Source of the DNA: Chloroflexota bacterium
GTDB lineage: Bacteria; Chloroflexota; Anaerolineae; Aggregatilineales; Phototrophicaceae
Direction of reading: 5' to 3'
Assembly: GCA_028875185.1 (NCBI GenBank)
Contig: JAPPFH010000131.1
Coordinates: 62,001-126,000, forward strand
DNA: 64,000 bases
The notes under the pieces are model-generated. The model was not told the origin of the DNA. It was given only the letters and a program-made list of their open reading frames with translations, and made no database searches. Shown piece by piece: positions 1-64,000 of the stretch. The translations under genes were made by a program, and so were the position numbers. Positions within the stretch are counted from its first letter, which is position 1. The number at the start of each line of letters is the position of its first letter.

Positions 1-1
1 T

Positions 2-250
2 GATGTCACGCAGGGACGGGGCGTCGCCGTCGCTCTTAATGATGTCAACGGCAACGGCAATGCCGCAGCAGCGGATCCGATGGGCGAGATCCGCCGCAAG
101 ATGATGGAAGGCGATACGATCGTCAAAGCGCGCAAACAAGCGAGTTGGCTGGTGGAAAGCGCAATTGCAAGCTTGACGATACTGGATGATTCGCCCGCCA
201 AATCGGCGCTTATTGGACTCGCCCGCCAGGTAGTCGAGCGCGACCGATAA
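2..250 (+). CDS. Polyprenyl (isoprenyl) diphosphate synthase, C-terminal fragment
   Basis: The open frame enters from the left edge and stops at 248-250, so only the last 82 residues are present. The tail reads as an amphipathic helix ending in LARQVVERDR, preceded by ARKQASWLVESAIASL and DDSPAKSALIGLA. That arrangement is typical of the final helices of trans-isoprenyl diphosphate synthases, which extend allylic diphosphates with isopentenyl diphosphate for quinone or carotenoid side chains. The catalytic DDxxD motifs lie outside the window, so neither the chain length made nor the catalytic state can be judged. It is followed after 88 bases by the NAD(P)HX repair gene on the same strand. 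The assignment rests only on the tail pattern. Confidence 0.55.
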   Translation, partial: DVTQGRGVAVALNDVNGNGNAAAADPMGEIRRKMMEGDTIVKARKQASWLVESAIASLTILDDSPAKSALIGLARQVVERDR

Positions 251-338
251 AGGCAAACTCGTTTAGCAGACGCGGGGCGTGTATCATGGCACGCCTTTTC
301 TGTTAGATGACCGACGCCAAAGACCAAAGTGTCAGCCG

Positions 339-1901
339 ATGAAAGTGGCGAGCATAAGCCAAATACGGGAAGTTGAAGCCGCGGCCGACCGTTCGCTGCT
401 GAGCTACGAAGCCATGATGCTTCGTGCCGGCGCCGCAGCCAGCGCGTATTTACAGCAACGCCGCTCGATCACCACCGCGACCCAGATCGCATTTCTGATT
501 GGCAAAGGCAATAATGGCGGCGATGGCCTCGTCATGGCGAATGAATTGGCGCGCTCCACTGGCGCGGACATTCGGCTCTACCTATTGCATCCGCGAGATT
601 CATCCGACAAGCCTTACCAAGCCGCGCGCCGGGCCGGGCTTCCGGTCACATTGGCTGCCGACGATCATGAGGGCCAGCAGCTGGCTGGTCTAATCCATAG
701 CGCCGACATCCTCATTGATGCCGTTCTTGGAATCGGCGCGCGCTTGCCGCTAAGAGGCGAGGCAGCCGTGGCGCTGGAACGGGCAAACGACTGCCTGCGC
801 CAGCGAGCGGCGCGCCCATTCATATTGGCGATAGACTGCCCCAGCGGGATCGACTGCGACACAGGCGAAGCCGACGAATTTGTCATCGCCGCGGACGCAA
901 CGATTACCTTCATCGCTGCCAAGAGGGGGCACTTCACTTTTCCCGCCGCGCGCACTGTCGGCACCCTGGAGATTGATTCTATCGGCATCCCGGACAGTCT
1001 GCCCGAGTTGGATCAGATAAAAGCGAAGGTCGTGGACGCGCGCGCCGCGTCATCGCTATTGCCAGCGCGCCCGCTTGACGGTCATAAAGGCGCCTTCGGC
1101 AAAGTCATGGTGGTGGCTGGTTCACAGCATTACATAGGCGCGGTTGCCCTGGCGGCTGAAGCGGCGTATCGCTCGGGCGCGGGTCTGGTGACTATCGCCA
1201 CAACGCGGCGACTGATTGAATCAGTCGCCGGTACCCTGCGCGAACCCACTTGGCTGCCGTTGCCGGAAATTGACAGCGCGATTGCCGAGAGCGCTGCCAA
1301 CTTGTTGGTTGACGAAGCAGATGGATATGATGCCCTCTTGGCCGGATGTGGCTTGGGGAAACACGAAAGCACGCATGCGTTTCTGCGCCGGTTGCTCGCC
1401 AGCGATAGGCTGCCGGCCTCGGTTTTGGACGCTGACGCGCTCAACCTATTGAGCCAGGACGAGGCCTGGTGGGCGCGCCTGCCATCCGATACGATCATCA
1501 CGCCCCACCCCGGAGAGCTCGCGCGCATGATGAGGCTTAGCGCGAAATCGATCAATGCCGATCGCTGGGCGATTGCGCGTCAATGCGCCGAAGACTGGGA
1601 GCTTGTGATACTGCTCAAAGGCGCGCATACGCTGGCAGCCGCGCCCGACGGGCGAATCGGTGTTCTGCCCTTCAAGACAGACTCTTTAAGCACGGCGGGG
1701 ACCGGTGACATTTTGGCCGGGCTGATTGCCGGATTGCGGGCGCAAGGGCTAAACGCCTTCGAGAGCGCCTGCCTCGGCGCGTATGTACACGGATCGGCTG
1801 GAATAATTGCAGCGGAGGCGATGGGCAACAGCCGCAGCGTTATCGCGGGCGATGTATTGCCTGCTTTAGGCAACGCTTTCGCGGCCTTGGAAATGCCCTA
1901 A
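339..1901 (+). CDS. nnr: Bifunctional NAD(P)H-hydrate epimerase / ADP-dependent NAD(P)H-hydrate dehydratase
   Basis: This enzyme repairs damaged NADH and NADPH. The N-terminal YjeF_N domain (about residues 1-215) epimerises R- and S-NAD(P)HX. The C-terminal ribokinase-like domain (about 230-520) dehydrates the S form using ADP. Visible motifs are GKGNNGGDG in the epimerase, the acidic loop AIDCPSGIDCDTGE, the strand-turn TPHPGELARM and the dehydratase signature TAGTGDILAGLIAGL. The length (520 aa from this start) fits the fused bacterial family. I chose the ATG at 339, because homologues begin with a helix like VASISQIREVE. The longer frame from 279 adds 20 unconserved residues. The 3' end overlaps the convergent small membrane gene by four bases. 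Confidence 0.93.
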   Translation: MKVASISQIREVEAAADRSLLSYEAMMLRAGAAASAYLQQRRSITTATQIAFLIGKGNNGGDGLVMANELARSTGADIRLYLLHPRDSSDKPYQAARRAGLPVTLAADDHEGQQLAGLIHSADILIDAVLGIGARLPLRGEAAVALERANDCLRQRAARPFILAIDCPSGIDCDTGEADEFVIAADATITFIAAKRGHFTFPAARTVGTLEIDSIGIPDSLPELDQIKAKVVDARAASSLLPARPLDGHKGAFGKVMVVAGSQHYIGAVALAAEAAYRSGAGLVTIATTRRLIESVAGTLREPTWLPLPEIDSAIAESAANLLVDEADGYDALLAGCGLGKHESTHAFLRRLLASDRLPASVLDADALNLLSQDEAWWARLPSDTIITPHPGELARMMRLSAKSINADRWAIARQCAEDWELVILLKGAHTLAAAPDGRIGVLPFKTDSLSTAGTGDILAGLIAGLRAQGLNAFESACLGAYVHGSAGIIAAEAMGNSRSVIAGDVLPALGNAFAALEMP

Positions 1902-2122
1902 GAGTCGCTTTCGAGGCGAGAGCGCGCCTGCTGCTTGGCTTCGGCGAGGCTCGCTTGCATCTCCACTTCCGCGGCGCCGGCGCCGAACTGCGTCAGGTCT
2001 TTGCGCCGGACAGCGCCCGTCTGCTTGATGTGCAAGAGCGCGTAAAGCGCACCGACCACTATGCCGATAAGAATGCCGGCGAAGGTCATGCTATCATCCA
2101 ACTCAGGAAGTTTGACGCTCAT
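1898..2122 (-). CDS. Small single-pass membrane protein, unknown function
   Basis: A 74-residue protein with one predicted membrane helix near the N terminus (FAGILIGIVVGALYALLHI), then a charged, probably helical tail rich in Ala, Glu, Lys and Arg. The start at 2122 is preceded by GGAG at an eight-base distance, which favours it over the longer frame from 2158. It overlaps the end of the upstream membrane gene by 20 bases, so the two are probably translated together as the last members of a three-gene operon read leftward from about 2890. The layout resembles YtxH-like small membrane proteins, but I see no diagnostic residue and give no function. Confidence 0.6.
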   Translation of the reverse strand: MSVKLPELDDSMTFAGILIGIVVGALYALLHIKQTGAVRRKDLTQFGAGAAEVEMQASLAEAKQQARSRLESDS

Positions 2123-2606
2123 CTTTGCGCTCCGAGACGGGTCCATCCGTCGCCACAAGATTGCGGATGCGAATCAGTTCGCGCAAAAAGGCGAGCAAAC
2201 CCGAGAGAAAACTCTTGATCTGAATTATTGGATCGACCGCGTTGCTGTTTATGAATTGCGCTGTTGCTTTGCTTAGGCGCGTCGTCTCCCTAGCGTTGTC
2301 AATAATCGGCTTCACTTCTGTCTTAAGCATGATAAAGAAACCGGCCGCTTGCAGCATCAAGATTGCCAGCGCGGCAACTACCAGTATCGATTCCAGAATG
2401 AGAATCAGCAAGAATATGTCACGGAAGATTCGGATGACGGGCGCCCATGTTTCCGCGGCGGTGAGCGCGGCTACCAACGCGGCGCCAAAGAGAATCAGAA
2501 TGCTCAAGACACCCAGAATTGTGGACAGCCTAATTAGTCGAGTGATTTTTGTACCGGTGGAGCTGCCCGCGTCCGCAGCTCGCGAGCTCTCCTGGTTTTC
2601 GGTCAT
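2103..2606 (-). CDS. Membrane protein with two hydrophobic segments, unknown function
   Basis: A protein of about 167 residues. After a polar N terminus there are two long hydrophobic helices (LSTILGVLSILILFGAALVAAL and a segment rich in Leu and Ile around DIFLLILILESILVVAALAIL). A soluble helical region follows with TEVKPIIDNARETTRLSKATAQF, a pattern seen in DUF948-like envelope proteins. Translation may start at the ATG at 2606, or at the TTG at 2612 that overlaps the TGA of the preceding gene (2611-2609). The tight packing with both neighbours indicates one transcript. I do not recognise a specific family, and the function is unknown. Confidence 0.6.
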   Translation of the reverse strand: MTENQESSRAADAGSSTGTKITRLIRLSTILGVLSILILFGAALVAALTAAETWAPVIRIFRDIFLLILILESILVVAALAILMLQAAGFFIMLKTEVKPIIDNARETTRLSKATAQFINSNAVDPIIQIKSFLSGLLAFLRELIRIRNLVATDGPVSERKDERQTS

Positions 2607-2608
2607 GG

Positions 2609-2887
2609 TCAACGCCGCGACACCGGGCTTGAGGGCTTGGCGGTTAGCGCATGGGCAAAAATAAGCAGTCCGACTGCCGTGATGGAAGCGGGCAAAAGAT
2701 GAATCACGCCAATTTTAAGTATATTGACTGCCAGATAGCCGCCGATGTATTGCCCCAGCAGGAAACCGACCCAACTCGTGACAACAAAAAGCACCATACG
2801 GCGCGCGTCTCCTCCCAGGATGACGTGGAATCCCAGACCATACATGGTGGCGATAACGAAGGCAAAGATGAATACGGGGTTTGGCAT
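2609..2887 (-). CDS. Small integral membrane protein, unknown function
   Basis: A 92-residue, strongly hydrophobic protein with about three predicted membrane helices: VFIFAFVIATMYGLGFHVIL, MVLFVVTSWVGFLLGQYIGGYL and IHLLPASITAVGLLIFAHAL. The ends are short and charged. It is the first gene of a leftward operon of three small membrane proteins and is separated from the divergent SRPBCC gene by about 90 bases. No catalytic or metal-binding residues are evident. Its gene-neighbour logic, small envelope proteins translated together, is all that can be said. Confidence 0.6.
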   Translation of the reverse strand: MPNPVFIFAFVIATMYGLGFHVILGGDARRMVLFVVTSWVGFLLGQYIGGYLAVNILKIGVIHLLPASITAVGLLIFAHALTAKPSSPVSRR

Positions 2888-2892
2888 GAAAG

Positions 2893-2920
2893 TTGCGGTT
2901 CAGTTATCCAATGATAAAAT
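2893..2920 (+). promoter_or_regulatory. Candidate sigma-70 promoter of the SRPBCC gene
   Basis: TTGCGG at 2893-2898, a 16-base spacer, then TAAAAT at 2915-2920. It lies 56 bases before the ATG at 2976, in the divergent gap. The -35 is only moderate. Confidence 0.4.
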
Positions 2921-2975
2921 CTTATATTAGTGTAGCATAAGGCGTACGTCCAGTCACGTCTACGCGGCTCTTATC

Positions 2976-4151
2976 ATGAACGTCATCGACCTCGAAATAT
3001 TGATTCCCGCGTCACCGGAATTCATTTGGCGTTTCATGGGAGACTTGGCTGCTATTCCTCAATGGTACGAAGATGTGGTCTCAATTTCATTTCTCTCGAC
3101 ACAGCGCGAGGGGCGGGGAACGCGTTGGCGCCATTCCACTGCGCGCGGCAACGATGTCATTGTAGAAGTCAGCGCCTGGTACGACACGCTGGGCTACGAG
3201 TACCGCGTTGTCGGCAGCGCGTCTTACAGCGAAAACCAGGGCCGGCTGCGATTGCAAGAAGTCACCGACGGCACCTTGGTTCGCTGGACCTTTCAATATG
3301 AGGCGGCTGGCGTGCTGGGCGGTATCCGCAACGCGATGCGCCTTAAGCGCGGCACAACCAACCAGATCCAGGACAGCCTGCGAAATCTGCACCAGTTGAT
3401 TATGCAGGAATCTGGCGGCATCTCGACACATGAAGCAAAAGCGAGCATGCAAGACGCGCCCGATGTCGAAGAGCGATTAAGCTATCAGCCGCGCCATCCA
3501 TCCGCCTTTCGCGACGAGGAGCTCGAAGCGCCGGGCGATGACACCTCGCTTACCGAGCGTATTCCGCTTTCGTTTGAATTGGAGTTGGAAGGCGAAATCG
3601 AATCGCCTGTGGTCGATAGCGACACCAAGCCGAATCCCGTTGTGTTAGGCGCGGGCGAAGAACTGATTCCAGACATCGAAGCTGAAACCAAGCTGGACGA
3701 TACCAAGCCGGTAGAAGTCGAAACCTTGCTCGCCGATATTCGGCCGCAAGAGATTGCTAGACCAGAACCTGAACCCGAACCAGCGGCGGAGGAGCGGAGG
3801 GCGCCAGACCCGATCGACAAACCACAGCCGTCAATGGCGAGTGACGCGGCCGAACCGGCCGGCGATTCCTCGCAATTGAGCGTCTTCGAAATATTTGGCT
3901 TGCAGCGGCCCAGCGAAGCGAAAGCGCTGGCGGAGACCGAAGAGAAGGCAGTCAGTGAGCGAGCGGCAGAATCCCCGGGGCGAGAACGGCGGTTAGCGCC
4001 AAACGTTGAAGCGCGTGCTCTCGAGGCCGACGACAGGGCGCCGGAAACGGGGCTGGCACAAGCGAGTGATCAACGGGCGCATGATGGGATGATCGCTGGA
4101 TGGCGACGCAGCGCGCGCAGGAAAAAAGCGCAAATTCGTTCAAATACCTGA
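2976..4151 (+). CDS. SRPBCC-fold (polyketide cyclase / START-like) protein with long acidic tail
   Basis: The first 145 residues form a START-like or SRPBCC domain. It begins with the strand VIDLEILIPASPEFIWRFMGD, has the typical PQWYED helix turn, and ends with a long helix (NQIQDSLRNLHQLI). Such domains make a hydrophobic cavity for lipids or aromatic ligands, but ligand and catalysis are unknown here. Residues 150-391 are low in hydrophobics and rich in Glu, Asp, Pro and Ala (for example RPEPEPEPAAEERRAP), so probably disordered, ending in a basic patch RRSARRKKAQIR. The basic C terminus after an acidic linker may contact nucleic acid or membrane; this is inference. The gene stands alone between a divergent membrane operon and a convergent tRNA. 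Confidence 0.7.
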   Translation: MNVIDLEILIPASPEFIWRFMGDLAAIPQWYEDVVSISFLSTQREGRGTRWRHSTARGNDVIVEVSAWYDTLGYEYRVVGSASYSENQGRLRLQEVTDGTLVRWTFQYEAAGVLGGIRNAMRLKRGTTNQIQDSLRNLHQLIMQESGGISTHEAKASMQDAPDVEERLSYQPRHPSAFRDEELEAPGDDTSLTERIPLSFELELEGEIESPVVDSDTKPNPVVLGAGEELIPDIEAETKLDDTKPVEVETLLADIRPQEIARPEPEPEPAAEERRAPDPIDKPQPSMASDAAEPAGDSSQLSVFEIFGLQRPSEAKALAETEEKAVSERAAESPGRERRLAPNVEARALEADDRAPETGLAQASDQRAHDGMIAGWRRSARRKKAQIRSNT

Positions 4152-4253
4152 TCGTTGATCGGGCAACGCCCTGTCGCGCTTAAGCGCCGTAAGCGGTTTG
4201 TGGGCAAAGGACAATGCCTTTGGCATGCGCAGGTGTAATGTCGATTTTCGTTG

Positions 4254-4326
4254 GGTGGATGAAGGGGCTCGAACCCTCAACCGCCTGAACCACAATCAGG
4301 TGCTCTGCCATTGAGCTACATCCACC
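4254..4326 (-). tRNA. tRNA-His (GTG anticodon)
   Basis: The reverse strand folds as a full cloverleaf. The acceptor helix GTGGATG/CATCCAC is extended by an encoded G at -1 facing C73, the hallmark of tRNA-His. The D arm is TAGCTCAATGGCAGAGC. The anticodon stem CCTGA/TCAGG encloses loop TTGTGGT with anticodon GTG. The T arm is GAGGG-TTCGAGC-CCCTT. The 3' CCA is not encoded, since CAA follows C73, so it must be added by the CCA-adding enzyme (a cca gene lies at 44147-45577). Confidence 0.95.
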
Positions 4327-4345
4327 ATGCTCGTTCCTTAATATA

Positions 4346-5041
4346 TCACGATACTCGCGCCATATCCAGATTGTGATTATGGTCTTCGAGAGCCGCCCCG
4401 CCAGACTTCGTTAGCATCACAGTCTGTACCAAGCTGCCATCCAATAACGTCGTGTGCGCTCTAGCCGACATGCCAACCACTTGGAAAAGCGCCAGAAGTT
4501 TAGAGTCCGACAAGGGGCTGTAGGCTTGCCCGCTCAGAAGGTAAAGGCAACGGATGAATTGCGTTTGCAGACCGGCGCCAGCCAGCGTTCCAGAGAGCAC
4601 GATGACGGCCGACGCGTCGCGCTTCAAAACGCGCAGTATTTCCTTCAATGTTTGATGCTCAAAGATGAACGTGGTGGGAAAGGTACAGACGAGGCTGGCT
4701 ACAGAATCGGACGGTATCGGCAAATGGCGCGCCTCGCCCCGCAAAAGCAAGGTACTCAGTCCAGCGCGCGCAAGTTTCTGTTGAGCGAGCCTGCCCATGC
4801 TGCTGGACAGATCCAGCGCAGCCGTGCGATAACCGGCATTCAAAAGATCGAGTTGCAGGTCGCCGGTCCCGTGCGCCAATTCCAGAACGAGACCCGCTTC
4901 AGGGGGCGGCAAGAAGGGAAAGACAGCTCGCTGCCAGCTTCGCCAATTGCCGAGTGAAACCAACCGGCTCACCCTGTCATAGATGAAAGCCATATCGTTG
5001 TAGAGCAACCGGAATCCGAATCGGCGGATTCGGTTCAGCAT
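4346..5041 (-). CDS. Class I SAM-dependent methyltransferase (UbiE-like)
   Basis: A 231-residue Rossmann methyltransferase. The N-terminal helix NDMAFIYDRVSRLVSLGNW resembles the lead-in of UbiE/MenG enzymes. Motif I is LELAHGTGDLQLDLL, the acidic end of strand 2 is AALDLSSSM, and motif IV lies around SLVCTFPTTFIF. The SAM-binding pattern is clear; the substrate is not. I start it at the ATG at 5041, because this codon overlaps the stop of the upstream glycerophosphodiesterase by seven bases, giving translational coupling. The longer open frame to 5176 lies wholly inside that neighbour. It is the last protein gene of the suf-led leftward block, just before tRNA-His. Confidence 0.8.
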   Translation of the reverse strand: MLNRIRRFGFRLLYNDMAFIYDRVSRLVSLGNWRSWQRAVFPFLPPPEAGLVLELAHGTGDLQLDLLNAGYRTAALDLSSSMGRLAQQKLARAGLSTLLLRGEARHLPIPSDSVASLVCTFPTTFIFEHQTLKEILRVLKRDASAVIVLSGTLAGAGLQTQFIRCLYLLSGQAYSPLSDSKLLALFQVVGMSARAHTTLLDGSLVQTVMLTKSGGAALEDHNHNLDMARVS

Positions 5042-5793
5042 GGCTGCAGCGCGCTTATGATACGACCGGGTTCGTCGGTCATGATGACATTTACGCCGAG
5101 TCGCTTGAGCCGCAGCGCGCGCTCTACATCGTTGACCGTCCAAACATTGACGAAATATCCATGCGCGCGCGCCCACTTCATGTACCCCTCGTCGACCATG
5201 TCGTGCCGTGGGTGACGCGCTTCGTGCCTCAGCTCATTCAGCGGGAGATAATGCGAGGCGGGCATGTCCGGCACATAGAGATAGCCTTGCATCACCGTCG
5301 GCATCACTGGCCTTATGCGCCTTAAGACAAAGGGATCGAAACAGGAGACGATGATTCGCTCGCTAATATTGTGGCGTTGAATGCAATCGGCGAGCCGCTT
5401 ATCCAAGCGATCGACCTGGGCGCGCGAAGCCTTTATCTCGACATTTATGAGCAAAGCGCGGCCGAAGCCGTCGAATACTTCGTCTAAAGTGGGAATCCGC
5501 TCGCCCGCGAAACGCTTTGAAAACCAGGCGCCGGCGTCTAATCGCTTGAGTTCCGCCAAGTTCAAATCGGCAACACGTCCTCGCCCGTCAGTGGTTGCGT
5601 CAACCGTTTCGTCATGAACGACAACAAGCTGCCCATCGCGCGACAACTGGACATCCAGCTCGATTCCATCGGCGCCCTGCTTTCGAGCGCGCTCAAATGC
5701 GGCGAGGGTATTCATAGGCGCCTGCGCCATCGCGCCCCGGTGGCCGAAGACGAGCGTCTCTCCCGCGCTCATGGCTTCGCGCATCGCGCGCAT
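5035..5793 (-). CDS. Glycerophosphodiester phosphodiesterase
   Basis: A TIM-barrel GDPD that hydrolyses deacylated phospholipids to an alcohol and glycerol 3-phosphate. The catalytic signature is seen as FGHRGAMAQAPMNTLAAF (first His-Arg), GIELDVQLSRDGQLVVVHD (metal Glu and Asp, second His) and the later INVEIKA (metal Glu). The C-terminal strands VNVWTVND and GVNVIMTDEP are typical. No signal peptide, so it is predicted cytoplasmic. Start is uncertain: TTG at 5817 and ATGs at 5793, 5784 and 5772 are in frame, none with a strong SD. It lies six or more bases after the Rieske gene and overlaps the methyltransferase gene. Confidence 0.9.
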   Translation of the reverse strand: MRAMREAMSAGETLVFGHRGAMAQAPMNTLAAFERARKQGADGIELDVQLSRDGQLVVVHDETVDATTDGRGRVADLNLAELKRLDAGAWFSKRFAGERIPTLDEVFDGFGRALLINVEIKASRAQVDRLDKRLADCIQRHNISERIIVSCFDPFVLRRIRPVMPTVMQGYLYVPDMPASHYLPLNELRHEARHPRHDMVDEGYMKWARAHGYFVNVWTVNDVERALRLKRLGVNVIMTDEPGRIISALQPC

Positions 5794-5822
5794 TTTATTG
5801 GCGCCAGTCGAGGACAATTGCG

Positions 5823-6149
5823 CTAAATGAAGATTTGTACATCATCGCCCTCGACGCGCGTTTCAAACCAGGACACATCGATTTCCGCCGGGCTGCGCGT
5901 CGCCGCGCCATTGCGCAAATCAAAGCGGCCGCCATGACGCGGGCATTCGATTTCGTGGCCGATTATCTTGCTAGGGCGGTCTTGCAGGTCGAAAGCCAAT
6001 ACATTGCCATCATGGGTGCAAAGGTCTTCAATCGCGTAGACCATTCCGCCGACATTGAATACAGCAATCCAGCGGTTGTTGACACCGAAGACTTCGCGCT
6101 GCCCTGGCGGCAACTCATCAATGGAACAAAGCGTCACCCATTCAGCCAT
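5823..6149 (-). CDS. Rieske [2Fe-2S] ferredoxin (non-haem oxygenase/nitrite reductase small-subunit type)
   Basis: A 108-residue soluble Rieske domain. Cluster ligands are in CTHDG (Cys44, His46) and CPRHGGRFDL (Cys69, His72), the spacing and short loop of bacterial NirD/BphF-like ferredoxins rather than membrane cytochrome bc1 proteins, and there is no membrane anchor. The start at 6149 is set by an excellent SD, AAGGAGG, five bases upstream; it also overlaps the sufU stop by eight bases. Homologous ferredoxins are often encoded next to sufU in suf operons, so it may serve as an electron donor or client of Fe-S assembly; this role is inferred from position. Confidence 0.9.
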   Translation of the reverse strand: MAEWVTLCSIDELPPGQREVFGVNNRWIAVFNVGGMVYAIEDLCTHDGNVLAFDLQDRPSKIIGHEIECPRHGGRFDLRNGAATRSPAEIDVSWFETRVEGDDVQIFI

Positions 6150-6561
6150 CGCTGCCTCCTTCAACCTCAATCAGCCGCCACTGTTGATCGCCCGCCGCCC
6201 CAGACGCGCCAACAACCAGCGCCTTCAGCGGCAATAACGCGCATTTCACGCGATTGACGCTCAAGCGCAGCCCGATATTGTCGAGAAGCTGCTGCTTGTC
6301 AATCTTGCGCGCCTCGACGAGCTTCATCCCAATGAGTTCCTCGCCGAACATGGATGCCGAGGCCAGGCAGATGGCGCAGCCTTCGCCATCCCAGCCCACC
6401 TCCGTGATGCGGCCAGCTTCGTCCAGGCGCAAGGTCAAGCGCAGCCGATCGCCGCAAAGCGGGTTGGACTCTTCGTGATCAAAGTCGTTCGGCTTGAGCA
6501 ATGCCCAATTGCGCTGATTACGCGCATGATCCAAGATAAGCTCGCGATACATGTCTTCCAT
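6142..6561 (-). CDS. sufU: SufU-type Fe-S scaffold / sulfur-transfer protein
   Basis: The zinc-dependent sulfurtransferase SufU takes persulfide sulfur from the cysteine desulfurase SufS and passes it to the SufBCD complex. The four expected zinc or active-site residues are visible: Cys36 and Asp38 in NPLCGD, Cys62 in GEGCAIC, and a late Cys in VKCALLPLKAL. Length (139 aa) is normal. I start at ATG 6561 (MEDMYRELILDH), since family members begin with the YRELILDH helix. The gap back to sufD is 143 bases and holds a perfect TATAAT (6617-6612, reverse strand) with a poor -35, so a weak internal promoter is possible. Its partner SufS is not found anywhere in the window. Confidence 0.92.
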   Translation of the reverse strand: MEDMYRELILDHARNQRNWALLKPNDFDHEESNPLCGDRLRLTLRLDEAGRITEVGWDGEGCAICLASASMFGEELIGMKLVEARKIDKQQLLDNIGLRLSVNRVKCALLPLKALVVGASGAAGDQQWRLIEVEGGSDG

Positions 6562-6704
6562 GATTGGCAGCTCTCGCCACGTCAGAAGCGCACCCTGGGG
6601 ACGCACCTTGAATTATATCGCTTTAGCCCCGCCCGTCTACAGAATTCAGGGCGAATTGGCTTCACAAGGAGGGGATGCCGCCGGCGTCACCAACTAGCAA
6701 GCGC

Positions 6705-8039
6705 CTAGCCGATTATCTTCGCCTCGATTTCGTTCATAAGGCGTCGGCGAACGCGCTCAAAGGGGATGCGCTGCAGCAATTCGTCGAAGAAGCCCTCGAT
6801 GATCATGAGCTGCGCTTGGGGACGCGTGATGCCGCGGCTCATCAGATAGTAGATGGGTTCTTCTTCGAGCGTGCCGAAGGTCGCCGCATGCGAGCAGGCG
6901 ACGTCATCCGCTTCGATTTCCAAGCCAGGAATGCTGTCCATGCGCGCCTCGTTGCTGAGCAGCAGATTGCGGCAGACTTGGTATCCGTCAATTCGCTGCA
7001 TCTGGGGGAGCGATTTGATCATGCCTTGCCAGAGCGTCCGCGCGCGATCGCGAGCGGCGCCCTTGAACAAGAGGTCGGTATTGGTCAGCGGCGCATGGTG
7101 ATTCTGCTGCGTGTCGAGGTCGAAGAACTGATCCCTATCGGCGAAGAAAAACCCGCTCACGCGCGCGCTGGCGCCGGTCCCCACCGCATCCACCTCAATG
7201 AAGGCTTTGGTTAGCCGACTGCCCATGACCCCGTTGACCCAATCAAGTTGGGCGTCGCGGCCGACTATGCCGCGCTGATGGCTGAACTCAAAGGTCTCGC
7301 GATTCCAATCTTGCAGCGAGACATATCGTAAATTGCCGGCATCGCCGACTATTAGCTCGGTAGCGCCAATATACGCCGATTGCGCAGCCGATTCCGCCGA
7401 AGCGTATTCGACCTGCATCGTCGCCTGGGCATTGTCTTCCGCGACGACCAGAACATGACCCAGCGCCGCGCCGGCGCGCGTACTATAACAGACTACATGC
7501 AGCGGAAGTTCAGCAATCTTGCCTCGCGGCACATAAGCGAATACACCGTAATCCCAGAGCGCGGCATGCAAGGCGGCGAATTTACCATCAGCCGGCCTTA
7601 CCGCTCGCGTCATAAGATGCGGCTCCACCAGCGTTTCATGTTCACGCGCGGCTGTTTGCAGGTCGGTGAATATCACGCCTTGCCGGCAAAGTTCGTCAGC
7701 CAGCTCCGACCGAACCACCTTTCCATCGACAATCACCAGCAGACCGCCCTGTTCGTCGCCAGTAAGCGGCGCCAGATTTTTCCCTGGCACAGCGGCCGCT
7801 GTGGCGCCGTTTGCCTGGGTCAGGCGCTCGGCTTCGTCCCAGCGGATGTGTCGATAGTCAGTCCGCCGCCATTCCTCCTCTTGATAAGGCATTGGCGTAT
7901 CTTGGTATATCGCCCATGCTGCCGCCCGCCGCGCCCGCAGCCATTGCGGCTCGTCATGCGCGTCGCTTAGGGCATGAACATCAGCCAGGGTATAGCTCGG
8001 CGCTTGCGGAAGCGCGGACCGTCTGCGAATTACTGCCAC
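6705..8039 (-). CDS. sufD: Fe-S cluster assembly protein SufD
   Basis: SufD forms a heterodimer with SufB in the SufBC2D scaffold. The right-handed beta-helix core and the C-terminal helical region are recognisable: QNHHAPLTNTDLLFKG, then GIEIEADDV-type sequence (here GLEIEADDVACSHAATFG) and SRGITRPQAQLMIIEGFFDELL. The conserved His of CSHAATFG, which helps build the nascent cluster, is present. I place the start at GTG 8039: AAGGAG sits seven bases before it, whereas the longer frame from 8102 runs into a palindromic repeat element. Product 444 aa, normal for SufD. A 140-base gap holding that repeat separates it from sufB. Confidence 0.93.
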   Translation of the reverse strand: MAVIRRRSALPQAPSYTLADVHALSDAHDEPQWLRARRAAAWAIYQDTPMPYQEEEWRRTDYRHIRWDEAERLTQANGATAAAVPGKNLAPLTGDEQGGLLVIVDGKVVRSELADELCRQGVIFTDLQTAAREHETLVEPHLMTRAVRPADGKFAALHAALWDYGVFAYVPRGKIAELPLHVVCYSTRAGAALGHVLVVAEDNAQATMQVEYASAESAAQSAYIGATELIVGDAGNLRYVSLQDWNRETFEFSHQRGIVGRDAQLDWVNGVMGSRLTKAFIEVDAVGTGASARVSGFFFADRDQFFDLDTQQNHHAPLTNTDLLFKGAARDRARTLWQGMIKSLPQMQRIDGYQVCRNLLLSNEARMDSIPGLEIEADDVACSHAATFGTLEEEPIYYLMSRGITRPQAQLMIIEGFFDELLQRIPFERVRRRLMNEIEAKIIG

Positions 8040-8066
8040 GTGTGTTCTCCTTAGGTAAATCAGATT

Positions 8067-8142
8067 CGTAGGGGCGACTTGCCAAGTCGCCCGCAAACTC
8101 ATTTGGTCTGCGCGGCGGGAGACCAGGTTGGCCGCCCCTACG
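8067..8142. repeat. Palindromic element with GTAGGGGCG ends (copy 1)
   Basis: The outer arms CGTAGGGGCG (8067-8076) and CGCCCCTACG (8133-8142) are perfectly complementary. Inside are two further stems: GGGCGACTT/AAGTCGCCC with a three-base loop, and TGGTCT/AGACCA. The whole could form a three-way junction. It lies between sufB and sufD in the operon. Related elements occur at 32121-32167 and 37507-37674. Confidence 0.75.
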
Positions 8143-8179
8143 AGTTCCGCATGTGCGGGAAGAATGCTAGGGTGGGCGC

Positions 8180-9628
8180 CTAGCCGATTGAGCCTTCCAA
8201 CTGAATCTGAATCAGTCGGTTCAATTCCAACGCGTATTCCATCGGCAATTCCTTAACCAGCGGCTCCAGGAACCCATTGACGATCATCGCGTTGGCTTCG
8301 TCTTCGCTGATGCCCCGGCTCATCAGATAAAAGAGCTGATCTTCGCCCACCTTGCTGACTGAGGCCTCGTGCCCCATAGTGACATCTCTGGCGTCAATTT
8401 CGATGGTCGGGTAAGTATCGGAGCGGCTGTCGTCATCAAGCAGCAGCGCATCGCAAACGACATTACTCTTGCTATTGCGCGCCGCTTCGTCGATTTTGAG
8501 CAGACCGCGATAACTGGCGCGGCCGCCGTCTTTGCTGATTGACTTGCTGATGATCTGGCTGGTTGTATTCGGCGCCAAATGGGTGATCTTGGCGCCCGCA
8601 TCCTGATGCTGGCCATCGCCGGCGAAGGCGATCGAAAGCACCTCGCCATGCGCCCCCTCGCCGCGCAATATCACGGCGGGATATTTCATGGTCAGCCGGC
8701 TGCCCAGGTTGCCATCGACCCACTCCATCGTCGCGCCTTCTTCGGCAACGGCGCGCTTCGTCACCAGGTTGTACACATTGTTGGACCAGTTCTGAATGGT
8801 GGTATAGCGGCAGCGACCGCCCTTCTTAACGATGATCTCGACCACCGCGCTGTGCAGACTGTCCGAGCTGTAGATCGGCGCTGTGCAGCCTTCAACGTAG
8901 TGCACATAAGCGCCTTCGTCGACGATGATGAGCGTGCGCTCGAACTGGCCCATATTCTGCGTATTGATGCGGAAATAGGCCTGCAGCGGCATTTCCACCT
9001 CGACGCCGGGCGGGACGTAGATGAAGCTGCCGCCCGACCATACGGCGGTGTTCAAGGCAGCGAACTTGTTGTCATTCGATGGTATCACCGTGCCGAAGTA
9101 CTCTTCGATGATCTCGGGATGCTCGCGCAAGCCCGAATCCATATCAAGGAAGATAACGCCCTGCTCTTCCAGATTCTCCTGGATATTGTGATAGACCGAT
9201 TCACTGTCGTATTGCGCCGAAACGCCATGCAGAAACTTCTGCTCGGCTTCGGGGATTCCCAACTTGTCGAAGGTGTCTTTGATTTCTTGGGGCACGTCAT
9301 CCCAGTCGCCTTCTGTCTGGTCGGTCGCCCGCACATAGTAGTAGATATCGTCGTAGTCGATCTTGTTCAAGTCGCCGCCCCACTGCGGCGTCGGCTTGTC
9401 CATGAAGATGTGATAAGCCTCGACCCGACGTTCGGTCATCCACTGCGGCTCGTCTTTCATCGCGCTGATTTGCCGCACGATATCTTCGTTGACGCCCTTC
9501 TGGCTCTTGAATTTGTATTCGACATCGTCATCGTGGAAGCCATACTTCTCGGCATAACTCAAGCCGACGTCCTTCAGCGCTTCTTCTTCATGCGTGAGTT
9601 GCTTTTCGCTTTGTATCATTTCTGCCAT
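8180..9628 (-). CDS. sufB: Fe-S cluster assembly protein SufB
   Basis: SufB is the main scaffold of the SUF machine, on which the cluster is built before transfer to apoproteins. The 482-residue product has the N-terminal region [19 protein letters not shown], the beta-helix with [20 protein letters not shown] and [19 protein letters not shown] (with the conserved Cys of EGCTAP), and the C-terminal [20 protein letters not shown]. The start at 9628 is chosen because GGAGG lies eight bases upstream and homologues start near here; the open frame to 9745 runs into the upstream small gene. It follows that gene by 26 bases. Confidence 0.96.
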
Positions 9629-9654
9629 GTCTGCGTCCTCCAAGTATCGGCTGG

Positions 9655-9876
9655 TTACTGCGTCAGATGAACAACCAAGGCGGCCAAAGCCAGTTGTGTG
9701 CTCAGAAGGAAGCCAATCACTGCAAGTTGCGTGGCGCCGAGCCATTTAATAAGACGCGTTTCCAATTGCGACAGGTCATGTCTGGCAGCAAGACGCTCGC
9801 GCTCGGTTTCGATGGTCGATAGTCGCTTATCAAGCGCGATAGCCACTTGGCGCTCAATGTTCGCTTCACTTGCCAT
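9655..9876 (-). CDS. Small coiled-coil protein with C-terminal membrane helix
   Basis: A 73-residue protein between sufC and sufB. An amphipathic helix ([20 protein letters not shown], then [13 protein letters not shown]) precedes one hydrophobic helix ending in AALVVHLTQ. The form, coiled coil plus terminal membrane anchor, resembles the C-terminal end of DUF1640/CCDC90-type proteins, but it is far shorter. A GAGG SD lies eight bases before the ATG at 9876, so it is likely translated. It is not a known SUF component. Position suggests it could tether or modulate the SufBC2D complex at the membrane; that is conjecture. Confidence 0.65.
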
Positions 9877-9899
9877 GTCTCTGTCCTCGGCTTCTAGAC

Positions 9900-10691
9900 T
9901 CAAGCCTCGGCTTGCGCCAGCGCCTCATGCCTTTCGCGTATCCACTCGTAGCCCTTTTCCTCCAGCTCAAGCGCCAATTCAGGACCGCCGCTCTCGACAA
10001 TTTTGCCGCCGTAGAGCACATGCACATAATCTGGCTTGATGTAATTCAGCATCCGCTGGTAATGCGTAATCACGAGCGCGCCCATGTTGGGCCCAGTCAA
10101 GGCGTTGACGCCGTCAGCGACGATGCGCAGCGCGTCAATGTCCAAGCCCGAATCGGTCTCGTCCATCACGGCAATTTCCGGTTCCAGCACTGCCATCTGC
10201 AAGACTTCGGCGCGTTTCTTCTCTCCGCCGCTGAATCCGTCATTGAGATAGCGGCCCGCAAAACTGTGATCGATCTGCAGTTGAGTCATCTTTTCGCGCA
10301 TCAGCCGCGCAAATTTAGGAATCGGCATGCCCTTGCTATCCGGATCTTCCGCCTTCATGCGCGCGTTGATGGCATGACGCAGAAAGTTGCCCAGCGTGAC
10401 GCCGGGTATTGCCACCGGATATTGAAACGCCAAGAACAGCCCGGCGCGGCTGCGCTCGTCAGGTTCCAAATCAAGCAGGTTCTCCCCATCGAGCAGCACC
10501 TCGCCCTCGCGCACCTCATAGGCGGAGTTGCCCATCAATACATTGGCGAGCGTACTTTTGCCCGAGCCATTTGGTCCCATGAGCGCGTGAATCTCGCCCT
10601 TCTTTACGGTCAAGTCCAAACCGCGCAGAATCATTTCTTCATCGCCATCCACACTCGCGTGCAGATTTCTAATCTCCAATGTCGCGACCAT
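9900..10691 (-). CDS. sufC: Fe-S cluster assembly ATPase SufC
   Basis: The ABC-type ATPase that drives conformational change in the SufBC2D scaffold. Walker A is GPNGSGKST, the ABC signature is FSGGEKKRAEVLQM, Walker B is PEIAVMDETDSGLD, and the H-loop is ALVITHYQRML. The DETDSGLDIDAL form is specific to SufC among ABC ATPases. Length is 263 aa, as expected. It is the first gene of the leftward suf operon, about 70 bases downstream of a near-consensus promoter, and its stop lies 23 bases before the small coiled-coil gene. Confidence 0.97.
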   Translation of the reverse strand: MVATLEIRNLHASVDGDEEMILRGLDLTVKKGEIHALMGPNGSGKSTLANVLMGNSAYEVREGEVLLDGENLLDLEPDERSRAGLFLAFQYPVAIPGVTLGNFLRHAINARMKAEDPDSKGMPIPKFARLMREKMTQLQIDHSFAGRYLNDGFSGGEKKRAEVLQMAVLEPEIAVMDETDSGLDIDALRIVADGVNALTGPNMGALVITHYQRMLNYIKPDYVHVLYGGKIVESGGPELALELEEKGYEWIRERHEALAQAEA

Positions 10692-10764
10692 TCGCGGAAA
10701 GTCTCCCTTTATGTCGATTTAATGTCGGTTAAATTTACTCAGTAACCAACTCGAACTCATTGGC

Positions 10765-10793
10765 AGTATATCAGCGCGCCATACCCTTGTCAA
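10765..10793 (-). promoter_or_regulatory. Near-consensus sigma-70 promoter of the suf operon
   Basis: On the reverse strand, TTGACA (10793-10788), a 17-base spacer and TATACT (10770-10765). It points at sufC, whose ATG is at 10691. I could not find an IscR- or SufR-like operator by eye. Confidence 0.8.
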
Positions 10794-10910
10794 CAGCGGC
10801 AAGCGCCAAACGTCGCTACCCCGACCGACGAAAAAATCTGGAAATAGACGCAATTTGATCTTAGCGTGGCAGCGCAAGAATCGCGTCAGAATCTACAAAC
10901 GGGGCGCAAA

Positions 10911-10939
10911 TTGACATCGCTGGCGGGCTGTACTATGCT
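10911..10939 (+). promoter_or_regulatory. Near-consensus sigma-70 promoter of the sufT-like gene
   Basis: TTGACA at 10911-10916, a 17-base spacer, and TATGCT at 10934-10939, about 90 bases before the sufT-like start. With the suf promoter at 10765-10793 it makes a back-to-back pair in a gap of about 330 bases without coding sequence. Confidence 0.75.
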
Positions 10940-11031
10940 TAGGCTATTGCTTGATAAGGGCATTGGCGGCAATAGATTGCAATGTGCGCCGCATTGAATA
11001 ACGCTAAAATCCAGTAAAGGTGCGCGAAACG

Positions 11032-11352
11032 ATGGACAGTCCAATGGACAACGGAACAGATGAGCGTGAAGCCGGCTTGTACGAAGCCATGCGGGCGGTG
11101 ATTGATCCTGAGATCGGCATGAACATCATTGAGCTCGGTTTGGTGCGCGGGGTGGAAATCGGCGAAGACAGCGCGCATGTCAACATGATTATGACGACGC
11201 CCTTTTGCCCCTACGCGCCGCAGCTTCTCGAACAGACGCGCCGGACAGCGCAAGACTTTCTGGGCTTGCCGACGACCATCGAGATGGGCATGGAAATGTG
11301 GGACCCCAGCATGATGGAAGAAGGCGCCGCCAGCGATTGGGGGCTCTTCTAG
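11032..11352 (+). CDS. MIP18/DUF59-family metal-sulfur cluster assembly factor (SufT-like)
   Basis: A small DUF59 domain protein of the SufT/PaaD/MIP18 family, which helps mature Fe-S proteins. Family marks are the helix and loop AMRAVIDPEIGMNIIELGLV and the strand MTTPFCPYAPQLLEQ, with the conserved Cys of FCPYAP. It is transcribed away from sufCBDU from its own strong promoter, which agrees with a role in the same pathway. The ATG at 11032 gives 106 residues; an in-frame GTG at 11020 is possible but overlaps the only AAAGG-like ribosome site. The C terminus is short and acidic with Met-rich sequence. Confidence 0.85.
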   Translation: MDSPMDNGTDEREAGLYEAMRAVIDPEIGMNIIELGLVRGVEIGEDSAHVNMIMTTPFCPYAPQLLEQTRRTAQDFLGLPTTIEMGMEMWDPSMMEEGAASDWGLF

Positions 11353-11370
11353 CCTCCGCCCGGTGTAATG

Positions 11371-13500
11371 CTAGGGGCGATGTCTGCTGATCCAATCGCG
11401 CGGATCAATGTAGTGTCTCGCTAGCTGATCATAATTGAGCTTCGGCCAGTTGCCCGGGCTGGTTTCAAGCAGCGTCGTCGCGCTCAGATCAAAATGCAGA
11501 TGCGGTACAAAACGGCCGAAGGCGTCGCTGATTTCACAGATTCGCTGCCCGCGAGCGACGCGTTCGCCGACTGTGACGCGCATATTCTGCACATGAGCGT
11601 AGCGACTGTAAATGATCTGACCCGATGGCTGGTATAAAGGATCGTGGCGAATGACAACCAGATTGCCCCATTTGCCAAGGCGCGCCGCGAAGGTGACGAT
11701 GCCGCTGGCGCAGGCGTAGCAAGCCATGCCTTTATCTTCATAGGGTCGGCCGAAATTCAGGTCGGCGCCCGTATGATAGGCTTCGCTCGGCGTACCGATA
11801 AAGTAGAGCTTGCCAAAGGGCGTCGCATCCAGCCAGCCTTTGGGCCACAAGCGCTCGCCGCCGCGCTGCGCGCTGGCGCCAACCGGTGAATCATATCCGT
11901 CAGCTACCTTGACGCCGTCAATCTCGGTAGGGCGCGGTTCTGTGGGCGCCTCGGGCACGGGCGCGTAACCGGGCGGCGTGGTGACAATCCGGCGGAACCG
12001 TACCGCGTCAAAGGCGATCTCTTTGTCGGTTTCGCCGGTTACATCATTGAGAAAAACGCGCCCGGCATTCTCCATGTTCTTGTCGAGATCAAATACGCCA
12101 AGCGCCACCCAGGCGTTGCGACTGCGGTGCTGGTTGATATCCAGCACGACTTCAGCCGTTGTGCCGACGATGCCGTGTACTTTGTAACGCGCGCGCTTCG
12201 TCGTCGCGTTGCGATTTGGGATAAAAACGGCGATCTCATACAAGCCGCTCTGCGGCAGTTCGTCCCGCCATTCCGCCCAAACTTTGCTCGTCCTTTCTTC
12301 GGTGGGCACGTAAAGGTAATCCCAACCCCAGGTATTCCGCCTCGCGCTAAACTCGGGTTTGCCGGTGTAGGTGCCGCTGCGAAAACCGGACTTGGACGGC
12401 AGAATGACCACTTCATCGGCGAAATTCTGGAGGGTATCGGTCGATTCGTCGGCGGGCGAGGATGTCAACTCGATCGCCTTGTTCACACCTGTCCACTGGG
12501 AGATGACGCCATAGCGCCACCAGCTTAGACCCTTCGCGCCATGCACTTGCGTCGACAAGGTATGCGCCTCGGTCTGTTCCGACGCAAGGGCGCTGCCCTG
12601 CAACACTGGAATTATCGGCTTGTTGAATCCGCCCCAGACTGTCCACACTGAAGCGAGCGCATCTTCAGGCCTTGTCCGAAATGTTTTCCAGTAGGTCTGC
12701 GGATGAATGCTGTCAATGAAGGGACTCCACTCGCCGGGGAAAACCGTGTGATAGTGCTGCCGCCGCGGATCTACGCTCATGCCGATGTGAAAGCGCGTAC
12801 CCAAACCGCGGCGCAGCTCCAGCATGAATGGACGCACCGCCTCGGCGCCACCCTGCCAATAATCGGCGTAGGGCTCGATATCCAGGATGAGAGACTGGAC
12901 GCCGGGCCGCGCGCAGGCTTCTACGATAATGGCGGCTTCTTGCTTTACGTTCAGCCCCTTGGGCACACACCAGGCGTGGAATTCGAGGCCCCCAGCCTGG
13001 CAGGCGCTGACCCATTGGTCGACGCTGCTAGCGCCGCTGATCGCCATTTCACTGTTGTCGTACTCGCTCATCCAATATACGCCGTTGGTGATTTTCACCC
13101 AAACTTGGCTGACGTTCGGCGCATTTGCCTTGATGGTCGATATCGCCTCGCTGATGGTATTCTGCTGAACAGCCGAGCCTTTCCAGTGCCAAACCGCCAC
13201 CTTGCCGTCATACGGCGTTGGCTTGTGGGGCGATGGCGCGGCGCCGATTGCGGGAATGAATTTTATAAATCCGGCGTAAACCCAGCCCTTTAAGCCGCCC
13301 TTCTCGAGCCAAATCCAGTTGCTCGCAGTCTTCGTGTCCGGATAATAGACGACCAAGGCGTTATCCATGATGTCGCCGATATCCTGATACATGAGACCGG
13401 GACCGCGCCTGATATTGCTCAAAGCCGAGCGCGTATTGGCGACGGCGACCACGCCTTTGCCAGCGACATCGGGCTTGGGGACGAAGGACGAATTTGCCAT
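11371..13500 (-). CDS. SH3b - TIM-barrel - golvesin-like - M23 peptidase fusion protein
   Basis: A 709-residue mosaic. Residues 15-85 look like a bacterial SH3 domain (SALSNIRRGPGLMYQDIG, then WIWLEKGGLKGWVYAGFI). Residues 100-370 look like a TIM barrel of glycoside-hydrolase type, with acidic strand ends such as SLILDIEPYADYW and FHIGMSVDPRR. Residues 390-520 resemble a golvesin-like beta domain. Residues 570-690 are an M23/LytM metallopeptidase with zinc ligands His576 and Asp580 in YHTGADLN and the His667-x-His669 pair in PHLHFDL. The M23 part should cut peptidoglycan cross-links; what the barrel acts on is unknown. No signal peptide or membrane helix is seen, odd for a wall enzyme, so export may be non-classical. 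Confidence 0.8.
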   Translation of the reverse strand: MANSSFVPKPDVAGKGVVAVANTRSALSNIRRGPGLMYQDIGDIMDNALVVYYPDTKTASNWIWLEKGGLKGWVYAGFIKFIPAIGAAPSPHKPTPYDGKVAVWHWKGSAVQQNTISEAISTIKANAPNVSQVWVKITNGVYWMSEYDNSEMAISGASSVDQWVSACQAGGLEFHAWCVPKGLNVKQEAAIIVEACARPGVQSLILDIEPYADYWQGGAEAVRPFMLELRRGLGTRFHIGMSVDPRRQHYHTVFPGEWSPFIDSIHPQTYWKTFRTRPEDALASVWTVWGGFNKPIIPVLQGSALASEQTEAHTLSTQVHGAKGLSWWRYGVISQWTGVNKAIELTSSPADESTDTLQNFADEVVILPSKSGFRSGTYTGKPEFSARRNTWGWDYLYVPTEERTSKVWAEWRDELPQSGLYEIAVFIPNRNATTKRARYKVHGIVGTTAEVVLDINQHRSRNAWVALGVFDLDKNMENAGRVFLNDVTGETDKEIAFDAVRFRRIVTTPPGYAPVPEAPTEPRPTEIDGVKVADGYDSPVGASAQRGGERLWPKGWLDATPFGKLYFIGTPSEAYHTGADLNFGRPYEDKGMACYACASGIVTFAARLGKWGNLVVIRHDPLYQPSGQIIYSRYAHVQNMRVTVGERVARGQRICEISDAFGRFVPHLHFDLSATTLLETSPGNWPKLNYDQLARHYIDPRDWISRHRP

Positions 13501-13591
13501 CTACTGCACCTCGTTCGGGTTGGATTACAGGCATAGTAGTACAACTGTCAGTTTTGGGCAAAGTGATTGCTGGGCTTGCGCGCTGTTCCAT

Positions 13592-13616
13592 AGAAAAGAG
13601 CCGCCCGCAGGCGGCT
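13592..13616 (-). terminator. Intrinsic terminator after the M29 aminopeptidase gene
   Basis: On the reverse strand, the stem AGCCGCC/GGCGGCT (13616-13599) with a four-base loop is followed by CTTTTCTA. It lies about 70 bases past the aminopeptidase stop and ahead of the M23 fusion gene on the same strand, separating the two transcripts. Confidence 0.65.
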
Positions 13617-13685
13617 GAAATTGCTGGATCAGTTAGCGTGTATTAACGTAAGCGGCGGGCTTCGCGGCTAACAGCGATGGACCAA

Positions 13686-14789
13686 TTATACGACGAACTG
13701 CCCGTCACGGTAAAAGAGTTCGCCGTCCACGCGGATTTCGCTATCTTGGCGCATGTCACAGATCATGTCCCAGTGCACCGCGCTCTTGTTGAGGCTTCCC
13801 GTTTCCGGATAACCCATGCCGATGGCCATGTGAACCGTGCCGCCGATCTTTTCGTCGAATAGGATCATGCCGGTAAATTGATCGATGCCGAAGTTGGTCC
13901 CGATAGCAAATTCGCCGAGATAACGGGCGCCGGCGTCGGTATCCAACTGCGCGCGCAGCAGGTCTTCGTTCATTTCGGCTGAAGCCTCGCTAACCATGCC
14001 ATCGACAAACTTGAGTTCAATGCCGCTGACCGCCCGCCCGCCGACAATCGCCGGGTAGCTGAAGCGCACCCAGCCTTTTACACTGTCTTCAACCGGGCCG
14101 GTGAAAATCTCGCCGCTGGGCATGTTTCGCTTGCCATCGCTGTTGACGAAAACGCGCCCGGCGATACTCAACTCGAGGTCGATATTTGGTCCGCGCAGCT
14201 CTATGCGATCTTTGCCGGCGAGGAAATCCACCTTTTGCTGCTGCATTTCGCTAAGATTGCGCCACTCGGCCGCGGGATCGTCCACATCGCAGAAGCAAGC
14301 GCCATAAACGAAGTCTTCATAATCTTCGAGGCTCATATTAGCTTCTTGCGCGCTGGCTTGCGTTGGATAGAGCGAACCCACCCAGCGGAATTCGCCGCGC
14401 GCCGATCGCTCAAGGCGGGTCTGCAAGATCTCGCTTTGCGCCGCTCGCCAGGTTTGCATCCTGCTCGCGCTGATATTGCTCATGGCGCGGGTGTTTTCCG
14501 GCGCGCCGACGCGGATATAGACATCGCCTTCTTCGGTGTAGCGCTTGAGAGCCGGGTCAATCCAGTTCATCTGCTCGTCGCTGGCGAGACGCAGAAACTT
14601 GCGCTGCATCTGTTCGTCGCCTATCAGCAAACTCGGATGCCCACCAGCCAATAGGACGGCTTCGTATACATCGCGCAGAATCGGCAGGGAGCCGACCTCG
14701 CCCAGAATGCCAACCCAATCCCCCGGCTGAACCTGGGTCGAATAGTTGACCAGCAGTTCCGCCAGTTTACGCCGTCGTTGCTCGCTCAT
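13686..14789 (-). CDS. M29-family metallo-aminopeptidase (AmpS/PepS-like)
   Basis: A 367-residue thermophilic-type aminopeptidase of family M29, which removes N-terminal residues from peptides using a two-metal centre. The N-terminal region (AELLVNYSTQVQPGDWV) and the C-terminal metal-binding blocks are present: NMPSGEIFTGPVEDSVKGW (metal Glu), a central Glu in GIELKFVDGMV, GGTVHMAIG (metal His), and SAVHWDMICDM (His and Asp). All expected metal ligands are visible, so it is likely active and cytosolic. It is followed by a good terminator and preceded after 27 bases by thiol peroxidase on the same strand, with which it may be co-transcribed. Confidence 0.92.
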   Translation of the reverse strand: MSEQRRRKLAELLVNYSTQVQPGDWVGILGEVGSLPILRDVYEAVLLAGGHPSLLIGDEQMQRKFLRLASDEQMNWIDPALKRYTEEGDVYIRVGAPENTRAMSNISASRMQTWRAAQSEILQTRLERSARGEFRWVGSLYPTQASAQEANMSLEDYEDFVYGACFCDVDDPAAEWRNLSEMQQQKVDFLAGKDRIELRGPNIDLELSIAGRVFVNSDGKRNMPSGEIFTGPVEDSVKGWVRFSYPAIVGGRAVSGIELKFVDGMVSEASAEMNEDLLRAQLDTDAGARYLGEFAIGTNFGIDQFTGMILFDEKIGGTVHMAIGMGYPETGSLNKSAVHWDMICDMRQDSEIRVDGELFYRDGQFVV

Positions 14790-14816
14790 TTTCGTCCTTT
14801 GCGCTGCTGGCGCGCC

Positions 14817-15323
14817 TTAAGCCAGTTCCTTCGCCTTGGCCAGCGCCGCCGCGAAATCGACCTCATTGCCGATGATCGGCACGTATTCCGCATGCTGAAC
14901 GACATTGTCGCGATCGAGCACGAAGACCGCTCGCTGGCAAATTCGCCAATCGGTGTCGTGAACGCCGTAGTCATCGGCAAATTGCATGTCACGCTGCGTT
15001 GAGAGCGTCTCTGTGCCCTCAATGCCTTCGCTGCCACAGAATCGGCCCAATGCAAAGGGCATATCGGCGCTCACCGTTAGCACAACAGTATCATCGAGTC
15101 CGGCGGCTTCCGCGTTGAAGCGGCGCGTCTGATCGGCGCAGACGCCAGTATCAATTGAGGGAATAACGCTGATTACTTTGACCTTCCCCGCGTAATCAGC
15201 CAGCGACCTGCTGCTCAAGTCGTTGGCGATCAAGCTGAAATCGGGCGCCGCCGCGCCTACCACCAGCATTTCGTTCTGTACATGATGTTCGCTGTCGCCG
15301 ACCATCAATCCCTTGCGCGCCAT
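14817..15323 (-). CDS. tpx: Thiol peroxidase Tpx
   Basis: An atypical two-Cys peroxiredoxin that reduces lipid and hydrogen peroxides with thioredoxin. The peroxidatic Cys62 lies in SVIPSIDTGVCADQTRRF and the resolving Cys96 in ALGRFCGSEG, at the spacing typical of Tpx. Length is 168 aa, full size. A promoter with consensus TATAAT lies about 65 bases upstream. It heads a short leftward unit with the aminopeptidase. No OxyR- or PerR-type site was recognised by eye. Confidence 0.96.
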   Translation of the reverse strand: MARKGLMVGDSEHHVQNEMLVVGAAAPDFSLIANDLSSRSLADYAGKVKVISVIPSIDTGVCADQTRRFNAEAAGLDDTVVLTVSADMPFALGRFCGSEGIEGTETLSTQRDMQFADDYGVHDTDWRICQRAVFVLDRDNVVQHAEYVPIIGNEVDFAAALAKAKELA

Positions 15324-15382
15324 TGTTCAATCTCCTTCTTCTTCTGTAATGACTTTCCACCATTGAATCACTTATCATAAGA

Positions 15383-15410
15383 ATTATAAGCGCATCACAT
15401 TCACTATCAA
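15383..15410 (-). promoter_or_regulatory. Sigma-70 promoter of tpx
   Basis: On the reverse strand, TTGATA (15410-15405), a 16-base spacer and consensus TATAAT (15388-15383), about 60 bases before the tpx ATG at 15323. Confidence 0.65.
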
Positions 15411-15459
15411 GATGCTAAAGCGGCGCAAACTGATTCGAGAAGAAAGGGAGAACACCCGT

Positions 15460-16095
15460 ATGAAGACAAGAGTGTTGATCGCTGTCGTGCTTATCGCAGT
15501 CATCGTGGGCGGGCTGGCGATAACCAGACCCTGGCTGTATTTCGTCAATCATGAAGTTAACGAAGCCTTCCCTGGGCTGACAGACGCGCAGCGGGAAGCG
15601 GTCGCCAATATGCCAGAAGACCAAAAGCGCGCGCTAATCGACATGGCGAATGAAACGCGCAAAATGGTGGAAGACACCGCCGTTGCTCAGATCAGCGACG
15701 ATCAGGTCGTACCGGCGGCTGAACAGGCGATGCCGCCCGATATGCCCGCTGAGCCAACTGCGCTCGCGATGGGTTCGTTTATCGATATCGACCCAATCCA
15801 TGGCGCCGAGGGCAGCGCCACCGTCTACGAATTGCCGGGCGGCGCGCGCGTCTTGCGCTTCGAAGACTTCCGCTCCAAGAACGGCCCAGACCTGCATGTC
15901 TACCTGTCTACAGAGGCGCCGACAAGCACCTTTGCCGGGCTAGGCGCGGACGAGATCCATCTCGGCGCGTTGAAAGGCAATGTCGGCAATCAGAATTACG
16001 ACATTCCCGCTGATATTGACCTGAGCCAGTATCGCAGCGTCGTCATCTATTGCGTGCCTTTCCGCGTGGTATTCAGCACGGCGGCTTTTGCCTAA
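15460..16095 (+). CDS. Membrane-anchored DM13-domain protein
   Basis: A 211-residue exported protein. One N-terminal hydrophobic helix (VLIAVVLIAVIVGGLAI) serves as signal anchor. A helical linker (FPGLTDAQREAVANMPED) and a Pro/Met-rich stretch lead to a DM13 domain (about 110-211) with SATVYELPGGARVLRFEDF, NGPDLHVYLS, and the closing VVIYCVPFRVVFSTA holding the conserved Cys. DM13 domains are proposed redox or electron-transfer modules; the substrate is unknown. The start at ATG 15460 follows GGGAG at a nine-base distance; the longer frame from 15412 lacks an SD. It diverges from tpx, and both may serve oxidative or redox stress. Confidence 0.85.
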   Translation: MKTRVLIAVVLIAVIVGGLAITRPWLYFVNHEVNEAFPGLTDAQREAVANMPEDQKRALIDMANETRKMVEDTAVAQISDDQVVPAAEQAMPPDMPAEPTALAMGSFIDIDPIHGAEGSATVYELPGGARVLRFEDFRSKNGPDLHVYLSTEAPTSTFAGLGADEIHLGALKGNVGNQNYDIPADIDLSQYRSVVIYCVPFRVVFSTAAFA

Positions 16096-16116
16096 GCCGC
16101 GTTCGCGGGCAGCAAT

Positions 16117-17718
16117 TCAGTCGAAGTCGCGGTAACGCCATTCGCCGTCGACCATTGTACCCAAGACCTTGAGCTCGAGGATTTCCTCGGGCTCAACCTG
16201 GTAGATATCGCGGTCAAGCACTATCAGGTCGGCGAGGTAGCCCTCGCTCAGTTTTCCCAAGCGGTCTTCCATGCGCGCGGCAAAGGCTGGTCCCTGCGTG
16301 AAGCCGAGAATCGTTTCGTGGATTCCGAGCCTCGCTTCGGGATACCAGCCACCGTCGGGCTTGCCATCACGTTTGCGGGTGACTGCGGCGTGGATGCCGA
16401 TCAAGGGGTCCAGCGGCTCGACTGGCGCATCCGACCCGAATGCCACCCGCGCGCCCTTTTCCAGTTGCAAGCGCGGGTTATAAGCGTAAGCTGCGCGTTC
16501 GCCCCAATAGCGATCGGCGGTGACCATGTCGGATGTCGCGTGGATGGGCTGCATGGAGGCGATCACATCGAGCTCGGCCAAACGATCGGCGTCCTGCGGG
16601 TGGACGATCTGAACGTGCTCGATGCGATGCCGGCGACAAGAGCGAGCTTCGCCTCTTTCCGCTTCTTGGCGCCGGACGCTTTCAAATACATCCAGCGCGT
16701 CATGCACCGCTTTATCGCCGATTGCATGGACGCTCGAAGGCAAGCCAAATTCGCTGGCGCGGCTGACATATTCGATCATCTCTTCCTTGTCGACCAAAGC
16801 CATACCGTAATTGTCCGACTCACCCAGATAGGGATCGAACATCAGCGCGGTCTTGGGTCCCAGCGCGCCATCGGCGAATAGTTTAAGCGCGCCAATGCGT
16901 ATCCAGTCATCGCCGAAACCTGAACGAATGCCCGATGCAATCGCCGCATCCAGCCAGGGCTGGTTAATCTGCTTCAGCACCCGCAGCGAGAGCGCGCCGC
17001 GTTCTCGCAGGATTTGCAGCGCCGCGAGGCAAGTCGGCTCATCGAAATCGTGGATCATGGTGACGCCCGAGCGAAGCGCTCGCGCTTGCGCATCCATCAT
17101 CATGTCGGCGAGCTCGTCGCCCGCCGGGCTCGGTATGCGCGCGCTGACCAAGTCCATCGCCGTCTCTAGCAGAATGCCGGTGGCGGCGCCGTCAGCGTCG
17201 CGCAGGATCTGACCGCCCTCAGGATCCGCTGTACTGTCCGTAATGCCCGCCCGCTGCAAAGCCGCGGTATTGACCCAAGCGGCGTGCCCGCTCTTGGCGC
17301 TTAGATAAACCGGATGGACTGGCGCCACCTCGTCAAGGTCGTGTCGCGTGGGGAATGCGCGGTCGCGCCAGAGGTCCTGCGCCCAGCCTTGGCCTTGCAC
17401 CCATTCTCCGGCGGGCGTTTCGCGAACGCGCTCTCTCACTTGATCAATAGCAATCTGCTTCTGCGGCGCTTCAAAGATATTGACCGAACGCAGCGCCCGT
17501 GATTGCGCCTCCCAGTGCAGATGCGCATCGGTGAGCCCGGGCAGGACCGTCTGTCCGTCCAAATTGACGACGCGTGTCCCAGCGTTGGCAAGCTGCCGAA
17601 TCTCGTCGTCAGCGCCCAGCGCAACTACCCGGCCGTAGCTGATGGCAAGCGACTTGACCCGCGGTCGATTCTCGTTGAGAGTGATGATATTCCCGTTCAA
17701 AAGAATTGTATCAATCAT
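16117..17718 (-). CDS. Amidohydrolase family 3 protein (YtcJ-like)
   Basis: A 533-residue metal-dependent amidohydrolase of the YtcJ group, acting on an amide or ester bond of an unknown small substrate. The N-terminal composite beta domain (LLNGNIITLNENRPRVKSLA) is followed by the barrel with metal site DAHLHWEAQ, the later SVHAIGDKAVHDALD, HRIEHVQIVHPQDA and GSDAPVEPLDPL, with the catalytic Asp. The ATG at 17718 is preferred: AAGGA lies just upstream, and it overlaps the PfkB kinase stop by eight bases. No signal peptide is seen. Cotranscription with a sugar-kinase-like gene hints at a salvage or catabolic role, but the substrate cannot be read from sequence. Confidence 0.88.
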   Translation of the reverse strand: MIDTILLNGNIITLNENRPRVKSLAISYGRVVALGADDEIRQLANAGTRVVNLDGQTVLPGLTDAHLHWEAQSRALRSVNIFEAPQKQIAIDQVRERVRETPAGEWVQGQGWAQDLWRDRAFPTRHDLDEVAPVHPVYLSAKSGHAAWVNTAALQRAGITDSTADPEGGQILRDADGAATGILLETAMDLVSARIPSPAGDELADMMMDAQARALRSGVTMIHDFDEPTCLAALQILRERGALSLRVLKQINQPWLDAAIASGIRSGFGDDWIRIGALKLFADGALGPKTALMFDPYLGESDNYGMALVDKEEMIEYVSRASEFGLPSSVHAIGDKAVHDALDVFESVRRQEAERGEARSCRRHRIEHVQIVHPQDADRLAELDVIASMQPIHATSDMVTADRYWGERAAYAYNPRLQLEKGARVAFGSDAPVEPLDPLIGIHAAVTRKRDGKPDGGWYPEARLGIHETILGFTQGPAFAARMEDRLGKLSEGYLADLIVLDRDIYQVEPEEILELKVLGTMVDGEWRYRDFD

Positions 17719-18616
17719 GCGGTATTCCTTTTTCAGCTTCTTCATTCAGCCGCTTCAATTCGCTGCCAATTTCAGCCGCCCTTGGCGCGCTATCCAGCCC
17801 GCGGCGAGTCACCGAATAGGCGGCCAACTTTCCCGCTAATCGCACCGCTTTTTCGACATCACCGCCAAGAACCTTCAGCGACCCCAGCAGCGATGCGGCA
17901 AAGACATCGCCGGCGCCCGTCAAATCCTGCGGCGCAACCGCGAGGCTCTCGTAGCCTATGGCATCGCCATGGCAATAGTATGTGCCGCCTTCGCGTCCCT
18001 TGGTCACGATCAGATGCTTGCAAACACGCCGCATGTCATCGGTTATCTGTGGAAATTGACGAACATCCTCTTCGCTATAAACGACGATACCGATTCGCTC
18101 AAGGGCTTTTTCGTCAAACCAAGGCCGAAATCGTACCAGCCCTAGATCATCCCAGCGCCGCATCAAGCCCTGCAAGGTTAACATGATTGTCGCATTGGGA
18201 AAGCCGCGCGCCATCTCCAGCGCGTCAATTTCCGCCGCCAGCGGTCCCAAATGGACATAAGGCGCGGAGGTCCACTCTTGCGGCACATCACTCAGCGAGA
18301 TCGGACAGGCGGTCGCGCGCACGTATTGCCGGCGACCGCCGTCGCTGTATACGTTTTCATAAGTGAGTGATTGCTCGCTGGGGAGAACATGGAGCTCGCC
18401 ATGGGACCGCAACTCATCAAGCAATGGCTCGTTGGCGGCGGCGCTGGTCACGATGCCGACGCGGTGTCCGAATGCGGTATAAGTCGGCGCGGCGTATGAG
18501 ACGGTTCCACCCAGCAATCGCCTGCCGGGCACAAGATCGACGGTCAAGTGACCGATCAGGAGAACATCAATGGCGCTTGTCAAGGATTGTACCGTGTAGG
18601 CAACAAGGGAATGCAA
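17711..18616 (-). CDS. PfkB-family carbohydrate kinase
   Basis: A ribokinase-fold kinase of 301 residues. The glycine-rich N-terminal region RRLLGGTVSYAAPTYTAFGH and the C-terminal signature DLTGAGDVFAASLLGSL, with the catalytic Asp of GAGD, are both present. The substrate could be a sugar, nucleoside or related alcohol. Homologues start close to the strand IDVLLIGHLTVDLV, so the true start may be somewhat downstream of 18616. It is followed directly, with overlap, by the YtcJ-like amidohydrolase, implying one transcript and a joint pathway of unknown substrate. Confidence 0.85.
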   Translation of the reverse strand: MHSLVAYTVQSLTSAIDVLLIGHLTVDLVPGRRLLGGTVSYAAPTYTAFGHRVGIVTSAAANEPLLDELRSHGELHVLPSEQSLTYENVYSDGGRRQYVRATACPISLSDVPQEWTSAPYVHLGPLAAEIDALEMARGFPNATIMLTLQGLMRRWDDLGLVRFRPWFDEKALERIGIVVYSEEDVRQFPQITDDMRRVCKHLIVTKGREGGTYYCHGDAIGYESLAVAPQDLTGAGDVFAASLLGSLKVLGGDVEKAVRLAGKLAAYSVTRRGLDSAPRAAEIGSELKRLNEEAEKGIPHD

Positions 18617-18666
18617 TTCCAGCAGAGTGGATGTTCGGCAATCACGCGGATGACGTAATTGGGCGG

Positions 18667-19413
18667 CTAGTTGGGAACGATGGTAACTTTCCGCGTGCGC
18701 CCCTCGCCCACGCTGCGCGTCGTTACATCTTGGCGGCTGCGGAGCGCCAGGTGAATGATGCGCCTTTCGTTGGCGTGCATCGGCTCAAGCGTGATCGTTC
18801 GCTGCTGTTGCACCGCTTGCCGCGCCATACGCTGCGCCAATCCTCGCAGGCGGTTCGATCGACCGGCCTTGTAACCAGCCACATCCACGATGACATTCGC
18901 CCGCCTTTCAAGCCGCCGGCTGCAAATCAAACGTACGATGTGCTGCAACGAAGACAAGGTTTCGCCTCGGCGCCCGATCAAGCGATTTATGCGACTGCCG
19001 GTCACATTCAGCATCCAATGCGGCGCATCCTCGTCGTCATCTTCCGTGCGATGCACTTTGACACTCGCGTCAATCCGCATGCGCTCCAGAAGCTCAAGCA
19101 AGACTTGCCGGCCGACAACCGCGTCCTCATCCAATTCTTCGTCGGCAACATCGGCTAGCTCGATTTTGTCCTGCGCCTGGGTACTGTCTGTTGCCGGCTC
19201 GTCAGCTTCTTGGCTCGCTTGGCTCGCTTGGCTCTTGCGCCGCCCGATTAAGACGATTCTGACGCGAGCCTCGCGCGCGCCGAAACCAAACAAGCCCGTA
19301 TTGGGCTCTTCCAATACCTCAATCATCACATCAGCGGGCGTGGCGTCTAATTCAGCCAAACCCTTATTGATCGCCGCATCAACAGAATTGGCGGTTACTT
19401 CGATCATCTCCAT
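18667..19413 (-). CDS. jag: Jag/KhpB-type RNA-binding protein
   Basis: A SpoIIIJ-associated protein of 248 residues. It has a Jag-N domain (VTANSVDAAINKGLAEL, then GLFGFGAREARVRI), an acidic linker, a type II KH domain with the loop GRRGETLSSLQHIV, and a C-terminal R3H domain (ERRIIHLALR) followed by a basic tail. KhpB proteins bind many RNAs and influence cell elongation and division. The gene follows yidC, its usual partner, after 40 bases. All expected domains are intact, although the linker is richer in Asp and Gln than in Firmicutes. Confidence 0.94.
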   Translation of the reverse strand: MEMIEVTANSVDAAINKGLAELDATPADVMIEVLEEPNTGLFGFGAREARVRIVLIGRRKSQASQASQEADEPATDSTQAQDKIELADVADEELDEDAVVGRQVLLELLERMRIDASVKVHRTEDDDEDAPHWMLNVTGSRINRLIGRRGETLSSLQHIVRLICSRRLERRANVIVDVAGYKAGRSNRLRGLAQRMARQAVQQQRTITLEPMHANERRIIHLALRSRQDVTTRSVGEGRTRKVTIVPN

Positions 19414-19453
19414 GAATCAGGTCCTTTGTAGGCAGTGAAGCCGTGGCGACAGG

Positions 19454-20350
19454 TCATTTCTTGCGCGGTTTCTTCTTCCTGCGTTTTCGCGTCTTCTTTA
19501 CCGGCTCATCATCCTCGAGCACAATCTCCACCGGCGCGTCATCAGTTTGCTTTTTACGGAACAATTTGTCCAAGACACTGCGCCCTTGCGGGCTGTATTG
19601 CACGATGCCAATCAGGTTGGAGGCGACAAAGTAAATCGACAAACCCACAGAAAACGACAGAGAGAAAAAGCCGAACATGATTGGCATGATCGTCGTCATG
19701 CTTTGCATAATCTGCGTCTGACCACCGCGCGGCTTCTCATCCTCATCATCGTCATCGCTTTTTTCAGATTTCTGTTTAGTCGTCATCATTGTGAGCTTCT
19801 GCTGCGCCCAGGTCGTGATGAGCACCAGCAATGGGAGCAGAAGCGAATAATGCGGATTCTCGGTTGGCGCCAGCGTCAAATCCAATGCCGGCAGGAATTC
19901 CGCCAATTGTGGAATCGGCGTCCACATTCGCTGCAGCGGGATCAGCGAATCCAATCCGGGAATGAGCAAGCGCTCGGACAGGTCAACCAACTGAAAGGGC
20001 GTGGCCGCCAGCGCAAAGAAAATCGCCTGATACAATCCGATCAATATGGGAAACTGAATAACCATCGGGAAGCAGCCGCCAACCGGATTGACCTTGTTCT
20101 CCCGATACAGCTTCATTTGCGCCTGCGACATCTTTTCTTTATCGTTCTTGTACTTCTCCTGCAGCTTCTTGAGTTGCGGCTGAATCTGCTGCATCTTGCG
20201 TGAGGACTCTTGCTGTTTCGCCAGCAGCGGATAGGTCAGAAAGCGGATGATGACCGTCAATACAACAATCGCCAAAACGATATCCTGGTTCAAGGCGGCG
20301 TAAAGCCACGCCAGAATACTTACGAAGGGATTAAGGATTAAGTCCCACAT
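19454..20350 (-). CDS. yidC: Membrane protein insertase YidC
   Basis: A 298-residue YidC/Oxa1 insertase that places proteins into the cytoplasmic membrane with or without the Sec channel. It is the short form without the large periplasmic domain of Proteobacteria. The groove Arg is seen in VLTVIIRFLTYPLL, the cytoplasmic helical hairpin in QQIQPQLKKLQEKYKNDKE, and the membrane segment in CFPMVIQFPILIGLYQAIFF. A lysine-rich tail (KKTRKRRKKKPRKK) could bind ribosomes, as in other short YidCs. An acidic insert (SDDDDEDEKPRGG) lies in the last cytoplasmic loop. No lipoprotein signal is seen at the N terminus. Confidence 0.97.
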   Translation of the reverse strand: MWDLILNPFVSILAWLYAALNQDIVLAIVVLTVIIRFLTYPLLAKQQESSRKMQQIQPQLKKLQEKYKNDKEKMSQAQMKLYRENKVNPVGGCFPMVIQFPILIGLYQAIFFALAATPFQLVDLSERLLIPGLDSLIPLQRMWTPIPQLAEFLPALDLTLAPTENPHYSLLLPLLVLITTWAQQKLTMMTTKQKSEKSDDDDEDEKPRGGQTQIMQSMTTIMPIMFGFFSLSFSVGLSIYFVASNLIGIVQYSPQGRSVLDKLFRKKQTDDAPVEIVLEDDEPVKKTRKRRKKKPRKK

Positions 20351-20373
20351 GCGGTCATGCCCCCGTCGATGGA

Positions 20374-21525
20374 TTACCGCGGATAGACCCAGGTCTGGCG
20401 CCCATCGACCTCAAAGGCGATCAGCAATCGGCCTTCATCGACCGACGAAACAAGCAAGAGCGGCACATCAATTTTCAAGCTATCGCTCGGCTCCAGGAAA
20501 AGCATATCACCGAGCAATTCCGGCAGGTTGTCGATTTCGCGCGAGTTGATGAGGACACCATCGCGCCGGTCCAACCAGTAAACCCGCCCGTCGCGCGATG
20601 CCACGATCACCCGATCCTGGTAAACTATCGGGCCTGCCCGTATGCCCCGTTCCGCGATCTGATTCGACCACAGCGGCTGAAGATAATTCTCGCTGTCCAG
20701 CGCGTGGACGTATCCGCTCAGATCCGCCAGGTAAATGATGCCGTTCGCATCCATCGCCGGCGTGCCCCAAACCCAATTCTGAGTGGCGTAGCTGTTGAGG
20801 ATTTCGCCATCGAGCGAGATCTCAAAAAAGCTCTTGTTGAAGCTGCCCACGTAAAGGCGATCATTCGCCAGCAAGGGGGTTGAGGCTACGCTGCCGCCCA
20901 AATCCAGGGACCAAATCAGCTGGCCGCTGCTGCGGTCAAGCGCGTACAAATGATGATCGACCGACGACGCGATTATCATGTCCGCCGCAAGCAGCGGCTT
21001 CGCCCAGATGCCCTCTTCGGTAGGAAATCGCCAGATTTCGCGGTAATCCAACATCGAACGCGCGCTCAAACCACCATTCTGATATGGGATGTAAATAATG
21101 TCTTCGACGACCAGCGAATCGGCGACAACTTTGTCATCAAGTGGAATCATCCGCGGCACGTCCACCAAGACCGGATCGACCTTCCAAAGGCTGCCGCTGT
21201 TGGCGGTGACCAGCATCGTCTCCTCATCAACAACGATGGGCAGACTGTAGAATTGCGCGCCGCCAAAATCGGACCCGCGCAGAATCCAGCTTCGCGGATT
21301 ATTGTCCTTATCCAGGAGCGCCGCCCCATTCAACGGGTTGACCAAGCGCAAGGGCGCGCCGTTTGCCGGGTTCAAAAGTGCGACATCGTTGTTGTAAGCC
21401 AGCGCGATGTTCTGCTCGCCATTGATTTCGACCAAGCCAACCGAGGGCCAACTGACGCCCATGCGCGCGCCAACGCATCCCGATACCAACAATGCGGCCA
21501 AAGACAGAATCAGGTAGAGCGACAT
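20374..21525 (-). CDS. PQQ-type beta-propeller lipoprotein (BamB-like)
   Basis: A 383-residue exported lipoprotein. The N terminus MSLYLILSLAALLVSGC is a signal peptide with a lipobox ending at Cys17. The rest shows repeated propeller blades: LLAADMIIASSVDHHLYALD, then WSLDLGGSVASTPLLANDRL, and GPIVYQDRVIVASRDGRVYW. This is the PQQ-repeat pattern of BamB, where it is structural and needs no cofactor. I start at ATG 21525 because the longer frame from 21552 adds basic residues before the signal. It sits between yidD and yidC, so it may work with membrane protein insertion or folding; that is inference from position. Confidence 0.88.
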   Translation of the reverse strand: MSLYLILSLAALLVSGCVGARMGVSWPSVGLVEINGEQNIALAYNNDVALLNPANGAPLRLVNPLNGAALLDKDNNPRSWILRGSDFGGAQFYSLPIVVDEETMLVTANSGSLWKVDPVLVDVPRMIPLDDKVVADSLVVEDIIYIPYQNGGLSARSMLDYREIWRFPTEEGIWAKPLLAADMIIASSVDHHLYALDRSSGQLIWSLDLGGSVASTPLLANDRLYVGSFNKSFFEISLDGEILNSYATQNWVWGTPAMDANGIIYLADLSGYVHALDSENYLQPLWSNQIAERGIRAGPIVYQDRVIVASRDGRVYWLDRRDGVLINSREIDNLPELLGDMLFLEPSDSLKIDVPLLLVSSVDEGRLLIAFEVDGRQTWVYPR

Positions 21526-21552
21526 GCGCCTTCGTTCTAAATCTAGCAACAA

Positions 21553-21774
21553 TCACTCCTTCGGCGGAACTGGATCGTAGCCACCGGGGTTCAGCGGATG
21601 GCAACGCATGATCCGTCTCAGTCCCATCCATGTCCCTCGCACTGGACCATAAGCCTCAACCGCTTCATAGGTGTAAACCGAGCAAGTCGGCGTGAATCGG
21701 CAGGCGTCTGGCAAAAGGGGCGAGACAAATCGTTTATACACCCGAATCGCGCTCAAGAGCGCCCACTTAAGCAT
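21553..21774 (-). CDS. yidD: Membrane protein insertion efficiency factor YidD
   Basis: A 73-residue YidD protein. Family marks are IRVYKRFVSPLLPDACRF, the Cys pair CRFTPTCSVYTYEAV, and GLRRIMRCHPLNPGGYDPVP. It associates with the inner membrane and aids YidC-dependent insertion. The start at ATG 21774 is one base after the rnpA stop (TGAGATG), so translation is coupled; the longer frame to 21876 lies inside rnpA. The product ends 28 bases before the lipoprotein gene. Confidence 0.95.
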   Translation of the reverse strand: MLKWALLSAIRVYKRFVSPLLPDACRFTPTCSVYTYEAVEAYGPVRGTWMGLRRIMRCHPLNPGGYDPVPPKE

Positions 21775-21775
21775 C

Positions 21776-22117
21776 TCAGCAGTTTCCCATAAGCTGAGCC
21801 TGGCGCAGCAACCCACAGAGTATACGTTGCATTTCGTCAAAAGGTTGCCGCACCAGTGAGGGACGCGCGATGACAACTACATCAAATCCTTGGCGCAATC
21901 CGTCATGAAGGCGCGCCAGAATCGCCCGCAAGCGCCTTCTGCATTTATTGCGCGCTACGGCTTTCCCGAGTCGCCTGGATGTCACGATTCCATACCGATT
22001 ATGGGTTAGGTCACTTCGGCAAACGCTAATGAAAATGTCGCGATCGCGGTAAACGGCGCCCGACCGTCGCACCCGAGCGAAGTCTTCCCGCCGGCGCAAC
22101 CGCAATGGCGCCCTCAT
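21776..22117 (-). CDS. rnpA: Ribonuclease P protein component
   Basis: The protein subunit that helps RNase P RNA bind and cleave precursor tRNA. It is 113 residues and strongly basic, with the RNR-like core NRYGIVTSRRLGKAVARNKCRRRLR and an N-terminal LRRREDFARVRRSG. The ATG at 22117 lies three bases after the rpmH stop; a TTG at 22120 directly abutting the stop is also possible. The tight coupling to rpmH is the universal bacterial arrangement. Confidence 0.97.
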   Translation of the reverse strand: MRAPLRLRRREDFARVRRSGAVYRDRDIFISVCRSDLTHNRYGIVTSRRLGKAVARNKCRRRLRAILARLHDGLRQGFDVVVIARPSLVRQPFDEMQRILCGLLRQAQLMGNC

Positions 22118-22120
22118 CAA

Positions 22121-22300
22121 TTAGCTGGCGTTCCAATTTGTCTTCTTGACATGATTCGGCCGAACCGTCAGCTTATGACGGCCCCGCAGCCGACGAGCCT
22201 TTAGCACACGTCGTCCGCCACGCGTACTCATGCGCTTGCGGAAGCCATGCACACGTTTACGCCGGCGAACCTTCGGCTGCCAGGTTCGTTTCGTTGACAT
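22121..22300 (-). CDS. rpmH: 50S ribosomal protein L34
   Basis: A 59-codon gene on the reverse strand, too short for a typical 60-aa cutoff. The product starts [20 protein letters not shown], then [18 protein letters not shown], and ends in an unusual extension [13 protein letters not shown]. The core RxHGFRxRMxTxxGRxVLxxRRxxGR is diagnostic for L34, a component of the large ribosomal subunit. The tail after the LRGRHKLTV core is longer than the typical 44-50 residues. The gene lies 44 bases downstream of a near-consensus promoter and directly abuts rnpA. Confidence 0.97.
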
Positions 22301-22343
22301 TGATTCTGCCTTTGTCTACTGCCACCTTACAACATAGCGCTTA

Positions 22344-22372
22344 AGTATAGTGCAGCTAGATTCGATGGTCAA
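22344..22372 (-). promoter_or_regulatory. Near-consensus sigma-70 promoter of the rpmH operon
   Basis: On the reverse strand, TTGACC (22372-22367), a 17-base spacer and TATACT (22349-22344), 44 bases before the rpmH ATG. In the 310-base gap I see this promoter and the divergent one at 22493-22522, but no cluster of DnaA boxes. Confidence 0.75.
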
Positions 22373-22492
22373 CCGCGGTTTGGATTCGGCGATAGGCGCC
22401 AATCTAAGCAACTGAAGTCCGCGCAAAACATCAGATGCCTGGCGCCAGTCATAAAATCCTTTACAATCCTGGCTGATTCATCCAAGTACCGC

Positions 22493-22522
22493 TTGACTGA
22501 TTCGCCAGCAATACAGTAGGAT
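22493..22522 (+). promoter_or_regulatory. Candidate sigma-70 promoter of the three-gene unknown cassette
   Basis: TTGACT at 22493-22498, an 18-base spacer and TAGGAT at 22517-22522, about 90 bases ahead of the first cassette gene. Confidence 0.5.
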
Positions 22523-22610
22523 TACCGCGTCGTAAAGCCTTCATTCCCGACTGCGTTATATTTGCGCCGACATCACGACCAGTTCGAATAATTGAGGGAG
22601 GCGCCTCGCC

Positions 22611-24188
22611 TTGCTCCCGGCACAACATTGGGCACACAGTTTTTCAATCGGCGCTAAAGACATTGACGGCATCACCAACCTCTTGCTGGAAAATGAATCG
22701 CCCCTCACCGCTATACAACTGGCAACAGAGATAATTGGAAAGCGCGAAGCAAATCTGCGCCAGCAATTGCAGGAACAATACAAAGGGGCAAAGATCTACC
22801 GGCCAGCCGACAGTTTTGAAGTTGGCGACCGTCTCATATTTTCGCAGTTCAACTACGCCACCGCCAGTGTCGTGCGCCTGCGGACGGGCCGCAGCGCGGA
22901 TCTTAAGCCAATCAAGATTGCCTCGGTTATTTTTGATGATGACAAAGGCGCCAGCGAGAACGGCCAGCGAGAGTTCGTTGTCGAATACGAGGCTGATCAT
23001 CCGCTCAACGACCGCGATATGAACCGTCACCCTAGCCTAGTGGACACCAGCTACTCCACAGAGGATATTCTCAACGATGTGTCCACGACCATCATTGATC
23101 AAGTGAATGACGCCTTAGAGCGCAATTCGGATTTGGTGCGCATCTCCGGCACCTGGTTCGTACGCGAATTAATGGTCGATGTCGATATCGGTCATTTGCA
23201 CTTGGCGGAAGCCGTGCTTGATATGCATGGGGGCGGTCCCTTGCGGACTGAGCAAATCTTGAATGAGATTGGCGGCATGGGAGACGCGCCGACGCCTTTG
23301 CAAGTTTTTTCCCTCAATTACGCCATGAACGAAGATGAACGCTTCGATGAGGTCGGGCCCGCCGGTCAAGTCCTCTGGCATTTGACGCGATTGTTGCCGC
23401 GGATGGTGCGGCAGGTGCCAACCATCCTTCAGTACCGTCCCATTGATTACGATCGAGCGCTGCTCACTGGCGAAATGCTGCAGCTGGAGTACGACCTGGA
23501 TGACGAGCATTCGCCGATTTCGTCGCCGCCCCCCGATGACGAAGTCATGCTGACATTGACGTATCCGCACAGACGCGTGGGCACGCTGCCCATTAATTCC
23601 GAAACCAGATACGTCTTCCCCGATGCCAGGACGCCGCGTATCGCAATCACTATCGTGGATGTGCTCGACAGACAGGAATTCCCCTGCTGGGTTGTGCACG
23701 AGTTCAAATATGTTTTTGGTCTGGCGCCGATTTTTCAGAAGCACCACCTTCCGGTTGGCGCCTACGTTTACCTTAACCGCACTGCCGACCCCAGCAAACT
23801 CGAAATCGAATTCGATGATTACCGGCCGCGCACCGAATGGATCCCTCTCGTCGAGCGGACAGCCAACGATCGCTTGCGCTTTCAAACTGCCAAGCGCGCG
23901 ATCGGCGCCGATTATGACGAACTCATAATTGTCGGCGTCAATAACCTGCCCGAAGTCGACAAGCTCGGTAAGGATATCCAGCTCAAGCGAGTGACCCTGA
24001 CAGAATTATTGCGCAGTTTAGTCGCCGAGCTTAGCCGGCAAAACCCGCAGGGCGCGGTTCACTCCAAGGTCCTGTACAGCGCGCTGAATATCCTGCGCCG
24101 CTGCCCGCCGGGTCCGATGTTCGCAACGCTCATTTCAAATCCGGACTTTGAATACGTTGGCGGCAATTACTGGAAACCCAGCATTTAG
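22611..24188 (+). CDS. Unrecognised 525-aa protein, first gene of a conserved-looking cassette
   Basis: I do not recognise a named family. The N-terminal region (LLLENESPLTAIQLATEIIG) and the C-terminal region (AVHSKVLYSALNILRRCPPG, then FEYVGGNYW) both read like small winged-helix domains of the HARE/RpoE-delta kind, where a beta wing ends in GG-x-YW. Between them lie about 400 residues of mixed alpha/beta sequence with acidic strands and no obvious nuclease, ATPase or methylase motif. Start is TTG at 22611, with GGGAGG about ten bases upstream. It is followed after 16 bases by the second cassette gene. A DNA-binding or transcription-related role is only suggested by the winged-helix look. 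Confidence 0.6.
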   Translation: MLPAQHWAHSFSIGAKDIDGITNLLLENESPLTAIQLATEIIGKREANLRQQLQEQYKGAKIYRPADSFEVGDRLIFSQFNYATASVVRLRTGRSADLKPIKIASVIFDDDKGASENGQREFVVEYEADHPLNDRDMNRHPSLVDTSYSTEDILNDVSTTIIDQVNDALERNSDLVRISGTWFVRELMVDVDIGHLHLAEAVLDMHGGGPLRTEQILNEIGGMGDAPTPLQVFSLNYAMNEDERFDEVGPAGQVLWHLTRLLPRMVRQVPTILQYRPIDYDRALLTGEMLQLEYDLDDEHSPISSPPPDDEVMLTLTYPHRRVGTLPINSETRYVFPDARTPRIAITIVDVLDRQEFPCWVVHEFKYVFGLAPIFQKHHLPVGAYVYLNRTADPSKLEIEFDDYRPRTEWIPLVERTANDRLRFQTAKRAIGADYDELIIVGVNNLPEVDKLGKDIQLKRVTLTELLRSLVAELSRQNPQGAVHSKVLYSALNILRRCPPGPMFATLISNPDFEYVGGNYWKPSI

Positions 24189-24204
24189 CCGGAAGGAGTG
24201 GCGA

Positions 24205-24645
24205 ATGCCGCTCAACTATCTAATCAAGCCCAGCGTCGAGACCAAGTTCTACATCGATTATAAGTGGTGGGATCAGAGCCGCGACGACCTGCGAATCTAC
24301 CTGCGAACGCATTTGACGCCCGATCAGCAGCATGCGCTGGAACATGCCAACCCTGGCGAAGTTTTCGATTACGTTGATCCGCAATCCGGCGAAGTCTACC
24401 AGATGGATGCGCTTGGCTTGGCGATTCGCGAGTCAGCTGCACGCGCCGACTTCATCAGCGGGAATATCGGCTTGATCGACAGTGTTTTTCGCGCTTTGCT
24501 CGTCAATGGCAATGAACCGCTCAATGCGCTTGAACTGGCGGAACTTACCGGACGCAACGCAGCGACTATCCTCAAAACAATCGGCGGCGTCCGCAATTAC
24601 CGCGGCATACGTCCGCATAGATCGAATGACGGATTGGCAGGCTGA
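24205..24645 (+). CDS. Unrecognised protein, second gene of the cassette
   Basis: A 146-residue soluble protein starting MPLNYLIKPSVETKFYIDY with a fine SD (GGAAGGAG) upstream of ATG 24205. A region rich in aromatic and charged residues (WWDQSRDDLRIYLRTHL) is followed by EVFDYVDPQSGEVYQMDAL, then a C-terminal helical domain that could be a winged helix (GNEPLNALELAELTGRNAAT, then ILKTIGGVRNYRGIRP). I recall similar unnamed proteins from filamentous and anaerobic Chloroflexi, always as uncharacterised entries. Both neighbours are within 20 bases, so one operon is likely. Function unknown. Confidence 0.65.
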   Translation: MPLNYLIKPSVETKFYIDYKWWDQSRDDLRIYLRTHLTPDQQHALEHANPGEVFDYVDPQSGEVYQMDALGLAIRESAARADFISGNIGLIDSVFRALLVNGNEPLNALELAELTGRNAATILKTIGGVRNYRGIRPHRSNDGLAG

Positions 24646-24648
24646 ATC

Positions 24649-25071
24649 GTGGCGCGCGTGATCAATACCAACAGTCCCGGAAAACGCCGCAACGCGCATA
24701 TGCGCACCATAGCCGAGATCCTGCGCCACCTAAGCCAGCAGCAGGAAGCCGACCAGCAGACGCGAGACATGACCGCCATGCTTGTTTACTGCCTGCGCGG
24801 CATTGACGAGACGGTTGAAGAATCAATCCGCGCCTGGGAAAAGCGCGGCTATTGGAAGAAGGCGGACGACTTTCAGCAGAAATGGTGGTGGTCCTCCCTA
24901 ATGGCGAATGCCATCGCCAAGCTGCTGCGCGACGGCAGCTGGGACAAACTACCTGAAACGATGATCAAACTTTATCCGCATTTCGCCAATATCCAGATAA
25001 ACAAATTGACGCGCAATCCGGCGGACTGGGAAGGCGCATACTCCAGGCTCATCGGCGAAAACGACGCCTGA
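24649..25071 (+). CDS. Unrecognised small helical protein, third gene of the cassette
   Basis: A 140-residue predicted all-helical protein starting at GTG 24649, three bases after the preceding stop. Notable segments are AEILRHLSQQQEADQQTRDM, MLVYCLRGIDETVEESIRAW, and a Trp/Lys-rich helix (EKRGYWKKADDFQQKWWW). There are no membrane helices and no known motif. Four-helix proteins of this size often act as dimeric partners. Given the tight packing, it may form a complex with the two winged-helix-like products upstream; this is conjecture. Confidence 0.6.
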   Translation: MARVINTNSPGKRRNAHMRTIAEILRHLSQQQEADQQTRDMTAMLVYCLRGIDETVEESIRAWEKRGYWKKADDFQQKWWWSSLMANAIAKLLRDGSWDKLPETMIKLYPHFANIQINKLTRNPADWEGAYSRLIGENDA

Positions 25072-25198
25072 CAGCCGCGCTGCAACCGGCAGCCGTCTTG
25101 CCCACTTGAATGGACTAGTGTTTTGCGCGCGCTCGACGCCGGCCGATCTCGGGATTGATAGTCACTTTGACGACAACGCATGGGCAGTTTGCAAGGGT

Positions 25199-25232
25199 CT
25201 TTGTATACTTTGTCCAAAGGTTGCGGTACAAT
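25199..25232 (+). promoter_or_regulatory. Candidate PucR operator and -10 upstream of the first pucR
   Basis: The near-palindrome CTTTGTCCAAAG (25208-25219) is preceded by another half-site CTTTGTA at 25199-25205. TACAAT at 25227-25232 follows; between TTGT of the site and TACAAT there are 13 bases, the same distance as at the second pucR. No good -35 is present. The rest of the 324-base gap (25072-25395) shows nothing else recognisable. Confidence 0.45.
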
Positions 25233-25395
25233 CAACGCATGCATTAATCGAAGCTGCGTATTGCCGCAGACATCTAATCCAAAATCGGCAATGGGGGCGG
25301 TCCCCGAAGCAATGCATGCGAACGCATCGACGCCGGCGCCAGCGCTCAAAAGACGGGCAAAGTAGACGGCAGCTTGCTGTCGGGCGGATCTAGCA

Positions 25396-27042
25396 ATGAG
25401 TATTACCCGTACACCAGATTTGACGGTAGAAGAGATACGTAAACTCGCGCTCCCGCTTAGTACGCATGTACTCTCTGGCGAGGGCATGCTAGACCGTCCG
25501 GTATCCTGGACCACGATCATCCATCCCGAAGACGACATTGTGTCAAAGTCGGTACAGAGGAGCGAGCTTATCTTGGTCGCGTCAGTCAGCAATCCGCCAA
25601 AAGCGCACAGCGACACTGAACTGGTGCAATGGGCCGCGCGCGCCAGCGCATCGGCGGTCGTCTTTAGCGACCAGGTCAGCACGACTGCATTGGCGGAATC
25701 GAAGGCGCGCGATCTACCGGTATTGGCGCTATCGGGCGATGTTCGAATTCGTGAGGTCGAAAAGTCTATCATTAGCCTGCTGGTGAATCGCAAGGGCCAG
25801 ATTGAAAGGCGCGGCACACAAATTTATCGCCAACTCACGCAGATCTCGTCGCGCAATGAAGGAATGAAGGGTCTGCTCGCCGCGATGGCGCGCTTGACCA
25901 AGAAGACAATTATCGTGCACGACAAGCGGCTGCACGCCCTGGCGCACAAACTGCAGCCTGAATTCGCCGGCATCTGGGACGACATAGAGTTTTTCCTAAA
26001 GAAACAGGACAACTTGCCGGTCGAGCTGCATGATCGCCATCGTGTGGTGGAAGTTGATCCGCCCGTTCTAATGCAAGCGCTGCCCGTATCTGGCGTCGCC
26101 CGGCTAGTTGCGCCAATCATCACCAAGAGCCTCGGGCGGGGTTACTTGTCAATCATTGGACGCGAGAGCGATCTCGATGAGATTGACCAGCTCGTATGCG
26201 AACACGGCGCCGCCGCCTGCGCCTTGGAAATGGCAAAGCAAAAGGCCGTCAACGAGACCGAAAAGCGCCTGCGCGGCACATTCTTGGATCGGCTCCTGCT
26301 GGGTGACGTCAGCCAACAGGAAGCCATCCGCCAGGGCGAACGCTTTAATCACGACATGACGCAGACGCATGTCGCCTTTGTGCTTTCCTGGCGCGGCGAC
26401 AGCCAACCATCCCTCAGACGCCTGGAAACAATCGTCAATGAAATAATCGCAATTCAGCAGACGCCGGCGCTCGTTTGGATGCGAGCGCGAGAGGGGGAGG
26501 TCGTAGTCTTTCACGCCACCGACTTTGAGAATCCAATCGATGCCAGCCTGGCGCTTTCGGACGCCTTCAGCCAGGAAATTAATCGGCAATATCCACTCAA
26601 TCACATCGCGATCGGGCTGGGTCAAGTGGCGCGTGACGTGAATGTGTGGCGCTCCAGTTATCGAGATGCCGTACAAGCGAAGGAATTAGCGGAGAGGCTG
26701 CAAACCGATATCCCCTTGTTCATAGGCGACCTCGGTGTATATCAGTTAATTCTGAGTCTGTCCGATCGCGACAAGCTGGCCGACTTCTGCGATGTTACCC
26801 TTGGTACGCTTAGCGAATACGACTCGCGTCAGAAAGCCGACCTGTTAAAGACGCTGGAGGCGTTTTTCAATTGCCACGGCAATCTGTCGCAAACCGCCGA
26901 GTCCTTGATCATTCATCGCAACACGTTGCTTTATCGCATGAATCGCATCAACGAAATCGCCGGGATTGACCTTAACCGCCCGGAGACGCGCTTGGCATTG
27001 CACCTGGCGCTGACGATTCGCCGACTATTATCCCTCGCTTAG
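25396..27042 (+). CDS. PucR-family transcriptional regulator (first of two)
   Basis: A 548-residue PucR/CdaR-like regulator. An N-terminal PucR sensor domain (about 5-130) starts with LTVEEIRKLALPLSTHVLSG. A middle domain with a GAF-like look (about 170-290) and a degenerate GGDEF-like region follow. The C-terminal helix-turn-helix lies near 480-540 (LEAFFNCHGNLSQTAESLII, HRNTLLYRMNRINEIAGI). Regulators of this type commonly control purine, amino-acid or other nitrogen metabolism; the ligand here is unknown. It lies 293 bases before the glutamate-synthase gene on the same strand, and a second related regulator follows that gene on the other strand. Both are probably regulators of nitrogen assimilation; this is inference from position. 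Confidence 0.9.
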   Translation: MSITRTPDLTVEEIRKLALPLSTHVLSGEGMLDRPVSWTTIIHPEDDIVSKSVQRSELILVASVSNPPKAHSDTELVQWAARASASAVVFSDQVSTTALAESKARDLPVLALSGDVRIREVEKSIISLLVNRKGQIERRGTQIYRQLTQISSRNEGMKGLLAAMARLTKKTIIVHDKRLHALAHKLQPEFAGIWDDIEFFLKKQDNLPVELHDRHRVVEVDPPVLMQALPVSGVARLVAPIITKSLGRGYLSIIGRESDLDEIDQLVCEHGAAACALEMAKQKAVNETEKRLRGTFLDRLLLGDVSQQEAIRQGERFNHDMTQTHVAFVLSWRGDSQPSLRRLETIVNEIIAIQQTPALVWMRAREGEVVVFHATDFENPIDASLALSDAFSQEINRQYPLNHIAIGLGQVARDVNVWRSSYRDAVQAKELAERLQTDIPLFIGDLGVYQLILSLSDRDKLADFCDVTLGTLSEYDSRQKADLLKTLEAFFNCHGNLSQTAESLIIHRNTLLYRMNRINEIAGIDLNRPETRLALHLALTIRRLLSLA

Positions 27043-27078
27043 CCGCCGGCGGCATCCGGTACATGCATCCGCCGGCGG
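27043..27078. repeat. Paired CCGCCGGCGG palindromes after the first pucR
   Basis: Two copies of the self-complementary decamer CCGCCGGCGG (27043-27052 and 27069-27078), 16 bases apart, directly after the stop codon. They can fold into one strong hairpin. No T-run follows, so it is not a classical terminator; it may stabilise the 3' end of the transcript. Confidence 0.55.
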
Positions 27079-27133
27079 AACGAGCGCCCCGATTCAACAC
27101 CGCTGTCGACAAGCGCTAAAGGACGCGCGCAGT

Positions 27134-27145
27134 CTTTGTACAAAG
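27134..27145. promoter_or_regulatory. Perfect palindrome CTTTGTACAAAG before glutamate synthase
   Basis: A perfect 12-base palindrome in the 293-base gap between the first pucR and the glutamate-synthase gene. It closely matches the site before pucR 1 (CTTTGTCCAAAG) and shares the TTGTAC core with sites before pucR 2. Candidate PucR operator; the rest of the gap shows no clear promoter. Confidence 0.5.
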
Positions 27146-27335
27146 TGCCTAGCCTATTAGGCAAATTATCCATAACATCTTTCAATGCCTCGCTACAGAT
27201 GGACTGGTAGAATATCTTAAGGAATTAAGGTAATATCAGTGACATATTGCGCGCAGCCAAGGCAATGGCGCCTTGGTGTGCCAGCGCGACAGGAATTATT
27301 GCAGGGACCGGCTCAACTTATTGTAAGGGTGAGAT

Positions 27336-30300
27336 ATGTCTCGTATACACCAACTCCAAAGCGATGCCCCATTCGCGGACCTTCACCCGATCGATCGAGA
27401 GCATCGCGACGCCTGCGCTTTGATCTGTTCGGTGCGGAAAGGCGGGCAGGCGACGCACGGCAACGTTAAGCGGACCATTGAAGCGCTTACCCGCATGGGG
27501 CACCGAACTGGCTATGTCAATGGCGAGGGCGATGGCGTTGGCGTAATGACCGATATTCCCCGCCAGTTGTGGACGAAGTGGCTGGCGGAAGCGGGCTTGC
27601 GTTCGTCGCTGGCGACGGACCGCAATTTTTGGGTCGCGCATGTGATGATCCCGGCGCATGACCGGACGCGCGCGCAATACATCGTCGATCAGATTTGCCG
27701 CCAAATCAGTGAAGTTGGCTTGCATATCCTGCTTGACCGCGCGGGGCGTGTTAATCCGCAGGTGCTTGGCCCGAACGCCGAAACCAACGAACCGGTGTTT
27801 TGGCAGATCGCCGGCATTAATGGCCAGGTCGCGTCGGAAGATCTTGATCGCACGCTTTTCGAGCTGCAGGCGCAATTGGAAAGCGAGCTCGAAGTGCATT
27901 TTCCCTCGTTCTCGGCGCACAGCGTCGTATACAAAGTGCAAGGCACGATTGAAATCCTGCGCCGCTATTACCCCGAGCTGCGCGATCCTGACTACGCTTC
28001 GTCGATTACCATGGGGCACGCGCGCTACAGCACCAACACCAATCCGATTTTCGAGCGCGCCCAGCCTTTCAATCTCATCGAACACAATGGCGAATTCAAT
28101 ACGATTTCACGCTTCCGGCTGGAATCCGAGATGCTTGACATTCCAATGGTTGAAAACGGTTCCGATTCCCAGGATGTCGATCGCACAATTTACGCGCTTT
28201 GCATGCGCCACGGTCTTGATCTTATCGAGGCGATGGAACATATCTTCCCGCCCTTTGAACATGACTTGATTCAGACTTCGCCCGAAATTCACGACATGTA
28301 CGCCGAAATGCGCCAGTCCTTTGGACCATTCGCGCAAGGACCTGCAGCCGTTGTCGCGCGATTGGGCAATGAAGCGGTCTTCAGTGTTGACGCGCTTGGC
28401 TTGCGCCCGCTGTGGTATGGCGAAACCGAAAAGGAACACTTTGTCACCTCCGAGCGCGGCGTTTATGCCTTGGACTCTATGTCGGTTACCCCGAAACCGA
28501 TGGCGCCGGGTGAGAAAATCGCGATGAAAGTGAACACGGGGCAGCCGATCCAGGTGATGGATTACCCGGCGATACAGCAATACGTTTACAGCCGCTACCG
28601 CAATCGCCAGCCCTACGATTTGACAGCGGGCAGCATCTGGCGCACTGGCATGGGCGAGTCAACCGCGCCTCCCCCGTCGAGCTACCCGATTCACCCGGGC
28701 TCGAATGGCGGCGGTCAAACGCAAATGCAAGCGGCGCCAGTCGCGGTAATGGAACGCGCCGCCGAGTTGGAGAAGACAGCGCCGGCGCTCCCCTGGGCGG
28801 ACTCGCCGGTCAAGGTAAACGCCGCGGTCATGTCCGGCTTTGGCTGGGAACGTTATCACATCGAGATTGTCAAAGCGCTATCCGAGAGCGGCAAAGAACA
28901 GATGGGGTCGCTGGGCTGGGATGGCCCGCTGGCGGCGATAAGCAATACGCGCGCCAATTTGGCCGATTACTTCAAAGAAACGATCGCCGTAGTGACGAAC
29001 CCGTCGATCGACCGCGAGCGCGAACAGGCGCAGTTTTCTTCGCAAGTCTTGATTGGCTGCCGCCCGGAGATCGCGGCCGGACGCGAAGAAGACGCCACCT
29101 TGATCCGCTTGGAAATACCGCTTCTGCTCGAAGCGATTCCGGAATTCGATGATGTCGAATGCGTTCGGGACATCGCCACCAAGCACGGGACGATGCTACT
29201 GCAAGACCTGGCGACTATTTTCGAGAGCAAGGTCGCCTTCTTTTCAATGGGTTGCCCGATGGATACAACGGTCGATCGCGCGGTGGAATCGCTGCAACAG
29301 CGGGCTGTCGACGCCGTGCTTGAGGGCGCTCAATGCATTATCCTCGATGACAGCGGCATCGCCGCGGGCGAGGAGTTGTATATTGATCCGCTCATGGCGA
29401 TTGCCGCGGTAGACAAGGCGCTGCGTCAGGCTGATCTCAAGCCGAATCTGCGCCGCCGCGTCGGTTTAGTCGTGCGCACAGGCGCCTTGCGCGACCTGCA
29501 CGATCTCGCCATTTGCTTGAGCTTAGGCGCGAATGCAATCCTGCCCTATTCGATGTATGCCGTGGCATTGGGAACCGCGCCGCGCGGCAGCAGAAAACCA
29601 CTGGTCGCCGAACAAGTCGAAGCGTCGCTGAACAATGCCGTGAGCGCTATTCACGCTGGTTTGCAAAAAATCACGTCGACGATAGGCTGTCACGAATTGC
29701 GCGGCTATGGGCATAGCTTCAGCTCTATCGGGCTGTCGCGGAAAATCGCCGATTTGCTCGGCACGCCGAACTACTTTGGTTCGACAGGCCGTGGTCTCAC
29801 ATGGACATCCCTCTATGAGGACGCGCAAGAGCGCGCGCAAGAATTCCGCGGCGAAGCGCGCGCCCGCTTGAAAAACCCCGATCGCTTCTATCCAAAGATG
29901 TGGAAAAAAGCCGAGGCGGTCGCTCACGGTGAATTGGAATTCGACGAGTACACCGAGACGCTGCTCAACCTGGAAGAAAAAATGCCCGTGTCTTTGCGGC
30001 ATGTCCTCGGGCTGAAAGAGAGCGCCGCGCCTGTAAAGCCGGACGATGTGGACATCAGCATCAACGGCTATGACATGCCAGTTCTAATCAGCGCGATGTC
30101 CTTTGGCTCGCAAGGCGAATTGGCTTATCGCTCCTATGCCGAGGCGGCGCGCCTGCTCAATATCATCTGCATGAATGGCGAAGGCGGCGAGATTCACGAT
30201 CTGCTCGGCAAACACCCGCGCAATCGCGGTCAGCAAGTCGCGTCGGGCCGCTTCGGCGTCAATATCGCCTTTTTGAACGCGGCCGATTATATCGAGATCA

Positions 30301-32039
30301 AAATCGGTCAAGGAGCGAAACCGGGCGAAGGCGGTCATTTGCCGGGTTATAAGGTCACCGAACAGATCGCCGCCGTACGCAGCACGACGCCGGGCATTGG
30401 CTTAATCTCGCCAAGCAACAATCACGATCTCTATTCCATTGAAGATCTCGCTCAGCTAATCGACGAGCTCAAGACAGCCAATCCGCTCGCTAAAGTTTCC
30501 GTTAAGCTGCCTGTCGTGCCCGGCATCGGCATTATCGCCGTTGGCGTCGCCAAAGCCGGCGCCGATATCATCACGATTACGGGTTATACCGGCGGCACCG
30601 GCGCCGCGCGCGCGCACGCGTTGCGGCACGTTGGCTTGCCCGCGGAAATCGGCGTTTGGCTGGCGCATCGCCATTTGGTCGAAAGCGGCTTGCGGGATGA
30701 TGTCGAGCTTTGGGTCGATGGTGGTATGAAAAGCGGACGCGATGTAATCAAGATGGTTTGCCTCGGCGCCAACCGCGTCGGTTTTGCGACATTGGCGATG
30801 GTGGCGCTCGGCTGCACGATTTGTCGCGGCTGCCAGGACGGCACCTGCCACGTTGGCATCACAACGCACGTCAAGACCAAAGAAGAGGCGGAAAAACGCG
30901 ACTTCAAGTCCTTCCGTCCTTTTGAAGAGCGCGGCTCGCCGCATAGCATCGTCACGATGTTTGACGCCCTTGCCGACGACATTCGCAAATGGGCGGGGGC
31001 GATGGGCGTCAGCAATGTGCAGGACATCGTCGGGCGCGCCGACTTGCTATATCAGCGCTCGCATCATGACCAAGTCGACCTTAGCCACTTGCTGCGACCA
31101 GTACCAAGTATGCAGTTGACCCCGGCGCAACCGGGCGGGCGTCGCATCTCCCGTCCGCGAAATACGGTGAGCAAGCAGATAACCGATATCGTCACCGAAT
31201 ACGTCGAAAAAGGCGAATACGAACTAACCTATGATGATGAACAGGTTATGGCGATGGATCGCGCGTTGGGTACGCATTTGGCTGGCGCCATCAAGCGCCA
31301 GGCGGTGCCGCATTCGAATCGCATTCGCGCCATCAACCTCTCGTTCAGCAACTCGGCGATCCCCGGCAACGGCTTGGCCGCCTTCATTGATGATCCGGTC
31401 AATGTGCTGGTTGAAGGCGGCGCTCAGGATGGCGTTGGCAAATGCGCGGCCGGCAGCCGAGTCTCGATTTTGAAAGGGCTCAATCACAACGGACGCCGGC
31501 TTGACGGCTCCGTCGGCAAGAGCTTCGCTTATGGCGCGCAGGGCGGTCTGTTCATCGTGCAGGGCGACGCCGACACGCGCGCTTGCATAAGAATGAGCGG
31601 CGCCGATGTGGTCTTTGGCGGCGAGATTGTGGAACCCTTGAATGACAGCCTGGGCGGGTTAGGCGCTCGCGCCAACTTAAAGGGGTACGCCTTTGAATAC
31701 ATGACATCCGGGCGCGCGGTTGTCCTGGGCGATCCAGGACCATGGATGTGCGCCGGCATGACCGGTGGCGTCGTCTATCAGCGCATTCAGCCGGAAATGG
31801 GCTTAACAATCGAGGCGATCAGCCATCGGCTCGCAGCTGGCTCTGTCGTTGAGATTCAGCCCCTGGATGACGATGGGCACAATGATGTGCGCGAGCTGCT
31901 GAACGAGTACATCCGCACGCTGGAAGAGAACCACCAGTCGAGCGCGGCCGAGCCGCTCTATCCGCTGCTGAAGCGACCAAGCGATCACTTTGTCAAGATC
32001 GCTCCGCCGGTGGCGCGCAAAATCGTCAACGAGAGTTGA
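27336..32039 (+). CDS. gltB: Glutamate synthase large subunit (GltB-type, divergent motifs)
   Basis: At 1567 residues it has the full GltB plan: N-terminal class II amidotransferase, central domain, FMN/Fe-S synthase domain and C-terminal GXGXG beta helix. It should move the amide of glutamine to 2-oxoglutarate, giving two glutamates. The nucleophile is probably Cys27 after a short propeptide (HRDACALIC). GHARYSTNTNPIFERAQPF and LIEHNGEFNTI mark the glutaminase site. GYTGGTGAARAHALRHVGLP lies in the FMN domain, and CTICRGCQDGTCHVGI (near residue 1160) supplies the 3Fe-4S cysteines. Oddities: the usual HRGA loop is GHRTGY, and the usual CPVG is CHVG. No gltD follows, so the electron donor may be ferredoxin or a distant small subunit. 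Confidence 0.88.
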   Translation: MSRIHQLQSDAPFADLHPIDREHRDACALICSVRKGGQATHGNVKRTIEALTRMGHRTGYVNGEGDGVGVMTDIPRQLWTKWLAEAGLRSSLATDRNFWVAHVMIPAHDRTRAQYIVDQICRQISEVGLHILLDRAGRVNPQVLGPNAETNEPVFWQIAGINGQVASEDLDRTLFELQAQLESELEVHFPSFSAHSVVYKVQGTIEILRRYYPELRDPDYASSITMGHARYSTNTNPIFERAQPFNLIEHNGEFNTISRFRLESEMLDIPMVENGSDSQDVDRTIYALCMRHGLDLIEAMEHIFPPFEHDLIQTSPEIHDMYAEMRQSFGPFAQGPAAVVARLGNEAVFSVDALGLRPLWYGETEKEHFVTSERGVYALDSMSVTPKPMAPGEKIAMKVNTGQPIQVMDYPAIQQYVYSRYRNRQPYDLTAGSIWRTGMGESTAPPPSSYPIHPGSNGGGQTQMQAAPVAVMERAAELEKTAPALPWADSPVKVNAAVMSGFGWERYHIEIVKALSESGKEQMGSLGWDGPLAAISNTRANLADYFKETIAVVTNPSIDREREQAQFSSQVLIGCRPEIAAGREEDATLIRLEIPLLLEAIPEFDDVECVRDIATKHGTMLLQDLATIFESKVAFFSMGCPMDTTVDRAVESLQQRAVDAVLEGAQCIILDDSGIAAGEELYIDPLMAIAAVDKALRQADLKPNLRRRVGLVVRTGALRDLHDLAICLSLGANAILPYSMYAVALGTAPRGSRKPLVAEQVEASLNNAVSAIHAGLQKITSTIGCHELRGYGHSFSSIGLSRKIADLLGTPNYFGSTGRGLTWTSLYEDAQERAQEFRGEARARLKNPDRFYPKMWKKAEAVAHGELEFDEYTETLLNLEEKMPVSLRHVLGLKESAAPVKPDDVDISINGYDMPVLISAMSFGSQGELAYRSYAEAARLLNIICMNGEGGEIHDLLGKHPRNRGQQVASGRFGVNIAFLNAADYIEIKIGQGAKPGEGGHLPGYKVTEQIAAVRSTTPGIGLISPSNNHDLYSIEDLAQLIDELKTANPLAKVSVKLPVVPGIGIIAVGVAKAGADIITITGYTGGTGAARAHALRHVGLPAEIGVWLAHRHLVESGLRDDVELWVDGGMKSGRDVIKMVCLGANRVGFATLAMVALGCTICRGCQDGTCHVGITTHVKTKEEAEKRDFKSFRPFEERGSPHSIVTMFDALADDIRKWAGAMGVSNVQDIVGRADLLYQRSHHDQVDLSHLLRPVPSMQLTPAQPGGRRISRPRNTVSKQITDIVTEYVEKGEYELTYDDEQVMAMDRALGTHLAGAIKRQAVPHSNRIRAINLSFSNSAIPGNGLAAFIDDPVNVLVEGGAQDGVGKCAAGSRVSILKGLNHNGRRLDGSVGKSFAYGAQGGLFIVQGDADTRACIRMSGADVVFGGEIVEPLNDSLGGLGARANLKGYAFEYMTSGRAVVLGDPGPWMCAGMTGGVVYQRIQPEMGLTIEAISHRLAAGSVVEIQPLDDDGHNDVRELLNEYIRTLEENHQSSAAEPLYPLLKRPSDHFVKIAPPVARKIVNES

Positions 32040-32120
32040 TTTCGCGGCAGCCTAAACAGCGCAAGTCATTCGCAGGCGCGCCTAGCTGAGTCGCGCAGAT
32101 CCGAGCTATTGTGGAAATCA

Positions 32121-32167
32121 AGGGGCGAGCCACCGCTGCGCGTAGACACTGCAGGTCGCTCGCCCCT
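32121..32167. repeat. Palindromic element with AGGGGCGAGC ends (copy 2)
   Basis: AGGGGCGAGC (32121-32130) and GCTCGCCCCT (32158-32167) are perfectly complementary over ten bases with a 27-base interior. It lies between the convergent glutamate-synthase and second pucR genes. The GGGGCG core relates it to 8067-8142 and 37507-37674. Confidence 0.6.
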
Positions 32168-32204
32168 AAAGATGTCCCGTATATTCAGAGTTACCGCCCC
32201 GCCC

Positions 32205-33869
32205 CTACCTGCGCTCCCGCGCCGCGGCCTCGCCGGGAATTGTCGCCAGCACGCGTTGCGTCTTCAGCGCCAAGTGCAATATCAAGCGATTGTCCGCATC
32301 GTCGAGATCGAGTTCTGTCAATACGGCGATTCGCTCCAAACGGTAGACCAGGGTATTCCGGTGCACATCCAATTCTTGCGCCGCCTTCGCCAGATTGCCA
32401 TTGGCGGCGAAGAAGCCACTCAAAGTGCGGACCAGGTCACTCTGTTTGCGCTTGTCATGCTCAATTAGCGGCGCCAGCGCATCCAGGCAAAAGCGCTGCA
32501 GATTCTCCAGATTTTGTTCTTTCAGCGCAAGCAGCAACTGATAAAGCTTGAGGTCGCCGTAAAAGGTGGTCGAGTCGTGATCATTCAATTCGAAAGCGAT
32601 GCCAACCGCGTCTTTCGCCTCGCGATAGGCTTCGCGCAGATTTGACAACCCCGTCGCGGGCCGGCTGATGCCTGCGGACACCGGACCATCGGGCCTGCGA
32701 CTTGCCAACTGCGCCCGCACATCTTCAATTGAAACCCGCGCGCGCGCCCAGGCAACCGCATCGTCCTCGTCAAGCGGATACAACGCGACAATAACATCCA
32801 CGTATTGCCCTACCGCGCCCTTAATCCCGCGCCGCGCCATATCATCCCGCACTAAAGAAATCAGCGATTCCAAGGGCAAGGATTGCCTCGACGTATCCAT
32901 CGCCCGATACACCGCCACCGCGAAGCGGCCGCCCGGCTCATATCCCGAGCGTTGGGCGCGCGTGCGCAACAGATCATCATCCGCCGGCGTTCCGCTCAGC
33001 CACATTTGGATCCAGTCGCCGCGAGTTTGCTCTACGGCGGATGCGATTGCGCGGTTCTTCGCCATCTCAATCGCACATACATCGGCGCCGTATGTCAGCA
33101 CGAGCCGGTCAAACTCGGTCAATTCATCGCTATTGTCAACCACCGACAGGTAACCGGCGACGCGCTTTTCGACCTTGAGCACGGTGGTATAGCCGAGCGG
33201 ACTGACGCTGATGGCGCCGAGCATGGGCGGCGTCTCATTGGCGAGCCACAGTTGAAACTCGTCAGTGCGCGCGCGCAAAGGGCCGCTGCGCCCGTTAAGA
33301 CCGCGGCGTCCAGTGTAAGGCATCGTTTGCGCGATGAGATTGCCTCCGTCATCGTGGATGGCAATCGGCTTGCCAGTTGATCGCGACATAACTTGCAGCA
33401 GACTGTTCAAATCGCGGTTCTCAGCCGCCAGCCGTGTCAATTGGCGCTGGATTTCAATTGCCCTTTCGGTGAGCCGCGCCGATTGATTGAGAATCAACGA
33501 ATTGACCGCGCGCTCCACGGTGGTGAGACTGGTTTCTTCCGGCACTGACAGGAGCGCGACGCCACATTCGGTGGCCGCCTCGACCGCGTCCTGCCCTACC
33601 GAGCCAGTCGCCAAAATGCCGTTTACGCCGAATCCCGCCAACTGACGCAAGACGCTTGACAAGGTCAGGCGACTGTCAAAACTGCGCAAGACATCCATCG
33701 ACACCAAAGCCAACTCGCCGCCGTAAATGTCCGGGAAAACCGGTGGCTGCGCCCTGATCGTCACCGACCAATTCACCTGCGTATCCGGATCGCCGGCGAC
33801 GATGCTGGCGCCTAATGGTAAAGAGTAACGAAGCAGAGATTGAATCGAGGCGGCATTTTTATCTGACAT
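32205..33869 (-). CDS. PucR-family transcriptional regulator (second of two)
   Basis: A 554-residue regulator with the same architecture as the one at 25396-27042. The N-terminal PucR-like sensor has SLLRYSLPLGASIVAGDPD and a degenerate start. The centre has a signalling region (NRDLNSLLQVMSRSTGKPIA) and a GGDEF-like segment, and the C-terminal HTH has LSGFFAANGNLAKAAQELDV, then HRNTLVYRLERIAVL. It faces the glutamate-synthase gene and converges with it. Having two related regulators around one enzyme suggests antagonistic or ligand-split control of glutamate synthesis, though neither ligand is known. The upstream region carries TTGTAC-containing sites like those before pucR 1 and gltB. Confidence 0.88.
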   Translation of the reverse strand: MSDKNAASIQSLLRYSLPLGASIVAGDPDTQVNWSVTIRAQPPVFPDIYGGELALVSMDVLRSFDSRLTLSSVLRQLAGFGVNGILATGSVGQDAVEAATECGVALLSVPEETSLTTVERAVNSLILNQSARLTERAIEIQRQLTRLAAENRDLNSLLQVMSRSTGKPIAIHDDGGNLIAQTMPYTGRRGLNGRSGPLRARTDEFQLWLANETPPMLGAISVSPLGYTTVLKVEKRVAGYLSVVDNSDELTEFDRLVLTYGADVCAIEMAKNRAIASAVEQTRGDWIQMWLSGTPADDDLLRTRAQRSGYEPGGRFAVAVYRAMDTSRQSLPLESLISLVRDDMARRGIKGAVGQYVDVIVALYPLDEDDAVAWARARVSIEDVRAQLASRRPDGPVSAGISRPATGLSNLREAYREAKDAVGIAFELNDHDSTTFYGDLKLYQLLLALKEQNLENLQRFCLDALAPLIEHDKRKQSDLVRTLSGFFAANGNLAKAAQELDVHRNTLVYRLERIAVLTELDLDDADNRLILHLALKTQRVLATIPGEAAARERR

Positions 33870-33953
33870 GACCGAAGATCCAGTCTGATAACTCAGCGCG
33901 GATTCGCCGCAACTATTGCGCTATCGCCCATAATAACCAATAGGCGAAATGCG

Positions 33954-33999
33954 CTTTGTACGTTCTTACCAATTGTAGCCGAATCTGTGTACAAGCCAA
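33954..33999 (-). promoter_or_regulatory. Promoter and candidate operators of the second pucR
   Basis: On the reverse strand, TTGGCT (33999-33994), a 16-base spacer and TACAAT. The site CTTGTACACAG lies inside the spacer, with 13 bases between its TTGT and TACAAT, the same spacing as at pucR 1. A second half-site, GTACAAAG, lies at 33961-33954, just downstream of the -10. A regulator bound at either would cover the promoter. Confidence 0.45.
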
Positions 34000-34030
34000 C
34001 AGGGTGAAATTGACAATGTCATTCACCCTG
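34000..34030. repeat. Long hairpin between ileS and the second pucR
   Basis: CAGGGTGAA (34000-34008) and TTCACCCTG (34022-34030) are perfectly complementary, and the interior TGACA/TGTCA is also palindromic. It lies 27 bases past the ileS stop. There is no T-run after it, so it may act as a 3' stabiliser or factor-assisted terminator; it abuts the pucR 2 -35. Confidence 0.55.
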
Positions 34031-34056
34031 GTCTCTAGTTGGTTAGTTTCAACAAT

Positions 34057-37000
34057 TTAGCTTGCGCGTCTCACGCCAATTGTCAAGCTTTCGCCACGAA
34101 TCTCGAACGATTCCGCCACAAAATCGTCCGTGATTGTGCCGGGCTTCAATTCGTCAGCCAGGGTCTCTGCCGAAATATACCCGCTGAACAACTGCAAAAC
34201 CGCGTCAATGGTGTCCGAGGCGCCCGCATACGCGATGTCGATGCGGTCATCCAAGGCGAAATCCGCCAGCCTGCGCAGGCTCTGAATGCGGCGGATCAAC
34301 TCGCGCGCCAAGCCTTCCTGGAGCAAATCCGATGTCAAGCGCGTGTTCAGCACAACAACGTAACCGCCGTCTTCGACCGCCCCTTCGGGCGCCTGCGCGC
34401 TAACTTTGACCTCGCATTCGTGGTTGAGAATCTCAAAACTGGATCCGTTCAACTCGAGGTTTATGTCTTCGCCAGCCAGCAGTTTTTCCGCCAGGGGACG
34501 CAGGAAGTCTTGCTCGCCCTCGCGCAATGCGCTCTGTAGTGCCTTAAAGTCCGCCCCATATTTGCGCCCCAGAAAACGCGGCAGTGGATTCAGGCTGTAG
34601 GTGGTCGTGGATTCAAATGCGCTCGCCTGGTCGGCGCCCATCACGCTAAGCGATTTTATGTTCAGTTGTCCCTTGATCAGATCAGCATAGCGTTCCAATA
34701 CGGGCGCTTCGGATATCTCGCGCAAAGCAAAGCGCGCGTCCGCCAGCGGCTGACGCACGCCAATTTGCGCTTCGTTGCGCGCGGCCAAGCCCAGCCTGAC
34801 CAAACGCCGCACCAGCGTCATTTCGTTGATAAGGCGCTTATCGATCAGACGCTCATCGCAGGCGGGCCAAGTCGACAAATGTACGCTGTCGGCTTTGGCG
34901 CTATCTTGTTCCGCGACGAGATTGCGGTACATCTCCTCGCTCAAGAACGGCATCGTCGGCGCCAACAGCTGCGCCACCGTCGTCAGCGTTTCGTAGAGCG
35001 TGGCATAAGCCGAGAGCTTGTCGCCGTCCACATCGCTTTTCCAGAAGCGATCGCGGCTCAAACGCACGTACCAGTTGCTCAAGCGCTCAACGAATTCTTC
35101 AACCGGTCTGGTGGCGTTGACCGCGTCGTATTGCTCAAACGCGTCAGTCACCGTCCGCACCAAACTGTGAAGTTCCGCCAGCAGCCAGCGATCCAGCGCG
35201 CTTCGTTCCTCGGGCTCAGGCGCGCTTTGAGCTGGCGTCCAGCCGTCTATATTGGCGTAGGTGACGAAGAAGCTGTAGGTATTCCACAGCGTGGACCAGA
35301 ACTTCTTGATCACTTCGTTTACGAGATTGATCGAGAATCGCCGCGATTCGCCCGGCGGACCCGATGTGTACATATACCAGCGGAATGCATCGGCGCCGGC
35401 TTGCTCCAGCACCATCCAGGGGTCGACGGCGTTGCCCAGGCTCTTGGACATTTTCTGACCGTTTTCGTCAAGAATATGGCCCAGGCAGATGACATTCTTG
35501 AAGGAGACGGTTTCGAAGAGCATCGCCGCGATGGCATGCAGGCTGTAAAACCAGCCGCGCGTCTGATCCACCGCCTCGCAGATGTAGTCGGCTGGATGCT
35601 GCTCTTCGAGGATGTCGCGGTTTCGCTTTGGATAAGCCCATTGCGCCACCTGCATCGCGCCGCTATCGAACCAGACGTCGATCACTTCCGGCACGCGGCG
35701 CATCGTGCCGCCCTCGCCATTTGGGTTGGCAAAGGTGATCTCATCGACGTATGGTCGATGGAGATCGAGCTCGCTTAAATCCCGGCCGGCAAGCTCGCTC
35801 AGCTGATCGACGCCGCCGACGCAGATCATCTCGCCCGTTTCATCGTCAACCCAAACCGGCAGCGGTGTGCCCCAATAGCGTTCCCTGCCGAGCGACCACT
35901 CCTTGAGATCGTCAAGCCAATTTCCGAAGCGCCCGTCTCTGATATGCTGCGGCACCCAGTTCACCGTTTGGTTCAGGTCAATCATCTTCTGCTTGTACTT
36001 CATCGTATCGATGAACCAAGTCTCGCGGACGAAATACATCAGCGGCGAACCATCGCGCCAATTATGCGGATAGGTATGTTCGTAGGTCTCGTGCCGATAC
36101 ATCAAGCCGCGCTCGACCAAATCACCGATGATATGCCGATCGGCATCTTTGAACCACATGCCACGGAAGGTCGATACCGCATCGACGAAGCAGCCGGTCT
36201 CATCCACCGTGATCAACACGGGCAAGTCGTGCTTGCGTCCGGTGGCCAGATCGTCGACGCCGTAAGCGGGCGCCGTATGTACAATGCCCGTGCCGTCTTC
36301 GGTGCTCACGTAATCCGCGGCTACAATGTAGGCGTAGTCTTGCTCGACCGGCAAGAAGGTGTAGAGCGGCTGGTAACGCCAGCCGACCAGATCGCTGCCG
36401 CGATAGCGATTGACGATCTTGTATTCGTCAGGATCAGCCAACACCTTCTCTCTGAGCGCGTCAGCTAGGATCAATTGCTCGATGCCTTCGCCATCAGCGG
36501 CCGGTCCCTCGACCTGTACATAATCGACATCGGCGCCAACCGCCAGCGCCGCGTTAGCCGGCAGCGTCCAGGGTGTTGTGGTCCAGGCGAGCATGTACAC
36601 ACCCGGCTTGCCCCGCAATGGGAAGCGTACGTAGATGCTCGGATCGGTAATGGTTTTGTAACCTTGCGCGACCTCATGCGTGCTCAGCGGCGTTCCTGAA
36701 GAGGGACTGTAAGGCACGACCTTATAACCGCGATAGAGCAAGCCTTTGTCCCAAAACTGCTTGAGAATCCACCAGACGCTCTCGACATATTCGTTGGAAA
36801 ATGTGACGTAGGCGTCGTCCAGATCGACCCAGAAAGCCGTGCGTTCGGTCAGTTTCTCCCATTCATTGATATGCTGAAAAACATTCGCCCGACATTTGGC
36901 GTTGAATTCGGCTACGCCGTATTCCTCGATCTGCCCCTTGTTGTCGAAGCCAAGCTCTTTCTCGACTTCGATCTCGACAGGCAGTCCATGCGTATCCCAG

Positions 37001-37260
37001 CCGCCTCGGCGCAAGCAATAGAAGCCCTGCATCACCTTGTAGCGCGGGAACATATCCTTGAACGCGCGTGACAGCACGTGATGGCTGCCGGGCGTGCCAT
37101 TTGCTGTCGGCGGACCTTCATAAAACACGTAGCGCGGCGCGTCCTCGCGGCCCTCGATCGTGCGCTCAAAGACGCGATTGAAGCGCCAAAAGTCCAACTG
37201 CCGCTGTTCGAGCCCGTTGATGACTTTACTGTTGACCTGCGGGTTTACTGCTCTAAACAT
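34057..37260 (-). CDS. ileS: Isoleucyl-tRNA synthetase
   Basis: A 1067-residue class I synthetase charging tRNA-Ile. The HIGH-like motif is GSHHVLSRAF after EGPPTANGTP, the KMSKS motif is intact (GQKMSKSLGNAVDPWMVL), and WVPQHIRDGRFGNWLDDLKE marks the catalytic insert region. The editing domain has WTTTPWTLPANAALAV. The HHVLSR and WVPQHI forms match the eukaryote/archaeon-like IleS class found in many bacteria and often linked to mupirocin tolerance; tolerance here is only inferred. It follows a leader with a short ORF and alternative hairpins. The ATG at 37260 lies 12 bases past the SD GAGGAG, a longer gap than usual. Confidence 0.96.
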   Translation of the reverse strand: MFRAVNPQVNSKVINGLEQRQLDFWRFNRVFERTIEGREDAPRYVFYEGPPTANGTPGSHHVLSRAFKDMFPRYKVMQGFYCLRRGGWDTHGLPVEIEVEKELGFDNKGQIEEYGVAEFNAKCRANVFQHINEWEKLTERTAFWVDLDDAYVTFSNEYVESVWWILKQFWDKGLLYRGYKVVPYSPSSGTPLSTHEVAQGYKTITDPSIYVRFPLRGKPGVYMLAWTTTPWTLPANAALAVGADVDYVQVEGPAADGEGIEQLILADALREKVLADPDEYKIVNRYRGSDLVGWRYQPLYTFLPVEQDYAYIVAADYVSTEDGTGIVHTAPAYGVDDLATGRKHDLPVLITVDETGCFVDAVSTFRGMWFKDADRHIIGDLVERGLMYRHETYEHTYPHNWRDGSPLMYFVRETWFIDTMKYKQKMIDLNQTVNWVPQHIRDGRFGNWLDDLKEWSLGRERYWGTPLPVWVDDETGEMICVGGVDQLSELAGRDLSELDLHRPYVDEITFANPNGEGGTMRRVPEVIDVWFDSGAMQVAQWAYPKRNRDILEEQHPADYICEAVDQTRGWFYSLHAIAAMLFETVSFKNVICLGHILDENGQKMSKSLGNAVDPWMVLEQAGADAFRWYMYTSGPPGESRRFSINLVNEVIKKFWSTLWNTYSFFVTYANIDGWTPAQSAPEPEERSALDRWLLAELHSLVRTVTDAFEQYDAVNATRPVEEFVERLSNWYVRLSRDRFWKSDVDGDKLSAYATLYETLTTVAQLLAPTMPFLSEEMYRNLVAEQDSAKADSVHLSTWPACDERLIDKRLINEMTLVRRLVRLGLAARNEAQIGVRQPLADARFALREISEAPVLERYADLIKGQLNIKSLSVMGADQASAFESTTTYSLNPLPRFLGRKYGADFKALQSALREGEQDFLRPLAEKLLAGEDINLELNGSSFEILNHECEVKVSAQAPEGAVEDGGYVVVLNTRLTSDLLQEGLARELIRRIQSLRRLADFALDDRIDIAYAGASDTIDAVLQLFSGYISAETLADELKPGTITDDFVAESFEIRGESLTIGVRRAS

Positions 37261-37264
37261 GAGT

Positions 37265-37328
37265 TATCATTGCTCCTCAGAAATGATACGTCCGATCGGA
37301 TTCCATGTAATGCGACTGTTGCGTATCA
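37265..37328 (-). promoter_or_regulatory. ileS 5' leader with two mutually exclusive hairpins
   Basis: Reverse strand. AATGATA (37271-37265) can pair with TATCATT (37288-37282), putting the SD GAGGAG (37278-37273) in the loop. CGTATCA (37290-37284), which shares five bases with the TATCATT arm, can instead pair with TGATACG (37328-37322), whose TGA is the stop codon of the leader ORF. The two folds exclude each other, so leader translation could set how open the ileS ribosome site is. Structures were found by eye; no energy was calculated. Confidence 0.45.
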
Positions 37329-37373
37329 GTAAGCAATGACCCGCGGTGTTGGCGCATCACTGTGCGACACCAC
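37326..37373 (-). CDS. Candidate 15-codon leader peptide of ileS
   Basis: On the reverse strand, GAGGAGG (37387-37381) lies seven bases before GTG (37373-37371), and the frame MVSHSDAPTPRVIAY runs to TGA at 37328-37326. The SD is among the strongest in the window, yet the ORF is far too short for a normal protein. It contains one Ile codon near its end. A hairpin (GGTGT-CGCA with TGCG-ACACC) lies within the ORF. If translated, ribosome position at the Ile codon or stop would disturb the downstream pairing. No protein homology was or could be tested. Confidence 0.4.
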   Translation of the reverse strand: MVSHSDAPTPRVIAY

Positions 37374-37425
37374 GTAAACACCTCCTCGTTTGACACAGCC
37401 CTTTCGGGATTACTAATCCGCTGGA

Positions 37426-37454
37426 ATTATGACGTAATTTGAAGGCAGGTTAAA
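37426..37454 (-). promoter_or_regulatory. Candidate promoter of ileS
   Basis: On the reverse strand, TTTAAC (37454-37449), a 17-base spacer and CATAAT (37431-37426). It would give a leader of about 160 bases before ileS, including the short ORF. Confidence 0.45.
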
Positions 37455-37506
37455 GGGTTAAGTCTAGCGGCGGGAATGCCAACCGCATAGTAGATCATTT
37501 CAATCG

Positions 37507-37674
37507 TGTAGGGGCGTCTCGCTGAGACGCTCGCTATTGCAGCCGCCGTTCGAGGGTGCTTCGGCGCCGCGCGCAGTACACGTAGGCACGTAGTGCACGT
37601 AGGGCACGTAGACATTGCCCTTCGACATCGCCCTTCGACACCGGCCGCCGACGCTGCCGGTCAAAGGTCCCTAC
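37507..37674. repeat. Repeat-rich element with TGTAGGGGCG ends (copy 3)
   Basis: It begins TGTAGGGGCG and ends near GGTCCCTACA, which is a partial complement. A stem GCGTCTC/GAGACGC follows the left end. Inside are four copies of CACGTAG (37579, 37587, 37596 and 37605, spaced 8-9 bases) and two copies of CCCTTCGACA. Together with the ileS leader it accounts for the 429-base non-coding gap. Confidence 0.5.
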
Positions 37675-37689
37675 AGACGCTCAATCACA

Positions 37690-38517
37690 TCAATAACTTG
37701 GTTCTTTTTCGATCTTCTCGCGCGCGGCGCCAAGATCGGAGACCACTGTGGAAAGGTGAGCGCCGTATGACGTATCCGCGAACTTCCGCGCCTCCAGCCG
37801 CCAATGCTGGATGTGCTCGCCAATGAAGTCGCAGTCTGGCATGTCGCCCGCGGACAATTCACATAGATAGTATTGCAGCAAGAGCAGGTGCGCGTCATCT
37901 TCATCCAGGGCGGCGCGAGCGGCAGCCAAATGCCGCAGCGCTTCGTCCGCGTGACCGAGCAGAAAGCGCGCCTGTCCCAGCTCGAACCTAACGATATCCG
38001 GCGCGCCGGCGCTGATTGCGCGCTCAATTGACTCGCAAGCCGCGGCATATTCTCCCCGCACGAGATTGAGCTTTCCCATGCTGAAGAGCGCCAGATCGTG
38101 ATTTGGCTTGATTTCCAGCGCCTTCGACAGCGCCGCCTGGGATGAATCAAATTGCGCTAGATGACGATAGCTGTTGCCAAGCAGCACCAAAGCATCAACC
38201 GACGCGCGCCCACGGTCCGGCATCGTCTCCAGCAGATCACGCGCCCCGGGATAATCCCCGGCGATGAATCGCTGTTGCGCCTGATGATAAGGCGAGGCGT
38301 CACGGCGATTGCCCCACAGGAACAAAAGCTGAATCGTCACCAGCAAAAGGAAAGCGCCAATTCGCGCCGAGAATTGAATGGCGGGCGGTCCTGCAAATCC
38401 GACCGCGAGCAGCAGAATCAATAAGACAATGGCGATAGCGAGCGACAGTTTCGCCGAGGCGTCCCACTCAGGCAGCCGCCGCGTCAGATCGCGCGCGACC
38501 TGCCAGAACATCATCAA
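37690..38517 (-). CDS. TPR membrane protein, last gene of a TPR cluster
   Basis: A 275-residue protein. Two membrane helices near the N terminus (SLAIAIVLLILLLAVGFAGP and IGAFLLLVTIQLLFLWGN) are followed by at least three tetratricopeptide-like helix pairs (DALVLLGNSYRHLAQFDSSQ, ALSKALEIKPNHDLALFSMG). TPR scaffolds bind partner proteins. It overlaps the upstream TPR gene by four bases and is third in a run of TPR proteins of similar plan. The partner is unknown; there is no catalytic signature. Confidence 0.75.
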   Translation of the reverse strand: MMMFWQVARDLTRRLPEWDASAKLSLAIAIVLLILLLAVGFAGPPAIQFSARIGAFLLLVTIQLLFLWGNRRDASPYHQAQQRFIAGDYPGARDLLETMPDRGRASVDALVLLGNSYRHLAQFDSSQAALSKALEIKPNHDLALFSMGKLNLVRGEYAAACESIERAISAGAPDIVRFELGQARFLLGHADEALRHLAAARAALDEDDAHLLLLQYYLCELSAGDMPDCDFIGEHIQHWRLEARKFADTSYGAHLSTVVSDLGAAREKIEKEPSY

Positions 38518-39398
38518 CTATTCTTCCTCTTGCCTCGGCTCTCGGCGATTGCTTCTTCAATCTTTTCTATCTCGTAATGCAGCAGGCTGCCGTAAGCGGT
38601 GCCTTCGAGCGCGCGCAATGTCGACTTCCAGGCTTGAAGACCGTGCTCGGTGGCGACCATGCGCTCACTGGCTCGCTCGGCGTTTTCGCGCTCGCCCTGT
38701 TTCAAGAAGTGGCGCGACAGATAATAATTGACGCGCACGGCATACATAGAAGGCATCGAGTAGAGCGCGGCATGTTTGAACGACTCCATCGCTGAATCGT
38801 GCTCGCCCGCCAACTGCTGCACGAATCCCAACTCCGCCCAGATGATCGGCTGCGCCGGGGAGAGCTGGGCGGCGGTTTGCAAGGCGATGGCCGCCTCTCC
38901 ATAGCTCGCCTGCATCCGGTATCCGTTCGCCAATGTCATATACGCGCCAGCGTCGCGGGGAAACATCCGCACAGCGCGATCGGCCGTCTCTTGCGCTTTT
39001 GCCAATTGCCCGGTGTAAGCGTAGGCGCTGGTCAATAGCATGAGGGCATCGGGCGTAATCTTGCCACCGGCAAGTACGCGCTCCAGCAGTTGAATCGCCT
39101 CGGGGAATTTAAGCTTCTGCATCAGGCGATAAGCCTCGCCGTAGCCCGCGCCGTATTGGCGCGATTGGCGCGCCAGCAAGACGCCCACTAGCAGGAAGCC
39201 GAGCAATATCATGCTAGCCGATAAGCAGAGACCGGCCAGGGACATCTGCGCCACCGGAGAAATATAGGGGTCCAGCGGCTCGGTAATGCCATCAGCCAAT
39301 TCGATCAATACACCGAGCACGAAGACGATGAATCCCAATGCCGCCAATGCAACCGAAACCAGCACCGTCATCCAGCCGAGCAGACGGCGCAAGGACAT
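38514..39398 (-). CDS. TPR membrane protein
   Basis: A 294-residue protein starting MSLRRLLGWMTVLVSVALAA, with two N-terminal membrane helices (the second ALCLSAS-like, near FLLVGVLLA). It is followed by TPR repeats: YMLMQKLKFPEAI-type, TPDALMLLTSAYAYTGQLAK, and DAGAYMTLANGYRMQASYGE. I start at ATG 39398, one base after the upstream stop. It overlaps the downstream TPR gene by four bases. The C-terminal helix (EIEKIEEAIAESRGKRKNS) is charged. Function unknown; probably a membrane-anchored adaptor working with the neighbouring TPR proteins. Confidence 0.75.
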   Translation of the reverse strand: MSLRRLLGWMTVLVSVALAALGFIVFVLGVLIELADGITEPLDPYISPVAQMSLAGLCLSASMILLGFLLVGVLLARQSRQYGAGYGEAYRLMQKLKFPEAIQLLERVLAGGKITPDALMLLTSAYAYTGQLAKAQETADRAVRMFPRDAGAYMTLANGYRMQASYGEAAIALQTAAQLSPAQPIIWAELGFVQQLAGEHDSAMESFKHAALYSMPSMYAVRVNYYLSRHFLKQGERENAERASERMVATEHGLQAWKSTLRALEGTAYGSLLHYEIEKIEEAIAESRGKRKNS

Positions 39399-39399
39399 T

Positions 39400-40401
39400 T
39401 CAGACCTCCAGTTGCCGCGATACATGGGTCACTTCGTCTCGTATAAGAAGGCGCGCCTCTTCGATGTCATCGCTCAATACGTCGCGCAGGGCTTGAGCTT
39501 CATCCGCGCTCATGATCACTTGCCACTCTTCCAAACCCGCTCGCTCGCGTTTAAGCGCGGACAGCACGCCGCGCGCCAGATCCAGTTTCCCCCGGCGCTG
39601 GTGAATGCGCCACAAGTATAGATGTGCCAGGAGCCGATGTCGAGAATCAGGTATGTCCAATGCGAGCGCGCCGTTCAGATGCCGTTCCGCTTTGTCGTCT
39701 TGCCGCAATCGCTCCTCGATCATACCCAGATTGTATGCCGCTACCCACTCATCAGGCGCGAGCTCATGCGCCTTGAGCGCCGCCAGCCGCGCGTCGTCAA
39801 AGCTGCGCGCCTGCAGCTCAACCTCAGCCAAGCCATTGTAAGCCACTGCGGAGCGCCCGTCGAGCTCCACCATTCGCTGATAATCAGCCCGCGCCGAGTT
39901 TAGGTCGCCCGCCAGCCGATGCAGCTCGGCGCGGAATCGATAGTGTTCGGGCTGTTTCGGGTCATGTTGGACTTCGGCGGTCATGCTGGAGATTGCCGCC
40001 GCGTAATCGCCCTCGCGCATTGATTTTACCGCGGCGCGATAATTCCGTGGTCCGCGCGCATCGCCGAAGATGAAGATGCCGGCGACAATCCAGCCCAAGC
40101 CCGCCCCGACGAAAAGACCGGTTAGATGAGGGAGAAGCAGCGAGCCGATAACGATCGCGAGAACTGAAGGCACGATAATGGCGAGCCAGCGGAGCCGTTC
40201 CGCGGCGGGCAAACGGCTGAGGAAAAGAACCGACGCGCCGAACAGAAAGACGACCAGCATAAGCGTTTGCAATGCTGTAGCGAATTCAGATCCCTGCCCT
40301 AAGGCGTTCAAAGCCAGGCTGGCGAATCCTGTAGCCGCCAGCAGCGCGATCAATGCGCGGAAGCTGCGTGGACCCAAAAAGATACGCAGTCGCTTTATCA
40401 T
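39400..40401 (-). CDS. TPR membrane protein, first of three
   Basis: A 333-residue protein. The N-terminal 130 residues hold about four hydrophobic segments (FRALIALLAATGFASLALNA, LQTLMLVVFLFGASVLFLS, LAIIVPSVLAIVIGSLLLPH, LFVGAGLGWIVAGIFIFGD), then TPR repeats (AAISSMTAEVQHDPKQPEHY, LNSARADYQRMVELDGRSAV, AYNGLAEVELQARSFDDARL). It is a paralogue of the next two genes in plan. All three are cotranscribed, so they may form a membrane complex. The repeats could gather the soluble proteins encoded upstream, but this is conjecture. Confidence 0.75.
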   Translation of the reverse strand: MIKRLRIFLGPRSFRALIALLAATGFASLALNALGQGSEFATALQTLMLVVFLFGASVLFLSRLPAAERLRWLAIIVPSVLAIVIGSLLLPHLTGLFVGAGLGWIVAGIFIFGDARGPRNYRAAVKSMREGDYAAAISSMTAEVQHDPKQPEHYRFRAELHRLAGDLNSARADYQRMVELDGRSAVAYNGLAEVELQARSFDDARLAALKAHELAPDEWVAAYNLGMIEERLRQDDKAERHLNGALALDIPDSRHRLLAHLYLWRIHQRRGKLDLARGVLSALKRERAGLEEWQVIMSADEAQALRDVLSDDIEEARLLIRDEVTHVSRQLEV

Positions 40402-40461
40402 CGATACGGCCTCTCAAGAGTCTGCTTGATGCCGGCGCGAAAGGCTGCCGCTCCTGTCGGG

Positions 40462-41169
40462 CTAGTTTGGCGGCGCGGCGTAATTGCTGATCTCAACCGC
40501 AATCTCCTGCTGCTTGAAGCTGTTCAACCGTTTGACGATCAGGTCGTGCTGGTCAATCCAGTATGTCACAGCTTTGTCTCGGTAGCGGAAACTACTCGCT
40601 GCAATTGCGCGATTTCCAAGAAACACCGTATCATCGCCCAGGCGCTCAACTGGTGAAATCACTTGCCGCAGCACACCCGGGCAGAGCTGCGCGTACTCGA
40701 ACATTGGGACGTAAACATAGATGTCGCCGTTAGACCGCTCCGCCAACGCTCGAATCGTACCGCCGCGAAAAACCAACATTGGAATATCGATGATGGCGTC
40801 AGCGGGCAAAGCTACTTCAGTGTATGTACGCTCGTCTCCGTTCATGCTGTAGCCAATCTGCAGCCGCTCGCTCGCCCGCTGATAAGTCGCCCGCAGCGTC
40901 TTTATGCCACCTTCAAATCTGTCGTTTTCATAACGGATGTCGAATCGCACGATTGTGTTGTCAGTGTCATACAGCGCTTCGGCGAGTATTGATTTGCCTT
41001 CCGCCCCGCGGGCATCAGCATCGACGCGGACGAATCTCTCGCCATCCGGACGCGCGTGCATCGCCCATGATTCAGATTTTGCCAGCGGCTCTCCATTCTT
41101 GGAAAAGCGGTAGGTTCCGCTGGCGAGGAACCGCTCGTGCGCCTGCACCGGATGCAAATAGCGCATCAA
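40462..41169 (-). CDS. Unrecognised soluble beta-rich protein
   Basis: A 235-residue protein without membrane helices. Strands dominate: FLASGTYRFSKNGEPLAKSE, TIVRFDIRYENDRFEGGI, LQIGYSMNGDERTYTEVALP and AVTYWIDQHDLIVKRLNSF. The order of strands resembles LolA-like or DUF3108 lipid-handling folds, but no signature is strong enough to name it. It overlaps the AlaX gene by four bases and lies 60 bases before the TPR genes, so it is the fourth member of a seven-gene unit. Function unknown. Confidence 0.6.
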   Translation of the reverse strand: MMRYLHPVQAHERFLASGTYRFSKNGEPLAKSESWAMHARPDGERFVRVDADARGAEGKSILAEALYDTDNTIVRFDIRYENDRFEGGIKTLRATYQRASERLQIGYSMNGDERTYTEVALPADAIIDIPMLVFRGGTIRALAERSNGDIYVYVPMFEYAQLCPGVLRQVISPVERLGDDTVFLGNRAIAASSFRYRDKAVTYWIDQHDLIVKRLNSFKQQEIAVEISNYAAPPN

Positions 41170-41876
41170 GCCTCAAGCTCCACATAAAGCCGCTTGTTGA
41201 TGCCGCCCTTGCTCTTATACTTGGCAATCTTGATTTTGCCAACTTCGCTGGTGTTGCCGACGTGGGTGCCGCCATCCGCTTGCAGATCCAGCCCAACGAT
41301 CTCCACCGTCCGCACTTCTTGAATGCTTTCAGGCAATAGATTGATCTTTGTGCGAATTAGATCTGGAATCTGGAATGCGGTTTCTCTGGGGAGAATCTCT
41401 GTCTTGACGGCGCGCGCCGCTTCAACTTCGCGGTTGATCTTCTCTTCAATCTCGGCGATGACTTCGGGCGCCAGCCGCTCAAATTCGAAATCCATCCGTC
41501 CGCCGAGCACATCCATATTGCCGCCGGTGACGCTGGCTTGATAATCACGCCAGATGACGCCGCATAGGATGTGCATCGCCGTATGCGTCCGCATGATCTT
41601 GTAGCGTCTGTCCCAATCAATTTCGCCGCGGACTTGGCAGCCAATGGGTGGCAAGTCGCCGTCGATTATGTGCGCATTGCCCCGCTTGACCCGGCTGACG
41701 CGATATTGCGTCAAGCCATTCGAGAGCGTGCCCTGATCCGGCAATTGCCCGCCGCCGCCCGGATAAAATACGGTACGGTCAAGCAAGACGCCGTTCTGCT
41801 CAAGGTCATGCTGGACGACCGTCGCCTCAAAGGCCTTCAGATAGCTGTCCTTCAAATAGAGCAATTCTGTCATCAT
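41166..41876 (-). CDS. Alanyl-tRNA editing protein (AlaX type)
   Basis: A free-standing editing domain of the AlaX family that removes Ser or Gly from mischarged tRNA-Ala. Residues 35-48 carry the family glycine motif FYPGGGGQLPDQG. The first zinc motif is RTHTAMHIL (HxxxH). The second motif reads LQADGGTHVGNTSEVG; in most relatives a Cys stands where the Asp before GGTHV is here, so one zinc ligand appears changed from Cys to Asp. The His of GGTHV is retained. The C-terminal stretch IKIAKYKSKGGINKRLYVEL is the usual oligonucleotide-binding strand set. 236 aa, start at 41876 or 41873. It overlaps the GNAT gene before it. Confidence 0.88.
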   Translation of the reverse strand: MMTELLYLKDSYLKAFEATVVQHDLEQNGVLLDRTVFYPGGGGQLPDQGTLSNGLTQYRVSRVKRGNAHIIDGDLPPIGCQVRGEIDWDRRYKIMRTHTAMHILCGVIWRDYQASVTGGNMDVLGGRMDFEFERLAPEVIAEIEEKINREVEAARAVKTEILPRETAFQIPDLIRTKINLLPESIQEVRTVEIVGLDLQADGGTHVGNTSEVGKIKIAKYKSKGGINKRLYVELEA

Positions 41877-42352
41877 TCATCCTCCGGGATAAATGCCCGC
41901 ATTCGCAACATGGTGGTTTCGCCGCCGACACTTTTCCAGAAGGCCATCGCTCCGTGATTTCCAGCGCTGACGTGCCATTCAAAATGCCCGATGTCGCGCG
42001 AACGAAACCAGAGCATCAGGCGTTCGACCAGTTGCCGGCCCAAGCCGCGCCGGCGAAAAGCCGCCTGCACGTAGATATCCGCAAGTAAGCCGCATCGCAG
42101 CGGCAGAAACATTTCTGTGGTGATGTCCGCGATGACCCCGTTGACGTAACCGACGACTGCGCCATCAATATCAGCGATCAAAACGCGCGCGTCCGCATCG
42201 GAGAGCCGATCCAAGATGCTGCGCGCGTATAGCTCGGCGCCGCCCGCCGCCGGACGAAACGTGTGCGGATCCAAGGCGGCGTGATAGCTCACCATTTCCG
42301 CCCATAATTCGCCGATGCGCTCGGCATCGGCCGCTTCCGCCAGCCGAATCAT
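41873..42352 (-). CDS. GNAT-family N-acetyltransferase (A)
   Basis: A 159-residue GNAT acetyltransferase. Motif B/A are seen as RCGLLADIYVQAAFRRRGLG followed by RQLVERLMLWF, which form the acetyl-CoA pyrophosphate loop (RRGLGRQL). The N-terminal helix (MIRLAEAADAERIGELWAEM) and the C-terminal GAMAFWKSVGG are typical. The start at 42352 gives a normal length and overlaps the next GNAT stop by four bases. The acceptor is unknown. It overlaps the AlaX gene by four bases. Confidence 0.88.
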   Translation of the reverse strand: MIRLAEAADAERIGELWAEMVSYHAALDPHTFRPAAGGAELYARSILDRLSDADARVLIADIDGAVVGYVNGVIADITTEMFLPLRCGLLADIYVQAAFRRRGLGRQLVERLMLWFRSRDIGHFEWHVSAGNHGAMAFWKSVGGETTMLRMRAFIPEDE

Positions 42353-42813
42353 AAAAGCAGCCTCAGCTTTTCGGAAACGAGAGCGCCGCCCTGCCCGCGC
42401 CAAAACGCCGCTTCCACCGGATAATGCGCCGGGACGTCAACCTCAAGCTGCGTCGCGCCCATAGCGGCAAGCCAGCCTTTCGCCCGATCCAAGAGCAGAT
42501 CGCTCAACCCGCGATAGGTCTCATGCAGATCCACCGCCATCGCGAGCAGGATGCCCCGGCATTGCGGGTGCAAGCCCGGCGTTCCCGCGGCAATCCGCAC
42601 AACTGTGAATCCGATGAGCTTCCCGTCCTGTTCCGCCGCCAAGAATGCCACTTGCTCGTCACGAGTCCACTCCGCGGCAACGGTCGACCATTTCCCGCGC
42701 GCGTCAGGCAAGAGCTTGATCCCGGCTTCGGTCTGCTGCAGCAAAGTGATGCGATCAAACCATAGCTGGGCGGCGGCCGGCAAATCCGATAATCTCGCCG
42801 GACGAATCTGCAT
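42349..42813 (-). CDS. GNAT-family N-acetyltransferase (B)
   Basis: A 154-residue GNAT-like protein. The N-terminal strand and helix (MQIRPARLSDLPAAAQLWFD) and the loop around LLLDRAKGWLAAMGATQLEV are recognisable, but the Q/R-x-x-G-x-A/G motif is poor (HETYRGLSDLLLDRA). It may therefore be a degenerate or non-acetylating member. I start at ATG 42813, about 30 bases downstream of the -10 of a likely promoter. It is the first gene of the seven-gene leftward unit. Confidence 0.75.
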   Translation of the reverse strand: MQIRPARLSDLPAAAQLWFDRITLLQQTEAGIKLLPDARGKWSTVAAEWTRDEQVAFLAAEQDGKLIGFTVVRIAAGTPGLHPQCRGILLAMAVDLHETYRGLSDLLLDRAKGWLAAMGATQLEVDVPAHYPVEAAFWRGQGGALVSEKLRLLL

Positions 42814-42845
42814 AGCACAACATCGCCTGTCTCGTATACGAGCGA

Positions 42846-42874
42846 AGCATAGCACCAGGCCAAATGAGCCACAA
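42846..42874 (-). promoter_or_regulatory. Candidate promoter of the GNAT-AlaX-TPR operon
   Basis: On the reverse strand, TTGTGG (42874-42869), a 17-base spacer and TATGCT (42851-42846), 32 bases before the first GNAT start. Confidence 0.5.
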
Positions 42875-42979
42875 GACGCGTTAGTGCGGGGATTGGCCCG
42901 TCCATGCAAACAGTGCGGTCAAGACGCGGCAGTAGCGGCATGGCAAGTTTTCGGTAAAATAAGCTTGGGTGCTTTATAG

Positions 42980-43008
42980 TTTCAAGGTCGCTGGAAAGCG
43001 GCTACAAT
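42980..43008 (+). promoter_or_regulatory. Candidate promoter of the small TPR gene
   Basis: TTTCAA at 42980-42985, a 17-base spacer and TACAAT at 43003-43008, 30 bases before ATG 43039. Confidence 0.45.
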
Positions 43009-43038
43009 TCGCCCGGAATGTGTCAGGAAGGAGAATGT

Positions 43039-43398
43039 ATGTCCAGCTTACCTTCGGCGGAGAAAATTGGCAGAGCGTGGCGCATGCACCGCGATGGCGA
43101 TAATCAGGGCGCTCTTCGATTGTTTGAGGAGGTGCTAGCCGCTAGCCCGGATAGCGTCGATGCCCATTACGGAATGGGATTGGCATACAAAGCCAGAGGC
43201 GATATGTCCGCGGCCGCCGCTTCCTTTGGGCAGGCGCTGTCTGTCACTGAACAAGCGCTGTCGGCGGTGCGAGTGACGTCGCATGCGGAAGGACAGCATG
43301 GCGCCAACGACCTCGAAACCAACTTTGACGATCGCTATATGATGCTGACGCGGATGTTGAAGCAGCGCATCAATGATGTCGGTGGCGTATTGTCATAA
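43039..43398 (+). CDS. Small TPR protein
   Basis: A 119-residue soluble protein. It has two or so TPR-like helix pairs (AWRMHRDGDNQGALRLFEEV, then DAHYGMGLAYKARGDMSAAA), then a helix (FGQALSVTEQALSAV) and a C terminus with FDDRYMMLTRMLKQRINDVG. The SD GGAAGGAG lies just before ATG 43039, so the earlier in-frame ATG at 43018 is not used. It is probably a protein-protein adaptor. It is separated from rsmD by 156 bases with nothing clear in between. Confidence 0.75.
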   Translation: MSSLPSAEKIGRAWRMHRDGDNQGALRLFEEVLAASPDSVDAHYGMGLAYKARGDMSAAAASFGQALSVTEQALSAVRVTSHAEGQHGANDLETNFDDRYMMLTRMLKQRINDVGGVLS

Positions 43399-43554
43399 GC
43401 GCGAACACGCAAAGGCGCAAGCGTCGTCCCCCGGTTAGATCGCGCGCTGGAATCGATATGCATGCTCCGGCATGCGCATTTGCGGCGACGCCACCGGCGG
43501 CGGATCGAGCCATCGCGCAGCCTTGCGCCGCGCCCTTGAGCGAATGGTCTAAAC

Positions 43555-44130
43555 ATGTCCTTGCGCGTCATCGCTGGCACAGCGCGCGGAATGAAGCTGA
43601 GGCCCGTGCCCGGCAACAGGACCCGTCCCGTTATGGATCGCGTCAAGGAGGCGCTTTTCAGCATCCTTGGGAGCGAGATTCAAGGTCTAAACTTTCTCGA
43701 TCTATTCTCGGGGACGGGGAGCGTCGGCATCGAAGCGTTGAGCCGCGGCGCCGCGCACGCGCATTTCAATGACCTGGATCGACAGGCGATTAAGACGATA
43801 CATCAGAACCTGGCGCATACGGGGCTCAAGCCAAAAGCGCGCGTGACCAGGCGCCACGCCCTTGACTTGATCGCTCGTGGTCCAGAGCGTCACTTTCATT
43901 ACGTCTATGTGGCGCCTCCGCAATATCTGGGCATCTGGCTGAAAACACTTGCAGCGCTCAACTCGAATCCGGCTTGGCGGCGGCGAAACAGCCGCGTCAT
44001 CGTGCAGATTGATCCAACTGAATTTGACTCGGAACGCCGCTTTGACTGCCTTGAAGAAACCGACCAGCGTAAATATGGGCGGACGCTGCTGGTCTTCTAC
44101 CAGTTTGCAGAGGCCGCGGATGCAAACTGA
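43555..44130 (+). CDS. rsmD: 16S rRNA (guanine-966-N2)-methyltransferase RsmD
   Basis: A 191-residue SAM-dependent methyltransferase that modifies G966 in helix 31 of 16S rRNA. The N-terminal signature RPVMDRVKEALFSIL and motif I DLFSGTGSVGIEALSRGA are diagnostic. The catalytic motif IV, usually DPPY, reads VAPPQY here, so the acidic first residue is Ala; the Pro-Pro and Tyr are kept. This form may be a lineage variant rather than loss of function. It is convergent with the cca gene, with the two stops 16 bases apart. Confidence 0.9.
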   Translation: MSLRVIAGTARGMKLRPVPGNRTRPVMDRVKEALFSILGSEIQGLNFLDLFSGTGSVGIEALSRGAAHAHFNDLDRQAIKTIHQNLAHTGLKPKARVTRRHALDLIARGPERHFHYVYVAPPQYLGIWLKTLAALNSNPAWRRRNSRVIVQIDPTEFDSERRFDCLEETDQRKYGRTLLVFYQFAEAADAN

Positions 44131-44146
44131 GCGCTCGCGTAGTGGC

Positions 44147-45577
44147 TCAATCAGCGCATCCGTCGGCAACGCGCTTGGCAAACTCGCGCGCTTCGACGAG
44201 CGACGAAATCTCACCAACGGCTTGCGCTTCCCGCAAGCGCGTCAGAATCCGCCCGATTCGCGGTCCGCGCTCAATGTTCAGCAAAGCTTGCAGATCGTTG
44301 CCATCGAGCAAGAGTCGCGGGCTGACGATTGTGTCGTAGCGGTTGAAAAAGGCGTCGAGCAAAATTGCTGACCGCTCTACAATTTGCAGCCAATCGGCTT
44401 GTTTTAGATCGCCGCCCGCCCGGCCCAAGACTCTAGCCGCCCCCAGCAGGACAGCGTCTATGCCGTTCTCGCTCTGCCGATACCAAAATCGGTGTTGATC
44501 CAGCGGGCGCCAGTTCTCACGTTCGCTAATGGCGTCACTATTCCTTACAGCGGCGGAAAGAACGCGCGATTCAGCTCTTGTGAGGCGCAGCAAACGAGCG
44601 CTCGTCTCCCCCCCGGGTTCGTTGGAAAACACAGCGTCCGCTGGCGGTTTCGCCGCGCCTTGATCAGCTAGCAGAGCTGCCAAGGCCAGCAATTGAGCCC
44701 GCGTCCGACCGTTTCCATAAACTCGCTCGAGATGGTTTTGAAGCGCGCCGCGAAAGCGATCCAATTGGATGACCAGCATGCCCAGGTCAAAAGCGGCCGC
44801 GGTGTTGTCCGTACGACTGCTGCTGATTGCGGCGAGAATCGCAGACATGCGCTCCACCGCCGCCAGCGAGGCGTCCAGCGCGTCCAGTTCAAGCGGAAGG
44901 ATCGGCGCGAGAACACCCATATGCGCGAGCACACGCAGGCCCCGCGCCGCCTTTTCCATAGCAAGCAGCTTAAAGAACTCGTCGCGAACGCGTTCGGGCG
45001 ATGTCTTGGAAATGGCCGCGGCATGCCGTCGGATGTCAGCCGCCGTTTCAGGATGTATCCTCAGGTCGAATTGCACGCTTAATCGCACTGCCCGCAGCGC
45101 GCGAATTGGATCATTGGCGATTGCGCTTGGCGAACAGCGGCGCAGCGCTTTCCGGCGCAGGTCGGCGACGCCCTTGAGCGGATCAAGTAAAGCCCGGGGA
45201 TCCCCCAGCAGGTCGGCCGCCATCGCGTTCATCGTGAAGTCGCGGTCGTGAAGGTCATCTTCCAGCGTTGCGCCGCGGAGTTTGGCGAAGTCGATTGTGA
45301 TCGCGCTGTCCTCATGCGTGACGAATACCCGCGCTACATTGCGCTCTCGATCCATGATGTAGATATCGGCTTTCCAGGCATCGGCGACGAAGCGCGCTAC
45401 GGCGATGGCGTCGCCCGCGACGGCGACGTCTATATCCCCAATCGCGCGACGCAAGTAAGCGTCGCGAACCGCGCCCCCAACCAGATAGAGCGGCGGGGTA
45501 TTCGGCATTGCTTTCGTCACTTTGGAGAGTTCGTAGACGATATCCGTCCACGACAATCTGACGGCAAGGTCACTCAT
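44147..45577 (-). CDS. cca: CCA tRNA nucleotidyltransferase / poly(A) polymerase family
   Basis: A 476-residue class II nucleotidyltransferase of the CCA-adding/poly(A) polymerase family. The catalytic head shows LVGGAVRDAYL and GDIDVAV (two metal-binding Asp), then the neck LHDRDFTMNAMA, and the RNA-binding region DPIRALRAVRLSVQFDLRI. The window's tRNA-His lacks an encoded CCA, so this enzyme is needed to complete it. The C-terminal half is less conserved. It overlaps the hypoxanthine phosphoribosyltransferase stop by eight bases and closes the arg-car operon. Confidence 0.92.
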   Translation of the reverse strand: MSDLAVRLSWTDIVYELSKVTKAMPNTPPLYLVGGAVRDAYLRRAIGDIDVAVAGDAIAVARFVADAWKADIYIMDRERNVARVFVTHEDSAITIDFAKLRGATLEDDLHDRDFTMNAMAADLLGDPRALLDPLKGVADLRRKALRRCSPSAIANDPIRALRAVRLSVQFDLRIHPETAADIRRHAAAISKTSPERVRDEFFKLLAMEKAARGLRVLAHMGVLAPILPLELDALDASLAAVERMSAILAAISSSRTDNTAAAFDLGMLVIQLDRFRGALQNHLERVYGNGRTRAQLLALAALLADQGAAKPPADAVFSNEPGGETSARLLRLTRAESRVLSAAVRNSDAISERENWRPLDQHRFWYRQSENGIDAVLLGAARVLGRAGGDLKQADWLQIVERSAILLDAFFNRYDTIVSPRLLLDGNDLQALLNIERGPRIGRILTRLREAQAVGEISSLVEAREFAKRVADGCAD

Positions 45578-46130
45578 CGACGAGAGCGTCCGTCCGCGCT
45601 ACCCCGACAAATCGCAGATTTCGGAAGCGTTCGTCAAGATCGAGCCCATAACCAAAAACGTACTTGTTCTCAATATTGAAGCCGATGTAATCGACATCGA
45701 TATCGACTTCGCGGCGGGACTGCTTGTTGAGCAGGGCGCAAAGCTTCAGGCTGGCGGGCTCGCGATTGCGCAGGGTCTTCAAGACAAAGGCGAGCGTGTA
45801 ACCGCTGTCGATGATGTCCTCGACTACCAATACATGTTTGTCTTTGACATCCAGGCGCATATCCATGTCAATGCGAACGGACCCGGTCGACTGACGAGCG
45901 CCTTTTCCATAACTGCTCGCCGCCATGAAGTCAATCACGTGCGGCACATTGATATGGCGCGATAGGTCCGAAAGGAACATGACGCCGCCCTTGAGCACAC
46001 AAAGCAGCAGCAGATTGCCGCATCCGGCATAATCCAGGTTTATCTGCGCGCCGAGTTGGGCGATGCGGTTCTGAAGCGTGGCTTCATCAATGAGGATTTC
46101 TTGAAGGTATGCCTCGTATGCCAAAGCCAT
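45570..46130 (-). CDS. hpt: Hypoxanthine phosphoribosyltransferase
   Basis: A 186-residue purine salvage enzyme converting hypoxanthine (and guanine) plus PRPP to IMP (and GMP). The PRPP-binding motif is VLVVEDIIDSGYTLAFVL, and the flexible-loop neighbourhood is GGVMFLSDLSRHI and SSYGKG. I start at ATG 46130, since homologues begin with a helix like LQEILIDEATLQNRI; the frame from 46163 overlaps carB. It follows carB by 19 bases, tying purine salvage to carbamoyl-phosphate synthesis in one transcript. Confidence 0.94.
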   Translation of the reverse strand: MALAYEAYLQEILIDEATLQNRIAQLGAQINLDYAGCGNLLLLCVLKGGVMFLSDLSRHINVPHVIDFMAASSYGKGARQSTGSVRIDMDMRLDVKDKHVLVVEDIIDSGYTLAFVLKTLRNREPASLKLCALLNKQSRREVDIDVDYIGFNIENKYVFGYGLDLDERFRNLRFVGVARTDALVDE

Positions 46131-46149
46131 ATACGCGTCTCCGCTATAC

Positions 46150-49100
46150 CTATTGCGCCACAACCGCCTCGTAATGAGACTGCAAACTGCGCACGCTCAG
46201 TGGTTTCTCGCGCATGCGTTTGATGCCTTGCACGGCAGCGGCGGCGGCGCTCATCGTCGTGATAATCGGGATGCCCAGCGCGTAAGCCTGGCTGCGGATG
46301 GCGACGCCGTCCGCATGCGCCTGACTGCCAAGCGGCGTGTTAATGATCAAGCTCACTTGCCCGCCCCGCATAGCATCCATTATATGCGGGCTGCCTTCCG
46401 ATATCTTGTTGATGCGGCGGGCTTTGACGCCCATCTGGTTGAGCCAGCGCTCGGTGCCATCGGTAGCGGTGATTTCAAATTTGAGCTTGGCCAAATCGCG
46501 GGCGATCTTGGCAACGACCGGCTTGTCGAAATCATTAACGCTGATGAAGACCGTGCCACTCGCTGGCAAGGACAATCCGGCCGACGCCTGCGACTTTATG
46601 AAAGCATGCCCAAAGCTGGACGCGTGGCCCATCACTTCGCCGGTGGAGCGCATTTCCGGTCCAAGCCGCGTATCGACGCCGGGAAACTTCTGAAAGGGAA
46701 ACACTGCTTCCTTAATGAAGAAACCGCTGACTGAGGGTTCTTGCAGGAAGCCCAATTCCGCCAGCGTCGCTCCGGCTGCGATCCGCGCCGCGTAGCGCGC
46801 TAACGGATGACCGGTCGCCTTGCTGATAAAGGGCACGGTTCGGCTGGCGCGCGGATTGACTTCCAACACGTAGACCTCGTCATCCTTGACCGCGAATTGA
46901 ATATTGAACAAGCCCTTTACACCGAGCGCCAAGCCGATGCGCCGCGTATGGTCGCGGATGATATCCAAATGAAAATAACTGATCTTGTACGGCGGCACGA
47001 CACAGGCCGAGTCGCCGCTATGGACACCGGCCTGCTCAATGTGCTGCATGATGCCGCCGATGGTCACGTCGTTTCCGTCGCAGAGGGCGTCGACATCGAC
47101 TTCATAAGCATCATCGAGAAATTGATCAATCAAGACCGGATGCCCGCCCCATTCGACATTGCCATCCAGCCAATCCAGCAGCTGCCCTTCATCAAAGACG
47201 ATGGCCATGCCGCGCCCGCCCAAGACGTAGCTAGGGCGAACCAGCACTGGATAGCCAATTGCCGCAGCCGCTATAGCCGCTTCGTCCCGGCTTGAGATCG
47301 TCGCCCCGGCCGGCTGCGCGATATTCAAGCGCCGCATCAACGCGTTGAAGCGCTCGCGGTCTTCGGCGAGATCAATTGTATCGACCGGCGTCCCCCAGAT
47401 TGGCGCGCCCATCCGCTCCAGATCGCGCGCGATATTCAGCGGCGTCTGCCCGCCAAATTGCGCCAGCACGCCATCCGGCTGTTCGCGGTCGACGATATTC
47501 ATCACATCCTCAGCTGTGAGTGGTTCAAAATAAAGCCGATCGGCTGTGTCGTAATCGGTACTGACCGTCTCCGGGTTGCAGTTGACCATGATCGTCTCGT
47601 AGCCCGCCTCTTTTAAGGCGAAGCAGGCATGTACGCAGCAGTAATCGAATTCGATGCCTTGGCCGATGCGGTTAGGTCCGCCGCCAAGGATCATTACCTT
47701 GCGCGTCTCGCTCGGCGCTGCTTCATCTTCCATTTCGTAGGTTGAATACAGGTAAGGGGTCATCGCTTCAAATTCGGCGGCGCAAGTATCTACTCGATAA
47801 TAATTTGCTTCGACGCCGAGCCGCTTTCGTAGCTCGCGCACCGCCAAACCCTCCGCGCCAAATAAGCCTGCGATATAGGCGTCGCTGAAGCCAAACTGCT
47901 TCAGCTTGCGCAAGTCGGCCGCAGCCAAATCATGCAGTTGCAAAGCGCCCCCCACCACCGATCGGTGAATCGCCATTAGATCGCTCATCTGCTGCACGAA
48001 CCAGGGATCGAAATGTGTGTTGCTTACAATTTCTTCAAAGGAGACGCCGCTTGCGATAAGACTGGCCACTTGGAACAGACGCTGCGCCGTCGGCACACTA
48101 AGAGCCTCCGGCGTTAAATTGCTATCGACCTGGCTGCCGAATCCATCCATGCCAATATCCAGCGAGCGCACGCCCTTCTGCAGCGCTTCGGGAAATGTGC
48201 GGCCGATCGCCATCACTTCGCCGACCGCTTTCATTTGAGGCCCCAGCACCGGGTCAGCGCCGGCAAATTTCTTGAAGTCCCAGCGCGGTATCTTGACGAC
48301 GATGTAATCCAACGATGGCTCAAAGCTGGCGGGCGTTTTCAAGGTGATATCGTTGGGAATCTCATCGAGCGTAAAGCCGACGGCGACGAGCGCCGCGATC
48401 TTGGCTATTGGGAAGCCGGTCGCTTTGCTCGCCAAAGCCGATGAGCGGGAAACACGCGGGTTCATTTCGATGACGTACACTTCGCCATCGTCTGGATTGA
48501 TTGCGAATTGCACATTCGCCCCGCCCGTAGTTATGCCGACGCGGTCGAATATCTTCCGCGACATGTTTCGCAGCCGCTGAATCTCCTTGTCGGTCAAGGT
48601 TTGCGCCGGCGCGATCGTGATGCTGTCGCCGGTGTGTACGCCCATAGGATCCAGATTCTCGATTGAACATACGACAACGAAATTGCCTTTGGCATCGCGC
48701 ATGAGCTCGAGCTCATACTCCTTCCAGCCGAGCAAACTCTTGTCGACAAGCACTTCGCCGACCGGGCTCTGTTGGATGCCGTTTGCCGCGACCCGCCGCA
48801 AGTCGTCCGCATCGTAAGCGACGCCGCCGCCAGCGCCACCCATCGTGTACGAGGGCCGTATCAAGATTGGATAGCCGATTTCACCAGCAAAAGCCAAAGC
48901 GTCTTCAACACGGCTCACAACTTTGCTGTCGGGCACCTTGAGGTTGATTTCGCGCATGGTGTCGTTGAATAGCTGGCGATCTTCCGCCAACTGGATGCTG
49001 GTCAAGGTGGCGCCGATGAGTTCGACGCCAAGACGATCCAGCAATCCCGATTCCTTCAACTGCACCGCCAGATTTAGCGCGGTCTGGCCGCCGACCGTTG

Positions 49101-49362
49101 GCAGCAAGGCGTCCGGTTTTTCCTGGGCGATGATCTTCCCGCAAATATCCGGCGTCAGCGGTTCGATATAAGTGGCATCAGCAAATTGCGGGTCGGTCAT
49201 AATCGTCGCCGGGTTGGAATTGACCAGAATGACCCGGTAACCTTGCGCCTTGAGCGCTTTGCAAGCCTGCACGCCACTGTAATCGAATTCGCAAGCCTGG
49301 CCGATGACGATCGGACCGGAGCCGATGATCATGATGCTGTTAATGTCAGTGCGTTTGGGCAT
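46150..49362 (-). CDS. carB: Carbamoyl-phosphate synthase large subunit
   Basis: The 1070-residue CarB makes carbamoyl phosphate from bicarbonate, ATP and ammonia delivered by CarA. Two homologous ATP-grasp halves are clear ([20 protein letters not shown], then [19 protein letters not shown], with [13 protein letters not shown] and [12 protein letters not shown]). The C-terminal MGS-like allosteric domain ([11 protein letters not shown], then SLIINTPLG) is intact. It is placed downstream of arg genes and carA, so carbamoyl phosphate output may be set by arginine supply. Full length, no frameshift seen. Confidence 0.98.
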
Positions 49363-49400
49363 GGATGTCCTTATACACTGAGACGTCGCGGGCGTCGAGA

Positions 49401-50522
49401 TTAGCCGTTTTCGATGACAGCCTCTACAAATTCATCAAAGAGATAGAACGAGTCGTGCGGTCCCGGCGACGCTTCCGGATGATATTGCACGCTGAAGGCG
49501 CGCAGGCTGGGATGACGCAAACCGGCTACCGTATTGTCATTCAAGTTCAGATGGGTGATTTCGCCGCCACTCAAATTGCTGTCCGCGCGGACAGCGAATC
49601 CGTGGTTGTGCGACGCGATCTCGACTTCGCCGCTGGCGAGGTGCTTGACCGGTTGATTGCCGCCCCGGTGGCCGAAACGCATCTTTTCCGTCTCGCCGCC
49701 CAGCGCCAAAGCCAGGATCTGATGCCCAAGGCAGATGCCGAAAATCGGCGCCGCGCCCAGCAAAGACCGCACATTGGCAATGGCGTAATCGACCGCAGCC
49801 GGGTCGCCTGGACCGTTGCTTAGGAATACGCCCGCCGGCTTCATGCCGAGTACTTCCGCGGACGGCGTCCAAGCCGGCACCACCCTGACGCGCAAGCCGC
49901 GGTCGGTCATCATGCGCAAAATATTCCGCTTGATGCCGAAGTCATAAGCCACGATGAGCGGACGCTCCGCCGCGTCTCGGCGATCGCCGTACCAGCGCGC
50001 ATCTCCGCCTTCGTCCCAGTCGTAGGGCGCCTGAACCGAGACCGCATCGACCAGATTAGCGCCAGCCATATCCAGCGAGGCGCGCGCCACATCAACCAAC
50101 TCGTCGGTGACTGCGGCGCCTTGGCCATGCGCCACCGCCGCGCGCATTACGCCAAGCTCGCGGATATGCCGCACGAGCGCGCGCGTCGCCACTGCGGAAA
50201 CGCCAATGACGCCGTTGTCTTTCAGATAGCCGCCTAGGTCACCGCGATTGCGCCAATTGCTGACGATCGGGCTGAGCGAACGGACGACGAAACCGGCAAC
50301 CCACACTTTGCCCGACTCCGGGTCTTCCAGATTGACACCGGTATTGCCGACATGCGGCACGGTCATGGTAACGATCTGTCGATAATATGACGGGTCAGTA
50401 AGAATCTCTTGGTAACCCGTCATCGAGGTGTTGAAGACGATCTCGCCGGTGGAAACGCCCTCCGCGCCGAAGCCTTCGCCGGGGAAGACGCGCCCATCCT
50501 CCAGTACCAGCACCGCCTGCAT
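49401..50522 (-). CDS. carA: Carbamoyl-phosphate synthase small subunit
   Basis: A 373-residue glutamine-hydrolysing subunit. The N-terminal CPSase domain ([18 protein letters not shown]) is followed by a class I amidotransferase with catalytic Cys in [16 protein letters not shown] and His-Glu in [13 protein letters not shown]. It forms the CarAB complex with the next gene. ATG at 50522 is chosen over the longer frame from 50624, which would add basic residues lying inside argJ. It follows argJ by 14 bases. Confidence 0.97.
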
Positions 50523-50536
50523 AAGCCGCCTCTCGC

Positions 50537-51769
50537 TTATGAACGGTAGTCGCCGTTGATCGAGATGTATTCGTGGCTGATGTCGCAAGTCCAAATCGTC
50601 GCGGCGCCGGCGCCGATGCCGCAATCCAGGGTGAATGTGATCGATGGTTCCGCCATAATCGCCGCCGCGTCTTCTTCGCGGTAATCGGTGGGCATTCCCC
50701 CGCTGAAGATTTCCAAGCCTGGCGCATCACTTGCGAATGACTCGCCAGCCGCGATCCAAAGTGATGCGCTATCGGGCTCCAGCGGCACATCCGCCCGTCC
50801 GGCAGAGGCCATGATGCGCCCCCAGTTGGCGTCGCTGCCGTAGAATGCCGATTTGGTCAGCACCGACGCGCCAATCGTCTGCCCGATTCGCTCCGCATCC
50901 GCTACCGATGCCGCGTTCACAATGTTGAGCGTGATGAACTTGGTGACGCCCTCGCCATCGCGGACCACTTCCTGCGCCAGGAACCGCGTAAGCGCATTCA
51001 GGGCATCTTGAAACGCGTCAAGCTCTTGCTCGGTAGACAGGCTTAGGCCGCTCATCCCGTTCGCAAGCAGCAGGACGGTGTCGTTCGTGCTGGTATCGCC
51101 ATCGATTACAATCCGGTTGTAGCTCTGCTGCGCCGCCGCTGAGAGCGACGACTGCAATTCGGGCAGCGGCAGTCCGGCGTCGGTCACAAGTACGCTAAGC
51201 ATCGTCGCCATGTTGGGCGCAATCATGCCGGCGCCCTTGACCATTCCAGCGATCGTATAGGCGCCCTCGCCCGTCTCGACCGTGACCGAACCCAGCTTGG
51301 GACGGGTGTCGGTAGTCATGATGCCGGCGGCGGCCGCGCGCCAGTCCGCGCCCAGGTTCGCGCTCGCCAGCTCGACGCCGCGGGCAATCTTGTCCATCGG
51401 CAGGTGCGTGCCAATAACACCGGTGGACATCACCAGCACTTGCTCGGCTGCAATATCAAGCGTGTCGGCGACCAAGTTGGCTGTCGCGCGCGCGTTCTGC
51501 AGTCCAAGCGCGCCGGTGCAGGCGTTCGCGCTGATTGTATTGGTGGCCACCGCCCGAATCGAATTCGGGTTCTCATCCAATCGCTGCATATCGAGCAAGA
51601 CGGGCGCCGCCTTGACTTTATTGCGCGTGAATACGCCAGCGGCGATGCAATCGACCTCGCTCGCCACCAGCGAGAAGTCCAGCGCGCCATCCTTCTTCAA
51701 ACCCGCATGGACACCAGCGACTTGAAAGCCGCGTACCGATTTCACCGTCGCGCTAACCTTGGACATCAA
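50537..51769 (-). CDS. argJ: Glutamate N-acetyltransferase / ornithine acetyltransferase (ArgJ)
   Basis: A 410-residue N-terminal-nucleophile enzyme that recycles the acetyl group from N-acetylornithine to glutamate. The self-cleavage site is Thr189 in APNMATMLS, with conserved KGAGMIAPN before it and NTISANACTGALG earlier. Its presence indicates the cyclic arginine pathway. Whether it is bifunctional, also using acetyl-CoA, cannot be read from sequence. The start at 51769 (or 51766) overlaps argD. Confidence 0.96.
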   Translation of the reverse strand: MMSKVSATVKSVRGFQVAGVHAGLKKDGALDFSLVASEVDCIAAGVFTRNKVKAAPVLLDMQRLDENPNSIRAVATNTISANACTGALGLQNARATANLVADTLDIAAEQVLVMSTGVIGTHLPMDKIARGVELASANLGADWRAAAAGIMTTDTRPKLGSVTVETGEGAYTIAGMVKGAGMIAPNMATMLSVLVTDAGLPLPELQSSLSAAAQQSYNRIVIDGDTSTNDTVLLLANGMSGLSLSTEQELDAFQDALNALTRFLAQEVVRDGEGVTKFITLNIVNAASVADAERIGQTIGASVLTKSAFYGSDANWGRIMASAGRADVPLEPDSASLWIAAGESFASDAPGLEIFSGGMPTDYREEDAAAIMAEPSITFTLDCGIGAGAATIWTCDISHEYISINGDYRS

Positions 51770-52955
51770 TGCCCTCCAGAATCATCGTCAGCTTCTCGAC
51801 CAATTCGTCGACGTGCTGTTTTTCAACGATGAGCGGCGGGATAAAGCGGAGGGCGTCGGGACCGGAGTTCACCAGCAGCAGCCCATGCTCGTAGCCCTGA
51901 TTTACAATGTCCGCCGGCGGGACGTTCAATTCAATCGCCGCCATCAATCCACGCCCGCGAACATCGGTGATATGCGGACTGTTGATCTCAGAGAGCCGTT
52001 CTAACAGATATTCACCCACCTCTTGGACATGTTCCAGGAAACCGGGGCTGAGCATTCGCTTCACAACCATTTCGCCAGCGCGCATAACCACCGCGCCGCC
52101 GGAGAATGTCGAGCCATGATCGCCCGGCTGCATCGCGCTGCCCACTTCTTCCGTGACCAATATAGCGCCGATCGGCAAGCCGCCGGCCAAGGGCTTGGCC
52201 AAGGTCATAATATCGGGCGTCACGCCGCTGCTGCTATGCGCCCAGAGATCGCCCGTGCGCCCCATGCCACATTGAATTTCATCGAAAATCAGCACGGCGT
52301 CATTCTCATCGCAGAGTTGGCGCAGCGCCCGCAAGAAATCGGCGCTGGCCAGGTTGATGCCGCCTTCGCCCTGAATCGGTTCGACGATCACGGCTACCGT
52401 ATCCTGATCGATGAGCGCTTTGGCGCTGTCGATGCTGTTGAATTCGCCGACAATTGCGCCCGGCACCATCGGTTTGAACGGCGTCTGATACTTCTCCGTC
52501 GGCGTTACTGAGAGCGCGCCCAGTGTGCGGCCGTGGAATGCCTGGGAAAAGCTGATGACATTTGTCTTGTTTTTCCGCTCATTGATGTAGGCCAGTTTAC
52601 GGGCGAACTTCAAAGCGCCTTCGTTGGCTTCGGCGCCGCTGTTGCAAAAGTAGGCTTTGTCGGCAAATGAATTGGCACAGAGCAATTCAGCAAGATCTGA
52701 CAATGCCCGCGTGTGATACAAGCCGCTGACATGAATCAAACCCGTGCTCATCTGCTTGGCGACCACGTCCATCAACTCTCTATCGCCGTATCCCAGCGAG
52801 TTGACCGCGATGCCCGCCACCCAATCGGTATAGGCTTTGCCCTCCGTGTCATAGACCGTGACGCCGTCGCCGCGCTCCAAGACGAATTCCGGCCGACCCG
52901 CCACCGGTACGCTATACTGCTTGTCTTTCTGTATGGCATCCGCTGTTATTGACAT
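51753..52955 (-). CDS. argD: Acetylornithine aminotransferase (ArgD)
   Basis: A 400-residue PLP aminotransferase of subgroup III that converts N-acetylglutamate semialdehyde to N-acetylornithine. The PLP Lys is in LAKPLAGGLPIGA, with CNSGAEANEGALKFARK and the Asp of VLIFDEIQCGMGRTG. In some lineages such enzymes also serve lysine synthesis through LysW, but no lysW is in the window. It overlaps argJ by 17 bases and argB by 10. Confidence 0.94.
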   Translation of the reverse strand: MSITADAIQKDKQYSVPVAGRPEFVLERGDGVTVYDTEGKAYTDWVAGIAVNSLGYGDRELMDVVAKQMSTGLIHVSGLYHTRALSDLAELLCANSFADKAYFCNSGAEANEGALKFARKLAYINERKNKTNVISFSQAFHGRTLGALSVTPTEKYQTPFKPMVPGAIVGEFNSIDSAKALIDQDTVAVIVEPIQGEGGINLASADFLRALRQLCDENDAVLIFDEIQCGMGRTGDLWAHSSSGVTPDIMTLAKPLAGGLPIGAILVTEEVGSAMQPGDHGSTFSGGAVVMRAGEMVVKRMLSPGFLEHVQEVGEYLLERLSEINSPHITDVRGRGLMAAIELNVPPADIVNQGYEHGLLLVNSGPDALRFIPPLIVEKQHVDELVEKLTMILEGIDVQG

Positions 52956-53734
52956 AAGCCCTCGCTAACGCTTGATTCCGCCTCAGTTCCAGTGAATGTT
53001 GTGCCGCCGCGCTTTGTCCAACCCGGCAAATCTGTGATTACCGCTCTTGGCACACCCGATGATAGCACATCCAGAGCGCTTTCAACTTTGGGTATCATAC
53101 CGCCTTGGATTACCCCACGCTCAATCAATTCAAGCGCCTGCGTCCGCGTAAGGCTGCTGGCTAGTTCATCGTCTACGTAAACGCCGGCGACATTGGAAAT
53201 AAAGACCACTGTGTTCGCCCCGATGGCGGCTGCGATAGCGCTGGCGACCGGGTCGGCATTGAGGTTGTAGTTGCTGCGCGCCCCCACGCTGACCGGCGCG
53301 ATCACTGGCGTTACATCACGGTCCAGCAAGTCCACGATAACGTCGCCCCGCACCGAGACCACTTCGCCTGTGAATTGCATGTCCAGTGTTTGATGCCGCA
53401 TTTTGCGCGCCCGTATCAATCCACGATCAACGCCTGAGAGCCCCTGGGCGTCCACGCCCACCGCTAGCAAGTATCGCACAAGTCGCTTGTTAACGCTCCC
53501 GCACAAGACCATCTCTACCAAGGCAAGCGAGTCGGCATCAGTCACGCGCAAGCCGTCGACATATCGCGGTTCGATATTCAGCTTGCGCTGCAACTGCGAT
53601 ATTTCGACGCCGCCGCCATGCACAATGACAATCTGCTCGTCAGCCTGCCCCACCGCGCGCGCAAACTGCTCTATAAGATCGTGGTCGTCCAGGCAGTGCC
53701 CCGACACCTTTACAACACTGATGGCTTTCGTCAT
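52946..53734 (-). CDS. argB: Acetylglutamate kinase (ArgB)
   Basis: A 262-residue amino-acid kinase that phosphorylates N-acetylglutamate. The family glycine motif is VIVHGGGVEISQLQRKL, with YVDGLRVTDADSLALVEMVL and GVIQGGMIPKVESAL. The ATG at 53734 overlaps the argC stop (TGATG). I saw no N-terminal helix of the arginine-feedback-sensitive form, so inhibition by arginine is not predicted. The long frame from 53878 lies inside argC. Confidence 0.94.
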   Translation of the reverse strand: MTKAISVVKVSGHCLDDHDLIEQFARAVGQADEQIVIVHGGGVEISQLQRKLNIEPRYVDGLRVTDADSLALVEMVLCGSVNKRLVRYLLAVGVDAQGLSGVDRGLIRARKMRHQTLDMQFTGEVVSVRGDVIVDLLDRDVTPVIAPVSVGARSNYNLNADPVASAIAAAIGANTVVFISNVAGVYVDDELASSLTRTQALELIERGVIQGGMIPKVESALDVLSSGVPRAVITDLPGWTKRGGTTFTGTEAESSVSEGLCQ

Positions 53735-54738
53735 CAGATCAACCCCAAGGTCTCGTCCAGTCCAAACATCAAGTTCATATTTTGAACCGCTTGGCTGGCG
53801 GCGCCTTTGCGCAGGTTGTCCGTCACGCTTGTGATATGCGCGTGGCGCGGCAGTACAGGCGTAATGCTGATCACGCATCTGTTCGTCTTGACCGCGTGCC
53901 GCAGGGTCGCCTGTTCGCCCAAGGGCAGCACATCGACCAGGGCTTCGCCGCCATACATCTCGGCGTAAAGGTCGTGCAATTCATCGCTCTTCATGCTTTC
54001 ATTCAGCGCAACATAGATGCTCGCCATCAATCCGCGATCGACCGGCAGCAAATGGGGGCAGAAAATAATTGGTCCGACGCCATCGCTAAGCTTGCGCGCC
54101 TCCTGCTCCATTTCGCCGACATGTCGATGCGAGCGTCCCGTCTTATAGGGAATCAGATTGCTGTAGACCTCGGCAAAATGCGTGGTTAGCGATGGCTTGC
54201 GTCCCGCGCCGGTGACACCCGATTTGGCGTCCACGATGATGGGACTGCCTTCGCAGAGCGCCCCGCATTGGAGCGCGGGATAGAGACCGAGCAGAGTGGT
54301 GGTCGGATAGCAGCCGGGCGTCGCCACCACATCGGCGCCGACGATATTCTGGCGGTTGATTTCCGGCAAGCCATAGGGCGTGGGCAGCAGCTCGGGGTGC
54401 GGGTGGGGCGTATTATAGGACCGCGCGTATGCTTCCGGCGTATCCAGCCGAAGGTCAGCCGAAAGATCCACAACTTTGACGCCCGCGTCGATGCCCTTCT
54501 TCGCCATTTCCGCCGAGGTTTTATGCGGCAGTGCGAGAAAAATCACATCAACCCCTTCAAGCGAAACGGCATCAGCAGGACTATATTGCAGGGTTGTGTC
54601 AATCACATCATCACCGGCATACGTATTTGAGGTGGCAAATGCCAGATCAATTTGCGGATGGCGCGCCAGGATCGCTATCAGATCAAGACCGGCATATCCT
54701 GAGCCGCCATAAACGCCCGCTCGAATTCCGCTATCCAT
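53734..54738 (-). CDS. argC: N-acetyl-gamma-glutamyl-phosphate reductase (ArgC)
   Basis: A 334-residue NADP-dependent reductase making N-acetylglutamate semialdehyde. The Rossmann loop is GVYGGSGYAGLDLI and the catalytic Cys is in VVATPGCYPTTTLLGLYPAL. The His of RHVGEMEQE is also present. It is the first structural gene of the arg-car operon and lies only 20 bases after the terminator of the leader. The ATG at 54738 has GGGAG upstream. Confidence 0.96.
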   Translation of the reverse strand: MDSGIRAGVYGGSGYAGLDLIAILARHPQIDLAFATSNTYAGDDVIDTTLQYSPADAVSLEGVDVIFLALPHKTSAEMAKKGIDAGVKVVDLSADLRLDTPEAYARSYNTPHPHPELLPTPYGLPEINRQNIVGADVVATPGCYPTTTLLGLYPALQCGALCEGSPIIVDAKSGVTGAGRKPSLTTHFAEVYSNLIPYKTGRSHRHVGEMEQEARKLSDGVGPIIFCPHLLPVDRGLMASIYVALNESMKSDELHDLYAEMYGGEALVDVLPLGEQATLRHAVKTNRCVISITPVLPRHAHITSVTDNLRKGAASQAVQNMNLMFGLDETLGLI

Positions 54739-54757
54739 TGCTTTCTCCCTAACTAAA

Positions 54758-54790
54758 GAAAAAACCCTGACCTTTGCTCGAGACCAGGGT
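54758..54790 (-). terminator. Leader terminator (attenuator) before argC
   Basis: On the reverse strand, ACCCTGGTCT (54790-54781) pairs with AGGTCAGGGT (54773-54764) over ten base pairs, two of them G-T, with a seven-base loop, followed by six Ts and C. It lies between the leader ORF and argC, where a terminator can only act by stopping the operon early. Confidence 0.75.
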
Positions 54791-54817
54791 GTGTTTTGCT
54801 AATGAATGGACGTCTTG

Positions 54818-54904
54818 TCACAAACGCCAGCCGCGCGCGCTGACCTCGCTAATTGCGAAACGGCAGCGCCTTTCGATTCCATTTTCCGGCGTTTGGTCAA
54901 TCAT
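54818..54904 (-). CDS. Candidate arginine-rich leader peptide of the arg operon
   Basis: A 28-codon ORF from ATG 54904 to TGA 54820-54818, beginning MIDQTPENGIERRCRF and ending SARGWRL. Five of 28 codons are Arg, with Arg12, Arg13 and Arg15 clustered (ERRCR). It starts about 24 bases after the predicted transcription start. Codons 20-22 contain AGGTCAG (54846-54840), which can pair with CTGGTCT of the terminator's 5' arm exactly as the terminator's own 3' arm does. A ribosome stalled at Arg12-15 would leave AGGTCAG free (antiterminator); one reaching the stop would cover it (terminator). The ribosome site is weak (GGGA about 15 bases upstream). Confidence 0.6.
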   Translation of the reverse strand: MIDQTPENGIERRCRFAISEVSARGWRL

Positions 54905-54934
54905 GGTAGCTGATCGCTTTCCCACACACGCTGG

Positions 54935-54963
54935 ATTCTAGTTGTCGCTGCGGCAATAGTCAA
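54935..54963 (-). promoter_or_regulatory. Near-consensus promoter of the arg-car operon
   Basis: On the reverse strand, TTGACT (54963-54958), a 17-base spacer and TAGAAT (54940-54935). Start of transcription near 54928. No ARG-box-like palindrome was recognised by eye. Confidence 0.75.
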
Positions 54964-55141
54964 CGCAGGGAAATATCTCTATGCAGAATTTCAATTCCGT
55001 TGTGCAATCTATACGAAGGAAATGAAGCTGAATAGCGAAAATTGGGTTATCATCGATAGAGTCTGGGTCGCTTGCCGCGTTGGCTGGCGCCACGGCATTG
55101 AGAGGATCACTGCGCAATTCTCCGTCGAGCTCGTGAAAAAC

Positions 55142-55170
55142 TTGACAAGCAATCAAATACACGTTAAATT
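55142..55170 (+). promoter_or_regulatory. Candidate sigma-70 promoter of rpoD
   Basis: TTGACA at 55142-55147, a 17-base spacer and TAAATT at 55165-55170. This would give an untranslated leader of about 230 bases before rpoD. Other A/T-rich patches lie nearer the gene (TATAAA at 55273) but lack a -35. Confidence 0.5.
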
Positions 55171-55409
55171 ATGCTTTGTAATATGGAAATGCGGTCAAGA
55201 TGTCGCTTTAATCCTCTGATTATTGTGCGAACGACAGATGACCGTCAGCGAGACCATCGCCGTAAATTTCTGTATAAAATTGTGCAGGACGGCGCATGGA
55301 AATCTAGGTGAGAATGGCGCGGTCTCATTTGCCCAAAAATGGGAACTTGGTTAGATTGCGTATGGTAGCAAGTGTGTTTGTCGAAGAGAAGCGGTAGAAA
55401 GGCAAGTCC

Positions 55410-56702
55410 GTGGTAGCGGTATTGGATAACGTAAGCAATTTGACGCAGCGCGAAGAGTTGCGGAAGCAGCTAATCGATAAGTCAAACAGTCAAGGCTTTG
55501 TCACTTACAGCGACATTCTGGAATTGATGCCGGATGTTGAGAGCGATGTCGCTTTGCTTGATGACCTCATGGATAGCCTCCTTGAGTCTGGAATTGAGGT
55601 TATTCCCGGGGCAGCCAAGCCGGATGAAGATCGGGCTGACGCCGATGAGGCGAAAGGGGCAAAGCCGCTGTCCGATGCCTTGACCGCCGACGACGAGGAC
55701 GACGAGCGCGACGCCCTGCACAAGGTCTTAAAGAAGGACTTGACAGCCGACGCCGGGTACCAAGCCGCTCTCGATACGGATGATGTCGTCGGGCTCTACC
55801 TAAAGGAAGCGGGTCGCGTCCCTCTGCTGACCGCGGAAGAAGAAGTGATGTTGGCAAAACGCATGGAGGCGGCCGAGTTCGCCCGCGAGCGGTTGGAAGA
55901 CTGCGAAGAAACGCAAGTGTTTGAACTCAGTTGGAGCCAGGAGCAAGGCTTGCGCGCGACGATGCTGGACGGCGAAAAAGCGCAAGAACACCTGATCCGC
56001 GCCAATGCCCGGCTGGTCATCAGCGTGGCCAAGAAGTACATTGGCCGTGGCGTTCCCTTTCTTGATCTCATTCAAGAGGGCAATATCGGCCTTATTCGCG
56101 CCACCAACAAGTTTGAGTATCAGCGCGGGCATAAGTTCAGCACCTACGCCACCTGGTGGATCCGCCAGGCGGTTAGCCGCGCTGTCGCCGATCAGGGCCG
56201 GACGATCCGCGTCCCGGTGCACATGGGCGATCAGCTTAACCGCATGCGGCGCGTTCAGTTGCAATTGCTGCAAGAGTTGGGGCGCGAGCCCAAAATAGAT
56301 GAATTGGCGCTCGGCATGGATACAACGCCGGACAAGGTCGAAAACCTGCTGGAGATCTCGCGGCGGCCAGTGAGCCTGGAAACGCCGATAGATGATGAAG
56401 GCGATTCAACCTTCGGAGACTTTGTAGAAGACAGCAACAGCCCGGCGCCATCGGAAGAAGTCGCCACCCATCTGCTGCATGTTCAGCTGCAGCAGGCGCT
56501 TGACAAGCTGCCCGATCGCGAAGCGCAGATCTTGCGTTTGCGTTACGGGCTGGCTGATGGGCGCGTTTATACATTAGAGGAAGTCGGGCAGACAATCGGC
56601 GTTACGCGTGAGCGCGTTCGCCAGTTGGAAGCGCAGGCGCTAAACCGGCTGCGGCAATCTTCAGCCCATGTGATCCTCAAGGATTACCTGTACGAGGTCT
56701 AA
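55410..56702 (+). CDS. rpoD: Primary sigma factor (RpoD/SigA)
   Basis: A 430-residue sigma-70 protein that directs RNA polymerase to housekeeping promoters. Region 1.2 is DDVVGLYLKEAGRVPLLTA; region 2 is AHLIRANARL-like (QEHLIRANARLVISVAKKYI), then DLIQEGNIGLIRATNKFEYQ and KFSTYATWWIRQAVSRA. Region 3 is PVHMGDQLNRMRRVQ, and region 4 is the HTH (YTLEEVGQTIGVTRERVRQL). A short acidic N-terminal domain stands in for region 1.1. Translation starts at GTG 55410 with AGAAAGG upstream. The promoters found in this window have near-consensus -35 and -10 hexamers, matching this sigma type. Confidence 0.96.
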   Translation: MVAVLDNVSNLTQREELRKQLIDKSNSQGFVTYSDILELMPDVESDVALLDDLMDSLLESGIEVIPGAAKPDEDRADADEAKGAKPLSDALTADDEDDERDALHKVLKKDLTADAGYQAALDTDDVVGLYLKEAGRVPLLTAEEEVMLAKRMEAAEFARERLEDCEETQVFELSWSQEQGLRATMLDGEKAQEHLIRANARLVISVAKKYIGRGVPFLDLIQEGNIGLIRATNKFEYQRGHKFSTYATWWIRQAVSRAVADQGRTIRVPVHMGDQLNRMRRVQLQLLQELGREPKIDELALGMDTTPDKVENLLEISRRPVSLETPIDDEGDSTFGDFVEDSNSPAPSEEVATHLLHVQLQQALDKLPDREAQILRLRYGLADGRVYTLEEVGQTIGVTRERVRQLEAQALNRLRQSSAHVILKDYLYEV

Positions 56703-56749
56703 GGTCCGGTTCTTGGCAAGATAGCGCTGGCTTGAATGTTGATTATGCT

Positions 56750-56785
56750 GACCCCACTCACGATACGTGTCTGGGGTCGTTTTTA
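56750..56785 (+). terminator. Intrinsic terminator of rpoD
   Basis: GACCCCA (56750-56756) and TGGGGTC (56772-56778) form a perfect seven-base stem, followed by GTTTTTAT. It lies 47 bases after the rpoD stop. Confidence 0.85.
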
Positions 56786-56843
56786 TAATTGCACGGCGCC
56801 AAATTAGGCTGACGTCAATAATCGCTGCCGGAGATCACTCGCA

Positions 56844-57407
56844 ATGCACAGCGCCGGATTCGACCCTTCTCAACTGATTTTCCGCGACGGCGTCGATACC
56901 GATATACCTTATTGTCTGGCGCTGGACAGCGACTTTCATAGCGACCATGTTTGGCAAATGACCGTGCAGGACGCTGGGGAAGAAGTCCGCGTCAGTTGCC
57001 GCAAGCAAAGGCTTCCGCGTCGGCTGGACTCCCGTCATGCGGCGGACCCGCAGCATCTGGAATTGGCGCTTCGGCGAAAACATTGTTTCGTCGTTGTTCA
57101 GGACAAGCGTAACAATCATATACTGGGTTTCGTCTCGATGCGCGTCGACGAGACCAGCCCGGTCGCTTACCTGCAAAATATCGTGATTGACCGCCCCTTC
57201 CGCCGGCGCAGCCTCGGTTCCCGCCTCGTGCATGTCGTGCAGGTGTGGGCGAGCGAATACCGGCTAAGGCAGATTCTATTCGAGATTCCCACCACCAATT
57301 ATCCCTGCATTCTGTTCGCCAAAGCTCTGGGATTTAGCTTCTGCGGGTTTAATGACCATCATTTCGCCAATCGCGAGATAGCGCTCTTTTTCAGCCTGTC
57401 CATTTGA
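56844..57407 (+). CDS. GNAT-family N-acetyltransferase (C)
   Basis: A 187-residue GNAT enzyme. The core is VAYLQNIVIDRPFRRRSLGS followed by RLVHVVQVWASEYRLRQIL, with the acetyl-CoA loop in FRRRSLGSRL. It has an N-terminal lead (LIFRDGVDTDIPYCLALDSD) and a C-terminal strand with ALGFSFCGFND. Acceptor unknown. It lies between rpoD's terminator and the membrane GAF/HTH gene, 64 bases before the latter. There may be a weak own promoter near 56785-56820, but I did not find a convincing one. Confidence 0.85.
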   Translation: MHSAGFDPSQLIFRDGVDTDIPYCLALDSDFHSDHVWQMTVQDAGEEVRVSCRKQRLPRRLDSRHAADPQHLELALRRKHCFVVVQDKRNNHILGFVSMRVDETSPVAYLQNIVIDRPFRRRSLGSRLVHVVQVWASEYRLRQILFEIPTTNYPCILFAKALGFSFCGFNDHHFANREIALFFSLSI

Positions 57408-57471
57408 CCCCATCGCGAAATCCGGTTTTTGCTAAACTTAGTACAAGATTTACAGCGACTGAGGATCTGAG

Positions 57472-59391
57472 TTGAACATACTCACGACCTTGCTTCTGAC
57501 TGTCAATGAGACCTTGACCGCGGGCAACGCCATCATCGCCGTTTCCCTGCTGCTATTCAATCTGACGCGAAATCTCAACAACCGCGTAGCCAAGTCTTCC
57601 GCGGTCGTACTGGCTTGCGTGGCCGTCGCCTACGTCGCCGATGCCTTTATCTCGCTCGAGCCCGACAATCCGGCGCACGAGATCGCTTCAAGACTGCAGT
57701 GGATCGGCATCGCCTTTGTACCGGCCGCCATGTATCACCTTTCGGATGCGTTGCTAGCCACGACTGGGCTGCCCTCGCGCGGCCGACGGAAACGGGCGAT
57801 CCGCTTGCTCTACTTGGCGGGCGCCGCATTTTTGCTCTCGGTCGCCTTTTCCGATTCCGTGATTCTTGTATTAGCCGCGCCGGAGATGGTGAACATTCAA
57901 GCCGGTCCCGCATTTTTCGTCTACCTCTTGTATTTCTTGCTCGCCAATGCTTTCGCATTTTTCAATGTGCAGCGAGCGCGAAAGCGCTGCCTAACTCCGG
58001 CGAGCGCCCGGCGCATGGCCTACTTGCAAGTGGCCTTCTTGACGCCGGCGCTTGGGATTTTCCCCTACTCGGTCTTGCTGAAGCCCGGCGATGAGTTCAC
58101 GCTATTCGGTTTGTTGGTAATCAATACAGCCAATATCATTATCATCCTCATGCTTTTCTTCTTGTCGTACCCGCTTTACTTTTTTGGCTCCGACAGACCG
58201 GATCGCCTCGTGAAGAAGCAATTGCTTGATTTCCTGCTCCGCGGCCCAGCGACCGGTTTGATCGCCTTGGCGGTCGTCAACTTCACGGCGCAAGCCACCC
58301 GCGTGCTTAGCTTGCCCGGCGACGCTTTCACGCCGCCAGCGGTCGTGGCCGCGGTTTTGTTATGGCAATGGTTCGTTTCACTCGCATCGCCATACTTTGA
58401 AAAGTTCTTCATTTACCGCGACGAGGATGCGGAACAGATCACCAAGCTGCAGACGCTGAGCGATAGAGTGCTTACGCACACGGATCTATCACAACTGATC
58501 ATGGCGACAACAGAATCAATCTGCGATTACTTGCGCATCGAAACCGCATTCGTGATTAGTCTCGCTGGCGCCCTGCCCGAGTTTGTCAGCCGCGTCGGCG
58601 CGTCTGATCTGGATGAAAGCAATTTCTTGCATGACAGCGAACTTGTAAGACAAGTATCGCGGTTGCCGGCGGAGAGTGGTCGCCATCTATATATGGAATG
58701 GGGCGAATTCGCGTTGGTGCCCTTGCGCAGCAGCCGCGCGGGCGGCAATGGAGAGCGCGCGCTGACCATCGGTCTGTTGGGATTGCTGAATAACCAGGCG
58801 AGGATCCGCGATGAATTGAGCGCGTCCGGCGGTAATTTGCGCGCCTTTGTCAGTCGCGTCGAGACGAGCCTCGACGATATGCATCTCCAGGCGGAAATGT
58901 ACAACTTGCTTGAAGGTCTGCTGCCTCAGTTTCGGATGACCCGTTCACGCGCGGTACAGGTGGAATACAGGCAGTCCGACGCCCATCCGTCGCGGTTCAA
59001 CGCATTGCCCGATCGCGACGAGTTATTTGAACAGGTGCGCGCGGCTCTACGGCACTACTGGGGCGGCTCGGGTATAGCGCAGAGCAATATGATCATGATG
59101 CGCTCGGTGCAAAGTCGCATGCAAAACGGGGAAGATACGCCGGTTAACGCCCTGCGCAAGCTGCTGCGCGAGGCGATTGACTCGCTAAAACCCGAAGGCG
59201 AACGCAATTTGATGAGCCCCGAATGGACGCTGTACAACATTTTGCAGCTCCGTTTCCTCGAAAATAGAAAAGTGCGTGAAGTCGCGAGGCGCCTGAGCAT
59301 GAGCGAAGCCGACCTCTATCGCAAGCAGCGAGTTGCCATACTGGCGGTAACAGATCTGATTTTGAAGCAGGAGCTGGCGCTGAGCGAATGA
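57472..59391 (+). CDS. Multi-pass membrane protein with GAF-like and C-terminal HTH regions
   Basis: A 639-residue protein that I cannot assign to a named family. The first 320 residues have about nine membrane helices, like the N-terminal 7TM sensor regions of some histidine kinases (LQWIGIAFVPAAMYHLSDAL, FFVYLLYFLLANAFAFFNV). Residues 330-490 resemble a GAF domain (LSQLIMATTESICDYLRIET). No HisKA, HATPase or GGDEF motif is visible. The last 60 residues look like a sigma-region-4-type HTH: LENRKVREVARRLSMSEADL, then YRKQRVAILAVTDLI. It may be a one-component membrane-bound regulator. Start is TTG 57472 with GAGG upstream. Confidence 0.7.
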   Translation: MNILTTLLLTVNETLTAGNAIIAVSLLLFNLTRNLNNRVAKSSAVVLACVAVAYVADAFISLEPDNPAHEIASRLQWIGIAFVPAAMYHLSDALLATTGLPSRGRRKRAIRLLYLAGAAFLLSVAFSDSVILVLAAPEMVNIQAGPAFFVYLLYFLLANAFAFFNVQRARKRCLTPASARRMAYLQVAFLTPALGIFPYSVLLKPGDEFTLFGLLVINTANIIIILMLFFLSYPLYFFGSDRPDRLVKKQLLDFLLRGPATGLIALAVVNFTAQATRVLSLPGDAFTPPAVVAAVLLWQWFVSLASPYFEKFFIYRDEDAEQITKLQTLSDRVLTHTDLSQLIMATTESICDYLRIETAFVISLAGALPEFVSRVGASDLDESNFLHDSELVRQVSRLPAESGRHLYMEWGEFALVPLRSSRAGGNGERALTIGLLGLLNNQARIRDELSASGGNLRAFVSRVETSLDDMHLQAEMYNLLEGLLPQFRMTRSRAVQVEYRQSDAHPSRFNALPDRDELFEQVRAALRHYWGGSGIAQSNMIMMRSVQSRMQNGEDTPVNALRKLLREAIDSLKPEGERNLMSPEWTLYNILQLRFLENRKVREVARRLSMSEADLYRKQRVAILAVTDLILKQELALSE

Positions 59392-59542
59392 GCGCGCGGC
59401 GGGATCGAACGGCGCGGCAAGAATCCACCAAATTCGGTCCGGGCTCGACAGCCGCATGATTGCCCAAAAAAACCGATATTGCTTTCCCTATTTCTGACTA
59501 TACTGGGAGCAGAGTTGCCTTTGAAGGTTTGCGGAAGCTATT

Positions 59543-62062
59543 GTGGATCAACCGGTACACGAGCCACCGGCGCAGCGTACAGCCGAGGCGCAGTCGGGCG
59601 CGCGCGCGCCATCGGCGCATGATGTCATCAAGCCGCTGGACGAGGCGACGCCCGACTTCGATTTCTGGGAAGACCTCAAAGAGAGCATGCCGCCATGGAT
59701 AAACGAAGTGGTCGGCTTCGCGCTCATTGTATTTGGCATATTGTCATTCATTTCACTTTATATCGCTTCTGACGCATTGGTAGCGGTGACCTGGGCCGAC
59801 ATGTTGACTGCCCTCTTCGGTGATGGCGCTTTCGTCGTTGCTGGCGCGCTGTCCGCCTTTGGCCTCGCGCTTTGGCTGCCCAAGGCGGGCATTCGCATCC
59901 GCTTCAGTTCCGCGCGAATGCTTGCGCTGGAGATTATCTTTCTCTCGTTGCTCGCCATTTTGCATTTGGCAAACAGCGACAGCGAACTGCGGGCTTTGGC
60001 GCGCGCCGGGCAAGGCGGCGGTTTAATCGGCTGGGGTCTCAGTTATCCGTTTTATTGGATTCTCGGGCGTCAAGCCGCCTTGGGGAGTTTCGCACTGCTC
60101 ATTGGGATTTGCGCGGTGGTTGCCGTTGGTTTGCGGCGTCGACACGTTGCATCGGTTTTGACGCGCTTCGGCGGCACACTGCATCGCTTTAGCAAAGTCT
60201 CGTCAAAGGCGGCCGACGCGCTGCCGGAAGATGACGAATCGCGCACGATTTATCAGCGGCTTGCTGGTACGCCAGCATACCGGGCCCAGATTATGAGGAT
60301 CCGGCCGAACGCGGTGAGCGCGCGCGCGGACCAGCAATCCACAGGCATAACTGATATGGGCCTTGCGCGGGTTCGATCCGGGCGGGCAAACGCGTTTAGC
60401 CAGAAGGACGCAAAGGGAACAGGCGCGCCATTCCAGTCACCGGAGACATCTTCCAACGGGCATAAGGATCTCGTAGCAAGTGACGAGCGTCCCTCTCCAG
60501 CGCCAGCCGACGAGGCGATTCAATCAGAGCTGCCTGATACTGCGCCGGCGGGCAAGGTCCATGAAGCGCTCGACACGTTGCCGGGCATCGATTGCTTGAC
60601 CGCGCAGCCCTTGATCTTGCCCGATGGAGAAGAAGTCAACCACAACGCGAAGCTGATACAAAATACGCTTCTGGAGTTCGACCTTGAGACAACCGTCGTT
60701 GACGTTCAGGTCGGGCCGACGGTGACGCGCTACGCCTTGCAGCCACACAAGGAGGACGGAAGCGACCGCATACGTATGAGCAGAATCGCCTCGTACTCGC
60801 GCGATCTCTCGCTTGCCCTGGCCGCCAAGCGCCTGCGCCTTGAGACGCCTGTGCCCGGCACCAACTACATGGGGATAGAAGTGCCAAACCAGGACAGGGG
60901 CATCGTGGCGCTGCGCAATGTGATAGAAAGCGAGGAATACCGAAGGCATCGGGCAAACGCGCGCGCGCCGCTGCTGATTCCGCTTGGCAGAAGCGTCACG
61001 GGCGAGCCGGTGTCGATAGACTTAGCGCAAATGCCGCACCTGCTCATCGCTGGCGCGACCGGCGCCGGCAAATCCGTCTGCATGGGCGCAATCGCCACTG
61101 CGCTGCTGATGCAGTGTTCGCCCGCTGAATTGCGTCTGGTGATGCTGGATCCAAAGATGGTGGAACTCTCTCGATTCGACGGTATTCCGCATTTGCTTGG
61201 ACAGGTGGAGCGCGACCACACTCGCATCATCGGCGTGCTGCAGTGGTGCGCGAGCGAGATGGACCGCCGTTATCGGATGCTGGAAGCCAGCGGCTCGAGA
61301 GACATAAGGTCTTACAACGAGAGGCAACTTGCCAAGGGCGCAACCGCGCGTATTATGCCCTACATGGTCATTCTGATTGATGAGATCGGCGACTTAATGC
61401 TCAGCAATCCCGATGAAACTGAACGCGCCCTGGCCCGGCTTGCGCAGATGGCGCGCGCCGTCGGCATGCACATGGTGGTGGCGACGCAGCGCCCAAGTGT
61501 TGATGTGATTACTGGCTTAATCAAAGCGAATTTCCCTTCTCGGATCGCTTTCTCGGTCGCGTCTGGCGCTGACTCGCGGGTGATCATCGACCGAAGCGGC
61601 GCCGAGCAGCTGCTGGGCAGCGGCGATATGCTTTTCCTTTCGGCGGACGCGGCTGACCCGCAGCGCATCCAGGGCTGTTTCGTCTCCGAAGAAGACGTCC
61701 GCATCGTGGTCAATCACTGGCATGAGGAGAAAGCCCGCCTTCAAGACGCCGGATTGGCGCCCGCCGGCAACGCGGGACCTTGGGAAGAAGATCTAAAGCG
61801 CATTCAGTTTCTCGCCGAGACCGACCCGATGCTGGAAGACGTGCTCAAACTAGTCGTGAATGGCGGCGAAGCATCCGCGTCGCTGATCCAGCGTCGCCTC
61901 GGCTTGGGATATCCGCGCGCGGCGCGAATCATGGATCTTCTGGAAGACTTGGGCGTGGTCGGCGAAGAACTTGGCGCGGGCCGCAGCCGCAAAATCATCA
62001 TCCCGGCAGACGTTGACCCGGTCAAATACGTCTTTGAACGTTATATGAAATCACCTTCGTAG
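59543..62062 (+). CDS. ftsK: DNA translocase FtsK/SpoIIIE
   Basis: An 839-residue septal DNA pump. Four membrane helices lie in about residues 50-200. A linker rich in Ser, Pro and Ala follows, then the motor. Walker A is GATGAGKSVCMGAI (near 503-511), Walker B is MPYMVILIDEIGDLM, and MHMVVATQRPSVDVITGLIK follows. The C-terminal gamma winged helix (about 770-835) reads ASASLIQRRLGLGYPRAARI, MDLLEDLGVVG, as in proteins that read KOPS/SRS skews. The start at GTG 59543 is not supported by a clear SD. It works in chromosome segregation and division. Confidence 0.95.
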   Translation: MDQPVHEPPAQRTAEAQSGARAPSAHDVIKPLDEATPDFDFWEDLKESMPPWINEVVGFALIVFGILSFISLYIASDALVAVTWADMLTALFGDGAFVVAGALSAFGLALWLPKAGIRIRFSSARMLALEIIFLSLLAILHLANSDSELRALARAGQGGGLIGWGLSYPFYWILGRQAALGSFALLIGICAVVAVGLRRRHVASVLTRFGGTLHRFSKVSSKAADALPEDDESRTIYQRLAGTPAYRAQIMRIRPNAVSARADQQSTGITDMGLARVRSGRANAFSQKDAKGTGAPFQSPETSSNGHKDLVASDERPSPAPADEAIQSELPDTAPAGKVHEALDTLPGIDCLTAQPLILPDGEEVNHNAKLIQNTLLEFDLETTVVDVQVGPTVTRYALQPHKEDGSDRIRMSRIASYSRDLSLALAAKRLRLETPVPGTNYMGIEVPNQDRGIVALRNVIESEEYRRHRANARAPLLIPLGRSVTGEPVSIDLAQMPHLLIAGATGAGKSVCMGAIATALLMQCSPAELRLVMLDPKMVELSRFDGIPHLLGQVERDHTRIIGVLQWCASEMDRRYRMLEASGSRDIRSYNERQLAKGATARIMPYMVILIDEIGDLMLSNPDETERALARLAQMARAVGMHMVVATQRPSVDVITGLIKANFPSRIAFSVASGADSRVIIDRSGAEQLLGSGDMLFLSADAADPQRIQGCFVSEEDVRIVVNHWHEEKARLQDAGLAPAGNAGPWEEDLKRIQFLAETDPMLEDVLKLVVNGGEASASLIQRRLGLGYPRAARIMDLLEDLGVVGEELGAGRSRKIIIPADVDPVKYVFERYMKSPS

Positions 62063-62102
62063 ACTTGGCGCATGCCTTGAAAACGACCGTTTCCGAGCCA
62101 GA

Positions 62103-62430
62103 ACCCCGCCCACAATAGCCCAAGTCAATCGCCTGCATCGCAGCATCCTAGAAGCCGAAACGCTGGAGCGTTTCTTCTGGGCTGGCGGCCAAATCGACAG
62201 GTTCTATAAGTCTGATAAGGGACACGTCTACTTTGATCAGGTAGCTGACCGGAGGCGGATCCGATGCATAATTCGCGAAGAACGGGCAGGACGCTTCCCC
62301 TTCGACCTTCGCAACCAACCACCTCGATATCGAAGTCTATGGAGACTTCCACAAAGACAGCGCGCTAGCGGATGAAGTTGCCGATTACGCTGCATCGACG
62401 CCTACTGCGGTGGCGCAGCTCCGTGCGGAT
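62103..62430 (+). pseudogene. Decayed exodeoxyribonuclease VII large subunit (xseA remnant)
   Basis: A frame from about 62112 reads TIAQVNRLHRSILEAETLER, GQIDRFYKSDKGHVYFDQVA, RRRIRCIIREE and GRFPFDLRN, the OB domain that opens XseA. After 62308 the sense continues one frame over as HLDIEVYGDFHKDSALADEV, ADYAASTPTAVAQLR, the latter like the LADxVADxRAxTPSAAAEL block found much later in XseA. So a large internal deletion and a frameshift have destroyed the gene. No start codon with an SD is present. It lies about 40 bases after ftsK. Confidence 0.7.
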
Positions 62431-62431
62431 T

Positions 62432-62881
62432 TCAACCTGCGCCCACCGCCCTCTTCAAACTCAGGCTTCCGCAGCCCTCCGGATTCACAGCCGCCAGGAG
62501 CGCGCCGCGATACGAGATGGAAAGCAGATAGGCAAGCTCAGCAAATGCGTCGGGGGATAGTCCGATGTTGGGTTTGACCACGCCAAAGAAGATCGGGCGG
62601 TCATAGACCTGCAACATGCCGCGCAGGCCTTGAATGCCGAATTTGGGGCCTTCAAAGTGATCTAAGAAGCTTTCCGGGAACTTGATGTCCATCAACTTGA
62701 TCGTCGCGATGCCAGGGGAGTAGAAGGCGCCTTCACCAAGTGCCACCGTCAAGATATTCGGGATTCTAGGACCGAAATTGCCATGTGGGTGAGCGGTTCT
62801 GACCCGACACCGGTATGTCTTTGCAGCCGCAATGGAACGTGACGAGGCGTGGACGGAATTTGATCGTGGCTTGCGCGACAT
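62432..62881 (-). pseudogene. Decayed RuBisCO-like protein fragment
   Basis: The 149-codon frame holds about 90 residues typical of RuBisCO large-subunit-like proteins: [60 protein letters not shown] and [18 protein letters not shown]. The motif VKPNIGLSP matches the KPxxGL region with the catalytic Lys of that superfamily. The family needs about 350-450 residues, and the flanks here (N-terminal [12 protein letters not shown]-terminal [18 protein letters not shown]) are unlike it, so both ends are lost. Related proteins act in sugar-acid catabolism or sulfur salvage, which fits the sugar isomerase genes next to it. Confidence 0.72.
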
Positions 62882-62935
62882 AGGCAGTTAAAGAGCGCTT
62901 ATTTGTCCGAGTTCAAGTTCTAAAGCAGGTTTGGA

Positions 62936-63745
62936 ATGAAGTCATGCGTAAATGGGGCGACGACCATGCCCTATTCTTTGGAACAGGACATTGCCGCGGC
63001 CGCGCGGACTGGTTTTGAGGGCTTGGAGATCTGGTGGGATAAGCTCGCTGCGTTTCTCGAAAAGCATTCAACCGACGACCTGAAACAACTGCTAGAAAGC
63101 AGCGGTCTGATTCCAGTGAGCATCTGCCCGCTAAGGATTTGGCCATTTCGTGACAGTGAGCCGGCGCGCCAGGAATTTCGTGACGCGGTGCAACTTGCCC
63201 CGCAGATCGGCTGCAAGTTGCTGGCTGTATGCCCCGATTTCCAGCCGGACCGTCTAAGCCGTGAGGAAGCGCTCACTATCCACGCGAAGGAATTGGCTGT
63301 CATGGCGCGGCTCGCAGCCGAGAACGGCGTCCGCTTGACTGTTGAGCCAATCAGCGGCCATACGCTTGTGCCCGGACCAACCGAAGCGTTGCAGCTGATC
63401 GAGATGGCGGGCGCGCCTGAGAATGTTGGTATATTGATGGACTCGTTTCACTACTTCCGCTCTGGGGTCACTGATCAGGAGATAGCGGCCATTCCCTTGG
63501 ATAAGCTGGATATCATTCATGTCAATGACTGTGAGGACGGCGCGTTAAATGAGTTGACGGATGCGCGCCGCCTCTACCCGACGCTCGGTGTAATTCCGGC
63601 TCAACAGCTGTCATTGCTGAAGGACAGAGGCTACGACGGTTATCTCTCGGTGGAGATTTTCCGCCCGGAATATTGGGAGCGGCCAATTGAAGAGATCACA
63701 GGCAGAGCGTATTCGACGCTGGGGGAACTGATTGCGAGTCTCTAG
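62936..63745 (+). CDS. Sugar phosphate isomerase/epimerase-type TIM barrel protein
   Basis: A 269-residue protein of the xylose-isomerase-like superfamily (AP endonuclease 2/hydroxypyruvate isomerase type). It opens MKSCVNGATTMPYSLEQDIA. The metal-binding residues are seen as Glu in LTVEPISGH, Asp and His in GILMDSFHYF, Asp/His in IIHVNDCEDG, and Glu in YLSVEIFRPEYW. The substrate is a ketose or aldose (phosphate), which one not known. It is followed after 76 bases by a gene of the same fold, a pair common in sugar catabolic clusters, and preceded by the decayed RuBisCO-like gene. Confidence 0.88.
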   Translation: MKSCVNGATTMPYSLEQDIAAAARTGFEGLEIWWDKLAAFLEKHSTDDLKQLLESSGLIPVSICPLRIWPFRDSEPARQEFRDAVQLAPQIGCKLLAVCPDFQPDRLSREEALTIHAKELAVMARLAAENGVRLTVEPISGHTLVPGPTEALQLIEMAGAPENVGILMDSFHYFRSGVTDQEIAAIPLDKLDIIHVNDCEDGALNELTDARRLYPTLGVIPAQQLSLLKDRGYDGYLSVEIFRPEYWERPIEEITGRAYSTLGELIASL

Positions 63746-63821
63746 CGCAAGCGTCGTACCCACCGCGGAGTTTCTAAGTTGGGACGCGCAATTTCTATCA
63801 TCGAAGAATGGAGGCGAAACA

Positions 63822-64000
63822 ATGTATCTGAGCGCGACAACTTGGACGTTTAGCTGGGGTCCGCCTTACGATGAAGCTCTCAAGATCATCGCCAGGCTGG
63901 GCTTCAAAGGCGCGGAACTGACAATTTGGAGCGATGAATTTCTGCAGGATTACTACACGGCGGAGACGAATAAACACTTGCGAAGTCTGATGGCGGATTT
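63822..64000 (+). CDS. Sugar isomerase/epimerase-like protein, N-terminal fragment
   Basis: The gene starts at ATG 63822 (GGAGG seven bases upstream) and runs off the right edge. The 59 residues seen begin MYLSATTWTFSWGPPYDEAL, followed by KIIARLGFKGAELTIWSDE, the first strand and helix of a xylose-isomerase-like TIM barrel. It is probably cotranscribed with the gene before it. The remaining barrel and metal ligands lie outside the window. Confidence 0.75.
   Translation, partial: MYLSATTWTFSWGPPYDEALKIIARLGFKGAELTIWSDEFLQDYYTAETNKHLRSLMAD

Follow-up and report, generated by a model that had tools for sequence, protein, structure and literature searches.

The question raised by this locus is how arginine synthesis is controlled in a bacterium where the usual regulator is not found. 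Bacterial arg operons are usually controlled by ArgR together with ARG boxes. ArgR (PF02863) was detected in none of 61 draft genomes, i.e., the own genome and 60 relatives, the control rings being positive in 8/14. In the window (the whole stretch of 64,000 nucleotides of Chloroflexota DNA that was analysed) the operon argCBDJ-carAB-hpt-cca is preceded by a short Arg-rich ORF and a terminator. This arrangement is very probably an arginine-specific ribosome-mediated transcription attenuator of the operon, as judged from sequence comparison and modelled folds. The reading is built on the observed parts with their geometry and conservation, on compensatory pairing and, for the window, on a predicted fold switch.

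The genes of the operon are the following:

53734..54738, reverse strand, argC (N-acetyl-gamma-glutamyl-phosphate reductase), first gene of the operon; TIGR01850, 327 bits, cut-off 233.6; ATG at 54738
52946..53878, reverse strand, argB; TIGR00761; coordinates of the ORF as listed
51753..52955, reverse strand, argD; TIGR00707
50537..51769, reverse strand, argJ; NF003802 and TIGR00120
49401..50624, reverse strand, carA; TIGR01368; listed ORF, the true start being probably about 35 codons in
46150..49362, reverse strand, carB; NF003671 and TIGR01369
45570..46163, reverse strand, hpt, hypoxanthine phosphoribosyltransferase; TIGR01203, 202.9 bits, cut-off 150
44147..45577, reverse strand, cca, CCA-adding-enzyme-like; best NCBIfam match 107.2 bits vs. 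a cut-off of 438.8, below every family cut-off

In the profile search argC, argB, argD, argJ, carA, carB and hpt were all above the NCBIfam cut-offs. The true start of argB is probably later than that of the ORF, because the TIGR00761 match begins at residue 54. The gene order argCBDJ-carAB-hpt-cca is the same in 4/4 genomes checked of the window genus. These family matches and this order bear out the operon proposed in the first-pass annotation, i.e., arg-car genes, hpt and cca behind argC. A sigma-70-family gene (55410-56702) is divergent from the operon. On the operon strand, from 43800 to the leader, the consensus scan gave no promoter-like site and there are three weak, partly overlapping terminator-like calls (both strands: 6 vs. 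11.8 in shuffles).

Ahead of argC the following features are localized:

54980..55006, reverse strand, upstream element TGCACA-N15-TGCATA, 16 nt upstream of the -35 box; candidate operator or activator site
54935..54963, reverse strand, sigma-70-type promoter TTGACT-17-TAGAAT; -35 at 54963-54958, -10 at 54940-54935; 10 of 12 consensus positions
54818..54904, reverse strand, putative leader peptide ORF of 28 codons, MIDQTPENGIERRCRFAISEVSARGWRL; ATG at 54904, TGA at 54818; counterpart in 32/32 genus orthologues
54860..54871, reverse strand, putative regulatory codons Arg12 (AGG), Arg13 (CGC), Cys14 and Arg15 (CGT); first codon AGG in 32/32
54840..54848, reverse strand, region 2 (5' strand of the antiterminator) CGAGGTCAG, inside the leader ORF; pairs with 54787-54779
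54779..54787, reverse strand, region 3 CTGGTCTCG, terminator 5' arm plus loop, common to terminator and antiterminator; from comparative pairing
54759..54790, reverse strand, intrinsic terminator; stem 54790-54764 of 10 pairs including two G-U; six T at 54764-54759, the first T being also paired

The promoter, the 28-codon ORF with its five Arg (codons 12, 13, 15, 24 and 27), the segment AGGTCAG (54846-54840, codons 20-22), the terminator and argC had been described in the first-pass annotation, correctly base for base. Considered by itself, the scan for promoters and terminators is within chance: positions 54000-56000 contain 4 promoter-like sites vs. 1.3 expected (consensus scan) and 1 terminator-like site vs. 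2.3 expected from shuffles. It is the comparison with relatives that lifts the arrangement above chance.

Within the window genus 34 genomes were searched, 32 of which have an orthologous argC (G019 and G024 carry only a distant argC paralogue). The promoter, the in-frame leader ORF with its Arg cluster, region 2 and the terminator are present ahead of all 32 argC orthologues; TTGAC and TA.A.T of the promoter are conserved across the genus. The peptide sequence is variable (RRRRPARVGFSARALCL, RPRRAIALIEFSVDLLHS, RRGINREMEIGADLPDC and others). Despite this variation the Arg cluster, GAG.TC.G (i.e., region 2, with few departures) and the terminator are constant. In the first 52 columns of the alignment (the ORF part) the gaps are multiples of three in 32/32, which is what a translated ORF would give. 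The first-pass annotation had expected conserved Arg-rich short ORFs and covarying arms in related Chloroflexota; both were found, in 32/32 genus members, with compensatory changes, and in further families.

The rare codon AGG (54871-54869, reverse strand) is the first clustered Arg codon in 32/32 genus members, and all of them have at least 3 Arg in the stretch of 7 codons that this AGG opens. AGG represents 42/118 Arg codons in the seven-codon leader windows vs. 4/251 in the window operon plus the sigma-factor gene. The invariant AGG may act as a regulatory codon of the hypersensitive kind that selective-charging theory describes (PMC1183508), or it may reflect a structural constraint. No strong Shine-Dalgarno sequence was seen by eye before the window leader. 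In several of the f42 loci L209, L211-L213 and L215-L217 the leader ATG lies, by eye, only about 10 nt past the apparent -10 box, thus the leader may be translated there leaderless or nearly so.

The pairing of region 2 with region 3 was examined on the 32 genus sequences. It is formed in 89.5% of cells, with 4 pairs changed on both sides; its covariation score is matched by 0/500 shuffles, and at most 53% is paired when the partner is slid by 1-3 columns. Column pair 38:92 alternates between C-G (17), U-A (8) and U-G (5). Column pair 28:102, a position outside the terminator stem, is A-U in G023 vs. G-C in the other 31. For the terminator, with nine pairs aligned over the 32 genomes, 99.7% of cells are paired. 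In the window the region 2:3 duplex has nine contiguous pairs (p=0.003 vs. 300 shuffles of the ORF tail). For most genus members, however, the duplex test on a single sequence fails, because 22/32 have a U-U mismatch in the region 2:3 core (column pair 31:99).

In the order-wide alignment of 40 leaders, the terminator has 5 pairs changed on both sides and 0/500 shuffles reach its score. The antiterminator is 85.2% paired (reached by 2/500 shuffles) and its covariation score is reached by 56/500, a weaker signal which is due in part to the g11 leaders being one base out of register. Over 79 leaders the contiguous-duplex test gives p<=0.05 in 36, and the mean duplex score is 17.9 within a leader vs. 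14.6 between lineages. This set derives from 102 stretches: 20 were removed by hand and 3 more lacked a terminator according to the finder (L196, L199 and L229, the last one preceding argC with an Arg-rich leader). Among the 20, 18 had no Arg leader or no downstream arg gene (including the Cys leader L226), and the other two (L203 and L228) precede argC but have short Arg-run ORFs that end early. The exclusion was uneven, as the 79 leaders include L177, L184, L186 and L210, without an arg gene in the stretch (L210 is at a contig end). Some automatically picked ORF starts lie upstream of the likely ATG, and the frame of G015 is wrong in the duplex test and right in the folds.

These data bear on a simpler reading, in which the short ORF is the gene of a small Arg-rich protein followed by its ordinary terminator, argC being separately controlled. 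The ORF and the terminator do adjoin. However, in the genus the conserved part of region 3 includes loop bases of the terminator (CTC), and region 3 covaries with region 2; from the leader to argC the consensus scan gave no further promoter-like site on the operon strand. This reading is considered very improbable: a lone terminator or a small protein gene was rejected on the covariation and the region 2:3 complementarity tests.

Concerning the geometry, the first-pass annotation had placed the Arg codons where a stall would leave region 2 just clear. In the 32 genus members region 2 starts 3 to 18 nt past the last clustered Arg codon (median 12 nt), roughly at the position expected for the leading edge of a stalled ribosome, in agreement with that proposal; in 7/32 the gap is 3 nt, and there the ribosome has to stall at an Arg codon further upstream to leave region 2 clear. 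The companion proposal, i.e., that a ribosome finishing the leader masks region 2, is doubtful in the window genus because region 2 ends 19 nt before the stop codon (31/32 members; 22 nt in the other one). A distance of 19 nt is about at, or past, the upstream edge of the ribosome footprint. The window fold pairs GCGCTG (54869-54864) with CAGCGC (54842-54837), and modelling makes sequestration of region 2 by upstream RNA likelier in the window genus than its masking by the terminating ribosome.

Folding with and without codons 20-22 masked had been expected to swap the structures. Minimum free energy folds of the complete leader with masks do not swap and give the terminator every time, because the finished terminator always wins. 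Attenuation is settled before the 3' arm exists, therefore the transcript was folded only up to that point, and it is these folds that show the switch in the window. In the window the predicted probability of region 2:3 pairing is 0.00 without ribosome, 0.35 with the ribosome at the first clustered Arg codon, 0.97 at the last one and 0.00 at the stop codon. For the same four states the medians are 0.02, 0.86, 0.84 and 0.13 in the genus and 0.03, 0.92, 0.95 and 0.02 for 17 class-level leaders; the 30 order-level leaders have no predicted switch (0.94, 0.97, 0.97 and 0.90). Of the 79 leaders, 41 have a stalled value more than 0.1 above both the free and the stop values, and 3 have one that is lower by such a margin, keeping in mind that stalled folds favour 2:3 by construction since only the RNA downstream of the ribosome was folded. 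The values for the free and stop states shift with the assumed 5' end (e.g., free values of 0.28, 0.00 and 0.06 for G008, G016 and G027 become 0.79, 0.70 and 0.79).

When the upstream RNA was shuffled, 0/40 shuffles gave a 2:3 pairing as low as that of the window at the stop state, which favours a protector in the window. In the genus the same control gave a weak signal, 2:3 being below the shuffled mean in 24/32 (free) and 19/32 (at stop). A dedicated protector (region 1:2) is thus weakly supported in the genus by the modelling. Region 1 is plain by eye in f42, where several leaders show the 1:2 hairpin as CAGACC...GGTCTGG. In L213 the ORF contains CGTCGCCAGACCATTGGTCTGG and the terminator CCAGACCACATGTTGGTCTGG, therefore regions 1 and 3 are alike, and regions 2 and 4 are alike, in f42.

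From these parts we infer that the leader ORF is translated, that arginyl-tRNA is the signal, and the direction of control, according to the following scheme: (i) when arginyl-tRNA is scarce, the ribosome would stall on Arg12-15 of the leader; (ii) region 2 (54848-54840), about 12 nt ahead of the stall, would then be free of both the ribosome and the upstream RNA; (iii) free region 2 would pair with newly made region 3, no terminator would form, and the polymerase would enter argC; (iv) when arginyl-tRNA is ample, the ribosome would move on to the stop codon and region 2 would be captured by upstream leader RNA (in lineages with region 2 nearer to the stop codon the ribosome itself would perhaps cover it); (v) with region 2 captured, region 3 would pair with region 4 and transcription would end before argC.

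The same RNA switch could respond to a different signal, the leader sensing translation stress or acting through an arrest-inducing peptide (polybasic run, antibiotic). Consecutive Arg codons alone can slow ribosomes. However, outside the Arg run the peptides diverge between lineages, which suggests that the codons rather than the peptide matter, and the identified genes behind accepted leaders are argC or argG, with the exceptions of three g22 loci and L178. Such a signal is considered unlikely, and an arginine-specific one is retained.

A further layer may be present upstream of the promoter. The element TGCACA-N15-TGCATA occurs once in the whole window vs. 0.04 expected and is matched in 31/32 genus upstream regions (one of which ends in TGCATG), with a gap of 16 nt to TTGAC in 30. 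Judged from its sequence conservation, it is likely bound by some regulator, ArgR itself being one that the search did not detect in this genome. A GCACAA repeat, similar to this element, is also seen before argC in L028, a locus with no leader. That 31/32 genomes keep TGCACA-N15-TGCNTA, 30 of them at the same spacing from the -35 box, would suit a control exerted mainly at initiation, with a minor or vestigial attenuator. This is hardly probable as the main control, since it leaves the leader, the Arg codons and the compensatory arms unexplained; both layers may act together.

The design also recurs outside the window genus, across the order and the class and in Roseiflexaceae. When 154 genomes of the order were scanned with covariance model R1, 101 had a match at E<=1, many of these matches being probably plain terminators. 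Among 40 non-genus R1 loci that were fetched, argC is downstream within the fetched stretch in 28. Order-level leaders are of the type PRRRRSRRPQTxEVxxGFLCW with arms GAGGTC/GACCTC; genus g11 has arms TGAGGTTCG/CGAACCTCA and terminator arms CCCCGAAC/GTTCGGGG. Model R2 was run over 396 genomes of the class and 84 had E<=0.01; 14 of 30 fetched loci have argC downstream, eight of these in family f42. Four genomes of the same family as the window (L222-L225, in G135, G122, G121 and G082) have a second Arg leader with a terminator before argG (argininosuccinate synthase), e.g., MKTHIYISSHRRIRRRLTISREFLR, argG being above its cut-off in 4/4. The arm pairs differ by lineage and stay complementary: GAGGTTCGG/CCGAACCTC, GTGTGTC/GACACAC, GGTCTGG/CCAGACC and GAGGTC/GACCTC.

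Upon 80 named argC loci, R2 is strong in five (L023-L027, at least some of which are on contigs of genomes already used). The next one is L030, from a Roseiflexaceae bacterium, with a match at E=0.069 directly before argC (MLRRADRRRVRIGPGSVIRIG; duplex test p=0.38); further named loci are weaker. By NCBI, Roseiflexaceae belong to class Chloroflexia, i.e., outside Anaerolineae, the label of several named window relatives. The own genome has one strong covariance-model match (next E=0.44), and in the 249 nt before its argG match no Arg leader with a terminator was found. Its argC paralogue is preceded, by eye, by apparently coding sequence, and these searches gave no second attenuator in the own genome.

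Other observations were made in these searches. In genus g22 the gene nearest to the leader is a metallophosphoesterase (PF00149) at L177, L184 and L186, with no argC in the stretch, and at L178 a luciferase-like monooxygenase (PF00296) stands between the leader and argC. In g22 a gene may have been inserted after the attenuator, or the attenuator may have acquired another target. Family f81 (L244-L246, L248-L250 and L255), outside the window's class and with genomes of 6.0 to 6.8 Mb, has ALRLRRPRT leaders. Six of its seven leaders have arms GAGGTTCGG/CCGAACCTC (or CCGAGCCTC), like genus g11, a likeness that may come from shared descent or from convergence. Finally L226 (G042:C1:45861-45978, reverse strand) combines a Cys-rich leader, MFCMHRVPVHTLCRCQPSCGCCSAACCGCGLCACLCC, with a terminator, i.e., a candidate cysteine attenuator; its downstream gene matches TIGR00971 (188.6 bits vs. 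a cut-off of 155.5), the family of a sulfate ABC transporter substrate-binding protein.

The survey at the level of the phylum was selected by argC and not by an RNA model. The phylum sample comprises 301 genomes, 262 of which have an argC match, and ArgR is present in 72/301, all 72 being outside the window's class. The detector rule was at least 4 Arg in seven codons plus a terminator, upstream of argC. It was applied to the 29 best-scoring argC loci besides the own one and to 40 loci picked manually so that different families, with and without ArgR, were represented. An Arg-rich leader with a terminator was found before argC in 20/49 ArgR-negative vs. 0/20 ArgR-positive genomes; the 20 include 7 closely similar f81 leaders, and G135, which is also in model R2. 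On shuffled upstream DNA the detector gave 3/490 and 0/200. Leader and ArgR are never together in these 69 genomes, with p=0.0003 by genomes, a value that is inflated by relatedness; by families the leaders are in 7/30 ArgR-negative vs. 0/6 ArgR-positive (p=0.32), and 23 ArgR-negative families have neither. The mutual exclusion of leader and ArgR, seen at the sequence level, is therefore only a lead.

The outgroup offers the small-protein reading some further ground, as a chance Arg-rich gene end with a terminator stands before argC in 10/64 loci there. In all ten the Arg-rich stretch closes a longer ORF, and these matches were rejected as artefacts: the ORFs end in ARRRKQFSKR or ARRRPQYSKR, and the one tested (L057) is ribosomal protein S9. 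None of the ten shows region 2:3 complementarity at p<=0.05, vs. 14/20 ArgR-negative leaders (six of them f81). Seven further named Chloroflexota loci gave 4 detector matches, one of them with p<=0.05; no leader was found by the detector rule at L028, L048 and L096 (Chloroflexota).

As the leader recurs in many relatives with no ArgR detected, the speed of ribosomes on Arg codons is probably what reports the arginine level in these bacteria. On balance, large parts of the Chloroflexota seem to control arginine synthesis without ArgR, through arginine leader-peptide attenuators before argC and, in some, also argG; the device is possibly ancient, regions 2, 3 and 4 having been rewritten together many times, and the window genus would be tuned by the invariant AGG. 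This broader proposal is favoured with moderate confidence, i.e., less firmly than the attenuator of the window.

With regard to known systems, a fungal short upstream ORF, the arginine attenuator peptide, also senses arginine, before a carbamoyl-phosphate synthase gene. There, arginine stalls the ribosome via the nascent peptide and the control is translational, whereas in the present case a shortage of arginyl-tRNA is expected to cause the stall, and control would be exerted through transcription termination. ArgR likewise lowers arg expression when arginine is ample, but it is a DNA-binding repressor. A T-box also senses tRNA charging and switches a terminator, while the sensor is here a putative translated ORF. 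No Rfam family matched 53000-57000 at E up to 1, T-box included, and seven related loci gave 15 matches, all to microRNA families below gathering scores. A T-box riboswitch or a known Rfam amino-acid leader (His, Leu, Thr, Trp and others) was thus discarded for want of a model match.

The his, trp, leu, thr, phe and ilv attenuators resemble the present one, as described in PMC9413887 and PMC1262725: a leader ORF with cognate codons, an arm shared by terminator and antiterminator, and a position before a biosynthetic operon. The subject of PMC9413887 is histidine regulation. Unlike the his/trp type (Proteobacteria, Actinobacteria, and some his leaders of Firmicutes), the amino acid is here arginine, the phylum is Chloroflexota, and region 2 is inside the leader ORF, at the distance from the stop codon given above for the window genus. 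According to PMC6386406, orf34 of the Salmonella speF leader also involves pausing at consecutive Arg codons (12 and 13), an RNA change and a gene that is on at low arginine; it differs by its target (ornithine decarboxylase) and by the use of Rho, structure at the ribosome-binding site and RNase G, and the sequence analysis reported there gave no rho-independent terminator. For Pseudomonas carAB, PMC4997734 mentions a leader peptide reported from the P. aeruginosa carA promoter region, before a carbamoyl phosphate operon, for which attenuation was proposed. That attenuation is ascribed to pyrimidines, arginine control being transcriptional, with ArgR named in the references (PMC4997734).

Among surveys of regulatory RNA, that of Actinobacteria reports no conserved RNA structures upstream of arginine operons (PMC1262725); in the main text of the premature-terminator survey arginine, argC, argG and Chloroflexi are absent and carA appears once (PMC2965389); the structured-RNA survey includes a cysS attenuator and a carA motif (PMC8632094). 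In the open-access literature that was searched, no bacterial leader-peptide attenuator of an arginine operon was found, and novelty is provisional. The mechanism is known in kind; its specificity for arginine at an arg operon, the phylum and the ArgR-less setting appear new.

Apart from speF, the attenuators met in the literature searched respond to amino acids other than arginine and are from Proteobacteria, Actinobacteria and Firmicutes. An arginine attenuator in several Chloroflexota families that look ArgR-less is a candidate for arginine control in largely uncultured bacteria. In the window operon, one arginine-tRNA sensor is predicted to govern carbamoyl phosphate synthesis and possibly the genes of purine salvage and tRNA repair. 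The lineages offer a set of natural variants of one switch, its three arms having been rewritten together, and the invariant AGG makes selective-charging theory (PMC1183508) testable in a new setting. If the reading is true, it would define an arginine class of ribosome-mediated attenuator replacing a repressor at the scale of classes.
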